Positions 1 to 48,474 are shown, numbered from the stretch's first letter. The stretch is 48,474 bases of DNA from Thermoplasmatota archaeon (GCA_022848765.1 JAJISJ010000002.1:1-48474); one strand, 5' to 3'. Notes: a model not told the origin generated them from the letters alone. Program-made: numbers and translations.

Positions 1-71
1 TTCTTACCGTGCCTTCTAAAACCACAAATAATTCTCTGAAAACACCTTTTTTGAGATTTAGTCCAAGACAT
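1..71 (-). CDS. Partial 5' end of an unrecognised basic, cysteine-containing protein
   Basis: An open frame starts with ATG at 71 on the minus strand and runs off the left edge after 23 codons. The visible peptide begins MSWTKSQKRCFQRI and is rich in Lys and Arg, with two Cys separated by five residues, as in small RNA- or zinc-binding proteins. An AT-rich TATA-like stretch lies about 30 bases upstream and an AAGG about 12 bases upstream. It is divergent from the DRG GTPase gene, with about 110 bases between starts. I do not recognise the family, and the fragment is short enough that it could be spurious. Confidence 0.35.
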   Translation of the reverse strand, partial: MSWTKSQKRCFQRIICGFRRHGK

Positions 72-143
72 TTATTAAAAAACCTTAAATCATATATTAA
101 AAAGATAACTTACTCTTTTAGAACTATGAATTTAATACAACAG

Positions 144-154
144 TTTTTATTAAA
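144..154 (+). promoter_or_regulatory. TATA-like box for the DRG GTPase gene
   Basis: A TTTTTATTAAA stretch lies 27-37 bases before the ATG at 181. No ribosome-binding site is visible before that ATG. This suits a leaderless or very short-leader archaeal transcript. The background is AT-rich, so the call rests on spacing more than on sequence. Confidence 0.35.
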
Positions 155-180
155 CTGAATGATATTTCATATAATAAAAT

Positions 181-1293
181 ATGAAAGACTCAACGATAGA
201 TGAACAGATTAAAAAAATCGAGGAAGAGATTTTTAATACACAAAAAAATAAGGCTACTGAACATCATATTGGAAAATTAAAAGCAAAGATCGCAAGATTA
301 AGAGAGGTATCTGATAAAAGAAAAATTACTAGTATAAAAGGAAAAGGTTTTGCAATAAAAAAATCAGGTGATGCGACAATTGGACTTATTGGTTTTCCAA
401 GTGTTGGTAAAAGTACTCTATTAAATAAATTAACAGATGCTAATAGTAGAGTTGGAGAATATGAGTTTACGACATTAGATGTAATACCTGGAATGATGAT
501 ATATAATGGTGCAAAAATTCAGATTCTTGACTTACCAGGATTAATAACAGGAGCGTATAAAGGTAAAGGTAGAGGTAGAGAAATAATATCCGCAATTAGG
601 AATGTTGATCTAATAATATTTATGATTGATTCACAGAATACAGAACAGCTGAATTTAATGACAAAGGAATTATATAAAGCAGGAATAAGATTAAATCAAA
701 CAAAACCTGATGTAATTATTAAAAAAACAGGGCAAGGCGGAATTAACATCAAATCAACTTTAAAACTTACTAGATTAAGTGAAATAACAATTAAATCAAT
801 TTCATCAGAATATATAACAAATGGTGAATTATTATTTAGAGACGATATTGATGAGGATCAATTAATAGATATATATATGAATAATAGAATTTATGTTCCT
901 TCTATTGTAATTATAAATAAAAAGGATCTAATTTTAAATAGTGAACTAAGTATAAGAATTAGAGAAATTAAAAATAAGGGATGGAAAGTTATAGCGATTT
1001 CTGCAAGTAAAAATCTTGGATTAAATCAATTAAAAAGCTTGTTGATTGCAGAACTTAATCTGATTAGAATTTTTATGAAACCAATAGGAAAAAATCCAGA
1101 TTATGACGATCCCTTAATTCTAAACAAAGGTCAAACTGTTGAAGATGCATGTAAAAAATTGCATAAAGATTTTATAAAAAAATTTAGACATGCACAGATT
1201 TGGGGAAGATCAGCAAAATATTCTGGTCAAAAAGTTGGATTAGATCATATACTAGCTGATAAAGATCTAATGACAATAATTATTTCTCGTTAA
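181..1293 (+). CDS. DRG/Rbg-family GTP-binding protein with TGS domain
   Basis: A 370-residue translation-associated GTPase of the Obg/DRG superfamily. In order it shows a basic helical N-terminus (about 1-60), a G domain with G1 GFPSVGKST (71-79), G3 DLPG (117-120) and G4 NKKD (246-249), the DRG insertion between G3 and G4, and a C-terminal TGS domain (about 290-368). Length and order match archaeal DRG proteins. Family members bind ribosomes in eukaryotes; the archaeal role is not well defined. Its stop overlaps the convergent transketolase C-terminal gene by four bases. No ribosome-binding site precedes the ATG, consistent with a leaderless message. Confidence 0.95.
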   Translation: MKDSTIDEQIKKIEEEIFNTQKNKATEHHIGKLKAKIARLREVSDKRKITSIKGKGFAIKKSGDATIGLIGFPSVGKSTLLNKLTDANSRVGEYEFTTLDVIPGMMIYNGAKIQILDLPGLITGAYKGKGRGREIISAIRNVDLIIFMIDSQNTEQLNLMTKELYKAGIRLNQTKPDVIIKKTGQGGINIKSTLKLTRLSEITIKSISSEYITNGELLFRDDIDEDQLIDIYMNNRIYVPSIVIINKKDLILNSELSIRIREIKNKGWKVIAISASKNLGLNQLKSLLIAELNLIRIFMKPIGKNPDYDDPLILNKGQTVEDACKKLHKDFIKKFRHAQIWGRSAKYSGQKVGLDHILADKDLMTIIISR

Positions 1294-2240
1294 TTTCTTA
1301 TCAAATTTATAACATTTTTCACCATATGTTTTTGATTTAAACCATATTTTTCTAAAAGATCTTTTGGATCTCCGCTTTCGCAAAATCTATCATTTATACC
1401 CATTCTTAAAAATTTGATTGAAATATTATTATCCATTAGAGTTTCAGCAACTGCACTTCCAAGACCCCCAATTATCGAATGTTCCTCTGCAGTGATTATA
1501 GAACCAGTTTCTTTTGCGCATTTAATTATTAATTTCTTATCAATAGGTTTAATTGTATGCATATCAACAATTCTAGTATCTATACCCTTACTTTTCAGCG
1601 TTTTTTGCGCATCCAGAGCAGAATCAACCATTGTACCACATGCAATAATTGTAATATCAGCTCCATCTTCAACAATTAAACCTTCCCCTAATTTTAGATT
1701 TTGTAAATTATTTTCTTCATAAATAATAGGTGCATCCGCTCTACCTATCCTTGCATACATAGGACCATCATTTTCAACCATTAATTCAACAATTTTACCA
1801 GTTTGAACAGCATCACTTGGAGCAATAACTGTCATATTTGGTAAAACTCTCATTAGAGCAATATCCTCTATCATTTGATGACTCGCTCCATCTTTACCAA
1901 CACTTATACCCCCATGAGTTGCAAATATTTTCACATTTGATTTTGAATATGCAACATCCATTCTAATTTGATCATATACTCTTCCAGTTGCAAATACTGC
2001 GAATGTGCTAGCAAAAGCAATTTTTCCACAAGATGCCAATCCTGCTGCTGTAGATATCATATTAGCTTCAGCTATACCCATCTCAAAGAATCTATCTGGA
2101 AATTCTTTTGCAAACAAAATAGTTTTTGTCGATTTGGAAAGATCGGCATCTAAAACTACCAAATTGGAATATTTTTTACCAAGTTCAACTAGTTTTTGAC
2201 CATATGCATTTCTAGGATTGACCATAGTCTTTTTACTCAA
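1290..2240 (-). CDS. Transketolase, C-terminal (pyrimidine-binding) subunit
   Basis: A 316-residue protein corresponding to the C-terminal half of transketolase, with the PYR domain first and the transketolase C-terminal domain after about residue 190. The conserved ThDP-activating Glu lies in GIAEANM (E58). With the upstream gene it should form the split archaeal transketolase of the pentose phosphate pathway. The start is TTG at 2240: a perfect GGAGG sits seven bases upstream and the TTG overlaps the stop of the N-terminal subunit as TTGA, giving translational coupling. The next ATG at 2225 lacks a good ribosome-binding site. Confidence 0.93.
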   Translation of the reverse strand: MSKKTMVNPRNAYGQKLVELGKKYSNLVVLDADLSKSTKTILFAKEFPDRFFEMGIAEANMISTAAGLASCGKIAFASTFAVFATGRVYDQIRMDVAYSKSNVKIFATHGGISVGKDGASHQMIEDIALMRVLPNMTVIAPSDAVQTGKIVELMVENDGPMYARIGRADAPIIYEENNLQNLKLGEGLIVEDGADITIIACGTMVDSALDAQKTLKSKGIDTRIVDMHTIKPIDKKLIIKCAKETGSIITAEEHSIIGGLGSAVAETLMDNNISIKFLRMGINDRFCESGDPKDLLEKYGLNQKHMVKNVINLIRN

Positions 2241-3097
2241 ATTGAAGCCTCCAATTTTTTCTGCAAGGTGTCTAATTCTTCAATTGCTAAATTGTATTCC
2301 ATTTCATTGGGGGGAACTCCATGGAAATCAACATTATTTTCCATGAATGAAACACCCTTTCCTTTAATTGTATTTAAAATTATAACAGTTGGTGAGTTAT
2401 AATTACCATCTGCTTCATCTAAAGCTTCTAATATTTTTTTTATATCATGTCCATCTATTTCTATTACATTCCAACCAAATGAACTCCATCTATCTCTAAT
2501 AGATTCTAAACGCATAATTTTTTCAGTGTTTCCATCAATTTGTAAAAAATTTCTATCTATAAAAGCCGTAACATTATCCAGTTTATAATGCGATGCTGCA
2601 GCAGCAGCTTCCCATATTTGTCCTTCATTTGTTTCACCATCACCTAACATAACATAAGTTTTATAGTCCTTTTTATCTAATTTTGCTGCCAAAGCAACCC
2701 CATTCGCAAAAGAGAGTCCATGACCTAAAGATCCAGTTGAAGCTTCAATTCCTGGTGTACACAAGCACGCAGGATGTCCTTGTAGCATACAATTCATATT
2801 TCTAAGATTATTAAGTTCAACATGAGAAAAATATCCTAATTCTGCTAAAGTAGCATATAGGGCAGGTGCAGCATGTCCTTTACTCAAAATAAATCGATCC
2901 CTGTTTGAATCGTTGGGGTTTTTAGGATTATGGTTCATATATAAAAAATATAATGCCACTATCGCATCAACCGTTGATAATGATCCGCCAGGATGACCTG
3001 ATTTGGCTCTATATAACATTTTAATTATTTTTTTTCTAATCTTTACAGCCATAATTTCAAGTTTTCTGATAATTTCTCCATCATAGTTTTTCATCAT
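2237..3097 (-). CDS. Transketolase, N-terminal (ThDP-binding) subunit
   Basis: About 286 residues forming the thiamine-diphosphate-binding half of transketolase. Visible motifs are SGHPGGSLS, SKGHAAPALYA and the ThDP/metal motif GDGETNEGQIWEA. The frame is open to an ATG at 3211, but the extra 38 residues there are hydrophobic-basic and unlike the family. An AAAGGGA site lies directly before tandem ATGs at 3097 and 3094, so one of these is the likely start. It is coupled to the C-terminal subunit by a four-base overlap and divergent from srp54. Confidence 0.93.
   Translation of the reverse strand: MMKNYDGEIIRKLEIMAVKIRKKIIKMLYRAKSGHPGGSLSTVDAIVALYFLYMNHNPKNPNDSNRDRFILSKGHAAPALYATLAELGYFSHVELNNLRNMNCMLQGHPACLCTPGIEASTGSLGHGLSFANGVALAAKLDKKDYKTYVMLGDGETNEGQIWEAAAAASHYKLDNVTAFIDRNFLQIDGNTEKIMRLESIRDRWSSFGWNVIEIDGHDIKKILEALDEADGNYNSPTVIILNTIKGKGVSFMENNVDFHGVPPNEMEYNLAIEELDTLQKKLEASI
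2248..2252 (-). promoter_or_regulatory. GGAGG ribosome-binding site fixing the TTG start of the transketolase C-terminal subunit
   Basis: Read on the minus strand, GGAGG lies seven bases before TTG at 2240 and inside the end of the N-terminal subunit gene. It decides for the TTG over the ATG 15 bases further in. Confidence 0.75.
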
Positions 3098-3286
3098 ATA
3101 TCCCTTTCTGAGAAAAAAATAACCCCACTTTTTTACTGAATATTTTATTGAGCTAAATACCTTTTGTAATTTTTTATTATAAAAATAATAAATCCAATTT
3201 GCTAGAATCAAATATATAATTATAAAAAATTTATTAATGCAAACCTTGAACGTATTAGAGAAAATAGCGATAGTTATTAATGATCC

Positions 3287-3297
3287 TTTTTATATTT
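3287..3297 (+). promoter_or_regulatory. TATA box of srp54
   Basis: TTTTTATATTT is centred about 24 bases before the ATG at 3315. No ribosome-binding site lies between, so transcription probably begins at or next to the start codon. Confidence 0.5.
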
Positions 3298-3314
3298 CCT
3301 TCAATAGAGAATAA

Positions 3315-4646
3315 ATGGTCCTGAATGATTTAAGCGACTCTCTTAAGGGTACATTAAAAAAAATTGCAAATGCAGTATATATAGATTCAAAACTCATAAA
3401 GGAAGTTGTAAGAGATATTCAAAGAGCTCTTCTACAGTCTGATGTTAATGTAAAATTAGTTTTGACTCTTTCAAAAGAGATCGAGAAAAGAGCTTTGCAA
3501 GAAAAACCTCCAGCTGGAATGAGTAACAGAGAACATGTTATTCATATTGTATATGACGAGCTTGTGAATATATTAGGCAAATCAAGAGAATTACCAATCA
3601 AAAAACAAATAATAATGATGACAGGATTATATGGACAAGGAAAAACCACGAGTTGCGGAAAACTAGCATCATATTTTAAAAAAAGAGGGTTAAGACCCGT
3701 CCTGATAGCTGGAGACGTTCATAGACCCGCAGCATTTGAACAATTAAAACAGATAGCAGAAAAAGTCAAAGTTCCTTTTTATGGTGATAAAAATGAAAAA
3801 AATGCTGTCAGGGTTGTTAACGATGGTATAAATAAGTTTAAAAGAAATAGTGATGTGATCATTGTTGATACATCAGGTAGACATAAACTTGAAGACGTTC
3901 TAATACAAGAGATGAAGGATATTTTTCAAAATGCCAAACCTGATGAAAAATTGTTAGTGATTGATGCTGCAATGGGGCAGCAAGCAGGAACGCAAGCCAA
4001 GGCTTTCAATGATGCCGTGGATATCACTGGCATTATTCTTACAAAACTTGATGGCACAGCAAAAGGCGGTGGAGCACTTAGTGCAGCTGCTGAAGTCGGT
4101 GCGCCGATCCTATTTATTGGTACCGGTGAACACTCTGATGATTTTGAGACTTTTGATCCAGCTAGTTTTATTTCTAGAATTCTTGGGATGGGTGATATTA
4201 AATCACTATTAGAAAAAGCAGAATATAGCGTTAAAGGTAAAGATGCTGAAAAAACAGCTAAGCGTATGATGTCAGGTAAATTCACTCTTAATGACATGTA
4301 TGACCAGATGGATATGTTATCGGGTATGGGGCCATTAAATAAGATTGCTGAGATGCTTCCAGGAAATTTTACAGGCCGAATAAAAAATGTTGATATGGAC
4401 AGTACTGAAAATAAATTACAAAAATTCAGGGTCATCATGGATTCTATGACAAAAGAAGAAATGGAGAACCCGAATCTAGTCCGGTCTGCAAGGATCAAAC
4501 GGATAGCTAGAGGATCCGGTGTGGAAAATAAGGATGTAAAAGAGTTGTTAAAATATTATAATATGACAAAACGCATGATGAAAGGTATTTCAGGAAATCG
4601 TAAAATGAGAAAAAACCTTATGAAGCAATTACAATTTGGAAATTAA
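3315..4646 (+). CDS. srp54: Signal recognition particle GTPase SRP54 (Ffh)
   Basis: A 443-residue SRP54 that binds 7S RNA and signal sequences and targets ribosomes to the membrane with FtsY. The N-domain helical bundle spans about 1-95. The G domain has G1 GLYGQGKTTS (from 104), DTSGR, and TKLDGTAKGGGA, typical of SRP GTPases. The Met-rich M domain spans about 300-440 and includes the RNA-binding helix-turn-helix with SARIKRIARGSG. It is full length. Its codons look less AT-biased than those of neighbouring genes, which could reflect high expression. The glycerate kinase gene follows after 15 bases. Confidence 0.97.
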   Translation: MVLNDLSDSLKGTLKKIANAVYIDSKLIKEVVRDIQRALLQSDVNVKLVLTLSKEIEKRALQEKPPAGMSNREHVIHIVYDELVNILGKSRELPIKKQIIMMTGLYGQGKTTSCGKLASYFKKRGLRPVLIAGDVHRPAAFEQLKQIAEKVKVPFYGDKNEKNAVRVVNDGINKFKRNSDVIIVDTSGRHKLEDVLIQEMKDIFQNAKPDEKLLVIDAAMGQQAGTQAKAFNDAVDITGIILTKLDGTAKGGGALSAAAEVGAPILFIGTGEHSDDFETFDPASFISRILGMGDIKSLLEKAEYSVKGKDAEKTAKRMMSGKFTLNDMYDQMDMLSGMGPLNKIAEMLPGNFTGRIKNVDMDSTENKLQKFRVIMDSMTKEEMENPNLVRSARIKRIARGSGVENKDVKELLKYYNMTKRMMKGISGNRKMRKNLMKQLQFGN

Positions 4647-4661
4647 AAAAAAAAAATCCTT

Positions 4662-5999
4662 ATGTTGTTTAAAAATTATAATCAGATTATTTGCAATGGA
4701 GAAAATAGTGAAATTAAAAAACAAAGAAAAGAAATTCTTGATATATTAACCTTAGCGATTAAAAGTGTTGATCCATATGAAATTGTAAAAAAAAATATAA
4801 AAGAAGAACAAATTTCAATTGATAACAAAATTATAAACACTAAAAATTTTGAGAATATTTATTTAGTTGGATTTGGAAAAGCTAGTTTAAAAATGGGGGA
4901 GGCAATTTTAGATGTATTAAACATAAAAAAGGGTATCTTAATTACTAATGATCATAAAGGTAAAATAAATAGTAATATAATAAAATTATATGTAGCAGGA
5001 CATCCAATACCAAATCAAAATAGTATTAATGGTACAAATGATATTTTAAAAATGATTAAAGAATGTACAAAACAAGATCTTATACTTGTTCTCATATCTG
5101 GAGGAGGCTCTACACTTTTATGTAACCCCCGAATTGGATTAGATGATCTTAAAAAAACAACAAGTTTGTTATTAAAAACAGATATGGAAATTAGTGAGAT
5201 TAATACAATAAGAAAACATCTGTCTTTGGTTAAAGGTGGACAACTCGTTAAAAATGTAAATTGCGATGTTATTTCATTAATAATTTCAGATATTGTAAAC
5301 GATCCTATTGAATTTATTGCCTCAGGACCAACCTCTCCTGATTCAACTACTTTTGATGATGCAAAAAGAATTCTTATAAAATATGGGATATGGGATAAAA
5401 CCCCAAAAAGTGTTAGAAAAATAATTAATGATGGTCTATTAGGTAAAATTCCAGAAACACCATCAAAAGATAATCCAATTTTTAATAATGTTCAAAATTA
5501 TATTATTGCAAATAATAGATCTTTGTGTCTTGCAGCAGAAAAATATGCAAAAAAAATCGGATACGAAACAAGACTAATAACAACATGTTTAACCGGGGAA
5601 GCAAAATATGTGGGTAAAAACCTTATTGAATATATTTATAGTAATTATAAAAGTAAAACTAAGAAAGTATATATTTCTGGTGGAGAAACAACAGTGAATG
5701 TTATTGGTAATGGTAAAGGTGGAAGAAACCAAGAGATGGTTTTAGGTAGTATAAATTATCTTAATGATAAAAAAATTGTTTTTGCATCTTTTGCAACAGA
5801 TGGAATTGATGGTCATAGTAACGCTGCAGGTGCTATTGCAGATGGTTTCTCTATGAAAAGAGCTTTAAAAAAGAATTATGATCCATCATTTTTTTTAAAA
5901 AATAACAATTCATATGAATTTTTTAAATTATTAAATGATTTAATTAAAACTGGACCTACTGGTACAAACGTTATGGACATACAACTTATAATATGTTAA
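4662..5999 (+). CDS. Glycerate 2-kinase (MOFRL / TtuD-GckA family)
   Basis: A 445-residue member of the DUF4147-MOFRL glycerate kinase family, which makes 2-phosphoglycerate from D-glycerate and ATP. Motifs seen are ISGGGSTLL, the KHLSLVKGGQL helix, SGPTSPD, and the C-terminal MOFRL region with SGGETTVNV, GKGGRNQEM and FATDGIDG. Thermoplasmata use such enzymes in the non-phosphorylative Entner-Doudoroff route; whether this archaeon does is inference. It starts 15 bases after srp54, across a poly-A run, without a clear ribosome-binding site. The old annotation hydroxypyruvate reductase for this family is less likely. Confidence 0.9.
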   Translation: MLFKNYNQIICNGENSEIKKQRKEILDILTLAIKSVDPYEIVKKNIKEEQISIDNKIINTKNFENIYLVGFGKASLKMGEAILDVLNIKKGILITNDHKGKINSNIIKLYVAGHPIPNQNSINGTNDILKMIKECTKQDLILVLISGGGSTLLCNPRIGLDDLKKTTSLLLKTDMEISEINTIRKHLSLVKGGQLVKNVNCDVISLIISDIVNDPIEFIASGPTSPDSTTFDDAKRILIKYGIWDKTPKSVRKIINDGLLGKIPETPSKDNPIFNNVQNYIIANNRSLCLAAEKYAKKIGYETRLITTCLTGEAKYVGKNLIEYIYSNYKSKTKKVYISGGETTVNVIGNGKGGRNQEMVLGSINYLNDKKIVFASFATDGIDGHSNAAGAIADGFSMKRALKKNYDPSFFLKNNNSYEFFKLLNDLIKTGPTGTNVMDIQLIIC

Positions 6000-6133
6000 T
6001 AAATATATATACTAAATAATTTAATGTAAACTAAATTTATTAAGGAATGTAATATATCTTATATAATAATACAATTTGTTTATTATAATTTATAGTGGTA
6101 ACGAAAATACCAAAATTATTTAAGTAATAATAA

Positions 6134-6167
6134 TATAAATTAAACATAGAGGGAAATGTAAAAGGAG
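6134..6167 (+). promoter_or_regulatory. TATA-like box and AAAGGAG ribosome-binding site of the giant surface protein gene
   Basis: TATAAATTAA lies at 6134-6143 and AAAGGAG at 6161-6167, eight bases before the ATG at 6176. The spacing predicts a short leader that carries the ribosome-binding site. Confidence 0.45.
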
Positions 6168-6175
6168 AAAAGTAT

Positions 6176-9100
6176 ATGAATAAAAATAATTCATATAAAA
6201 AAATAATAATATTGATTTTTATTTTTATGATGTTATTATCAGCTAATAATAGTTCTTCATTAATTTTAGATATAGATGAAGAAGATGGCGTATATTTTGT
6301 TGATATATTTAATGAAGGAGTAAATGTAGATCTAACGAATTGTACTACTTCAAAAGAAAATGGAAGAATTATTTTGGACCCATATGGTTCAAATACAAGA
6401 CTATACGATTATTCAGATTGGAATATAGAATCAGAAGATAAGGCATATAGCTATCCCACTCCTTATTTTTTCTTGTTACTTCCTCCAAAAATTAGTATAA
6501 CTCTTTTTGAAAGGGAGTTTGATAATGAATTGGATTATGATACAATTAAAAATAAGAATAATATTTTTTATCCTTTGGAGGAATTTGATGAATCATCACC
6601 ATTAAAAATTGTTCATCATTACAGATTTAAGATAAAAGAGAATATTAATTTTACAAATGAAATAAATATATATTGGTGTGGAAAAGCAGAAAATGAGCAA
6701 AAAATCACTTTTTATTATTGGCAACCAGTGGGTTCAATAGGAAAATGGGAAGAGGCCGCATCGGGGGTTTCCAATTCATCAGTAATTGAAATTCAACAAA
6801 ATTTTACAGGTGATTTATTCATTGGTGAAGATAACTATATAGATATTTGCATTGTTGCAACGCCAGATTTCGGCGAGAGATGTTCTCTTTTTACAGATTA
6901 TGTAAAGATAACTGTTTACGGACAGGGATCATCTAGTTATGGAGCTGCCATTTCATCTGTTATATCTCCTAATTATTTAGATAGATGGGAATTTTTATTA
7001 TGGGAGGATTATGAAAAGAGTGGTACATCAATCAGATATCATATATTATATGAAAATGAAACAGGAGATTTTAATCTTATCGATGACAGTTACTTATCGG
7101 GAAATGAAGAAGGATTTACCTCATCTCCTGTTTATTTAGATTCTCTTCCTTTATATGATATAAAAATATTAGCAAATTTATCTACAATTAATCCATCCTT
7201 GTCTCCAGAAATTGATAGTTGGAGTTTAATATGGCAAACAAGTGATAAAATTTGGAGTGATCAGTTTTCTTCATCCTTTAGAATAGATGAAGTGGACAAT
7301 ATTTTATTTTCAAATGATGAAGCAAAATTGATTTTATCAGTAAATGATTGGCCAATGTTCGGAAAAAATTCAGAAAATACTAGATCATCAGATAGTTATG
7401 GACCTGATGCTGATAACCACAGTTTGTACTGGTATTCTACAACAAAATCTGGTAGTGAATATAGAAACCCCATCTTAAAAAATAATATTTTATATATTGC
7501 TTCGATCGATGGTGATATATTATATGCATTTAATGCTACAATCCCTCTCGGTGATGAGGGTTCAACAATTTTACCTGTCGATCAATCTGATATACCACAA
7601 AATACTATTGAGAGTTCACCGGCTTTAACAGAGGATGGAAAATTAATTGTAGCATCAGGTACAAGATCTAATGATGGAGACATTGATAATAAAGTATTTG
7701 CTTATAATACTCAAAATATTTTATCAGAAAATACGATTTGGGAATTTAATTATAGCGATATTGATCCAGATAATCCATATATTTGTTATTCAGCCTCACC
7801 AACTATTTATGAAGATAAAATATTAATCAGTTCATGGAGTGGAAAAAATTCCATTTGGAATTCTTTATGGAATTATTTCAATTTAACTTACGGCAACAAT
7901 AAAATTATTGCACTAAATTTTGATGGGAATCTTGAATGGGAATATGATTTACCTGCAGGTAGTTTTTCAACTCCAGCAGCACAAAACGATATAGTAATAG
8001 TAGGCTGTGAAAATAAAGATGGTAATAGTATCTTTGCTTTGGATGCAAATAACGGTGATAAATTATGGGATAACAATATTGGCCCAATTGGAAGATCTTG
8101 CCCTTTAATTTATGATGATAAAGTTTTTATTATTACAAAAGAGATAGGAATAATACCATTTACAGGTTATGAAAGTGTTATAGCTCTTGATTTAAGTGAT
8201 GGTAGTGAATTATGGAATTTATCTATTGGAGATAATATTGCAGATAATTATGAAAAAATTGCAGGAGCTTCTCCCTCGGTTAATAATGGTATCCTTTTTA
8301 CAGTTTCAGCTGATGGAACAGTATATGCATTAGATATAAATAATGGTGATGAGATATGGACAAAGAAGATTTATACAAAAAGTTTAACTTCACCCTATTT
8401 TTTAGTATCATCCCCTGTTTCAATTAATAATATTCTATATATTGGTACTCCAGATGGAATTATATATGCTTTGAATATAACAGATGGATCTATTATTTGG
8501 CAGGAGGACACATATCAAAATTCTCCTATTCAAAACTCTCCAATTGTTGTAGATGGTGTAATTTATTATTCTTCTGAAAATGGTATTTTATACAGCAGGG
8601 GCGTATTTAAAGGAATTGAAGGTGAAGTAATAACTGGATCTATAATATCAATTCCAATAAGTCTTCCAAATCCTAACTATATTTGGAATAAATTTTATGT
8701 TGAATATTCTACTTATGAAGGAGAGATAGATTTCTATATTCTTGATAAAATGGGAAATATATTGCTTGATGATATTTCTGATGGATCAAATATTTCTAAA
8801 TCAAATGTTAATAATCATGATACTATTAGATTACGTGCTGATTTTAGTGCTAACTATAGTTCAAATATTAGTGGTGAAGCGATTTTATTTGATTGGAGTG
8901 TTACATTTAAACAAGAAGGTGATTTAGATTATGAAACAATTTTTTATGAGAATAGTTTTTACTCTATAGATGTTCCACCAATATGTGGGATTGATGTTCA
9001 AAATCAATATGTTGGTTTAATGGATTCAGCACAATATAGATTTGAATATGAAAATCAATTAGGAAATTTTATTTCAGAATGGTATGATGCTGATTTTAGT

Positions 9101-10678
9101 GGTATTGAAGGAACTTTTGAAAGAGAGACAATAACAGCAGATACATCTGAAGCAGACATTACAGATAATATTTCAATTTATTTAAAAATACAATTTAAAA
9201 TAAATGACGCTGGAATTGATCAAAATGAAACAAGATCCGATTGGTATGATATTGAATATGATAATCCAGATATTGAATCACCTATTTTCTTTGAAGATAG
9301 TTTTTTACCAGAAGAAGGATGGATTTCAAAAAACAATCCAATATGTTCAATAAATGTAAAAGATGAAGGAACAGAAGGTAATATAACTGGACTAAATGTT
9401 TATACTGCATCATATACCTTAAGATATTCAGATCAAGCAGGAGTTCATTCTCATACAGAAAAAACTACAAATAATGGAATTAACGGAAGTATTTCAACAA
9501 TAAAAATAACTGCAGATATTTCACAGTTAGAATTTATTAATGATATACTTAATTTTCAACAAATAAGATTTTATATAGAAGATCTAGCAGGGAATAAAAA
9601 ATATTCTAATTATTTTGAATTAAAAACAGATGATGAAAAACCCATTTCATGGATAATCAATACTGATGAAATTCCAATAAAAACTAATATAAAATCTGTT
9701 AAAATTGATGCAACAGCAGAGGATGATATTAGCGATATTCATAATGTAACATTATTTTATTTAAAACCAGAATTTGATGATTGGAAAGAATTTGAGACAG
9801 ATTATAATTACCCATATTCTTGGGATTTTACAATTGATGATGATGAAGGTGGTGAAATTGAATTATGTACTATCGCAACAGATTTGGCAAACAATAGAGA
9901 GGACTTCCCTACAATAGGAGATATATCATTTATTTTTGATCCGAATAAACCTACAAAACCAATTTTTAATAGTGAATATATATTCGAGAATAATACTATA
10001 CCATTTTTTGATGAAATTATATTTGAGGATGATTATAAGTTGAAGAATGTAGAATATAGATTAGATTTTCATGATCAAGATAAATGGATTATGATAAATA
10101 AAAATAATATCGATGCTGATAAGTATATAACGTTATGGAATTTAACTAAAGATGATTGGGATTATATGGTTGAGGATTTTGAATACTATATATACTTTAG
10201 AATAACAGATTCTCTTGAAAATATTTATGAAACTCCTTCAAAACAAGATGCGGTCAAAATTATAAAAAACCTACAAAAAAATGTTATAACAACACCTTAT
10301 GATCCAGATATATCAGATTTAAATTCATTGAATTGGAATAATATTTATCAGATAATTGTTAATATAAGTGATAATGATATTTCGGAAATAAAATTATTAT
10401 ACAGATATTCTCAAAATAATGAAAACTGGAGTAGTTGGATACAATATGGAGAATCTATAAATTCCTCACCATTTGAATGGGACTTCAGTGTTGATAATGG
10501 AAGTGGGTTTTATGAATTTAAAACTCAAGTATTAGATTCTTCTGGAAAATATCATGATTCTGAAATTCAATCTGCAAATGTAATATTATTTCCAACATAT
10601 CTGATTATTGCCATGGTTATATCAATAATCTTTTTGTTAATTGTGACCGCTATTATAATTAAAAGGTTTAAAAAATAG
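6176..10678 (+). CDS. Giant membrane-anchored surface protein with PQQ-type beta-propeller and Ig-like repeats
   Basis: A 1500-residue secreted protein. Residues 1-28 form a signal peptide with a strongly hydrophobic core. Residues about 30-390 look beta-rich and carry many Asn-X-Ser/Thr sites. Residues about 390-810 hold repeated propeller blades of the PQQ/BamB type, each with a pattern like VYALDINNGDEIW or IYALNITDGSIIW. From 810 to 1470 there are Ig-like or Big-type modules with repeated phrases such as EDLAGN and IATDLANN. A single TM helix (about 1472-1494) and a basic tail RFKK end it. The role could be S-layer, adhesin or surface sensor; no catalytic motif was seen. It is monocistronic, followed convergently by NOG1 after 12 bases. 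Confidence 0.9.
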   Translation: MNKNNSYKKIIILIFIFMMLLSANNSSSLILDIDEEDGVYFVDIFNEGVNVDLTNCTTSKENGRIILDPYGSNTRLYDYSDWNIESEDKAYSYPTPYFFLLLPPKISITLFEREFDNELDYDTIKNKNNIFYPLEEFDESSPLKIVHHYRFKIKENINFTNEINIYWCGKAENEQKITFYYWQPVGSIGKWEEAASGVSNSSVIEIQQNFTGDLFIGEDNYIDICIVATPDFGERCSLFTDYVKITVYGQGSSSYGAAISSVISPNYLDRWEFLLWEDYEKSGTSIRYHILYENETGDFNLIDDSYLSGNEEGFTSSPVYLDSLPLYDIKILANLSTINPSLSPEIDSWSLIWQTSDKIWSDQFSSSFRIDEVDNILFSNDEAKLILSVNDWPMFGKNSENTRSSDSYGPDADNHSLYWYSTTKSGSEYRNPILKNNILYIASIDGDILYAFNATIPLGDEGSTILPVDQSDIPQNTIESSPALTEDGKLIVASGTRSNDGDIDNKVFAYNTQNILSENTIWEFNYSDIDPDNPYICYSASPTIYEDKILISSWSGKNSIWNSLWNYFNLTYGNNKIIALNFDGNLEWEYDLPAGSFSTPAAQNDIVIVGCENKDGNSIFALDANNGDKLWDNNIGPIGRSCPLIYDDKVFIITKEIGIIPFTGYESVIALDLSDGSELWNLSIGDNIADNYEKIAGASPSVNNGILFTVSADGTVYALDINNGDEIWTKKIYTKSLTSPYFLVSSPVSINNILYIGTPDGIIYALNITDGSIIWQEDTYQNSPIQNSPIVVDGVIYYSSENGILYSRGVFKGIEGEVITGSIISIPISLPNPNYIWNKFYVEYSTYEGEIDFYILDKMGNILLDDISDGSNISKSNVNNHDTIRLRADFSANYSSNISGEAILFDWSVTFKQEGDLDYETIFYENSFYSIDVPPICGIDVQNQYVGLMDSAQYRFEYENQLGNFISEWYDADFSGIEGTFERETITADTSEADITDNISIYLKIQFKINDAGIDQNETRSDWYDIEYDNPDIESPIFFEDSFLPEEGWISKNNPICSINVKDEGTEGNITGLNVYTASYTLRYSDQAGVHSHTEKTTNNGINGSISTIKITADISQLEFINDILNFQQIRFYIEDLAGNKKYSNYFELKTDDEKPISWIINTDEIPIKTNIKSVKIDATAEDDISDIHNVTLFYLKPEFDDWKEFETDYNYPYSWDFTIDDDEGGEIELCTIATDLANNREDFPTIGDISFIFDPNKPTKPIFNSEYIFENNTIPFFDEIIFEDDYKLKNVEYRLDFHDQDKWIMINKNNIDADKYITLWNLTKDDWDYMVEDFEYYIYFRITDSLENIYETPSKQDAVKIIKNLQKNVITTPYDPDISDLNSLNWNNIYQIIVNISDNDISEIKLLYRYSQNNENWSSWIQYGESINSSPFEWDFSVDNGSGFYEFKTQVLDSSGKYHDSEIQSANVILFPTYLIIAMVISIIFLLIVTAIIIKRFKK

Positions 10679-10690
10679 TTGAAATATAGC

Positions 10691-11653
10691 TTACATATTA
10701 AAATAATCTAATATTTCTTTTTTTAAACTTTCAATACCCTCCCCAGTTTTATTTGATATTTTCAAATTTTTAGAATTAGATTTAAATATATCAGCTTTAT
10801 TTTCAACAGTAATTATTTTTGATTCATTAAAGAGATTTTCAATAATTATAAATAATTTTTTCTGATCTTCAATTAAATAACCACAAGTTTCTGATAAATC
10901 AAATATATATATAATCAAATCTGCAAGATGAGTCAGAGCTGCAATTGCTTGCTTCTCAATTTCATTTTTTTCAGATATTGGACTATCTAATAAACCAGGG
11001 GTATCAATTAGTTGAATACGATTATTTATATAATTCTGTTTTTTTTCAATATGTCCCACAGATACTTCTTTTGTTGTAAAAGGATATTGTGCAGTTTTTG
11101 GTTTAGATTTAGATAGCGATTTTAGTAGAGAAGATTTACCTACATTAGGAAAACCTGAAATTACTACAGTTGGAATATCAACTATTTCGGGAAATTTATT
11201 TATAATTTTCTGAGCTTGAATTAAAAAAGTTAAATCTTTTTCAACTTGATTTACAACACTTGAGATTCTGCCATATATTTCATTTTGTTTTTGTTTTAAA
11301 AATTCAATTTTACCTGATTTTTTTAAAAAATAACTTTGCTTTGTGTATATTTTCTTACAGGTTTTTGATGCCCAGTTGATCGCTCCAAGAGATTTTCGTA
11401 ATTTATTTACATCTATTTTAATATCTATTAATTCTTGATAAAAAACTGATAGATTATTTATCGATGGAAAATTTATTGTATAACTATCTAAAATCGAACA
11501 AACAGACATTGAAAAAGATTCGGTTTGTGCAATTATTGTTTTCTTTTTTTTATATAAAACATTTCTATCCTTAATTTGTTTTTTGTTTGCTTTTTTAAAG
11601 GATCTATCTAAAATTTCCTGAGCAGATGAAATATTTTTTATTTTTTCAATCAT
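10691..11653 (-). CDS. NOG1-family GTP-binding protein (ribosome biogenesis)
   Basis: About 320 residues from the ATG at 11653. An N-terminal NOG1 helical domain (about 1-155) precedes a G domain with G1 SGFPNVGKSSLLK, the switch region YPFTTKEVSVG, and G3 DTPG. G4 appears as ENKAD, near the expected NKxD. Eukaryotic NOG1 acts in 60S assembly; archaeal orthologues are presumed to act on the large subunit. The frame is open to ATG at 11722, which would add 23 residues that do not resemble the family. TATA-like sequences lie about 25 bases before both ATGs, so the start is uncertain. Confidence 0.92.
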   Translation of the reverse strand: MIEKIKNISSAQEILDRSFKKANKKQIKDRNVLYKKKKTIIAQTESFSMSVCSILDSYTINFPSINNLSVFYQELIDIKIDVNKLRKSLGAINWASKTCKKIYTKQSYFLKKSGKIEFLKQKQNEIYGRISSVVNQVEKDLTFLIQAQKIINKFPEIVDIPTVVISGFPNVGKSSLLKSLSKSKPKTAQYPFTTKEVSVGHIEKKQNYINNRIQLIDTPGLLDSPISEKNEIEKQAIAALTHLADLIIYIFDLSETCGYLIEDQKKLFIIIENLFNESKIITVENKADIFKSNSKNLKISNKTGEGIESLKKEILDYFNM

Positions 11654-11929
11654 TTTATTGAAAAACTTTATGTGATACGTATAAATTAACATATTGGTAA
11701 AATTACAATGGATGAGGCTCATAACCTATTAAATAAATTTAGAAAAATTATATTTGAAGAGAATTTCTTCAGTTAAACTAGATATTAAAGGAATATAAAA
11801 AAAATAATAATAATTTTGAAGTTATTCATAAGAGGCCATAATAATTTATAAAAATAATGATAGCATAGGAAAAAAGTGATATATACTAATAAATGATGGG
11901 GAAAAACTACTATAGATTATCAAAGATTA

Positions 11930-12610
11930 ATGGAGTTGAAATATTTCATGAAACCTTATTTAATACAAATGTTAAAAGAAATTGCATTGTTGGGTGCCCT
12001 TAGAGATAAAATTGAAATATCATCAATTGAACTTGCAAATCAATTAAATAATAGTCAGCAAACTGCTTCAAGATATCTACTTGAATTAGATAAAAAAGGA
12101 ATGATAATTAGAGAGTTAGGAATAAAAAAACAATTAATTCAGATTACTGATATTGGAAAGTCAATATTGCAAGAGGAACATTTACTTTATCAACAAATTT
12201 TTGAATTAACAAATCGGATATATATATCAGGTAAAGTAGTATCTGGTATGGGTGAAGGTAGATATTATACTGAGCAAATAGATTATATAAAGCAATTCCA
12301 GGATAAATTAAAATTTAAACCACATCCTGGTACATTAAATATTGAAATTAAACACATTGAAAAAAATAAAATTCGATTGGTTAAAAAATATAACGCAATA
12401 ATAATAAAAGAATTTAAAACTAATAATCGGACTTTTGGAAGTGTAAAATGTTTCCATGCAAAAATTGAAAATATGAACGGCGCAATTGTTTTACCAATTC
12501 GTAGTCATTATTCTAATATTTTAGAATTTATATCACCTCATTTCCTGAGAAAAGAATTAAATTTAAAAGATGGAGATAGTGTAAAAATTGTGATATTTCT
12601 AAAAAATTAG
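11930..12610 (+). CDS. ribK: CTP-dependent riboflavin kinase with N-terminal winged-helix domain
   Basis: A 226-residue archaeal riboflavin kinase, which makes FMN using CTP. Residues about 10-85 form an HTH domain (SIELANQLNNSQQTASRYLL) and the kinase domain follows. Diagnostic motifs are SGMGEGRYY, FKPHPGTLNIEI, NRTFGSVKCF and the C-terminal LKDGDSVKIVIF. The HTH-RibK fusion occurs in Thermoplasma-type proteins and suggests autogenous control by riboflavin status; that is inference. An in-frame ATG at 11948 is an alternative start. It leads a tight run with polX (11-base gap), ligA and a small DUF6485-like gene. Confidence 0.93.
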   Translation: MELKYFMKPYLIQMLKEIALLGALRDKIEISSIELANQLNNSQQTASRYLLELDKKGMIIRELGIKKQLIQITDIGKSILQEEHLLYQQIFELTNRIYISGKVVSGMGEGRYYTEQIDYIKQFQDKLKFKPHPGTLNIEIKHIEKNKIRLVKKYNAIIIKEFKTNNRTFGSVKCFHAKIENMNGAIVLPIRSHYSNILEFISPHFLRKELNLKDGDSVKIVIFLKN

Positions 12611-12621
12611 AGTGACATAAA

Positions 12622-14337
12622 ATGAAAAATAAATTAGTTGCTGATTTATTATATCAAATTGCAGATTTACTAGATATTAAGGGCGAAATATTTTTTAAAA
12701 CTAGAGCGTATAGAATTGCAGCTCAAAATATAGAGGTTCTAACTGAAGATATTGAAGTTTTAGCAAAAGAAAATAGATTAAAAAATATTAACGGTGTTGG
12801 TGAAGCTCTTTCTCTTAAAATAAAAGAATTATTTGAAACTGGTAAAATTCAATATTATGAAAAATTAAAAAAAGAAATACCTAAAGGAGCACTTGAACTT
12901 CTTGATATCTCAGGTCTTGGACCAAAAAAAGTATCGATTTTATTTAATACTCTAAATATCTCAAATATTGAATACTTAAAAAAAGCATGTATAGAAGGTA
13001 AGCTAAGAAATCTTGATGGTTTTGGAGAAATAACTGAAAGGAATATTTTAAGAGGAATATCTCTTAAAGAAAAAACTAGTGGAAGAATATTATTAAATAT
13101 CGCATATGAAACTGGAGAAAAATATATCAACTATCTAAATAAATATGATAAAATAGATAAAATAAGTGTTGCAGGTAGCTTCCGTAGAATGAAAGAAACT
13201 ATTGGTGATTTAGATTTAATTGTATCTTCTAATTCACCACATAAAGTCATGGAATATTTTATTAAATATCCTAAAGTCAAAAGAATTTTACTAATGGGAA
13301 ATACAAAAACTAGTGTATTATTAGAGAATAATATTCAAGTTGATTTAAGAGTAATAGAAGATAAAAGTTTTGGTGCTGCTTTACAATATTTCACTGGTTC
13401 AAAAGAACATAATGTAAAAATTAGAGGTATTGCTAATAAAAAAGGATATAAATTAAATGAATATGGTCTTTACAATAAAGAAAATGGAAATTTTGTTGTT
13501 GGAAAAACAGAGAATGAAATATACCAAAAACTCAAACTTAGATTTATTGAACCTGAAATTAGAGAGAACAGAGGTGAAATTGAAGCTGCATTTTCAAATA
13601 TACTACCAAAACTCGTGAAATATGATGATATTAAAGGAGATTTTCATATGCATTCTACATGGAGTGATGGTAATAATACTATTGAAGAATTAGCATTATT
13701 TTCTAAAAAATTAGGATATAAATATATTGGAATTGCGGATCATTCAGAATCTTTAAAAATTGCAAATGGACTTAATAGTGAAAAAATTAAAAAAAAAATA
13801 AACGAAATAGAGAAAATTAATAGTAAAATTTCAGATATTGAGGTTTTCTGTGGAACAGAATGTGAAATAAAAAAAAATGGAAGACTAGATTATGATAAAA
13901 ATATTTTAAAAAAAATTGATTTTGTTGGAATAGCCATTCATTCTTCTTTTAAAACCAATAAAAAAGATTTAACTGATCGGATAATATCTGCAATGCAAAA
14001 TGAATATGTTGATTATTTGGCTCATCCTACCTGTAGAATAATAGGTAGAAGAGAACCTCTTGATATAGATATCAAAAAAATATTTGAAGCTGCAGTCGAA
14101 ACTAATACGTATCTTGAAATAAATGCTTTTCCTGACCGCCTAGATCTAAATGATTTAAATATTAGACATGCAAAAGATATAGGAGTTAAATTTATTATTG
14201 GAACAGATTCACACAACATTAATCATTTAAATTTTATGAGATATGGTATTGCTACTGCACGTAGAGGATGGTTAGAAAAAAAAGATATTATAAATACCTA
14301 TTCTAAAGAAAAAATTGATATTATATTCAGACGGTGA
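12622..14337 (+). CDS. polX: Family X DNA polymerase with C-terminal PHP domain (PolX)
   Basis: A 571-residue PolX, the size of bacterial PolX. The 8-kDa-like HhH region spans about 1-140 and includes INGVGEALS and ISGLGPKKV. The polymerase nucleotidyl-transfer site has GSFRR and GDLDL with D196 and D198, and the third carboxylate is D241 in VDLRV. The fingers/thumb region has AALQYFTGSKEHN. The PHP domain starts near 338 with FHMHSTWSDG (H342, H344) and keeps further His and Asp residues (ADHSE, HPTCR, GTDSH), so 3'-5' exonuclease or AP-endonuclease activity is expected. It fills short gaps in base excision repair. ligA follows directly, which suggests joint use. Confidence 0.95.
   Translation: MKNKLVADLLYQIADLLDIKGEIFFKTRAYRIAAQNIEVLTEDIEVLAKENRLKNINGVGEALSLKIKELFETGKIQYYEKLKKEIPKGALELLDISGLGPKKVSILFNTLNISNIEYLKKACIEGKLRNLDGFGEITERNILRGISLKEKTSGRILLNIAYETGEKYINYLNKYDKIDKISVAGSFRRMKETIGDLDLIVSSNSPHKVMEYFIKYPKVKRILLMGNTKTSVLLENNIQVDLRVIEDKSFGAALQYFTGSKEHNVKIRGIANKKGYKLNEYGLYNKENGNFVVGKTENEIYQKLKLRFIEPEIRENRGEIEAAFSNILPKLVKYDDIKGDFHMHSTWSDGNNTIEELALFSKKLGYKYIGIADHSESLKIANGLNSEKIKKKINEIEKINSKISDIEVFCGTECEIKKNGRLDYDKNILKKIDFVGIAIHSSFKTNKKDLTDRIISAMQNEYVDYLAHPTCRIIGRREPLDIDIKKIFEAAVETNTYLEINAFPDRLDLNDLNIRHAKDIGVKFIIGTDSHNINHLNFMRYGIATARRGWLEKKDIINTYSKEKIDIIFRR
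14333..14337 (+). promoter_or_regulatory. GGTGA ribosome-binding site fixing the ligA start
   Basis: GGTGA overlaps the polX stop codon (14335-14337) and lies seven bases before ATG 14345. It rules against the upstream in-frame ATG at 14315, which would lie inside polX and add ten unrelated residues. Confidence 0.75.
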
Positions 14338-14344
14338 AAATAAA

Positions 14345-16330
14345 ATGGATAAAAAAAAAGCAATAATACTCATTAAAAAACTTAGAAAGGATATTAATTA
14401 TCATAATCATAAATATTATATTGAAAATAATCCTATTATCTCTGATTTTGAATTTGATAAATTATTAAAAGAATTGGAACAAATTGAATATAATTTTCCT
14501 GATTTAATAACTCCAGATTCTCCTACTCAAAGAATTGGAGAAAAACCCATAGATCATTTTGAAACAATTAATCATATTACTCCGATGCTTTCTCTTGCAA
14601 ATACATATAACAATAAAGAACTTCGAGATTTTAACAATAGATTACTTAAAAAATTCGATAGAGTATCATATGTTGTTGAACCAAAAATTGATGGGATAGG
14701 TGCTGCTCTTGTTTATGAAAATGGTTTATTAGTTAGGGGTGTAACTAGAGGTGATGGTGTCAAAGGGGATGATATTACAGGTAATCTAAAAACAATTAGA
14801 AGTGTTCCTTTAAAGTTGGACAAAATAGATATTAAATTTCTTGAAGTTCGTGGGGAGATTTTCATGTCAAAATCAGGTTTCAATAATTTAAATAAAAATT
14901 TATTGGAAAAAAATGAACCTACTTTTGCAAATACAAGAAATGCTACAGCAGGTTCAATAAGGCAGCTTAATCCAAAAATTGTCGCAAGTAGACCTTTAGA
15001 TATATTTGTTTATCAAATATCATATTCAGATAAAATTATAGAAACTCATGAAGAAGCATTAATCATATTGAAAAAAGTTGGTTTTAAGACAAACCCTTTA
15101 ACAAAAAAAGTTAAAGATATTGAAGAAGCAATAAATTTTTGCGAAGAACTAGAAAAAATAAGAGAGGATCTTGATTATAATATTGATGGTGCAGTTTTAA
15201 AAATTGATTCAATAGAAAAACAAAAAATTCTTGGATCGACAACAAAAAATCCTCGATGGGCCATTTCATTCAAGTTCGCTGCTCAACAAGCTACAACAAA
15301 GCTATTAAAAATTAATATTCAAGTTGGAAGACAAGGAACATTAACACCAGTTGCAATTCTTGATCCGGTAAAAATTGGAGGGGTAACAGTTTCTCGTGCA
15401 ACTCTTCATAACTTTGATGAAATAAATAGGAAAGATATAAAAATAGGTGATATCGTCTTAGTTGAAAGAAGTGGAGATGTTATTCCCCAAATAGTTAAAA
15501 GTATAAAAGAAAAAAGACAGGAAAATAATAAATTTTTTGAAATACCAAAGAAATGTCCAATATGTAATACTAATGTTATAAATGAATCTGAAGAAGTTGC
15601 AATTAGATGCCCAAATAAAATGTGCCCAGCAAGATTAAAATGGAGAGTTAAACATTTTGCATCGAGAGATGCAATGGATATTGAACATCTCGGTTTTGCA
15701 ACAATAGATAAAATGATTGAAAACAATCTAATTTCTGATATATCTGATATTTATTTCTTAGCTTTAGATGATATACTATCCATCGAGGGTTTCAAAGAAA
15801 AATCTGCACAAAATCTAATTAATTCAATTGAGAAAAGTAAAAACATGACTTTTGAGAGATTAATATACGGTCTTGGGATTCGTCATGTAGGCAAATATTC
15901 TGCCCAAATTATATCAAAAAGTTATTCATCGATCAATGAACTTATCAATGCAGATGAAGAAGATTTAAAAAAAATTGATGGATTAGGTGATAAAACAGCT
16001 AATGAAATAGCATCATTTTTTTCAAATGATGAAAATATTAACCTAATTAAAAGATTAATTGAAGTAGGAGTTAAAACACGGAAGAATCAAATTAATAAAG
16101 AATTACCTTTCAAAGATAAAAAATTTGTTTTTACCGGAAGTTTAAAATCATATTCAAGAACCGAATCTTCAGATATTATTAAAAGCAAAGGTGGAAATAT
16201 TTTATCATCCATTACAAAAACTACTGATTATGTTATCGTAGGAGAAAAACCAGGTTCAAAACTAGAAAAAGCTAAGAATTTAGGTTTAAAAATATTAAAT
16301 GAAGAAGAATTCATAATGTTGATAAAATAA
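14345..16330 (+). CDS. ligA: NAD-dependent DNA ligase LigA
   Basis: A 661-residue bacterial-type NAD+ ligase with all domains. Domain Ia has [12 protein letters not shown] for NMN binding. The adenylation site is EPKIDG with nucleophile K114. The OB fold follows, then a four-Cys zinc finger (CPIC and CPNKMC), tandem HhH motifs (for example [12 protein letters not shown] and [12 protein letters not shown]) and a C-terminal BRCT domain ([10 protein letters not shown] to the end). Most archaea rely on ATP-dependent ligase; LigA is sporadic and thought to be acquired from bacteria. Nothing visible suggests loss of function. It is translationally linked to polX. Confidence 0.97.
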
Positions 16331-16347
16331 TTCTTATAAGTGAAAAT

Positions 16348-16542
16348 ATGGAATGTAAATCATCAGAAAACAAAAAAAATTGTAACTGTTCATATCCTTG
16401 TAATAAAAAGGGAATATGTTGTGAATGTATAACTTATCATAGAAAAATGTTTCAACTACCAGCTTGTTATTTTTCAGATAAAGAAGAAAAAACATATGAC
16501 CGATCAATTAAAAATTTTATAAAATTATATGATAAAATTTGA
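16348..16542 (+). CDS. Small cysteine-rich DUF6485-like protein
   Basis: A 64-residue protein with eight Cys, seven of them clustered in the first 40 residues (CNCSYPC, GICCECI), followed by [11 protein letters not shown] and ending with [13 protein letters not shown]. The pattern matches my memory of the DUF6485 family, small probable metal-binding proteins of anaerobes with no known function. It begins 17 bases after ligA with a GTGA site upstream, so it is probably cotranscribed with polX and ligA. Whether it has any link to DNA repair is unknown. Confidence 0.75.
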
Positions 16543-16573
16543 TTAGATAATATATTAAAAATAAAATACATGT

Positions 16574-17179
16574 TTATTTAGAATAGCTGATATTTATCGT
16601 AATTATTTCATCATTTACATCAATACCTTTCAAAGATTTTACCATCCCAATTAACGTGTTTTTAATAAATTCCTGCGGAAATTCAGATAAAGATATTTTT
16701 TCCCCATTCACTTTTAACTCAATTTTATCATCCAAATAATTACACCTCTCATTTAATTTATTTGCAATAAATGATTGAATTTTATTTAAATTATTATCAT
16801 AAGTAAATATAGTGTTTTTAAGTAAAGATTTATTTCCAATTCTAATTTTTTGAATAAATTTATCTTGTACACCTTCTACAAGAATCAAATCATAATATTT
16901 ATATGCAAGAATATATTCAATGCAATTATTTAATTTCATTTCGTCTTTGAAAATAAACAAGGTTTGATCTTTTGTTAAAAACGAAATTGCATTTGATCCG
17001 GCTTCTGCAAATTTATATGTATCTTTACCTACACGATCAATATTATAGGATTTATCTGACTGTTTAATTGAAGCAACTTTATAGTTCAATTTGGAAAAAT
17101 ATATAATTAGTTCAGTGATAAGTTTAGTCTTACCCGTATTTGAAAATCCATATATCCCAATAATTACAGGTTTTAGCAT
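16574..17179 (-). CDS. mobB: Molybdopterin-guanine dinucleotide biosynthesis adapter MobB
   Basis: A 201-residue P-loop GTPase of the MobB family. The Walker A is GFSNTGKT (11-18). The family signature with DRVGKDTYKFAEAG and SNAISFLT follows, then LILVEGVQDK as the Walker B-like region. MobB assists attachment of a nucleotide to molybdo- or tungstopterin. It sits next to the tungsten oxidoreductase island on the opposite strand, with a 286-base divergent spacer, so it probably serves that enzyme. No ribosome-binding site is seen; a T-rich TATA-like element is about 30 bases upstream. Confidence 0.82.
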   Translation of the reverse strand: MLKPVIIGIYGFSNTGKTKLITELIIYFSKLNYKVASIKQSDKSYNIDRVGKDTYKFAEAGSNAISFLTKDQTLFIFKDEMKLNNCIEYILAYKYYDLILVEGVQDKFIQKIRIGNKSLLKNTIFTYDNNLNKIQSFIANKLNERCNYLDDKIELKVNGEKISLSEFPQEFIKNTLIGMVKSLKGIDVNDEIITINISYSK

Positions 17180-17430
17180 TAATATAGAAAATTAGTTTTT
17201 AATAAAAAAACTTATCTTTATAAAACATTAAAATAATTTTAAATTAGAATAATTTAATATTATTACAAACGGCTAATTCATATTTAAATAACTTATATAA
17301 TTAAAGCCCCCATGTTCAATTTAGCTATTATTTTGTATCTCTTAGAGATGTTTATTAAAGAAAAATATATGTTGATATAGTAATTATAATTATAAGCAAT
17401 TTATTAATATTGATTAGATTTTAAACATAA

Positions 17431-17444
17431 TTTATATATATACG
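17431..17444 (+). promoter_or_regulatory. TATA box of the tungsten-enzyme island
   Basis: TTTATATATATACG is 22-35 bases before ATG 17466. No ribosome-binding site precedes that ATG, so the message is probably leaderless. The 286-base spacer back to mobB (17180-17465) is otherwise AT-rich, and I see no other gene in it. Confidence 0.55.
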
Positions 17445-17465
17445 CATACAAATATCTGCCAAAGT

Positions 17466-17888
17466 ATGATATTTAGTAGGGGGAAAATAATACATATATT
17501 AGCAATTTCTGTTATTATATTAGGAATAATTTCAACAATATATGTTAATGCATATAAAGAAAAAAATAATAGCTCAAATGAAATTATTATAAATGGAAAT
17601 AGCTTTGATATTTCAATAATTTTTTCAAATATAAATGAAATAAAAATCATAACTGATGATGGAGAAAAATCAGGTATACCTTTAGATCAATTAATCGATT
17701 ATAGCGGAGAAAATTGTCCTTCATGTTTTAAATACCAAATAATTGGATCAGACGGATATAAACAAACCGTAACTTGGCAGGATATGGAAAATGGTGTACT
17801 ATCATTAGATAGAATTGCATTTTTTCCTCATTTAGCACATCCTTTTTGGGTTAGAGATATTATTGAAATTGAGGTGAAAAAAATATGA
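17466..17888 (+). CDS. Membrane-anchored mini protein with a sulfite-oxidase-fold-like domain
   Basis: A 140-residue protein with an N-terminal membrane anchor or signal (about 8-29) and an exported domain. The domain carries the pattern of the C-terminal part of oxidoreductase molybdopterin-binding (SUOX-like) domains: SGIPLDQLIDYSG, then a GSDGYKQTV strand, LSLDRIAFF, and a closing VRDIIEIEV. It is far shorter than a true Mo-binding domain. Its only two cysteines form a CPSC pair (about residues 79-82), which could be a redox or metal site. Its stop overlaps the next gene as ATGA. Function unknown. It may be an accessory or scaffold for the downstream AOR-type enzyme; that is inference. Confidence 0.7.
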   Translation: MIFSRGKIIHILAISVIILGIISTIYVNAYKEKNNSSNEIIINGNSFDISIIFSNINEIKIITDDGEKSGIPLDQLIDYSGENCPSCFKYQIIGSDGYKQTVTWQDMENGVLSLDRIAFFPHLAHPFWVRDIIEIEVKKI

Positions 17889-18571
17889 AAAATAAAATGA
17901 GAATATTTGCTCTAATAATATTTTTTGGATCAATCTGGGGTTTTTCAGAAATTTTTATAGGATCATTTCTAGCGGACCAAGAACTACCTTATGGAATAAT
18001 TATGACAGGTTTTTTCGCAATGATTTTCTTAACACTTAGTAGAATTATTTATAATCAAAAAGGTATGCAAATAGCAATTGGAATAACAGCAGGTGCTCTA
18101 AAATATTTTAATCCATTTGTTGGAGGTAATGTTTGTAGTGCAATTGCAATAATGGCTGAAGGATTAGTATTTGAATTGATATGGAATTATTTTATGAATT
18201 ATGATTTTTCTCAACTAAAATCTATAAAAATGAAAATAAGTGTTGGAATATTTACGTCCTATATGGTTTATGTTTCAGGATTCATTTTAACACAGATTTT
18301 AACACCTTTGATTTATTCAAACTTTTATTTTGAAAATTTAATATCTTTTATGCCTCAAATTTTTTCAAAAGGATTATTTGCAGGAATTATTGGAGGTCTA
18401 TCTATTCCGATAGCATTTTCATTAAGTAATATTAATTTATCATTAAAAGATAAAATATATTATCGTGAGGGACGCCTAAGGATAAATAGACTATTTTATC
18501 CAACTACATTCGGAATTTCTGCAATTTGCTGGATAATTGTATTAGCAAATTGGTATATTTTTATATCATAA
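17885..18571 (+). CDS. Polytopic membrane protein of unknown function, in the tungsten-enzyme operon
   Basis: A 228-residue protein with six to seven predicted TM helices (about 7-28, 35-55, 60-78, 82-105, 118-145, 155-178 and 205-226). Conserved-looking polar positions include GSIWGFSE, KYFNPFVGGN with a Cys, and AIMAEGLVFELIW. Size and helix pattern resemble S components of ECF transporters, but I see no family signature that settles this. It is coupled by ATGA overlap to the SUOX-like protein and lies 19 bases before the ferredoxin. Possible roles are a membrane anchor, a tungstate or substrate uptake protein, or an electron-transfer partner. Confidence 0.7.
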   Translation: MKNKMRIFALIIFFGSIWGFSEIFIGSFLADQELPYGIIMTGFFAMIFLTLSRIIYNQKGMQIAIGITAGALKYFNPFVGGNVCSAIAIMAEGLVFELIWNYFMNYDFSQLKSIKMKISVGIFTSYMVYVSGFILTQILTPLIYSNFYFENLISFMPQIFSKGLFAGIIGGLSIPIAFSLSNINLSLKDKIYYREGRLRINRLFYPTTFGISAICWIIVLANWYIFIS

Positions 18572-18590
18572 AAAAAATTGAGGGAATAAT

Positions 18591-19040
18591 ATGAAAAATT
18601 CTGGTAAAGTCAGAGTACTTAAATTCTATGATGAAAGATGTAATGGTTGTTTAGAATGTATGAAAGCCTGTTCAATGATACATTTCAAAACTAAAGAAGG
18701 TGGTGAAAAATCCGCAATTAAGATAAATAAAATAAATAAAAAATTTATAATGAATGCCTGCGATCAACGAGGTTTATGCCTTGATATGTGTCCTGTCGGA
18801 GCATTAAAAAGGAAAAAAAGTAGTATTGTATGGCTAGATAAAAAAATATGTATTGGTTGCCAAGCATGTATAGGTTTTTGTCCAATAAATGCTATGAGAA
18901 AATCAAAAGACAGAATTGAACCTTTTAAATGTATAAGCTGCGGTGCATGTATACGAGTTTGTCCAGAAAAAGCCCTTGAATTTATTGAAAAAGATATTAA
19001 TGATATTAAGGAAATTGTTTACCATAAACAGGGAGTATAG
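18591..19040 (+). CDS. Polyferredoxin electron-transfer subunit of the AOR-type enzyme
   Basis: A 149-residue iron-sulfur protein with four cluster motifs. They are C17-C20-C23-C27, a second motif with C57, C63 and C67, C87-C90-C93-C97, and C114-C117-C120-C124. The second motif reads CxxRxxCxxxCP, so Arg replaces the usual second Cys and this site may hold a [3Fe-4S] cluster or a non-Cys ligand. It precedes the catalytic subunit by three bases, as the small subunits of WOR/BamB-type enzymes do, and should pass electrons between the tungsten site and a partner. A GAGGGA site precedes the ATG. Confidence 0.9.
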   Translation: MKNSGKVRVLKFYDERCNGCLECMKACSMIHFKTKEGGEKSAIKINKINKKFIMNACDQRGLCLDMCPVGALKRKKSSIVWLDKKICIGCQACIGFCPINAMRKSKDRIEPFKCISCGACIRVCPEKALEFIEKDINDIKEIVYHKQGV

Positions 19041-19043
19041 ATA

Positions 19044-21359
19044 ATGTTAGAAGGACAAATACCAATTGAAGATTATGAATCAGGAAATACAAAAAACAAA
19101 TGGAATTTAAATAAAATCAAGTTAGAACATAAAACAATTAGCGAATATAACTATATTAAAAAGGATATTCAAAAGGGATACGCCAATCGAACATTATATA
19201 TTAATCTAAATGAAGGAATCATTAAAGAGAAAAAAGTCACAGAAGATATGAAAAAACTTTTCACTGGTGGAAGAGGATTTGGATTAAAATTATTGTGGGA
19301 TTCAATTAAATCCAATACAAGATGGAATAGTAATGAAAATGAACTAATTATCACAACTGGTCCTTTATGTGGAACCACCCAATACCCTGGCTCTGGTAAA
19401 TCACTTTGCCTCACTATTTCTCCATCAACAGATATTATTTGTGATAGCAATGTTGGTGGATTTTTTGGCCCTTATTTAAAATTTGCAGGTTTTGATGCTG
19501 TTGAAATTCAAGGTAAAGCTAAAGAAGATGTTATAATTATAATTGATGGAGAAAAAGGGAAAATTTCTATTGAAACAGCTCCTCTTGAAGAAACTAATTC
19601 ACATATGATTAGTCAACAGTTAACGCAAATGTATTCTTCAGAAGACGATGATAAATCCAGACAAAAAATTTCTATTGTGTCTGCTGGAATGGGAGCTGAA
19701 AATAGTTATTGGGGTTGTCTTAATTTTTCATTTTATGATATTCGTAGAAAAATTCCTCGTTTAAAACAAGCGGGTAGAGGAGGATTAGGGACAGTTCTGC
19801 GAGATAAAAAAATTAAAGCTATTTTAACTAAGGTTGAGAAATTTGATGGTGTTTCAAATAATCCTGCTGATTCCGTAACTCTTGCAAAAGTTGGAACTAA
19901 ACTTCACAGAGAAATTAGGGATCTGGATAGATATCAATGTAATATGCGAGCTGTGGGTACTGTTCATTTAGTTGAAATAATGGATGAATATGATTTATTA
20001 CCAACTGAGAATTATAGATTTGGTAGTTTTCCTAAGGCATCTAAGTTATATTCACAAAATTTTTATAAGCTTTTTACAAAAATAATTCCTGATGGTTGCT
20101 GGCATGGTTGCACAATGGCTTGTGCAAAAACAGTTGATCACTTTACTGTTATGACAGGACCATATAAAGGAGAAAAAGTAACTGTTGATGGTCCAGAGTA
20201 TGAAACTGTTGGATGTGGATCAAATATGAGCATATGGGATCCTTTATGGGTTTTAGAATTTAATTTCTATTGTGATACATATGGTTTAGATACGATTTCT
20301 ACAGGAACCTCAATAGCATTTTATATGGAGATGTATGAATATGGTATTTTAAATAAAAAAAGATGTGATGGGATTGAATTATGTTTCGGTAATGCTGAAG
20401 CAGTTTTAGAAGTCATACATAGAATTGCAAGTGGGGATAAAGGTGAATTTATAAGTATTGCTAGTAAGGGTATTAGACGAGTGAAAGATTGGTTGATTAA
20501 AAATAATTGGGGAGATATTGGAATAATTGAAGATTGTGGAATGGAAAGTAAAGGTCTTGAATACTCTGAATATGTAACTAAAGAATCTCTAGCTATGCAA
20601 GGTGGCTATGGTTTAACTTTAAAGGGACCACAACATGATGAAGCATGGTTAATATTTATGGATATGGTAAATAATTCAATTCCAACTTTTAAAGATAAAG
20701 CAGAAGCATTGCATTACTTTCCAATGTGGAGAACATGGTTTGGATTAAATGGACTGTGTAAATTACCTTGGAATGACGTTGAACCTAGTAATAATCCTAA
20801 AACTGATGATCCGTCAAAAGTTCCAGAACATGTTCAAAATTATGTTGATTATCAAAATGCTGTAACTGGTTGGAACGTAGATAAAGAAGAATTAATTTTG
20901 CAAAGTGAGCGATGCTATAATTGGCAAAGAGCTATGAATGTTTGGCTAGGAAGAGGTTCAAGAAAAGATGATTGGATTCCTTATAGATCTATGGGCCCTG
21001 TTACAGTGATGGAATATATCTCAAGAAGAGAACGATATGATAAATATTTGAATGAAAAAATTGGAATTTCTGAAGGAAAAATTGAAAAAATGAAAATCGA
21101 GGAAAAAATAAAAATAATTTATGATTATAGACAGGATCAATATCAAAAACTATCTGATGCAGTTTATTATCGACGTGGATGGACACCTAATGGAGTACCA
21201 ACTCCGAATAAAATGAAAAAATTAGGTTTCACGGATCCTAAGATGTTAAAAATACTAAAAGATAAAATTATTACGGATGAAAAAGCTGGACTAAATATTT
21301 GGGGCGGAAAATATAATAATAAAGAAAAAAACCCAAATGATGGAATAAAATATTGGTAA
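19044..21359 (+). CDS. Tungsten-type aldehyde:ferredoxin oxidoreductase family catalytic subunit (BamB-like)
   Basis: A 771-residue AOR-superfamily protein. A roughly 48-residue N-terminal extension precedes the AOR N domain (YANRTLYINLNEG, GGRGFG). Later motifs are AGRGGLGTVLRDKKIKAI for pterin binding, DGPEYETVGCGSN, and GPQHDEAW. The [4Fe-4S] ligands appear as C352, C356 and C360 in CWHGCTMAC plus C572 in GLCKLPW. The CxxxCxxxC spacing differs from the CxxCxxxC of classical AOR. The partner ferredoxin and the larger size favour a BamB/WOR-like heteromer over single-subunit AOR. The substrate (an aldehyde, an aromatic acyl-CoA, or another) cannot be read from sequence. Confidence 0.88.
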   Translation: MLEGQIPIEDYESGNTKNKWNLNKIKLEHKTISEYNYIKKDIQKGYANRTLYINLNEGIIKEKKVTEDMKKLFTGGRGFGLKLLWDSIKSNTRWNSNENELIITTGPLCGTTQYPGSGKSLCLTISPSTDIICDSNVGGFFGPYLKFAGFDAVEIQGKAKEDVIIIIDGEKGKISIETAPLEETNSHMISQQLTQMYSSEDDDKSRQKISIVSAGMGAENSYWGCLNFSFYDIRRKIPRLKQAGRGGLGTVLRDKKIKAILTKVEKFDGVSNNPADSVTLAKVGTKLHREIRDLDRYQCNMRAVGTVHLVEIMDEYDLLPTENYRFGSFPKASKLYSQNFYKLFTKIIPDGCWHGCTMACAKTVDHFTVMTGPYKGEKVTVDGPEYETVGCGSNMSIWDPLWVLEFNFYCDTYGLDTISTGTSIAFYMEMYEYGILNKKRCDGIELCFGNAEAVLEVIHRIASGDKGEFISIASKGIRRVKDWLIKNNWGDIGIIEDCGMESKGLEYSEYVTKESLAMQGGYGLTLKGPQHDEAWLIFMDMVNNSIPTFKDKAEALHYFPMWRTWFGLNGLCKLPWNDVEPSNNPKTDDPSKVPEHVQNYVDYQNAVTGWNVDKEELILQSERCYNWQRAMNVWLGRGSRKDDWIPYRSMGPVTVMEYISRRERYDKYLNEKIGISEGKIEKMKIEEKIKIIYDYRQDQYQKLSDAVYYRRGWTPNGVPTPNKMKKLGFTDPKMLKILKDKIITDEKAGLNIWGGKYNNKEKNPNDGIKYW

Positions 21360-21382
21360 TTATTATAAATATTTAATATTAT

Positions 21383-21979
21383 ATGAAATATAATAATTTT
21401 AATGAAATAAGAAATATACTATTTAATTCTAGTGTTGGTATTGCTGGATTAGGAGGTCTTGGATCAAACGCAGCAGTATCTCTCGCTCGTGCTGGAATAG
21501 GTCGTTTAGTATTAATCGATTTTGACATAATCGAAGAAGAAAATCTAAGTAGGCAATATTATTTTCTCGACCAAATTGGTAAGAGTAAAGTAGAAGCGAT
21601 TGAAGAAAATATTAAAAGAATAAATCCAGAGATTGAATTAGAATTACATAAATTAGAATTAAAAAAGGGATCTATGTCAGAATTATTTTCTAATGTAGAT
21701 GTAATAATTGAGGCATTAGATGATGCTAAAATAAAAACAGAGTTTATTGAGGAAATATTATTAACACTTCCAAATAAATCAATTGTATCAGCATCAGGAG
21801 TTACAGGTTATGGAAATTCAGATAGACTTGAAACAAAAAAATTAGGTAAATTATATTTATGCTATGACGCTAAAGCATTATCGAGTGAAGACGATATGCT
21901 TTATGCCCCGCGTGTTTGTTTAATTGCTAATTGGGAAGCAAATTTAGCAATCGAAATATTATTGGATGAAAGTCAATGA
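21383..21979 (+). CDS. thiF: Short E1-like adenylyltransferase, ThiF family 2
   Basis: A 198-residue ThiF/MoeB/HesA-type enzyme that adenylates the C-terminal Gly of a ubiquitin-like sulfur carrier. The Rossmann site is GLGGLGSN (22-29), followed by the E1 signature IDFDIIEEENLSRQ and EALDDAKIK. It is shorter than MoeB and lacks the paired CxxC zinc sites and rhodanese domain, which fits the roughly 200-residue ThiF family 2. The carrier gene overlaps its stop as ATGA. Position behind the AOR gene suggests dithiolene sulfur for tungstopterin; a thiamin role is the alternative. Confidence 0.85.
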   Translation: MKYNNFNEIRNILFNSSVGIAGLGGLGSNAAVSLARAGIGRLVLIDFDIIEEENLSRQYYFLDQIGKSKVEAIEENIKRINPEIELELHKLELKKGSMSELFSNVDVIIEALDDAKIKTEFIEEILLTLPNKSIVSASGVTGYGNSDRLETKKLGKLYLCYDAKALSSEDDMLYAPRVCLIANWEANLAIEILLDESQ

Positions 21980-22176
21980 CAATAGAAGTGAATGGTAGAA
22001 AAATTGATTGGATTGAGAATGAATCTGTAACAAAATTGTTAAAAAGAATGAAATACACCTTTCCATTGGTTGTTGTAAAAATAAATGATAAAATTGTTTT
22101 AAGAAGTGATTTTAAAATAAAAGTTATTCCTGATAATTCAAATATTGATGTTATACATATGATAAGTGGTGGATAA
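21976..22176 (+). CDS. ThiS/MoaD-like sulfur carrier protein
   Basis: A 66-residue ubiquitin-like protein ending in the required Gly-Gly (HMISGG). The pattern MTIEVNGRKIDW, VTKLLKRMKY, VVVKINDKIVLRSDF, then DVIHMISGG is typical of ThiS, and MoaD is possible. It overlaps the E1 gene by four bases, so the two are made together. It is the last gene of the island and is followed after 15 bases by the convergent UbiA gene. Confidence 0.88.
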   Translation: MTIEVNGRKIDWIENESVTKLLKRMKYTFPLVVVKINDKIVLRSDFKIKVIPDNSNIDVIHMISGG

Positions 22177-22191
22177 AAAATAATTTAATAT

Positions 22192-23115
22192 TCATACTAT
22201 TGAATTCGAAACTGTTATAATCGAAAAACTTATCGCAAATAAAAAATAAGTCAAATACATTAATGTCCATGCAGAAGTATTTTCAAGAAATTTCCTTTTT
22301 GAATTATCTCTAACCATTAAATAAAATATTAAATACCCCGGAATAGAAAAAATAGTTAAAAACCAATAATAGGATTCAAATATACCATTATTAATTAATA
22401 TTGGAATAATAATAAATGGAAAAAATAGAAATGGAAAAGAAATGACTGCAGCTTTTTTATTTCCAAAAGTATTAATTAGAGTATGGGCTCCATTTATTTT
22501 ATCAGCTTCTTTATCAATTATATCTTTTGTAATAGACCCGCCAATTAAAAATAACATTGAAATAAATCCAATAGATATTGGCAACAATTGCAAATTATAA
22601 TTAAAAACACTCCAAGATGCTAAAACTCCTAAAAAACCTCTAGGGATTGCTACCCATAATTGATTAAAAAATAAGAAATTTTTCATTCTTGGAGGAATTG
22701 AGTATGTTATTGTAAAAATTGAAATGAATACCACATATAAGGTAAAAACCATATTTATTAATGTTGAAAGATATAATGCAGATAGATATAATATTATTGA
22801 AAGAATGCAGGCTTCTTTTATACTTACAAATCCTTGCGGAATGGGTCTATATGATTTTGAGATCATATCTGATTTAATATCTGAAGCTTGGTTTAATGAA
22901 TTTGAAGCTGCATTTAATATTGATAAGCATAAACTTGCTGGTAATATTGTATTCCAAAATACTGAATATATATCATATCTTCCTAAATAATAAAAACTTG
23001 AAATCATTATAGATATCGAGACAATAATTGGAGCTAATAATGTAAAAGGTCGAATTAAACTAATAAATCCTTTAACTCGATTTATAAAAATTGGTTTAAA
23101 CAAATAATAAGTCAT
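22192..23115 (-). CDS. UbiA-family prenyltransferase, possibly DGGGP synthase
   Basis: A 307-residue integral membrane protein with eight to nine TM helices. The first Asp motif is N75-xxx-D79-xxx-D83, followed by SYRPIPQGFVSIKEA. The second is KDIIDKEADKINGAHT. Both are diagnostic of UbiA enzymes that condense a prenyl diphosphate with an acceptor. In archaea the most common member is geranylgeranylglycerol-phosphate geranylgeranyltransferase of ether-lipid synthesis, and the RPIPxG form fits; other acceptors cannot be excluded. No ribosome-binding site is present; a TTTATAAT lies about 25 bases upstream. Confidence 0.88.
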   Translation of the reverse strand: MTYYLFKPIFINRVKGFISLIRPFTLLAPIIVSISIMISSFYYLGRYDIYSVFWNTILPASLCLSILNAASNSLNQASDIKSDMISKSYRPIPQGFVSIKEACILSIILYLSALYLSTLINMVFTLYVVFISIFTITYSIPPRMKNFLFFNQLWVAIPRGFLGVLASWSVFNYNLQLLPISIGFISMLFLIGGSITKDIIDKEADKINGAHTLINTFGNKKAAVISFPFLFFPFIIIPILINNGIFESYYWFLTIFSIPGYLIFYLMVRDNSKRKFLENTSAWTLMYLTYFLFAISFSIITVSNSIV

Positions 23116-23158
23116 AAAAATATGTTTAGTATTGTTAGATTATAAACATTATTTAACA

Positions 23159-23207
23159 ATCCTTATCAATTTAGTAAAATAAACTAAATATTAAAATAAA
23201 TAAGGAT
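23159..23207. repeat. Nested inverted repeat in a divergent intergenic region
   Basis: ATCCTTAT (23159-23166) pairs with ATAAGGAT (23200-23207). Inside them ATTTAGT (23169-23175) pairs with ACTAAAT (23183-23189) around a seven-base loop. The element lies between the start of the UbiA gene and the start of thpR. It could be a regulator site or a leader hairpin. Confidence 0.4.
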
Positions 23208-23255
23208 ATTTGTATTCTTAAAATAATAAAAATTTTGAAAAAAGGATGAAAAATA

Positions 23256-23834
23256 ATGTCAGAATTCAGAGGATTTATTGCAATAGACATCAATACTAAT
23301 AATAATATTGAAAAATTTGTGAAAGAGTTAAAAAATTCAGGTGCAATTATTAAGCTAGTTGAATTAAAAAATATTCATATAACAATAAAATTTCTTGGCA
23401 AAATAAGTGATAATATTATAGAAAAAATCGAAGATATTATAAAAAATGCTACAAATAGTATTCAACCTTTTCAAATTAAACTAGAAGGAACAGGTGTTTT
23501 TCCAAATCAGGATTATATAAAAATTATTTGGATAGGTATAAAAAAAACAGAAATTCTCAAAAATATTACTAAAAAAATTGAATATGGTTTAAATAATTTA
23601 AATTTTGTAAATAAAACGCAAGAATTTTCTCCCCATATCACAATTGGCCGAGTTAAATCTGCTAAGGATAAGGATAAAATATTAGAAATAATTGAAAAAT
23701 ATAAAAATACAAAATTTTCAGAAATTTTAATTGATTCAATAAAACTAAAAAAAAGTGAATTAACTTCAAAAGGACCAATTTATACAGATTTAATTAAAGT
23801 AGATTTTAATAAAGGAGTTGATAAATGTAACTAA
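23256..23834 (+). CDS. thpR: RNA 2',3'-cyclic phosphodiesterase ThpR (LigT family)
   Basis: A 192-residue 2H phosphoesterase. Its two catalytic motifs are HITIKFLG (H41, T43) and HITIGR (H127, T129), in the usual positions. The family opens 2',3'-cyclic phosphates and can ligate tRNA halves in vitro. The ATG has an AAAGGATGA site upstream. In many archaea thpR sits beside cca; here a PAP2-type gene lies between them, overlapping the end of thpR. Confidence 0.93.
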   Translation: MSEFRGFIAIDINTNNNIEKFVKELKNSGAIIKLVELKNIHITIKFLGKISDNIIEKIEDIIKNATNSIQPFQIKLEGTGVFPNQDYIKIIWIGIKKTEILKNITKKIEYGLNNLNFVNKTQEFSPHITIGRVKSAKDKDKILEIIEKYKNTKFSEILIDSIKLKKSELTSKGPIYTDLIKVDFNKGVDKCN

Positions 23835-24606
23835 TTATTGGTTATTGATTCTTGTTTTATCTAACTTAATATTATATTTAATTTTCGACCACCTGTTAAT
23901 TCCAGAAAAAAAATGGATGCACAATATAATTAAATTTTTTGAAAATTCAAAAATTTATTTAAAATATATGATAATAATTGTAATTGTTGTTTCCATACAT
24001 CTTATTGAAGTTAATATAATAGATCAAATAATAACTGATTGGATTGGAATAGATTTTGCGAACACAATACAGAATATTGAAGGAAATATTGTTTATAATT
24101 TTTCAAAATTATGGCAATCATTTTTCGTCTATTTTTTTGTAATAATCTATATAATTATTTATCCTTTTACACTTTGGTTTTCACCGTATTATTTTATTTT
24201 AAAAAAAAATAAAAAATCAATAGTGATCCTGGCATATGGTTTATTAATAATCTATATTTTTGCTATGCCATTTTATCTTTTTTTACCAGTAACTAATGTA
24301 TATACATTTTATAATCTAGATTCAACATTAAATAGTGTTATACCAAACATTGAAAGATTTTTTTATTTTACAACAACTCAAAATAATTGTTTTCCATCAT
24401 TACATGTAGCTATGTCAATATTAATAGCGCGTGCAGGATTATTAACAAAAAATAAATATTACTCATTTTTCTTAATTTTTTCAATGGTATCAGTTATAAT
24501 ATCTGTAATATATTTAGCAATACATTGGATAACAGATATAATATTTGGAATTATATTTGCTATTCTAGCAATACTCATATTGAATAAAACAATAACGGTT
24601 GATTAA
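23818..24606 (+). CDS. PAP2-superfamily membrane enzyme (inositolphosphotransferase-like)
   Basis: About 262 residues with six TM helices. The PAP2 catalytic motifs are CFPSLHVAMSI (S194, H196) and YLAIHWITDI (H236, D240), in the arrangement seen in Aur1/phosphatidylinositol-phosphotransferase-like members. It probably hydrolyses or transfers a lipid phosphate. The start is uncertain: TTG at 23818 is the only conventional start in a good position, but AAAGGAG ends right beside it, and the ATG at 23825 is out of frame and followed by a stop. An overlap of about 17 bases with thpR suggests coupling. Confidence 0.85.
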   Translation: MINVTNYWLLILVLSNLILYLIFDHLLIPEKKWMHNIIKFFENSKIYLKYMIIIVIVVSIHLIEVNIIDQIITDWIGIDFANTIQNIEGNIVYNFSKLWQSFFVYFFVIIYIIIYPFTLWFSPYYFILKKNKKSIVILAYGLLIIYIFAMPFYLFLPVTNVYTFYNLDSTLNSVIPNIERFFYFTTTQNNCFPSLHVAMSILIARAGLLTKNKYYSFFLIFSMVSVIISVIYLAIHWITDIIFGIIFAILAILILNKTITVD

Positions 24607-24609
24607 AAA

Positions 24610-25977
24610 ATGAATGAAATGGAAAAAATTGATAAAGAAGTAATAAAAAATATTACACCCACTAAGAAAGAATACTATGAACTAAATAAAACAATAAATA
24701 GAATAAAAAATTTAATTAATCAAGAAATTAAAATTAGAAAATTACCTGCAAAAATTGAATTAGTAGGATCCACTGCAAAAAACACATACCTAAGAGATAA
24801 TTTAGATATTGATATTTTTTTATTATTTCCAACATCATATTCCAAGATTAAATTTTCAAAAAACTCAATTCTCATTGGGAAAAAAATCCTTATAAATTCA
24901 GAAGAATCCTATGCCGAACATCCTTATATAAGAGGTTATTATGAAAATTATAAAGTTGAAATAGTTCCATGTTATAAAATTGAAAAAGCATCTCAAAAAC
25001 TTTCTGCAGTAGATAGAACACCTTTACATACAAAATATATTAGAAAAAAATTAAAGGAATATCAAAAAAATGAGGTACGTCTTTTAAAACAATTTTTAAT
25101 TGGTATAGGGTGTTATGGTGCTGAAGCAGATGTTGAAGGTTTCTCTGGTTATTTATGTGAAATATTAATATTAGAATTTAGATCATTTAAAGATTTAGTT
25201 AAAAAAGCATCTAGTTGGAGTTATGGTGAAAAATTTTCTATAGATAAGATAAACATTCCCTTATTTGATACCCCCCTTACATTTATAGATCCTGTTGATT
25301 ATGAAAGAAATGTAGCTTCCGCTTTATCAAATGAAAAATTTGAACTTTTTATTTTTGCATGCAAAAAATATATTGAAAAACCGAGTACGAATTTTTTCTT
25401 CCCTAATAAAATAATTCCTTGGTCAATAAAAAAAATCAAAAACGAAATTAAAAAACAAGATGCTTTATTCATTGGAGTTATATTACCCAAACCAGATATA
25501 ATAATTGAAAATTTATATCCACAAATAAGAAAAGCTGCAAAATCAATATCAGTTACATCAAAAAAATATGGATTTAAGATATCAGATGTTTTATATCATA
25601 TCGAAGAAATAAAAAATGAAATCTTTATCATATTAAAATTAGATAAAAAACCTCTTTCAGAAACATATGAACATATGGGACCACCTGTTAAACATAAAAA
25701 AAATGTTAAAAGTTTTTTTGAAAAATGGGAAAATAATAAAAAAACAATAAAAAAACCATATGAGAAAAATGATAGGATTTTTGTTGAAATAAAACGGGAT
25801 TATATTGATATTAAGGATTTTTTACGTAATAATCTTGATGAATTAAGTTTAGGAAAACATCTTGATAAAATTGATAACGAAAAAATATATATTGTTGATT
25901 ATGAAAAAATCATAACAGATAATCTTAGCTGTTTTTGGACGAAATATCTAGATGGAAAGATGAGATGGGAAAGATGA
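24610..25977 (+). CDS. cca: CCA-adding tRNA nucleotidyltransferase (class I, archaeal)
   Basis: A 455-residue class I CCA enzyme that builds or repairs the tRNA 3' CCA end without a template. The head has GSTAKNTYLRDNLDIDIFL with D66 and D68. The third carboxylate lies in YKVEIVPCYKI as Glu (E117), where Archaeoglobus has Asp. Downstream motifs SAVDRTPLHTKY, GCYGAEADVEGFSGYLCE and DPVDYERNVASALS match archaeal CCA enzymes over the full length. It starts three bases after the PAP2 gene. Confidence 0.95.
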   Translation: MNEMEKIDKEVIKNITPTKKEYYELNKTINRIKNLINQEIKIRKLPAKIELVGSTAKNTYLRDNLDIDIFLLFPTSYSKIKFSKNSILIGKKILINSEESYAEHPYIRGYYENYKVEIVPCYKIEKASQKLSAVDRTPLHTKYIRKKLKEYQKNEVRLLKQFLIGIGCYGAEADVEGFSGYLCEILILEFRSFKDLVKKASSWSYGEKFSIDKINIPLFDTPLTFIDPVDYERNVASALSNEKFELFIFACKKYIEKPSTNFFFPNKIIPWSIKKIKNEIKKQDALFIGVILPKPDIIIENLYPQIRKAAKSISVTSKKYGFKISDVLYHIEEIKNEIFIILKLDKKPLSETYEHMGPPVKHKKNVKSFFEKWENNKKTIKKPYEKNDRIFVEIKRDYIDIKDFLRNNLDELSLGKHLDKIDNEKIYIVDYEKIITDNLSCFWTKYLDGKMRWER

Positions 25978-26020
25978 ATTTTAATAATAAATCAGATGTA
26001 ATATTAAAAAAATTAAAACT

Positions 26021-26797
26021 ATGAAAAAAATTGGAGTATATACAAATAATTTTTCTTTATATCACGATTTATTAGAAGTTCTTAAAAGAAGAAAAATCCC
26101 GTATATTTCCTTATCTTCTAAAAAAAATATTTCAAATAAAATTGGTGTAATAATAACATCACACGATGAGCTTCATAATATTAAGTTAAAAAAAGTAATT
26201 GCAGCGGATATTTATGATAACCTTGATCAAGTTGTAGATATAGCAATTCAGACGATAGTTGGTAAAGATCTATATTCAAGATTAATTATTGGAATAGATC
26301 CAGGCGAAAAACCTGGAATAGCTTTAATTGCAGACGATATCATATTAAAAAAAACAAATGTAAATTCTCCAGAAATAATATTAGAATCTATTAAAAGATA
26401 TTTAAAAGAATACCCTTCAATTAGTACATTAATAAGGATAGGAGATGGATCTCTAATTCATCGAAATAGAATAATAAATCTGTTAATAGATCTAGATATT
26501 CCAATCGAAATTGTAAACGAAAAAAAAACTACTATAACTCAAAATAAAGGAAGATATAATAAAGATAGCGAAGCAGCAGCAGCTATTGCATTAATTAATG
26601 GTATTAAAGTTCAAAAAATGCAACCGATAAAAATTACCAGAGGAGATATCAAAAGAATTCAAGAAGAAAGTAGAAAAATTACGGAGGGTAAATTTTCAAT
26701 ATCTGAAAAAACCGCAATGTCTGTATTAAAAGGTAATATTAATTTATTGGATGCGATAGAATCTGATAGACTTTATAAAAAACCCAAACATTTATGA
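26021..26797 (+). CDS. RuvC/YqgF-like RNase H-fold protein with N-terminal Rossmann-like domain
   Basis: A 258-residue protein. Residues 1-85 look like a small alpha/beta domain. Residues 88-200 have the RNase H-fold nuclease pattern of RuvC/YqgF: GIDPGEKPGIAL (D93), IVNEKKTT (E167) and KDSEAAAAIAL (D182). These are the expected strand-1 Asp, strand-4 Glu and helix Asp. A basic C-terminal segment with SISEKTAMSVLKGNINLLDAI follows. It may be a nuclease acting on rRNA precursors or branched nucleic acid, related to archaeal DUF460 or YqgF proteins. I do not recognise a named family, so the function is inference. Confidence 0.75.
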   Translation: MKKIGVYTNNFSLYHDLLEVLKRRKIPYISLSSKKNISNKIGVIITSHDELHNIKLKKVIAADIYDNLDQVVDIAIQTIVGKDLYSRLIIGIDPGEKPGIALIADDIILKKTNVNSPEIILESIKRYLKEYPSISTLIRIGDGSLIHRNRIINLLIDLDIPIEIVNEKKTTITQNKGRYNKDSEAAAAIALINGIKVQKMQPIKITRGDIKRIQEESRKITEGKFSISEKTAMSVLKGNINLLDAIESDRLYKKPKHL

Positions 26798-26828
26798 ATT
26801 TATCATATATGCGCATTTGGATACAATA

Positions 26829-28379
26829 ATGAATGTAAAAAGAGCCTTAGTTAGTGTTTCAAATAAAGGGGATATAATTGAATTTATAAAGGGTTTAGAA
26901 AGACTTAATATTGAAATAATTTCGACAGGCGGAACAGCAAATTTTTTAAAAAAATCAAATATAAAAATTAAAGAAGTATCAGAATTAACAAATTTTCCTG
27001 AGATGTTAAATGGGAGAGTAAAAACACTACATCCAATAATATATGCAGGTATATTAGCAATTAGGGAAAATAAAAAACACATGGATACTATAAATAAACA
27101 CAAGATAAAACCAATTGACATAGTTATATGTAATCTATACCCTTTTGAAGAGACAATAAAAAAACAAAACATAACATGGCAGGAGGTTATTGAAAATATT
27201 GATATTGGAGGTCCTACATTAATTCGAGCTGCAGCAAAAAATTACAAAGATGTTATTGTTGTGACAAATACAAAACAATATGATCCTATATTAAAATCTT
27301 TGAAATTAAACGGAAATTTAAACATTAAAGAAAGGGAAAAACTTGCTATTGAAGCATTTACTCACACATCAATATATGATTCAATAATCTCCAATTATTT
27401 TAGAGAAAAATTAGATAATGAAAGATTCCCTAATGAAAAAGTAATAGCATTAAAAAAATTAATATCAATGAGATATGGTGAAAATCCTCATCAAAAAGGA
27501 ATTTTATATAAATCAATACCTGAAATTCTTGAACCTTGCATTTCAAATTCAGTAAAACTACAAGGCAAAGACCTCTCATATAATAACATTTTAGATAGTG
27601 ATTGTGCTATTGAATGTATTAAAGAATTTGATGATCCAACTTGTGTGATAATAAAACATGCAACCCCTTGTGGTATTGCAAGTCATCATAATTTATTGAA
27701 TGCATGGTATGATGCTTATGCAACTGATACATATTCACCATTTGGTGGAATAGTATCATTTAATAGAGAAGTTAATGGGATTATTGCAAAAGAACTTTCA
27801 AAAATATTTTTAGAAGTTATTATTGCACCAGCATATTCAAAAGATGCATTAAAAATATTTAGTGAAAAAAAGAATTTGAGACTAATAATGTTAAAAGATT
27901 TAGATAAAAAAATTATTAGAAAAGGATTTGTAATAAAAAGTATTGTAGGTGGTTTTTTATCTCAAGAAAGAGATATAAAAATTATTAACAAAAATGATTG
28001 GAAAATTGTTACAAAAAAAATACCAAACAAAAATGAATTAAAATCTATGGAATTTGCAGTAAAATGTGTTAAACATATAAAATCAAATTCAGTGGTTTTT
28101 GTTAAAGATACTAAAACTGTTGCAATTGGTGGAGGTCAAACCGCTAGAGTTGATGCAGCATGGATTGCAACGCATAAAGGAAAAACAAATATTAATAATT
28201 CAATAATGGCAAGTGATGCCTTCTTTCCATTTAGAGATGGAATAGACGTAGCTGCTGAAGCTGGAGTTAAAGCAATAATTCAACCTGGAGGTTCAATCCG
28301 TGATGATGAGGTAATAAATGCAGCAAATGAACATGATATTTCAATGGTATTTTCAGGACAAAGATACTTTAGACATTAA
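26829..28379 (+). CDS. purH: Bifunctional AICAR transformylase / IMP cyclohydrolase PurH
   Basis: A 516-residue PurH catalysing the last two steps of IMP synthesis. The N-terminal MGS-like cyclohydrolase domain has STGGTA and LNGRVKTLHP. The AICARFT domain has MRYGENPHQ, the catalytic region IKHATPCGIA, and a late QPGGSIRDDEVI. Many archaea replace PurH with PurP and PurO, so its presence is a lineage marker. Start ATG 26829 gives the family N-terminus; an in-frame TTG 12 bases earlier adds four residues and has no better ribosome-binding site. Confidence 0.96.
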   Translation: MNVKRALVSVSNKGDIIEFIKGLERLNIEIISTGGTANFLKKSNIKIKEVSELTNFPEMLNGRVKTLHPIIYAGILAIRENKKHMDTINKHKIKPIDIVICNLYPFEETIKKQNITWQEVIENIDIGGPTLIRAAAKNYKDVIVVTNTKQYDPILKSLKLNGNLNIKEREKLAIEAFTHTSIYDSIISNYFREKLDNERFPNEKVIALKKLISMRYGENPHQKGILYKSIPEILEPCISNSVKLQGKDLSYNNILDSDCAIECIKEFDDPTCVIIKHATPCGIASHHNLLNAWYDAYATDTYSPFGGIVSFNREVNGIIAKELSKIFLEVIIAPAYSKDALKIFSEKKNLRLIMLKDLDKKIIRKGFVIKSIVGGFLSQERDIKIINKNDWKIVTKKIPNKNELKSMEFAVKCVKHIKSNSVVFVKDTKTVAIGGGQTARVDAAWIATHKGKTNINNSIMASDAFFPFRDGIDVAAEAGVKAIIQPGGSIRDDEVINAANEHDISMVFSGQRYFRH

Positions 28380-28420
28380 AATACCAAATTTCATAAAATA
28401 AAAATTTATATAGAATATAT

Positions 28421-30202
28421 ATGGATTTAATAATAAAAGCAAGAGATGGCCCAGCTAGAATTTGTGCAATGCAAATTAATCAAAATACAGTAATAACACC
28501 AAATATTTTATTTTTAAAAACATCTCGATTTAAAATCCCTGAATCTGCAGATATTTTATTAACCTCAAAAAACAAAAATACAAAAAAGACCCCAATTAAA
28601 TTAAAAAATATTTATAAAAAAGATATTAGAGATATTGTTAGTATAGGAATACCAAATTCAAAGTATTTTAATAATTCGTTTAATATTGTTTATAGCGATA
28701 AGAATATCCAAAAAATAAATAAAAAGGAAAATATTTTATTTATAATTGGAAATTCATTAAATATATCAAAAAAACAAACGGAATTTGTGAATTTAATCGT
28801 TAAATTAAGAGAAAAAATTGGATATAAAAATTTAATATATTTACCAACCATTGTTGATCTTTCTAATCTTTCATTATTTACCTATATGGGTATTGATCTA
28901 TTTGATAGTACATCTGCAATTATTACAGCAAGAAAAAATAATTTATTTTTTTCATCAGGTAATCAAAATATAAATGAAATGAGGCAAATTCCTTGTAGTT
29001 GTAACTATTGTAAGAATTATAGAGATAACCCTTCATCAATGCCTTTTGAAAAAATTCTTAAACATAACTATGAATTATTACTAAATGAAATTAAATGCAT
29101 AAGAAATCATATATTTAATGGATCTTTAAGAGATCTCATAGAAATAAGATCAAAAACCAATGTTAATTCAACAGCTTTATTAAGAATTTTAGATGATAAA
29201 CATTACAGTTATATTGAAGAAAAAACACCAATAATAAAAAAGAAAAAATTAATCGTAACAACTAAAGAAGCTCTAAATAGAGTTGAAATTAAGAGATTTC
29301 AAGAAAGAATAATTGATAGATATAAAAAACCAGATAGTTCAAAAATACTTTTACTTCTACCATGTTCTGCAAAAAAACCTTATTCCTTTTCAAAATCTCA
29401 TAAAAAATTTAGAGAGAAAATATTTAATTTAGAAAATCCCCATATTATACATGAAATAATTATAACTTCCCCTATGGGTATAGTACCAAGGGAGCTTGAA
29501 TTGATTTATCCTGCTTCAAATTATGATATTCCCGTAACAGGGTTGTGGGATGAAGAAGAAAAAAAAATAATTTTAACTTTGCTGAAAAATTATTTAATAA
29601 AAAACAAATATGATAAAATTATTTTACATCTTCCAAAGAATATAAGAGAATTTATATCGGTTATTGTTAGTAATTCAATAAACACAGAAGTTGTTGGCAA
29701 TATCACATCTAAAGAATCTTTAAACTCATTATATAATGTTTTAAAGGAAGTAAGTAAAAATTATCCAAGGGTTAATTTCGAAAAAAGGAAAATTGAAAAT
29801 ATTGAATCTATTTTATCTTATCAATTTAACAAAAATATGGCTAAAACATTAATTGAAGATTGTAAAATAAAAGGACGATACCCTTATCAAAAAATATTTA
29901 ATAAAAATTTTCAATTGGGGATGTTAACAAAAGAAAGAGGTTTTATTTCTTTAACCACTTATGGTGCTAAAAGGATTTTCAATTCAAATAGATATTGTAT
30001 AGAAATATTTGATGATTTCTTATTAAAAGGATCTTTATTTGCACCGGGCATAAAAAAGGCAGATAAAGATATAAGAATTGGCGACGAGGTTTTAATTATT
30101 AGAAATGAAAAATTATGTGGGGTAGGAGTTGCTCAATTGAATGGAATTGACATGATGGAATTAAATTATGGAGAAGCAGTGAAAGTAAGACATAAAGTAT
30201 AA
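28421..30202 (+). CDS. arcS: Archaeosine synthase ArcS (TgtA2)
   Basis: A 593-residue paralogue of archaeal tRNA-guanine transglycosylase that converts preQ0 at tRNA position 15 toward archaeosine. The TGT-like part has a zinc-site pattern CSCNYC followed by NYRDNP and LIEIRSKTNVN. The ArcS signature PCSAKKPYSFSKSH starts at P314 and matches the known PCx3KPYx2Sx2H motif exactly. A C-terminal PUA domain (about 515-590) binds tRNA. ArcS works with lysine and, in some archaea, the radical enzyme RaSEA, which is not in this window. Confidence 0.93.
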   Translation: MDLIIKARDGPARICAMQINQNTVITPNILFLKTSRFKIPESADILLTSKNKNTKKTPIKLKNIYKKDIRDIVSIGIPNSKYFNNSFNIVYSDKNIQKINKKENILFIIGNSLNISKKQTEFVNLIVKLREKIGYKNLIYLPTIVDLSNLSLFTYMGIDLFDSTSAIITARKNNLFFSSGNQNINEMRQIPCSCNYCKNYRDNPSSMPFEKILKHNYELLLNEIKCIRNHIFNGSLRDLIEIRSKTNVNSTALLRILDDKHYSYIEEKTPIIKKKKLIVTTKEALNRVEIKRFQERIIDRYKKPDSSKILLLLPCSAKKPYSFSKSHKKFREKIFNLENPHIIHEIIITSPMGIVPRELELIYPASNYDIPVTGLWDEEEKKIILTLLKNYLIKNKYDKIILHLPKNIREFISVIVSNSINTEVVGNITSKESLNSLYNVLKEVSKNYPRVNFEKRKIENIESILSYQFNKNMAKTLIEDCKIKGRYPYQKIFNKNFQLGMLTKERGFISLTTYGAKRIFNSNRYCIEIFDDFLLKGSLFAPGIKKADKDIRIGDEVLIIRNEKLCGVGVAQLNGIDMMELNYGEAVKVRHKV

Positions 30203-30229
30203 AAAAATTATAAAGATAACAAGATTAAA

Positions 30230-30742
30230 ATGGAAAAAATAAAACCAATAATTCATCTCTCTAGTTATATTGCAGAAAGTTCAATAATTATCGGGAATGT
30301 AAAGATTGGGAGAAATTGTGGAATTTTTCCAAATGCAGTAATAAGAGGAGATCAGAATTCTATATACATTGATGATGGAACAAATATTCAAGATTGTTGT
30401 GTTATTCATACGGATAAAGAACATATTGTAAGAATTGGAAAAAATGTATCAATAGGACATGGAGCTGTTGTTCATGGGGCAATAATAGATGACAACTGCT
30501 TAATAGGTATGAATGTGACAATTTTAAATGGAGTTCACATCGAAGAAGGTGTAATAATTGGTGCTAATGCTTTGGTTAAGTCTGATGAGGTAATTCCAAA
30601 GAATAGTCTAGTAGTTGGTGTACCTGGTAAAGTAGTAAAACAAGATGAAAAATTTAAAGAAATAATAATAAAAAATGCAAAAACATATAAAGAAATTTCA
30701 AAAAAATATTTAGATGGGGGATATTATTTTTATAATAGATGA
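30230..30742 (+). CDS. Gamma-carbonic anhydrase-like hexapeptide-repeat protein
   Basis: A 170-residue left-handed beta-helix protein with repeated I/V-G-x-x hexapeptides. Histidines H60, H77 and H82 (VIHTD, SIGHGAVVHG) have the 17- and 5-residue spacing of the zinc ligands in gamma-class carbonic anhydrase homologues such as YrdA and PaaY. The acidic loop of active Cam enzymes is absent, so activity is uncertain. It stands 27 bases after arcS and is convergent with leuD. Confidence 0.88.
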   Translation: MEKIKPIIHLSSYIAESSIIIGNVKIGRNCGIFPNAVIRGDQNSIYIDDGTNIQDCCVIHTDKEHIVRIGKNVSIGHGAVVHGAIIDDNCLIGMNVTILNGVHIEEGVIIGANALVKSDEVIPKNSLVVGVPGKVVKQDEKFKEIIIKNAKTYKEISKKYLDGGYYFYNR

Positions 30743-30750
30743 TTAAATAA

Positions 30751-31239
30751 TTATTTATTTTTTTTCTTTAATTTTATACGCGTATATTCTAATAATCCTC
30801 CAGAGTTTTGGATTTCTGTAATTTCTTTAGGTAATTTTGGAAAAGAAAAATTTTTCTTATTAATTTTAATGATACCTTTGATTAAATTTAATTCAATAGA
30901 ATCATTTCCTGAAAAAGCTTTTACAAAATCTGGAGATTCTATTAAAACAAGGCCCTGATTGATCGATGCTCTATAAAAAATTCTCGCAAAACTTTCTGCA
31001 ATAATTGCTTTAATTCCAACTGCTTTTAAACCAATAACGGGTTGCTCACGGGAACTACCACATCCAAAATTTTTTCCAGCTATAATTATATCTCCTTTTT
31101 TAACATCTTTTGAAAAAGAAGAATCTAAGTCTTCTAAGAGATGTGGGATAATCTCATCTGCAGTACTACATGAATATGTATATTTACCAGGAAACAACAT
31201 ATCAGTATTTACATTGTCACCATATCTCCATATTTTCAT
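30751..31239 (-). CDS. leuD: Small subunit of a LeuCD-type dehydratase
   Basis: A 162-residue swivel-domain subunit with GDNVNTDMLFPGKYT, the GKNFGCGSSREQP motif and IIAESFARIFYRASINQGL. The family isomerises 3-isopropylmalate, homocitrate or related acids with LeuC. In LeuD and homoaconitase small subunits the loop after the PG/PAR segment sets substrate choice; here it reads YTYS instead of common YL-type forms, so the substrate is open. Its ATG overlaps the leuC stop by one base (TAATG). Confidence 0.85.
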   Translation of the reverse strand: MKIWRYGDNVNTDMLFPGKYTYSCSTADEIIPHLLEDLDSSFSKDVKKGDIIIAGKNFGCGSSREQPVIGLKAVGIKAIIAESFARIFYRASINQGLVLIESPDFVKAFSGNDSIELNLIKGIIKINKKNFSFPKLPKEITEIQNSGGLLEYTRIKLKKKNK

Positions 31240-32504
31240 TATAATAATACCTCCTTTGGATTAGTAATTTTCCCTTTTATAGCAGAAATTGCTACAGTAG
31301 CAGGACTTGCAAGATATATCTCAGCATCTTTACAGCCCATTCTACCCTTAAAATTTCTATTTGCAGTACTAATACATTTTTCCCCTGGAGCTAATACTCC
31401 CTGATGTGCTCCTAAACAAGGGCCGCATCCAGGTGGAAGTATGATTGCTCCAGATTTCACAAGAGTTTTAATTATCCCTAAATTAAGGGCATTTTCATAA
31501 ATATCTATTGATGCAGGTAAAATAATTAATCTCACATTTTTACTGATTTTTTTCCCATTTAAAATTTCAGCTGCAATTTTTAAATCCGAGATTCTACCAT
31601 TTGTACAAGTACCAATAAAACATTGTTGAATTTCTAAACCTTCTATTTCATCAACTGGCTTAACATTATCAACTGAATGGGGGCAAGCTATCATAGGTTC
31701 TATATGAGATAAATCATAATCAAATTCTTTAATATAAAGAGCTTGCTTATCAGCATAAGTTATATCATAATTAGATTTTGATATTCCAATTGAATTTAGA
31801 TAACCTATCGTAACATCATCAACTAAAAAAACTGAATTTTTTGCACCCATCTCAACTCCCATATTAGTTATAGTAAATCTATCATCAATAGTTAACTCAT
31901 TTACATCACCATGGAATTCTATTGAACAATAATTTGCTCCTGAAGCAGAAATGTCACCAATTATCTTTAATATTGTATCTTTCGCATAAACCCCTTTTTG
32001 TAATTTATTTTTTAAATTAATTTTTATACTATTTGGTACTTTCAACCATGTTTCACCAGATAATAATAAAGAAGCCGCTTCAGTTCTGTCAATTCCTGTA
32101 GAAAAAGTTCCAACTGCACCATATGAACAAGTATGCGAATCACTTCCTAAAATTAATTTACCAGGAAGGGCAAATCCCTTTTCAATAACAATTTGATGGC
32201 ATATACCAAACCCCACATCAAAAAAGTTTTTAATTTTAAATTCTTTTACAAACTCTCTAATTTTTTTATGATTTAATGCTGTTTTTTCAGTAGCTGCAGG
32301 AATAACATGATCAAGAACAATTATAGGCATTTTATTTGAATAAATTCCATATTTATCCAATTCATTTTGTATTTTTTGAATTATTGCTGCAGTGTTATCA
32401 TGGGTTAAAAGATGATCTGGAGTTACATTAACTATTTTATTTGGGACTATATTTTTTTCATCTGAATATTTGGCAAGAATTTTTTCAGCAAAAGTCATTT
32501 CCAT
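31239..32504 (-). CDS. leuC: Large subunit of a LeuCD-type dehydratase (3-isopropylmalate dehydratase / homoaconitase family)
   Basis: A 421-residue aconitase-fold subunit with GSDSHTCSYGA, FIGTCTNGRI and PPGCGPCLGAHQG; the last two carry the three Cys ligands of the [4Fe-4S] cluster. It ends with SPATVAISAIKGKI, as LeuC type 2 enzymes do. Leucine synthesis is the usual role, but homoaconitase and dimethylmalate dehydratase have the same architecture, and no other leucine gene is nearby. GGAG lies eight bases before the ATG. A palindrome is just upstream of the ribosome-binding site. Confidence 0.9.
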   Translation of the reverse strand: MEMTFAEKILAKYSDEKNIVPNKIVNVTPDHLLTHDNTAAIIQKIQNELDKYGIYSNKMPIIVLDHVIPAATEKTALNHKKIREFVKEFKIKNFFDVGFGICHQIVIEKGFALPGKLILGSDSHTCSYGAVGTFSTGIDRTEAASLLLSGETWLKVPNSIKINLKNKLQKGVYAKDTILKIIGDISASGANYCSIEFHGDVNELTIDDRFTITNMGVEMGAKNSVFLVDDVTIGYLNSIGISKSNYDITYADKQALYIKEFDYDLSHIEPMIACPHSVDNVKPVDEIEGLEIQQCFIGTCTNGRISDLKIAAEILNGKKISKNVRLIILPASIDIYENALNLGIIKTLVKSGAIILPPGCGPCLGAHQGVLAPGEKCISTANRNFKGRMGCKDAEIYLASPATVAISAIKGKITNPKEVLL

Positions 32505-32525
32505 TATTTGATCTCCTTTTTAGTG

Positions 32526-32544
32526 TTGATAATAAAATTATCAA
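32526..32544. promoter_or_regulatory. Perfect 8+8 palindrome at the leuCD promoter, candidate operator
   Basis: TTGATAAT and ATTATCAA (32526-32533 and 32537-32544) are perfect inverted arms around AAA. On the minus strand the palindrome lies right after a TATA-like TATTATAT (about 32543-32552) and just before the leuC ribosome-binding site. A bound repressor there would cover the transcription start. The pilin-like gene on the other strand begins about 140 bases away. Confidence 0.5.
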
Positions 32545-32687
32545 TATAATAGTATTCAACAATAGGGGATATAAAATTAGTATTTTAATTTTATTTTAAA
32601 TGTTAAAATCATTATTTTGTTAAAAAAACAAGAAAATTATAAGTTAGAGTTGTGTTATATATTATTTACATTGTGAAGGGATAAAAG

Positions 32688-33518
32688 ATGGGAAAAATAA
32701 AAATTATTAACGATAAAAAGGCTGTTGCAGGAGTTATTGAAGCACTTTTACTTGTTGCTCTTGTTTCAATAATAATTTCAACAATTCAACTAATATATAT
32801 ACCTGAAATAATGAAACAAAGAGAATCTGACCATATGGAGGAGATTGAAAATCAATTTTCATTTTTAAAAGCTGTTGTTGATATACAATCTATGGAAAAA
32901 AAAGATGTCCCAATTACCTCTACAATTACTTTAGGTAGTAGAGAACTACCATATTTTGTTACTGCTCGTAGTTTTGGAGAACTAACTATTGTTGGTATAG
33001 ATAATGATGATTATATGATTAATATTGATTATGGGGCAAAAAAAATACCTCTTACTTCGATAAGATATGAAGCAGCAAATTCATATTTTGTTGATCAAAT
33101 ATATACTATTGAAGGTGGTTGTATCATTCTTAAACAAAATGATGGGGAGACTGTAAGAGTTGAACCGACAGTTAATATTGAAAACAGAAGTAATGAAATC
33201 AATATGTATTATGATATACCAATAATCATTGGTATTTCAGGAAAAAATCAAACAAGTGGATATAAAAATTGTTTCATAAGAACAAACTTTTCAAATTCTG
33301 ATAATGATTGGATTTCCTTTACTAATATTTCAAATATTAATATAACAACTGAGTATCCCCAAGCCTGGTACGATCTATTAGATTATTTGTTTGAAGAAAA
33401 TGTAAACCTTGGAAATGGTTCTTCATATGTAAAAATTACAAGAAAAAATAAATTAATTAATTTTTATTATAAAGAAACTTATATATATGCTCAAATAAGT
33501 CCTGGATGGATTATTTAA
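32688..33518 (+). CDS. Archaeal type IV pilin-like membrane protein
   Basis: A 276-residue protein with a short basic leader (KIINDKK) before a hydrophobic helix, AVAGVIEALLLVALVSIII (about 12-30), typical of class III signal/pilin N-termini of archaea (the DUF7289-like group). The rest is a beta-rich exported domain with many Asn-X-Ser/Thr sites, starting with a short coiled helix (MEEIENQFSFLKAVV). It could be a minor pilin, an adhesin or a secreted surface protein. A KaiC-like ATPase follows after 60 bases, which is suggestive of archaellum/pilus-type partnerships such as ArlH. Confidence 0.75.
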   Translation: MGKIKIINDKKAVAGVIEALLLVALVSIIISTIQLIYIPEIMKQRESDHMEEIENQFSFLKAVVDIQSMEKKDVPITSTITLGSRELPYFVTARSFGELTIVGIDNDDYMINIDYGAKKIPLTSIRYEAANSYFVDQIYTIEGGCIILKQNDGETVRVEPTVNIENRSNEINMYYDIPIIIGISGKNQTSGYKNCFIRTNFSNSDNDWISFTNISNINITTEYPQAWYDLLDYLFEENVNLGNGSSYVKITRKNKLINFYYKETYIYAQISPGWII

Positions 33519-33578
33519 TAAATAGAGATTTATTATTGAAAAAATAAGTTATTTATGATAAATAATGGAATATAGAAA

Positions 33579-34343
33579 ATGGAAGAAATTGAATATTTAA
33601 ATGAAAGCGAAAGTTCTATATTAAAAACGGGAATTAACGGTTTTGATGAATTATTTCATGAGGGGGGAATACCTCAAAACATCTCAATATTAATCTCAGG
33701 TACGACTGGTAGTGGTAAAAGTTTATTTTGTAGGCAGATATCTTATAATATTTTAAAAAATGGTGGTAAATGCTTTTATATTAGTTTTCAAGAATCTGAG
33801 AAAGGAATTAAAAGAAGTATGGACCAATTTGGATGGAATATTGATAAGTATATAGATTGCGGTTCTTTAATTATTCAAAAAATTAATCCAATGGATATTT
33901 TACGAATGAAATTTGGTTCGGTTGATGGTTCTGGTTCTGCCACAGAAATCTCATATAAAATTAAACCTTTTGAAATTCCAAATGATTTTAATCCAGATAT
34001 TATAATTGTTGATTCATTAAGTTCAATAATTGAAGTATCCGCAACAAAAGAAAAAAATTTTAGATCTTATTTACAGCAATTATTTGGATTTTTTGAAGAT
34101 TCAAATTCAATTTCATTGTTAATTTCTGAAATTTCTTCAAATAATAAAAATTATAGTAATTCAGGAATTGAAGAGTTTTTAGCAGATGGCGTTGTAGTTC
34201 TTTACAATTTAAAAAATAAACATGAACGAGCATTTGAAATAATTAAAATGAGATATAGTAATCATAAAAAAAATATATATGAAATGAAAATTAATGAAAA
34301 TGGAATTGAAATATTTCCAGATCAAATAGTTGTGGATTTATAG
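33579..34343 (+). CDS. KaiC-like RecA-superfamily ATPase 1
   Basis: A 254-residue single-domain KaiC-like ATPase. It has TGINGFDELFHEGGIP, Walker A GTTGSGKS (41-48), Walker B IIIVDSLSS and a late FLADGVVVLYN typical of KaiC/RadA-like proteins. The catalytic Glu pair that follows the second strand in KaiC (usually SFEE) is SFQES here (Q71, E72), so only one acidic residue remains. The family acts in signalling, archaella (ArlH) and stress responses. It is read after the pilin-like gene and overlaps the convergent small gene by six bases. Confidence 0.9.
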   Translation: MEEIEYLNESESSILKTGINGFDELFHEGGIPQNISILISGTTGSGKSLFCRQISYNILKNGGKCFYISFQESEKGIKRSMDQFGWNIDKYIDCGSLIIQKINPMDILRMKFGSVDGSGSATEISYKIKPFEIPNDFNPDIIIVDSLSSIIEVSATKEKNFRSYLQQLFGFFEDSNSISLLISEISSNNKNYSNSGIEEFLADGVVVLYNLKNKHERAFEIIKMRYSNHKKNIYEMKINENGIEIFPDQIVVDL

Positions 34344-34595
34344 ATATCTAAAGGCATCTGCATGTCGATTTAATTTTTTTGCGCCATATTGTACAATATT
34401 ATTTTCTATTTGTTTAACTTGAATTTTAGACAATCCAGTTCTTTTTAAAATTAAATTATTGCATTCATCATAAATCTTAATTATCCCATCATCAACACTA
34501 GAAATAACTTTTATAATATTATTATTTTGTAACCAAATCCAAATATTAATATTTTTCAACATCGAGATACCAATTGTAAGTTCTTCCACTAACAT
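34338..34595 (-). CDS. Small protein of unknown function between the two KaiC-like genes
   Basis: An 85-residue protein with mixed alpha/beta character, a Trp-rich strand (INIWIWLQ), a middle DDGIIKIYDECNN turn and a C-terminal helix-tail KIQVKQIENNIVQYGAKKL ending in HADAFRYL. A TATATA lies about 20 bases before its ATG, and normal amino-acid composition favours a real gene. It has no transmembrane segment and no domain I can name. Its end overlaps the upstream KaiC gene tail to tail. Confidence 0.6.
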   Translation of the reverse strand: MLVEELTIGISMLKNINIWIWLQNNNIIKVISSVDDGIIKIYDECNNLILKRTGLSKIQVKQIENNIVQYGAKKLNRHADAFRYL

Positions 34596-34754
34596 TTTTA
34601 TTTTAATAACTATATAAATATTTCTATATATTAATAGAAAAGTATTTTAATCATGTTTTAAAAATATAATATTTTAAAAAAACCTAGAGTAAAATTTATA
34701 TTTGCAAGGTTAAAATAATATATACGAACCTCTATACAACTTTGGGGTGATGCA

Positions 34755-35513
34755 TTGGAAATGAACATATATTCAAAACAGAATCAATTTATTAACAGAA
34801 TAAATACAGGAATAACTGGACTTGATAAAATAATTGAAGGAGGATTACCAGAAAAATCAATAACTTTAGTTTCTGGACCCCCTGGAAGTGGAAAAAGTAT
34901 ATTTTCATTTCAATTCCTATATGAGGGAATTAATAAAAATGAGACAGGATTATTTCTAACATTAGATAAAAAAGTAGATGGTCTTATAATCCAATCTAAA
35001 AAACTTGGATTTGATTTTAAATCTGCAATAGAAGATAAATCAGTAAAATTTAGATTTTTAAACATTAATAAGAAGTTAATATATGAAGCAATGGTTAATG
35101 AAATTTTATCTGGAAATTTTGATAGGATAGTTTTAGATTCTATAACGCCTTTATCTGAGATGCCAATATATGGAAATTATAGCCAAAATAACGAATCAAA
35201 TATAAGTATAATTAATTCTGAAGAGTATCCACCAAATACCAATTTACCAATTAGAAGATTACATTTACATTACATAATAAACGCATTAGAATCAACAGAA
35301 TCAACATCCATTGTAACCTCGGAATTACCGATGGGGTCATCTTTATTTTCAAGAGATGGAATCTCAGAATTTTTAGCTGATGGAGTAATAATTCTAAGTT
35401 TTGATCCAACTATGAATAGAAGAAAAATGTCCGTTATGAAAATGAGAAATACTAAACATACCTTAAAACCCCAAGATATTGAAATAAAAGAAGGCGGTAT
35501 ACAATTTATATAA
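34755..35513 (+). CDS. KaiC-like RecA-superfamily ATPase 2
   Basis: A 252-residue paralogue of the KaiC-like protein at 33579, with TGITGLDKIIEGGLP, Walker A GPPGSGKS (41-48), Walker B IVLDSITPL and FLADGVIILSF. At the position of the catalytic Glu pair it has D71 and K72 (LTLDKKVD), so hydrolysis may be weak and the protein may act mainly by nucleotide binding. GGTGA (34746-34750) lies four bases before TTG 34755, which matches the register used by other genes here; the ATG six bases later is the alternative start. Confidence 0.9.
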   Translation: MEMNIYSKQNQFINRINTGITGLDKIIEGGLPEKSITLVSGPPGSGKSIFSFQFLYEGINKNETGLFLTLDKKVDGLIIQSKKLGFDFKSAIEDKSVKFRFLNINKKLIYEAMVNEILSGNFDRIVLDSITPLSEMPIYGNYSQNNESNISIINSEEYPPNTNLPIRRLHLHYIINALESTESTSIVTSELPMGSSLFSRDGISEFLADGVIILSFDPTMNRRKMSVMKMRNTKHTLKPQDIEIKEGGIQFI

Positions 35514-35526
35514 TTTCAGGATTAAC

Positions 35527-35994
35527 ATGTTTAAATATAAACCCCCAAAAGAGTTGAGAGCTCTTTTTATTGCCCATTATGCACCTATCTTATTAATTAT
35601 TATGGTTGGACCTTTAACTGCATTTTACAATATATGGCAAATACCATTAGATAAGTTTTTAACAATTTTTTTTGGTTTAATAATTTTTCTTATCGGGACA
35701 TATATTTATTTTAAATGGGAAATATTTTGGTATAAAACTTTTAAAGGTCAACTTGTAACTACAGGAATTTTTAGTTATATACGACATCCTCATTATACAT
35801 CCTTGATTTTTGTCGGACTTGGTTTAGCTTTGTTTTTTTATTCAATATTTGCACTTGTAATTGCAATTATAGCAATTCCAATAATTATATGGAGTATATT
35901 GGATGAAGAAAAACATTTGATTAAACAATTTGGAAAAGAATATATAGAATTTATGAAAAAAAACCCATGGCGTATAATTCCTATGTTATATTAA
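35527..35994 (+). CDS. ICMT/PEMT-like membrane methyltransferase
   Basis: A 155-residue protein with four TM helices and the C-terminal signature of the isoprenylcysteine carboxyl methyltransferase superfamily: YIRHPHYTSLIFVGLGLAL, then DEEKHLIKQFGKEYIEFMK and RIIP. Substrates of archaeal members are mostly unknown and may be lipids or prenylated compounds. It starts 13 bases after the KaiC-like gene, so the two are probably cotranscribed; no functional link is evident. Confidence 0.85.
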   Translation: MFKYKPPKELRALFIAHYAPILLIIMVGPLTAFYNIWQIPLDKFLTIFFGLIIFLIGTYIYFKWEIFWYKTFKGQLVTTGIFSYIRHPHYTSLIFVGLGLALFFYSIFALVIAIIAIPIIIWSILDEEKHLIKQFGKEYIEFMKKNPWRIIPMLY

Positions 35995-36001
35995 AAATAA
36001 C

Positions 36002-36045
36002 TCTCTAATGATATGAAATTTATTTTTTTAAATAATTCATAGAGA
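36002..36045. terminator. AT-rich hairpin after the methyltransferase gene
   Basis: TCTCTA (36002-36007) pairs with TAGAGA (36040-36045), and an inner TGAA (36014-36017) pairs with TTCA (36036-36039) around a T-rich loop. It lies eight bases past the stop codon at 35994. It could be a terminator or a weak leader structure for the SDR gene. Confidence 0.25.
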
Positions 36046-36075
36046 TTATATATTATGATATAATTTGTAAAATTT

Positions 36076-37005
36076 ATGACTATTTTAGTAACTGGCGGCA
36101 GCGGTTTTATAGGAAAATATCTAATTAATGACCTTTTAAATCATGATTATCAAGTGAAAATTTTCACAAGACAGAAAAAATTGGATATTCAGAATATAGA
36201 TATTATTAAAGGTGATGTAACAAAAATTAAAGATTGTTTATCTGCAATGCAGGATGTGGATGTAGTTTTTCATAACGCAGCATATGCAACAGATTGCGGT
36301 AAAAAGGATGAAATTTTTAATACTAATATTAATGGTACAGAGAATATTGTCGAAGCTTGTTTAAAAAATGGAATCGATAGAATAATATACACAAGTACTG
36401 CGGGGGTTTATGGGTTTCCAAATATAAAAGAAAAAATAGATGAAAAATCAGTCATTAATCCTTATAATATATACCATAAATCTAAATTTGAGGGTGAAAA
36501 TATTTTAAAAAAAAATAAAGAGTTAAAAGTATCCATCATTCGTCCACCACTAGTATTAGGAGAAGGAGGTATAGGTTCAAACATTATAATTAATAAAATC
36601 AGGGAAGGAAAAATGATTTATATCGGCAATGGCGATCAATACATTTCAATAGTTCATCCAGCAGATGTAGCACAGTGTTTACGTTTAGCTTTTGAAAAAG
36701 ATAAAATTGGAGATACCTTTAACGTTGTTAGTTTTTATTGTAAAATTAAAGAATTATTTAATGAAGTAAGTATGCAATTGAAAGTTAAATCACCAGATAA
36801 AAATATCCCATATATTATTGCGTATATCGCAGCTTTTTTAGATGAGAACATAAATATAAAAGAACCTTCCTTAACCAGATTTAGAGTTAAATCATTAGGA
36901 ACAACTAGATTAATTAGTTTTGATAAGGCAAGAAAAAAAATTGAGTATAAACCAAAATATGATCTTAAAAGTACTGTTGAAGATATGGTTAAAAAATATA
37001 TTTAA
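36076..37005 (+). CDS. NAD-dependent epimerase/dehydratase (extended SDR)
   Basis: A 309-residue extended short-chain dehydrogenase. The Rossmann Gly motif is TGGSGFIG (6-13), and the catalytic set is S107 in YTSTAGVYG, Y133 and K137 in YHKSK. RPPLVLGEGG and HPADVAQCL follow. The family covers sugar-nucleotide epimerases, 3-beta-hydroxysteroid-type and reductase members; the PPLVLG pattern with no sugar-specific signature leaves the substrate open. A TATA-like stretch lies about 20-27 bases before the ATG and no ribosome-binding site is seen. Confidence 0.88.
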   Translation: MTILVTGGSGFIGKYLINDLLNHDYQVKIFTRQKKLDIQNIDIIKGDVTKIKDCLSAMQDVDVVFHNAAYATDCGKKDEIFNTNINGTENIVEACLKNGIDRIIYTSTAGVYGFPNIKEKIDEKSVINPYNIYHKSKFEGENILKKNKELKVSIIRPPLVLGEGGIGSNIIINKIREGKMIYIGNGDQYISIVHPADVAQCLRLAFEKDKIGDTFNVVSFYCKIKELFNEVSMQLKVKSPDKNIPYIIAYIAAFLDENINIKEPSLTRFRVKSLGTTRLISFDKARKKIEYKPKYDLKSTVEDMVKKYI

Positions 37006-37119
37006 TTTTTAGATTTCCTAATAAATTGAATAAATTATTTAAAAGTAATTTTCTCAAATGATGCAAATATAAATTGTTTAAAAATACAATTATTGTGCAT
37101 TAAAAGTATCAATAATTGA

Positions 37120-38247
37120 TTATTTTAAAACGTGAATATTTTTCTTCTCACATATATTTTTAAGTTTTTCTGGCCATACTGTAACACTACATTCTCCTAA
37201 ATGTGCCTTTTTTAATAAAAGCATATATGTACGTGATTGCCCAATCCCGCCTCCAATACTTAGTGGAATTTCATCATTTATGATTGCTTTATGGTAAGGC
37301 ATATCTAGAAAATGTTTTTGATTTGACATATCTAATTGAATTTTAAGAGTCTCTTTAGTAACTCTGACGCCCATTGATGTTAATTCATGCCTTCTTTCTG
37401 TTACTGGATTCCATACCAATATATCGCCATTTAAACCATGCATTTTTTTCCCATTAATTTTAGTTGTTTCTGTAACCCAATCATCATAATCCGCTGCCCT
37501 CATTTCATGAGGGTAACCATCATCAAGTGGCCATCCAATTCCAAGAATGAATACAGCAGGATACTTTTGAAGTATCTCATTTTCTCTTTGTTTTCTTGGT
37601 AGATCTGGAAACATATCAAGTATTTCTTCAGCATGTATAAATTTTAATTTATTTGGAAGATTTTCATACTTTTCTGAATGAAGTAAAGGAAATTCTTTCT
37701 GAATATATTTTTCAGAACCTTTGAATACCTTCCATATTTTTTCAACTGTATTTTTTAGATAATTAATATCACGTTGATCATTATTGATTACTTTTTCCCA
37801 ATCCCATTGATCAACATATGAACTATGATCATGATCAAGGAAATAATCTTTTCTAACAGCCCTCATATCTGTATAAAGACCTTCTCCGGGAATCATATCA
37901 AATTGTTTTAATGCCATTCTCTTCCATTTAGTAACCGCTTGAACAATTTGAGCTTGAATAGGTTTTTGTAAACCTAAACCACAATTAAATTCAACAGGTG
38001 TTCTTGATCCATCACGATCAAGATAATCATTTACTCCGCTGTGTTTATCTACAATCAAAGGACATTCGACTCTTATTAAATTTAATTCCTTACTTAAATT
38101 TTCTTCAAAATATGATTTTAATAAAGATATAGCTATTTGAGTATCTTTTTTGTTTAATAGGGCAGTATAGTTTTTTGGAAGTATATTTTCTAAATCATTA
38201 TAATTTCCAATTCCAGGTCCAGCAAGATCCATTTTTTTGTCATTCAT
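37120..38247 (-). CDS. asnA: Aspartate-ammonia ligase AsnA (asparagine synthetase A)
   Basis: A 375-residue enzyme making asparagine from aspartate, ammonia and ATP, related to class II aminoacyl-tRNA synthetases. It has the AsnA motifs GEGLYTDMRAVRKD, SSYVDQWDWEKV, DDGYPHEMRAADYDDW, LNGDILVWNPV and IGGGIGQSRTYMLLL, matching bacterial AsnA along its length plus a longer N-terminus. Bacterial-type AsnA is uncommon in archaea, so acquisition is likely. GGTGA lies six bases before the ATG and a clear TATA box is further upstream. Confidence 0.95.
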   Translation of the reverse strand: MNDKKMDLAGPGIGNYNDLENILPKNYTALLNKKDTQIAISLLKSYFEENLSKELNLIRVECPLIVDKHSGVNDYLDRDGSRTPVEFNCGLGLQKPIQAQIVQAVTKWKRMALKQFDMIPGEGLYTDMRAVRKDYFLDHDHSSYVDQWDWEKVINNDQRDINYLKNTVEKIWKVFKGSEKYIQKEFPLLHSEKYENLPNKLKFIHAEEILDMFPDLPRKQRENEILQKYPAVFILGIGWPLDDGYPHEMRAADYDDWVTETTKINGKKMHGLNGDILVWNPVTERRHELTSMGVRVTKETLKIQLDMSNQKHFLDMPYHKAIINDEIPLSIGGGIGQSRTYMLLLKKAHLGECSVTVWPEKLKNICEKKNIHVLK

Positions 38248-38280
38248 AGTGTTTCACCTTTTATCAGGCATTCAGAAATC

Positions 38281-38291
38281 CCTATTTATAC
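38281..38291 (-). promoter_or_regulatory. TATA box of asnA
   Basis: On the minus strand GTATAAATAGG is a near-ideal archaeal TATA sequence about 35 bases before the asnA ATG. It predicts a leader of about 10-15 bases containing the GGTGA site. Confidence 0.6.
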
Positions 38292-38434
38292 TTTTATCAA
38301 GTAACACAAAAGTTCATTTATAAGAATTTAATATATTGTTGCAAAATAAGGATTTCTATTCAAATTAATAATATATTATATAAATTTATTTGAACCATAT
38401 TCAAATTTAAATTCTAAGAATGGTAACAACAACA

Positions 38435-38443
38435 TTTAAATAT
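38435..38443 (+). promoter_or_regulatory. Candidate TATA box of the ribosomal protein operon
   Basis: The 366-base gap 38248-38613 between asnA and L3 holds no gene that I can see. TTTAAATAT here would place transcription start near 38465 and give a leader of about 150 bases. A second AT-rich box near 38587 would give almost no leader, so the choice is open. Confidence 0.35.
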
Positions 38444-38517
38444 GTTTTTTCTTATGCCTATCTTCCTTATCTATACCAGACATAATTTGGGCAATTCATA
38501 AATGAAACCCATAAACC

Positions 38518-38545
38518 AACAGCATAAAAACAAATTATTGCTGTT
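38518..38545 (+). other. Leader hairpin before the ribosomal protein operon
   Basis: AACAGCA (38518-38524) and TGCTGTT (38539-38545) form a seven-base stem with a 14-base loop, 69 bases before the L3 start. It contains three G-C pairs in an AT-rich gap, so it is not just AT noise. It could be a ribosomal-protein binding site for autogenous control. Confidence 0.35.
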
Positions 38546-38613
38546 TGTGAAATGTCACGGTTTGGATAAAAATTCAAAATAATTGATAAAATATTAATCA
38601 TAGAGGTTATATT

Positions 38614-39606
38614 ATGCCTGCACCACATCGTCCAAGAAAAGGTTCAATGGGTTTTTCACCACGTAAAAGAGCAAGAGCTGAAACTCCACATATTAAAAGT
38701 TGGCCTGAGGGCCAAGATACGCCGAAAATTCAAGGTTTTTTAGGATATAAAGTAGGTATGACACATACTTTTGTGATTGATTACAGACCAACTTCAACCA
38801 CCTCTGGAAGAGAAGTAATGATGCCTGTTTCAGTTGTTGAAACACCGCCAATAAAAATCTTAGCTGTAAGAGCTTACAAAAATTCATATTATGGTCTCCA
38901 GACAAGTAGTGAAATTTGGGTTGATAAAATTGATCAAGAATTATCAAAAAGGATAACAATAAACAAAAAGAAAGAGAAAAAAAATTGGGATGTTTTAAAA
39001 GATTCTGATGAAATTCGTGTAATTGTATATACTCAACCTAAGCTTATCACAGGTGTCCCAAAAAAAATTGCTGATATTAGAGAGATGAGAATTAGTGGTG
39101 GATCATTTGACGATCAGATGAAATATGCAAAAAGTATTTTGGGTAAGGAAATAAAAATAAATGATACTATAGCTGAAGGAGACATGCTAGATATTATTGC
39201 TGTTACTAAGGGAAAAGGATTTCAAGGTCATGTTAAAAGATGGGGCGTAAAATTATTATCTCATAAAAATTCTAAACATAGGAGGATGATAGGTACTGCT
39301 GGATCATGGCATCCTAATTGGGTACAAGCCACAGTTCCCCAAGCTGGTCAGATGGGGTATCATCAAAGGACTGAATATAATAAACGTGTTTTAAAAATTG
39401 GTGATAATGGTGAAGAGATAAATCCTACAGGTGGTTTTCCACATTACGGTCTTGTTAGAAATTCGTATATTCTTATACATGGTTCAATTCCAGGCCCAGT
39501 TAAACGTTTAATTGGGATGAGAGATGCAATTAGATATAAACGTGGTGTCAAGATTGAAAAACCTGAAATAAGTTATATTTCAACTACTAGTAAACAAGGA
39601 GTGTAA
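38614..39606 (+). CDS. rpl3: Ribosomal protein L3 (uL3)
   Basis: A 330-residue archaeal L3, part of the large-subunit core near the peptidyl transferase centre. The N-terminus MPAPHRPRKGSMGFSPRKR and the motifs GKGFQGHVKRWGVKLL, GTAGSWHP and QMGYHQRTEYNKRV are conserved. AGAGGT lies seven bases before the ATG. It leads the operon and is followed after four bases by L4. Confidence 0.98.
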   Translation: MPAPHRPRKGSMGFSPRKRARAETPHIKSWPEGQDTPKIQGFLGYKVGMTHTFVIDYRPTSTTSGREVMMPVSVVETPPIKILAVRAYKNSYYGLQTSSEIWVDKIDQELSKRITINKKKEKKNWDVLKDSDEIRVIVYTQPKLITGVPKKIADIREMRISGGSFDDQMKYAKSILGKEIKINDTIAEGDMLDIIAVTKGKGFQGHVKRWGVKLLSHKNSKHRRMIGTAGSWHPNWVQATVPQAGQMGYHQRTEYNKRVLKIGDNGEEINPTGGFPHYGLVRNSYILIHGSIPGPVKRLIGMRDAIRYKRGVKIEKPEISYISTTSKQGV

Positions 39607-39610
39607 ACTT

Positions 39611-40372
39611 ATGGCAAAAGTATCTTTATATGGATTGGATGGTAGTAAAAAAGAGGAAATCCAATTACCAGATATTTTTAAAACAGAGTATCGACCAGAT
39701 CTTATTCAAAAATCTTTTAATGTTTTACATTCAAATAAAAGACAACCATATGGATCCGATATCTTTGCTGGTACTAAACACGCAACAGCTTCAATAGGCA
39801 AAGGACGTGGCATGTCTAGAGTTCCAAGACTTACTCAAGGTAGAAGTGCAGCACTTGCACCATGTGTTGTTGGAGGGAGACGAGCTCATCCTCCAAAATC
39901 TGAGAAGAATTGGAATGAAAAGATTAATGTAAAGGAGAAATTATTTGCAAGGAATTCAGCTATTGCAGCAACTTTTAATAAAGAATTGGTTACTAAAAGA
40001 GGTCATAAATTTGATGATAAAATATCTCTACCTATTATTATTGATGATAAGTTTGAAAAAATTAAAAAAACCAAAGATGTAATTGATCTCTTTAAAAAAA
40101 TTGGTATTTATGACGACTTAATACGTTCATCTAATGGAAAACATATTCGTGCAGGTAAGGGAAAAAGAAGAGGTAGAAAATATAAAATTCCAAAATCTGT
40201 TCTTATTATTTCGGAAAATAAGAATATAATAAAAAGTTCAGACAATCTAATTGGAGTTGATATTGTAAATAGAAAAAATCTTAATATCGAACATCTAGCC
40301 CCAGGTGGAGTTGCAGGGAGACTTGCAATTTTTACGAAATCTGCTTTTGAAAAAATTGGGGGTATAAAATAA
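39611..40372 (+). CDS. rpl4: Ribosomal protein L4 (archaeal L4e/L1e, uL4)
   Basis: A 253-residue L4 with the conserved loop IGKGRGMSRVPRLTQGRS, the GGRRAHPPK segment and the C-terminal GKGKRRGRKYKIPKS and LAPGGVAGRL of archaeal-eukaryotic L4. It contacts 23S rRNA in the exit tunnel. The stop overlaps the L23 start (TAATG). Confidence 0.98.
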   Translation: MAKVSLYGLDGSKKEEIQLPDIFKTEYRPDLIQKSFNVLHSNKRQPYGSDIFAGTKHATASIGKGRGMSRVPRLTQGRSAALAPCVVGGRRAHPPKSEKNWNEKINVKEKLFARNSAIAATFNKELVTKRGHKFDDKISLPIIIDDKFEKIKKTKDVIDLFKKIGIYDDLIRSSNGKHIRAGKGKRRGRKYKIPKSVLIISENKNIIKSSDNLIGVDIVNRKNLNIEHLAPGGVAGRLAIFTKSAFEKIGGIK

Positions 40373-40629
40373 TGGACCCTTATGATATTATTTTTCATCC
40401 ATATGTCACTGAAAAAACAATGAATCTTATGGAAAAGAATAATTCACTAGAATTCGTTGTAAGAAGAAAAGCAAATAAAAAACAAATAAAACAAGCTATT
40501 GAAAAAATGTTTGAAGCTAAGGTAAAAGAAATTAATACATTGATTACAAAAAATGGAAAACATGCTATAATTACTTTTACTCCAGATTTTAAAGCTGAAG
40601 ATATAGGAATGAGAATTGGGATATTCTAG
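40372..40629 (+). CDS. rpl23: Ribosomal protein L23 (uL23)
   Basis: An 85-residue L23 located by the tunnel exit, where SRP binds. It has PYVTEKTMNLME, FVVRRKANKKQIKQAIE and FEAKVKEINTLI. It is compact, as in other archaea. The gap to L2 is ten bases with a GAGGT site. Confidence 0.97.
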   Translation: MDPYDIIFHPYVTEKTMNLMEKNNSLEFVVRRKANKKQIKQAIEKMFEAKVKEINTLITKNGKHAIITFTPDFKAEDIGMRIGIF

Positions 40630-40639
40630 AGGTTAAAAT

Positions 40640-41347
40640 ATGGGAAAAAAATTGATTCAACAGCGTCGAGGAAGAACTAAAGGCAGATATAATGCGCCAA
40701 CTCATAGATTTAGAGGTAGAATAAAATATAATAAAAATAAAATTGAAGGAACTGGAATTGTTGAAGATATCATCCATGATCCAGGACGTACAGCACCTAT
40801 CACAAAAGTTAAAATAAATAATGAAAAAAGATTATTTTTAGCTGCAGAAGGTATTAAAATTGGAGATTCTGTAAAATACAATGAGAATAAATCTGAGATA
40901 AAAATTGGTAATGTTATATCACTTGAAAATATCGCTGAAGGTTTACCAATTTTCAATATTGAAATAACTCCAGGGGATGGAGGTAAACTTGTTCGTGCAA
41001 GTGGAGGTTATGCGACTGTCGTATCACATCAATCTGGAAAAACTGTAATAAAACTTCCTTCAGGTCAATTTAAAACATTACAATCAAAATGTAGAGCTAC
41101 AATTGGTGTTTTAGCAGGTGGTGGAAGAAAAGATAAACCTTTCCTAAAAGCTGGGAAAAAATTCCATGCATATAGAACAAGGGGTAAACAGTATCCTACT
41201 GTAAGAGGAGTAGCAATGAATGCTGTAGCTCATCCACATGGTGGTGGTGGTCATCAACATGTTGGAAAACCATATACTGTAAAACGTGGAGCATCACCCG
41301 GTAGAAAGGTTGGCAGTGTTGCAGCTTCAAGAACTGGGAGGAAGTAG
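40640..41347 (+). CDS. rpl2: Ribosomal protein L2 (uL2)
   Basis: A 235-residue archaeal L2 with QQRRGRTKGRY, RKDKPFLKAGKKFH and the catalytic-centre region VRGVAMNAVAHPHGGG, including the His implicated in peptidyl transfer. It is of normal archaeal length. Confidence 0.98.
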   Translation: MGKKLIQQRRGRTKGRYNAPTHRFRGRIKYNKNKIEGTGIVEDIIHDPGRTAPITKVKINNEKRLFLAAEGIKIGDSVKYNENKSEIKIGNVISLENIAEGLPIFNIEITPGDGGKLVRASGGYATVVSHQSGKTVIKLPSGQFKTLQSKCRATIGVLAGGGRKDKPFLKAGKKFHAYRTRGKQYPTVRGVAMNAVAHPHGGGGHQHVGKPYTVKRGASPGRKVGSVAASRTGRK

Positions 41348-41352
41348 ATAAT

Positions 41353-41811
41353 ATGGCAAAAAAGGCGAATTTTAAGAGTTCTGCGAGAAGTAGAAGAAAA
41401 CTAAAAAGACAGAAAATTGACGTTCGTAAAAAAGAATTCAGATATCGCGGTTTATCAATTGAAGAATTACAAAAACTTTCAATTGAAGAATTATTACCAT
41501 TATTAACATCAAGATCAAGAAGATCTCTAAAAAGAGGGTTAACAGAGAAACAGGAGAAATTATTAAATGATATTGAAAAATCTCAGAAAGGAGATGTTAT
41601 AAGAACCCATCTTAGAGATATGATAATAATACCAAGTTTTGTCGGCCATAGAGTAGATATTCACAATGGTAAGGAATTTCAACGAATTGAGATACAACCA
41701 TATATGATTGACCATTATCTTGGTGAATTTGCTCTAACTAGGTCAAAAGTAAAACATACTGGACCTGGTGTCGGAGCAACTAGATCATCTAAATTTATGC
41801 CTTTAAAGTGA
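41353..41811 (+). CDS. rps19: Ribosomal protein S19 (uS19)
   Basis: A 152-residue S19 of archaeal-eukaryotic size. It has FRYRGLSIEELQ at the N-terminus and the conserved TRSKVKHTGPGVGATRSSKF tail that contacts 16S rRNA in the head. It lies five bases after L2. Confidence 0.97.
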   Translation: MAKKANFKSSARSRRKLKRQKIDVRKKEFRYRGLSIEELQKLSIEELLPLLTSRSRRSLKRGLTEKQEKLLNDIEKSQKGDVIRTHLRDMIIIPSFVGHRVDIHNGKEFQRIEIQPYMIDHYLGEFALTRSKVKHTGPGVGATRSSKFMPLK

Positions 41812-41817
41812 TGTAAA

Positions 41818-42264
41818 ATGCAAAAATATTCTATTAATATAGATCCAGATAAGACAGCAAAAGCATATGGATATGAACTTCATTGTTCTCCAAAAGATTC
41901 AATGAATTTAGCTTATGCAATAAAAGGAATGAAAACTACAGATGCGGATAAATATTTAAATGAAATAACTGAAATGAAAAAATCCCTTCCAGCAGTTTTT
42001 CATAAAGGGAAAATATCGCATCAAAAAGGTATTGGCCCAGGTAGTTATCCACAAAAAGCAGCAAAATATATGTTAAAAATTCTTAAAAATGCAGAAAATA
42101 ACGCTGAATATAAAGGATTCGATGTTGAAAATATGAAAATATCTCACATTTCAACATATGGAGGCAGAATTATAAGAGGAATCATGCCAAGAGCCCAGGG
42201 CAGAGCAACAAACAAAAATAAAAAAACCACAAATATTGAAATAATCCTTAAAGAGGTAGATTAA
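41818..42264 (+). CDS. rpl22: Ribosomal protein L22 (uL22)
   Basis: A 148-residue L22 that lines the exit tunnel, with SHQKGIGPGSYPQKAAKY and the conserved MPRAQGRATNKNKKT loop. Its stop overlaps the S3 start (TAATG). Confidence 0.97.
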   Translation: MQKYSINIDPDKTAKAYGYELHCSPKDSMNLAYAIKGMKTTDADKYLNEITEMKKSLPAVFHKGKISHQKGIGPGSYPQKAAKYMLKILKNAENNAEYKGFDVENMKISHISTYGGRIIRGIMPRAQGRATNKNKKTTNIEIILKEVD

Positions 42265-43115
42265 TGGCAGGGGAACGTAAATTCATAAGAGAAAGCACAA
42301 ATAGAATTCTAATTAAAGAATTTCTAATAAAGAAAGTAGAAGGGGCTGGATTTGGTGGTATGAACATCCAAAGAACCCCTATGGGCACTAGAATAAATAT
42401 AATAGTAGAAAGACCCGGAATGGTTATTGGAAAAGGTGGCAGTAAAATTAAAGAAATTACTTCAGAAATTAAAGAAAAATTTAATGTTGATAATCCACAG
42501 ATAGAAATCCAGGAGGCAGGTAGTAAGGCTTCATTAAATGCTCAGATAATGGCAGAAAAATTAGCTGAAGCTTTGGAAAGAGGATGGCATTTTAGACGAG
42601 CAGGTCATTCAACTGTAAGAAGAATTATGAATTCTGGAGCTAGAGGTTGTCAAGTAGTAATTGCTGGAAAATTAACGGGTGCAAGACATCGAACCGAAAA
42701 ATTTACAGAAGGACATATCAAATACTGTGGAGAAGTAGCAAGAGAAGTAATGCTAAGAGGATTTGCAATTGCAAAATTAAAAGCTGGAGTATTAGGCGTG
42801 AAAGTGGGCATTATGAAACCTGATGCTAGACTACCTGATGAAATATCATTAAAAATTCCTGATGTCGAAAAAATTGAAGCAAAAATTGAGGAAAAGCCAG
42901 TAAAAAAACAAAAAACAACTAATATTAAAGAGCTTTTAAAAATACCTGGAATCGGGCCATCTATTGTTAAAAAATTTGAAAAATCTGGAATAAAATCATT
43001 GGAAGACTTATATGAAATGGATGCTAAGGATATATCTTCAATCGAGGGTATTGGAGGTAAAACCGCTGATAATATTATTAAAAAATTAGGAAAGCTGATT
43101 AAAGAGGATGTATAA
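42264..43115 (+). CDS. rps3: Ribosomal protein S3 (uS3) with C-terminal helix-hairpin-helix module
   Basis: A 283-residue S3. The N-terminal KH domain has GMVIGKGGSKIKE and the C-terminal S3 domain has RRIMNSGARGCQV and RTEKFTEGHIKYCG. After about residue 210 the usual tail is replaced by a basic linker and an (HhH)2 module: KIPGIGPSIVKKFEKSGI and SSIEGIGGKTADNIIKKL. Such modules bind nucleic acid. Archaeal S3 usually ends near 210-240 residues, so this is an added domain. A related module is on L32e in the same operon. Confidence 0.97.
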   Translation: MAGERKFIRESTNRILIKEFLIKKVEGAGFGGMNIQRTPMGTRINIIVERPGMVIGKGGSKIKEITSEIKEKFNVDNPQIEIQEAGSKASLNAQIMAEKLAEALERGWHFRRAGHSTVRRIMNSGARGCQVVIAGKLTGARHRTEKFTEGHIKYCGEVAREVMLRGFAIAKLKAGVLGVKVGIMKPDARLPDEISLKIPDVEKIEAKIEEKPVKKQKTTNIKELLKIPGIGPSIVKKFEKSGIKSLEDLYEMDAKDISSIEGIGGKTADNIIKKLGKLIKEDV

Positions 43116-43116
43116 G

Positions 43117-43317
43117 ATGGTTTTAAAAGCCAAGGAAATTAGAGAATTTACTAAAGAAGAAAGATATGAAAAACTTGAGGAATTAAAAAGAGATCTCATG
43201 CATGAGAGAGGAGTAGCAGCTATGGGTGGATCGCCTCCATCTCCTGGTAAAATAAGGCAGTTGAGAACTTCTATTGCAAGAATGTTAACAATCATGCATG
43301 AAAAAGGAGAACAATAG
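43117..43317 (+). CDS. rpl29: Ribosomal protein L29 (uL29)
   Basis: A 66-residue L29 beginning MVLKAKEIREF, with SPGKIRQLRTSIARMLT. The ATG at 43117 follows a GAGG site and the S3 stop; an upstream in-frame ATG at 43108 lies inside S3 and is unlikely. It ends directly before the aIF1 ATG (TAGATG). Confidence 0.95.
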   Translation: MVLKAKEIREFTKEERYEKLEELKRDLMHERGVAAMGGSPPSPGKIRQLRTSIARMLTIMHEKGEQ

Positions 43318-43617
43318 ATGAGTAATATTTGTCCTAAATGTGGTCTTCCAAAAGAACTTTGTGTCTGTGAAGAAATAGCAAAGGAACAGCAAAAAATTGA
43401 TATAAGTGTTGATAAAAGAAGATATGGAAAAATGATGACTATCGTTGAAGGAATAAATTCAAGTGATTTAGATATCGATGCTTTAATAACCAAGCTTAAG
43501 AAAAAATGTGCAAGTGGTGGAACAATAAAAGAAGGAAAAATAGAACTTCAGGGTGATCACAGAACAAAAGTAAAAGAAACTTTAGAAGAAATGGGCTTTA
43601 CAGTAGATGTTTTATAA
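43318..43617 (+). CDS. Translation initiation factor aIF1 (SUI1)
   Basis: A 99-residue SUI1/eIF1 protein that monitors start-codon selection on the small subunit. An N-terminal zinc knuckle (CPKC and CVC within [13 protein letters not shown]) precedes the SUI1 fold with GMMTIVEG-type and [11 protein letters not shown], and IELQGDHR. Its location inside the ribosomal operon is a known euryarchaeal pattern. Confidence 0.93.
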
Positions 43618-43667
43618 ATAGAATAATTACAAAATATAAAATTTAACAATGCAGAAAAGTGAAAGTC

Positions 43668-43934
43668 ATGAATGAAAAAATATTTGCAAAAGAAGAATTC
43701 ATTGGATTACCTATTAATGTAAATCAATGTAATGATCCAAGTTGGATTGGAAAATCGGGGATTATTATTGATGAAACAAAAAATATGTTTATAATAAAGG
43801 TAAATAAAAAAAAAAATAAAAGTATTGAAAAAAGAATCTCTAAATTTGAATTTGAATATAATGGGAATAAAATAATTTTAAACGGATCTAAACTTGCATA
43901 TAGACCTGAAGATAGGATAAAAAAAACAAGGTGA
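43668..43934 (+). CDS. rnp1: RNase P protein component 1 (Rnp1 / Pop4-Rpp29)
   Basis: An 88-residue archaeal RNase P subunit. An Sm-like core shows [29 protein letters not shown] and [13 protein letters not shown], the last typical of Rpp29. It aids tRNA 5' maturation. ATG 43668 has GTGA five bases upstream; the in-frame GTG at 43659 is part of that site. The gene overlaps the S17 ribosome-binding site. Confidence 0.88.
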
Positions 43935-43942
43935 AAAGATCA

Positions 43943-44278
43943 ATGTCAGAAAATAAAAAGGCTAGAAATATTGGATTAAATGTAAAACCTCCTGTTGAGA
44001 ATTGTAATGATAAAAATTGTCCATTTCATGGAAATTTATCTGTTAGAGGACAAATAATTACAGGAGTTGTATCTGCTACAAAAATGCAAAATTCAATCAA
44101 AGTAAAAAAAGAATATATGCATCTAGTTCCAAAATATGAGAGATATGAAAAAAGAACATCAGTATACACAGCACATTGTCCACCATGTATTGAATTAAAA
44201 ATTGGAGAAAAGGTAAATATTGCTGAATGTAGACCACTTAGTAAAACGAAATCATTTGTTGTAATAGAAAGATTGTAA
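43943..44278 (+). CDS. rps17: Ribosomal protein S17 (uS17)
   Basis: A 111-residue S17 with the archaeal-eukaryotic motif [17 protein letters not shown] and a C-terminal [20 protein letters not shown] 43943 is preferred: GGTGA at 43930-43934 is eight bases upstream and contains the Rnp1 stop; the in-frame GTG 43931 lies within that site. Confidence 0.95.
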
Positions 44279-44290
44279 GGAGATATTCAT

Positions 44291-44689
44291 ATGAAAGGAA
44301 TTGCTGGAAGAGCGATGAGAGGGTTACCTGCAGGAGCTAGATTAGATTGTATTGATAATACCGGTGCAAAAATTGTGGAAATAATAGCAACTCCAAAATT
44401 GAAAGGAACTAAACGACGTTACCCAAAAGCTGGTGTTGGAGATATGGTGATAATTAGTGTAAAGAAAGGAGCAGCTGATATGAGAAGGCAGTTATTAAGA
44501 GCGGTGATAGTTCGTCAAAGGAGACCTTTTAGAAGACCAGATGGTACAATGGTACAATTTGAAGATAATGCTGCAGTGATTGTTGCTGAAAATGGTGATA
44601 CTAAAGGATCTATGATAAAAGGTCCAGTAGCCCTAGAAGCTGCTGAACGTTGGCCTAGAATAGCTTCAACTGCATCAATAATTGTATGA
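44291..44689 (+). CDS. rpl14: Ribosomal protein L14 (uL14)
   Basis: A 132-residue L14 with [19 protein letters not shown] and [19 protein letters not shown], forming part of the intersubunit bridge. AAGGAG lies about eight bases before its ATG. Confidence 0.98.
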
Positions 44690-44701
44690 GAGGATGAAAA
44701 A

Positions 44702-45421
44702 ATGAAATCTTTAAAATCCGGAAAACAGAGAAAAGCATATTTTAATGCACCTATGCATAAAGCAAGAAAGTGGATATCTTCTCATTTAGAAGAAAATTTA
44801 CTTTTAAAATATGATCAAAGACGAATAACGTTAGTAAAGGGAGATACTGTTAAAGTAATGAGAGGCAATTTCAAAGGTCACGATGGTAAAATAACACGTG
44901 TAAATCAAAGAAGAAGACAGGTTGAAGTTGAGGGGCTTGTTATGACAAAAGCTGATGGGAAAAAAATTCCGAAACCCATTCATGCAAGTAATTTGTTAAT
45001 AATTAAATTGAATTTAACTGATAAATGGAGAAGAAAAAAACTAGAAAAAAATCTATCAGATGAAGTAAAAAAAGAAGTTGAAACGGAAGCTAAAGAGCAA
45101 ATAATTGAAACCGAAAAGGAAAAAATAATCCAAGAAGAAAAAAAGAAGGAAGATAAGGAAATAGAAGAAGAAAAAGATGAAGTAAAAAAGACAGATGAAA
45201 CTAGTGAAAAACAAAAATTAACTGTAGGTTCTAATAAAGAAGGAAAAGATGAAGTAAAAAATAAGATTAAAAAAGAAATTGTAAAAAAATCTGATAATAA
45301 AAAATTGAAAGAATCAAAAAAGAAAAACTCTGTTGAAGTGAAGACAGTTAATACTAAAAGTCAGGTGAAAGATAAAAAAACTCAATCAAAATCAACAAAA
45401 AAAGAGGGGGAAAATAAATGA
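44702..45421 (+). CDS. rpl24: Ribosomal protein L24 (uL24) with long charged C-terminal tail
   Basis: A 239-residue protein. The first about 120 residues are a normal archaeal L24, with KGDTVKVMRGNFKGHDGKI and the KOW motif. The rest is low-complexity Lys/Glu-rich sequence with a predicted helical, disordered character and no fold. Archaeal L24 is normally about 120 residues. The stop overlaps the S4e start (ATGA). Confidence 0.94.
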   Translation: MKSLKSGKQRKAYFNAPMHKARKWISSHLEENLLLKYDQRRITLVKGDTVKVMRGNFKGHDGKITRVNQRRRQVEVEGLVMTKADGKKIPKPIHASNLLIIKLNLTDKWRRKKLEKNLSDEVKKEVETEAKEQIIETEKEKIIQEEKKKEDKEIEEEKDEVKKTDETSEKQKLTVGSNKEGKDEVKNKIKKEIVKKSDNKKLKESKKKNSVEVKTVNTKSQVKDKKTQSKSTKKEGENK

Positions 45422-46134
45422 GTAAACATCTTAAAAGATTGAACGCGCCAAGAGTGTTAAGATTGCATAGAAAAGAAAACAAATGGACAATAAAACCATC
45501 ACCAGGATCGCATCCGATAAATAAATCGATATCATTAGGCCTTATTATTCGAGATTATCTTAAATTATGCGATAGCTTAAAAGAAGCAAAACGATTAATT
45601 GTTAATGGAGAAATTCTTGTTGATAACTGTATACGAAAAAATTACAAATTTCCTTGCGGGTTTATGGATATAATATCTATTCCAAAAATGAAAAAATATT
45701 ATCGAATATCATTCGATAAATCTGGAAAATTAACACTATCTCCAATTGATTTTAAAGAATCAGAATGGAAGTTATGTAGAATAGAGGGGAAAACAATACT
45801 AAAGGGGAAAAAAACACAATTAAATCTACATGATGGTAAAAACAAAATAGTAAATAAAGATGAATATAAAAAAGGTGATGCATTAAAAATTCAACTTAAT
45901 GATAACAAAATTATAGATGTATACCCTCTTATAAAAGGCAACCTTTCAATGATAATTGGAGGTAGCCATATTGGTGAAATTGCAAGTATAGAGGATTTAA
46001 TAATCATTCCATCTTCAAAATCTAACATTGCTAAAATGAAAGGAAAAAATGAATTTTCAACTCATCAGGAATATATTTTTCCGATAGGTAAGAATAAAGC
46101 TGTAATATCGATCCCTGAGGTGAAAATTCTATGA
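45418..46134 (+). CDS. rps4e: Ribosomal protein S4e
   Basis: A 238-residue S4e with the N-terminal LKRLNAPRVLRLHRKENKW, an S4 domain (AKRLIVNGEILVDN) and a KOW-like C-terminal domain with IIGGSHIGEIASI. It is restricted to archaea and eukaryotes. It overlaps L24 and L5 by four bases each. Confidence 0.97.
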   Translation: MSKHLKRLNAPRVLRLHRKENKWTIKPSPGSHPINKSISLGLIIRDYLKLCDSLKEAKRLIVNGEILVDNCIRKNYKFPCGFMDIISIPKMKKYYRISFDKSGKLTLSPIDFKESEWKLCRIEGKTILKGKKTQLNLHDGKNKIVNKDEYKKGDALKIQLNDNKIIDVYPLIKGNLSMIIGGSHIGEIASIEDLIIIPSSKSNIAKMKGKNEFSTHQEYIFPIGKNKAVISIPEVKIL

Positions 46135-46667
46135 TTGCTGAAAATAAAAAAATTGAGGGTGGATTTTTAATAAGACCCAAAATCGAAAAGATTACAGTTA
46201 ACATCGGGGTTGGAGAGGCAGGAGAAAGATTAGAAAAAGCTCAAAGTGTAATTAAAGACATAACGGGCCATAAACCAGTTCAAACATTATCAAAGATAAC
46301 AAGTAAAGAGTGGAGCCTTAGAAAAAGAATGCCGATAGGATGCAAAGTCGCTTTAAGAAAAAAAGATGCTGAAAACTTTTTAATTGAAGCTCTTAAAACA
46401 AGAGAAAATAAAATTGCAAAATATGCATTTGATAATGAGGGAAATATTTCCTTTGGTATTCCTGATCATACTCTATTTAAAAGTCAAAAATATAATCCTA
46501 ATATTGGTATTTTTGGTATGGATGTTTCTATAACAATGGAAAAACTAGGTTACCGTATAAAACGTCGCCGTTTACTTCGTCGAAAAATTCCAAATAAACA
46601 TAAAGTCAAAAGAGAAGATACAATTATGTTTTTCAAAGAAAAGTATAAAGTTGAGGTCATAGAATGA
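46131..46667 (+). CDS. rpl5: Ribosomal protein L5 (uL5)
   Basis: A 178-residue L5 with [27 protein letters not shown]-like region [10 protein letters not shown] and [18 protein letters not shown]. It binds 5S rRNA. The stop overlaps the S14 start (ATGA). Confidence 0.97.
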
Positions 46668-46819
46668 AGATAAAAGAGAGGCAAAAAATTTACGGTAAGG
46701 TCAAGGGATGTGAGAGATGTGGAAGAAAAAGAGGGCTTATCAGAGCATATGGGCTACATATGTGTCGTCAGTGTTTTCGTGAAAAAGCTGAAGATATGGG
46801 TTTTAGAAAATATTCATAG
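46664..46819 (+). CDS. rps14: Ribosomal protein S14 (uS14), zinc form
   Basis: A 51-residue S14. It has [29 protein letters not shown] and ends RKYS, so four Cys form the zinc site of archaeal type Z S14. ATG 46664 overlaps the L5 stop as ATGA. The gene falls between L5 and S8, its normal place. Confidence 0.96.
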
Positions 46820-46834
46820 GAGGCGAAAAAAAAC

Positions 46835-47224
46835 ATGTTAAATGATCCATTGGCAAATGCATTATCTTTAATAAAAAATGCTGAAACTAAGGGTAAAGGA
46901 TTATGCCATATACAACCCTCCTCTAAAATAATTGGTGGTGTTTTAAATTTATTAAAAGAAAAAGGATACATTAGTGAATTTGAATTTAAAGAGGATGGAA
47001 AAGCAGGATATTTTCAGGTGAAACTAATAGGAAATATAAATAATTGTGGAGTAATAAAACCAAGATATCCAGTAAAAAGAGAAAATCTGGAAAAATGGGA
47101 ATCAAGATACCTCCCAGCTCGTGATTTTGGTTTATTAATATTAACTACAACAAAAGGTATTATTTCACATACCGAAGCAAAGGAGAAAGGTGTTGGTGGA
47201 AAAGTTTTGGCTTATATCTATTAA
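46835..47224 (+). CDS. rps8: Ribosomal protein S8 (uS8)
   Basis: A 129-residue S8 with [35 protein letters not shown] and [20 protein letters not shown]. It binds 16S rRNA and is a known autogenous regulator in bacteria. AGGAGG is 11 bases before the ATG and overlaps the S14 stop. Confidence 0.97.
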
Positions 47225-47237
47225 AGAGTGATGTTTT

Positions 47238-47780
47238 ATGGCAAGAATACCAGATATTAAAAAAGAGATTACAATTCCAGAAGGAATTAAAGCTACTATA
47301 ATAAACAATATATTAACTATTAATGGCGAAAAGGGTTCTCTATCTAGAGAATTTACTCATCCAAAAATTCAAATAAAAATTAAGGATAATATAATTGCAT
47401 TAATTTGTAAAAATCCTAGAAAAAAACAAAAAGCTTTGTTTGGAACTTTTATAGCACATATTAATAACATGATTAAAGGGACGACTAAGGAATTTGAGTA
47501 TAAAATGAAAACAGTTTTTTCCCATTTTCCAATAAAACTTTCTGTTGAAGGAAAGGATTTCATTATACAAAATTTTCTAGGTGAAAGAGCATCAAGAAAA
47601 GCATTAATACTTGAAGGTGTAAATGTTGATATTGAAGGAGATGACGTTACTGTCCACGGGATAGATATTGAAAAGGTTGGACAAACAGTAGCTAATATTG
47701 AAAGAGCAACTTTAGTTAGAAATAGAGACGTACGTGTTTTCCAAGATGGAGTATATCGAACTAGTAAAGGAGAAAAATAA
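47238..47780 (+). CDS. rpl6: Ribosomal protein L6 (uL6)
   Basis: A 180-residue L6 with two L6 repeats, including FSHFPIKLSVEGKDFIIQNF, LGERASRKALI and the archaeal C-terminus VGQTVANIERATLVRNRDVR. It lies in the GTPase-associated region of the large subunit. Confidence 0.97.
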   Translation: MARIPDIKKEITIPEGIKATIINNILTINGEKGSLSREFTHPKIQIKIKDNIIALICKNPRKKQKALFGTFIAHINNMIKGTTKEFEYKMKTVFSHFPIKLSVEGKDFIIQNFLGERASRKALILEGVNVDIEGDDVTVHGIDIEKVGQTVANIERATLVRNRDVRVFQDGVYRTSKGEK

Positions 47781-47781
47781 A

Positions 47782-48474
47782 ATGACAAAAGAGGAGACTA
47801 TTGAACAATTTTCAATTATAAAAGGTATTGGAAATGCAAAAGCTGAGCTTCTATATAATCATGGTTTCGATTCCTTGGAAAAAATTCAAAAATCATCAAT
47901 CGAAAAAATTGCTGAGATCAAAGGTATTAATGAAAAATTAGCAATTCAGATCAAAAATCAAGTATCTAATCAAATTAAATCAAATGATTTACATAAAATA
48001 ACACAGGAAATAAAAAAAGATGAAGAAAAAAATAATATTAAAAAACCTGAAGAGAAAAAACTAGAAAAAAAAGGAAAAACCTTTAAAGAAACTGAGGACA
48101 AAACTGAAGAAAAATATGTTGTAAAGAAAAAACCAAAATTAACCAAAGATCAGATAAAAAATTTAAAAATAAGAAAACAAATTAAAAAAAGAACTCCAAC
48201 ATTTTTAAGAGAGGAATGGTTTAGATATAAAAGAATACCTCATAATTGGAGAAGACCAGATGGATTAACATCAAAAATGAGAATTAATTTGAAATATAGA
48301 CCAAATAAAGTGAGAGTTGGATATAGAGGGCCAAAAGAAGTACGAGGATTACACCCATCAGGTTTCGAGGAGGTATTAATACATAATATTAACGAACTTC
48401 AAGATATTGATAATCAAAAACAAGCAATAAGAATAGGACGTACAGTAGGAACTAAAAATCGTATGAAAATAGAA
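47782..48474 (+). CDS. rpl32e: Ribosomal protein L32e with N-terminal helix-hairpin-helix module (3' end cut)
   Basis: The frame opens at ATG 47782, two bases after L6, and is still open at the window end (231 codons). Residues about 1-62 form an (HhH)2 module (FSIIKGIGNAKAELLYNHGF, IAEIKGINEKLAIQIK). A charged linker of about 65 residues follows, then the L32e core starts near KRTPTFLREEWFRYKRIPH and includes WRRPDGLTSKMR and YRGPKEVRGLHPSGFEEV. An N-terminal HhH on L32e is known in some euryarchaea. Confidence 0.96.
   Translation, partial: MTKEETIEQFSIIKGIGNAKAELLYNHGFDSLEKIQKSSIEKIAEIKGINEKLAIQIKNQVSNQIKSNDLHKITQEIKKDEEKNNIKKPEEKKLEKKGKTFKETEDKTEEKYVVKKKPKLTKDQIKNLKIRKQIKKRTPTFLREEWFRYKRIPHNWRRPDGLTSKMRINLKYRPNKVRVGYRGPKEVRGLHPSGFEEVLIHNINELQDIDNQKQAIRIGRTVGTKNRMKIE

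Follow-up and report, generated by a model that had tools for sequence, protein, structure and literature searches.

The window, by which we mean the whole 48,474-nucleotide stretch that was analysed, is contig C79 of a 1.2-Mb Thermoplasmata genome with a completeness of 82%. Six genes on its plus strand form an operon, and the divergent neighbour on the minus strand (16574-17179) is mobB, which encodes a P-loop GTPase of Moco maturation (TIGR00176, 1.7e-25, above the cut-off). The operon starts with a gene for a 140-residue protein, here called mini-SUOX (17466-17888), followed by one for TM6 (17885-18571), a 228-residue protein with 6-7 helices. Neither protein had a meaningful match in Pfam or NCBIfam, and both were analysed with AlphaFold2 and Foldseek. 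The next genes encode a WorS-like ferredoxin with four cysteine motifs and 15 cysteines (18591-19040; Fer4 repeats), the 771-residue AOR/WOR catalytic subunit, WorL (19044-21359; AFOR_N, 1e-48; AFOR_C, 8e-89), a short ThiF-type E1 of the thiF_fam2 type (21383-21979; TIGR02354, 2.4e-55, and PRK08644, 3.3e-65, both above the cut-off) and a WorX-type, ThiS-like sulfur carrier with a Gly-Gly end (21976-22176; TIGR01683, 2.5e-12, above the cut-off). The mini-SUOX and TM6 genes overlap by 4 bases, as do the ThiF and ThiS genes, and the gaps between the remaining genes are 19 bases from TM6 to the ferredoxin, 3 from the ferredoxin to the AOR and 23 from the AOR to ThiF. All seven genes lay where the original prediction had placed them, and profile matches confirmed their families. 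The order mini-SUOX, TM6, ferredoxin, AOR was seen again on some two dozen Thermoplasmatota contigs from independent assemblies and is thus far beyond chance. The putative TATA element near 17431 is surrounded by very AT-rich sequence. A small Cys-rich protein with a match to DUF6485 (16348-16542; 4e-6) is encoded near these genes, directly 3' of a DNA ligase gene, and was kept in several relatives.

The AOR and its known relatives

The Fe-S ligands C352, C356, C360 and C572 of the catalytic subunit were intact, all four cysteines being invariant in 79 of 79 relatives, as was the GPEYE motif at residues 383-387. With the Fe-S and cofactor-region residues kept, the enzyme presumably still requires its cofactor. 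The closest solved structures were 1aor and 8c0z. The nearest relatives, at 65-89% identity, came from other Thermoplasmatota, and AORs with 56-59% identity were found in Acidobacteria, Aminicenantes, Clostridia, Bacteroidetes and others, where the usual layout is ferredoxin-AOR-ThiS without the two membrane genes. Three MAGs labelled bacterium (L056, L063 and L065) had an AOR of 70-74% identity together with genes for ferredoxin, ThiF and ThiS but not the membrane pair, which suggests that the bins are mislabelled or that genes recently crossed between the domains. The genome of the window has one further AOR besides that of the operon. The ferredoxin starts with MKNSGKVRVLKFYDERC and has neither a signal nor a transmembrane segment, and the AOR sequence likewise holds no export signal. 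Motif II of the ferredoxin reads CDQRGLCLDMCP; its Arg60 is found in most close relatives, whereas other sequences have Cys at this position (CNQCGLC), and a residue other than Cys may therefore serve as a ligand of one cluster. In three relatives of the g12 type, a gene for a GPR1/FUN34/YaaH (SatP-type) acetate/carboxylate transporter lies directly after the AOR (L046:10329-10976, L047:10329-10976 and L050:10329-10979; PF01184, 1.5e-18, for L047), hinting that the AOR might interconvert an aldehyde and a small carboxylate.

This part of the operon follows a known plan. WOR Class II consists of WorL, WorS and a ThiS-like WorX, often with ThiF (PMC13328260), and a 2006 paper described AOR-linked MoaD/MoeB clusters, with sulfur carriers and E1s (PMC1779556). 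The window shares with Class II the catalytic subunit with AFOR_N, AFOR_C and the Fe-S cysteine ligands, the adjacent four-motif ferredoxin, the lack of an export signal, the ThiS-like carrier and the E1. The AOR, ferredoxin and sulfur carrier were rightly taken as known parts, belonging to the AFOR, Fer4, ThiF and ThiS families in a known WOR layout, and what is new here is the first two genes. The known clusters sit together with pterin-synthesis and tungstate genes, or in genomes that have them, whereas in the window their place is taken by the membrane pair, in a genome that has no such genes. Membrane association is recorded in the 2026 WOR classification only for clade 41, Class V (PMC13328260), typified by E. 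coli YdhYVWXUT, which likewise has membrane proteins inside a WOR operon, and whose coriobacterial versions include an unassigned pyranopterin-type subunit (PMC13328260). However, the small subunits of Class V have Tat signals or transmembrane segments and cytochrome-type partners, none of which occur in the operon of the window, and the AOR matched the YdhV model only partly, at 96.7 bits against a cut-off of 868.

Two membrane proteins that form an obligate pair

The mini-SUOX protein begins with a signal anchor (helix 5-35), followed by a beta domain of about 100 residues that resembles SUOX and PruR; given the basic residues before the anchor, this domain is predicted to lie outside the cell. 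The AlphaFold2 model (pLDDT 87) gave as best Foldseek matches PruR (7kp2, 7rkb and 7kos) and then YedY (1xdy), with probabilities of 0.99-1.00 and weak E-values of 0.03-0.13. By sequence, the mini-SUOX of the window had no PF00174 match, 6 of 24 single-domain members matched that family weakly, and a two-domain relative matched it at 5e-7. Together with the best PDB matches of the model, to PruR and YedY/MsrP, this bears out the SUOX-likeness proposed for the first protein. The family thus has the SUOX fold in common with the PF00174 molybdoenzymes but not their Mo-ligating cysteine: the alignment (A2) held no conserved Mo-ligating Cys, and a CPSC-type Cys was present in only 10 of 24 members. 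A DGY motif was conserved, with Tyr98 invariant in 24 of 24, and a Trp near the C-terminus was found in only 9 of 24. The pterin-binding protein PruR (7KOS, 7RKB), which mini-SUOX resembles, is a small extracytoplasmic SUOX fold in which Tyr/Trp residues stack on the pterin; it has a DGY-type Tyr and a gene beside that of a membrane partner. It has no conserved Mo cysteine, and its pocket is reported to be too small for Moco (PMC13259868); mini-SUOX is smaller still. The differences are that PruR is secreted and partnered by a c-di-GMP enzyme, whereas mini-SUOX is membrane-anchored with TM6 as its partner; the operon partners of PruR, DcpA or a DTB kinase, were replaced by TM6 in 65 of 65 genomes. 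Some loci carry additional SUOX-like domains. At L062:5693-6885 and in genomes of f15, f16, f19 and f26, the single-domain mini-SUOX is accompanied by a two-domain protein, giving three SUOX domains per locus, and a larger membrane-anchored SUOX-like protein of about 200 residues is encoded just 5' of the pair at L049:4243-4818, L051:4974-5615 and L143:7889-8476. In many f1 and f2 genomes, a kinase-like gene (APH/ABC1-like) also lies just upstream of the pair, alongside the gene for the ~200-residue protein.

For TM6, the AlphaFold2 model had a pLDDT of 87 and a pTM of 0.85. The best Foldseek matches were S-components of ECF transporters, TmRibU (5kbw) and 5edl, with probabilities of 0.99-1.00 and otherwise weak scores (E about 0.1, TM 0.4-0.5). 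Conserved polar residues lie within the membrane at E22, Q62, C84-S85, E92, T136-Q137 and T140 (alignment A1). TM6 has no conserved His, and no column of its alignment held more than three His, so a heme membrane anchor was rejected. An MsrPQ-like enzyme was likewise rejected, with neither a Mo Cys nor heme ligands in place. The likeness to S-components, whose role is vitamin or cofactor uptake, lies in a helical fold with six transmembrane segments and in the intramembrane polar residues. The match is weak, however, and it came without a sequence match: profile searches of the PDB and Pfam with A1 and, for mini-SUOX, A2 yielded nothing useful. Neither protein of the pair matched any ABC family. 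EcfT (PF02361, CbiQ) was absent from 57 of 66 AOR-positive genomes with the pair, including that of the window, and present in 9, and a canonical ECF transporter was rejected because most carriers are missing it. Weak fold matches suggest a pterin-type domain combined with an S-component-like membrane fold.

A survey of 390 Thermoplasmatota genomes found TM6 in 68, two of them with weak matches. Within a set of 145 related genomes, all 65 TM6 genes had a mini-SUOX gene directly 5' on the same strand, with a median gap of 7 bases; mini-SUOX and TM6 are an obligate pair. An AOR lay within 3 kb 3' of the pair in 43 of 65 genomes, and the pair stood apart in the other 22, some of which reflect contig ends. 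The 43 genomes with an adjacent AOR came from several groups at the family level, and their AORs fell into two clades. The first two genes had been described as unclassified, and they are a conserved part of AOR operons rather than genes found mostly elsewhere. In family f2 (L143, L144, L145 and L147) the pair lies beside a different ferredoxin and an AOR of a different clade, about 34% identical to that of the window, which means that module and AOR came together at least twice. About 17 genomes, from f7, f10, f11, f15 and one of f19, had an intact pair with no AOR beside it, and in one genome (G047) it runs directly into ThiF-ThiS with no AOR there. As it occurs without an AOR in f7 and f10 and on ThiF-ThiS alone in G047, the pair cannot be simply an AOR subunit and is instead a module linked to AOR and to the accessory genes of AOR. 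In the AOR-free loci of f7 and f10, a gene for a P-loop NTPase (NTPase_1, PF03266) overlaps or abuts TM6 (L149:3304-3816, L150:6218-6724, L159:6430-6939 and L162:6569-7060), and in L149, L150 and L162 a two-helix protein of 63-86 residues precedes mini-SUOX. No homologues of the pair were found in viral contigs or plasmids.

Occurrence of the pair and of genes for cofactor synthesis and tungstate uptake

The 145 related genomes were searched for WtpA, MoaC, MoeA, MoaE, TupB, MobB, EcfT and PF13531. Among the 109 AOR-positive Thermoplasmatota genomes, 66 carried the pair and 43 did not. One pair carrier of 66 had at least one of MoaC, MoaE and MoeA, against 32 of the 43 non-carriers (Fisher 4e-17, on counts inflated by shared ancestry). 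WtpA was present in 0 of 66 carriers against 15 of 43 non-carriers, and TupB-like permeases above 100 bits occurred in 15 genomes, all without the pair. None of the 24 carriers with a completeness of 90% or more and a contamination of 5% or less had MoaC, MoaE or MoeA, and incompleteness thus cannot explain the missing synthesis genes. MobB was kept in most pair carriers despite the loss of the other three. The single exception, G043, had MoaC, with a long reading frame, MoaE and MoeA all on one 7.2-kb contig of bacterial type, which also encodes a molybdenum oxidoreductase resembling assimilatory nitrate or thiosulfate reductases. This contig is most simply explained as a contaminant, although its G+C content does not settle the matter. 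G013, the only other Moco+ member of f1, is WtpA+ and has no pair. Matches to PF13531 in pair carriers were set aside after inspection by eye of sequence and neighbours, those in f19 as sulfate-type and that in the f7 genome G055 as phosphate-type binding proteins. The island had been called self-contained, whereas the host genome is apparently unable to make the cofactor that its AOR needs.

Moco+ genomes carried wtpABC-moaA-moaC-moaB-moeA in one island. In G052 the AOR gene has moa genes, mobB and wtpABC as its neighbours, in the position that the pair takes in the window. WtpABC, TupABC and ModABC fill the same physiological slot, the supply of tungsten or molybdenum to WOR enzymes; the pair differs in having no ABC subunits and in appearing to replace pterin synthesis too. 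In f7-type genomes and G013 (L206, L203, L205 and L238), the full island was found with no MoaE match beside it, and the molybdopterin synthase there may be divergent. Some AOR-positive genomes had neither the pair nor MoaC, MoaE, MoeA or WtpA, namely those of genus g53 (G087:C79, L225; G123:C81, L226; G129:C271, L227). G126 was AOR-positive with neither pair nor pathway, and the remaining genomes of this kind were fragmentary. Contig ends account for the missing pair in G008, G032, G033, G103, G141 and probably G025, and the apparent losses in several f1 genomes seem to be of this kind, but incomplete assembly does not account for g53. EcfT is present in the g53 and G126 genomes, where another cofactor route may therefore exist.

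Since relatives share ancestry, the raw counts overstate the complementarity. Within family f7, 10 genomes had the pair without Moco genes and 7 had Moco genes without the pair, all of them AOR-positive and with no overlap, and both states were found inside genera g33 and g40. On the best tree of the f7 and f10 AORs, which is a gene tree and not a species tree, there were four state changes, and the starred branches force at least three. The pair and the Moco genes flipped in opposite directions in three of three supported independent contrasts (four on the best tree), a number too small on its own for a significant sign test. The closest genomes of opposite state were G073 (Moco+) and G077 (pair+). 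Family f15 gave one further contrast (G083 versus G094), so that about five independent contrasts were available in all, three or four in f7 and one each in f1 and f15.

A possible route for cofactor supply

The two membrane genes are probably the answer to the inability of the host to make the cofactor of its AOR. A SUOX-type domain is a fold that holds molybdopterin, and S-components are a fold for vitamin import. With these two folds and the whole pathway gone, we lean, on balance, towards the pair being a salvage module for finished molybdo- or tungstopterin cofactor that takes the place of synthesis and metal uptake. The anchored SUOX-fold domain outside the cell would capture the pterin part of cofactor released by neighbours, perhaps taken from released proteins, and the S-component-like TM6 would move it across the membrane. 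In the cytoplasm MobB, or the NTPase_1 gene product in f7 and f10, would handle the cofactor before it enters the AOR, and ThiF/ThiS perhaps contribute to the same step. The pair would thereby replace moaA, moaC and moaE for pterin synthesis, moeA for metal insertion and wtpABC or tupABC for tungstate uptake. Because MoeA and the tungstate transporters are missing too, what enters is most likely cofactor already loaded with metal and not a bare pterin. From sequence and gene neighbourhoods we infer the ligand, the direction and transport itself, and also the later roles of MobB, NTPase_1 and ThiF/ThiS. Free Moco is labile. This lability speaks against salvage, as do the absence of EcfT from most carriers and the weak fold matches (E 0.03-0.1; TM 0.4-0.6). 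Further points against it are the pocket size of PruR (PMC13259868) and the AOR-positive genomes that have neither the pair nor the pathway.

An unlikely variant is that the pair imports tungstate, molybdate or a metal-free pterin precursor and that diverged or as yet unrecognised enzymes finish the cofactor inside. The mutual exclusion with WtpA and TupB-like permeases fits such an import, as do the retained ThiF/ThiS and MobB, and the small pocket of PruR-like domains would suit a small pterin. Yet MoaC, MoaE and MoeA are all gone, and neither half of the proposal covers the whole loss: if only tungstate were imported, pterin synthesis would still be needed, and if only a precursor were imported, so would MoeA and tungstate uptake. 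A tungstate transporter alone had been favoured on the exclusivity with WtpA and was demoted to a rival explanation because MoaC, MoeA and MoaE are missing as well. We consider it rather improbable that the pair holds a complex of AOR and ferredoxin at the membrane and couples it to an electron acceptor there, as in a respiratory WOR resembling Class V. That the two proteins would place the enzyme at the membrane was the original prediction, and in its favour the pair adjoins an AOR and a ferredoxin in 43 of 65 genomes, with AORs of a second clade among them. However, the pair is kept without an adjacent AOR in f7, f10, f11 and f15 and on ThiF-ThiS alone in G047, there is no conserved heme His or cofactor motif, and the AOR and ferredoxin have no export signal whereas the SUOX domain is predicted to lie outside. 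Anchoring would also leave the loss of moa, moe and wtp genes unexplained. Since the pair tracks the absence of molybdopterin synthesis and tungstate uptake, the evidence points to cofactor supply, and the two proteins are probably not membrane anchors.

The fold match to PruR, whose gene likewise lies beside that of a membrane partner, raises the idea of pterin sensing, in which the SUOX-fold domain would signal extracellular pterin to the cell via TM6 in the way that PruR works with DcpA. This is very improbable, as TM6 has no signalling domain and the two-gene module replaces a biosynthetic pathway and is not an addition to one. The geometry of a SUOX-type domain beside a protein with several transmembrane segments is that of MsrP/MsrQ, but a membrane-bound redox enzyme carrying a molybdenum site of its own is barely credible: mini-SUOX has no Mo-ligating Cys, TM6 has no conserved heme His, and a molybdoenzyme would be paradoxical in genomes without Moco synthesis. 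It is scarcely more plausible that no functional link exists and that pair and Moco-gene loss coincide merely as markers of lineage. Most of the genomes do fall in a few clades (f1, f2, f7 and f10), and genus g53 is without both. Against coincidence stand the repeated opposite flips in f7, even within genera, and those in f1 and f15, together with the physical linkage of the pair to AOR and to ThiF/ThiS.

Because the free cofactor is unstable, the general view, to our knowledge, is that all microbes using Moco or its tungsten form make it themselves, and we know of no microbial transporter for the ready-made metal-pterin cofactor. No prokaryotic Moco importer was found in the literature searched, and nothing useful was found there on tungsten in Aciduliprofundum. 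The sole exception in that literature was C. elegans, which takes up dietary Moco (PMC9793310) and so also obtains it from outside, but is an animal. We are evenly divided on whether the pair is the first prokaryotic uptake system for finished molybdo- or tungstopterin, with whole anaerobic archaeal lineages as auxotrophs that use a tungsten enzyme but neither make its cofactor nor take up tungstate, and the cofactor as a shared good of the sediment. The analysis provides a testable role for two conserved families that have no Pfam or NCBIfam model. If the role is true, a two-protein uptake module would overturn the make-your-own rule for microbes and could serve as a tool to feed metal-pterin cofactors into engineered strains. 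It would also explain the persistence of AOR-bearing archaea without moa and moe genes, link the members of uncultured sediment communities through cofactor exchange, and point to an ingredient that attempts to culture them have lacked.
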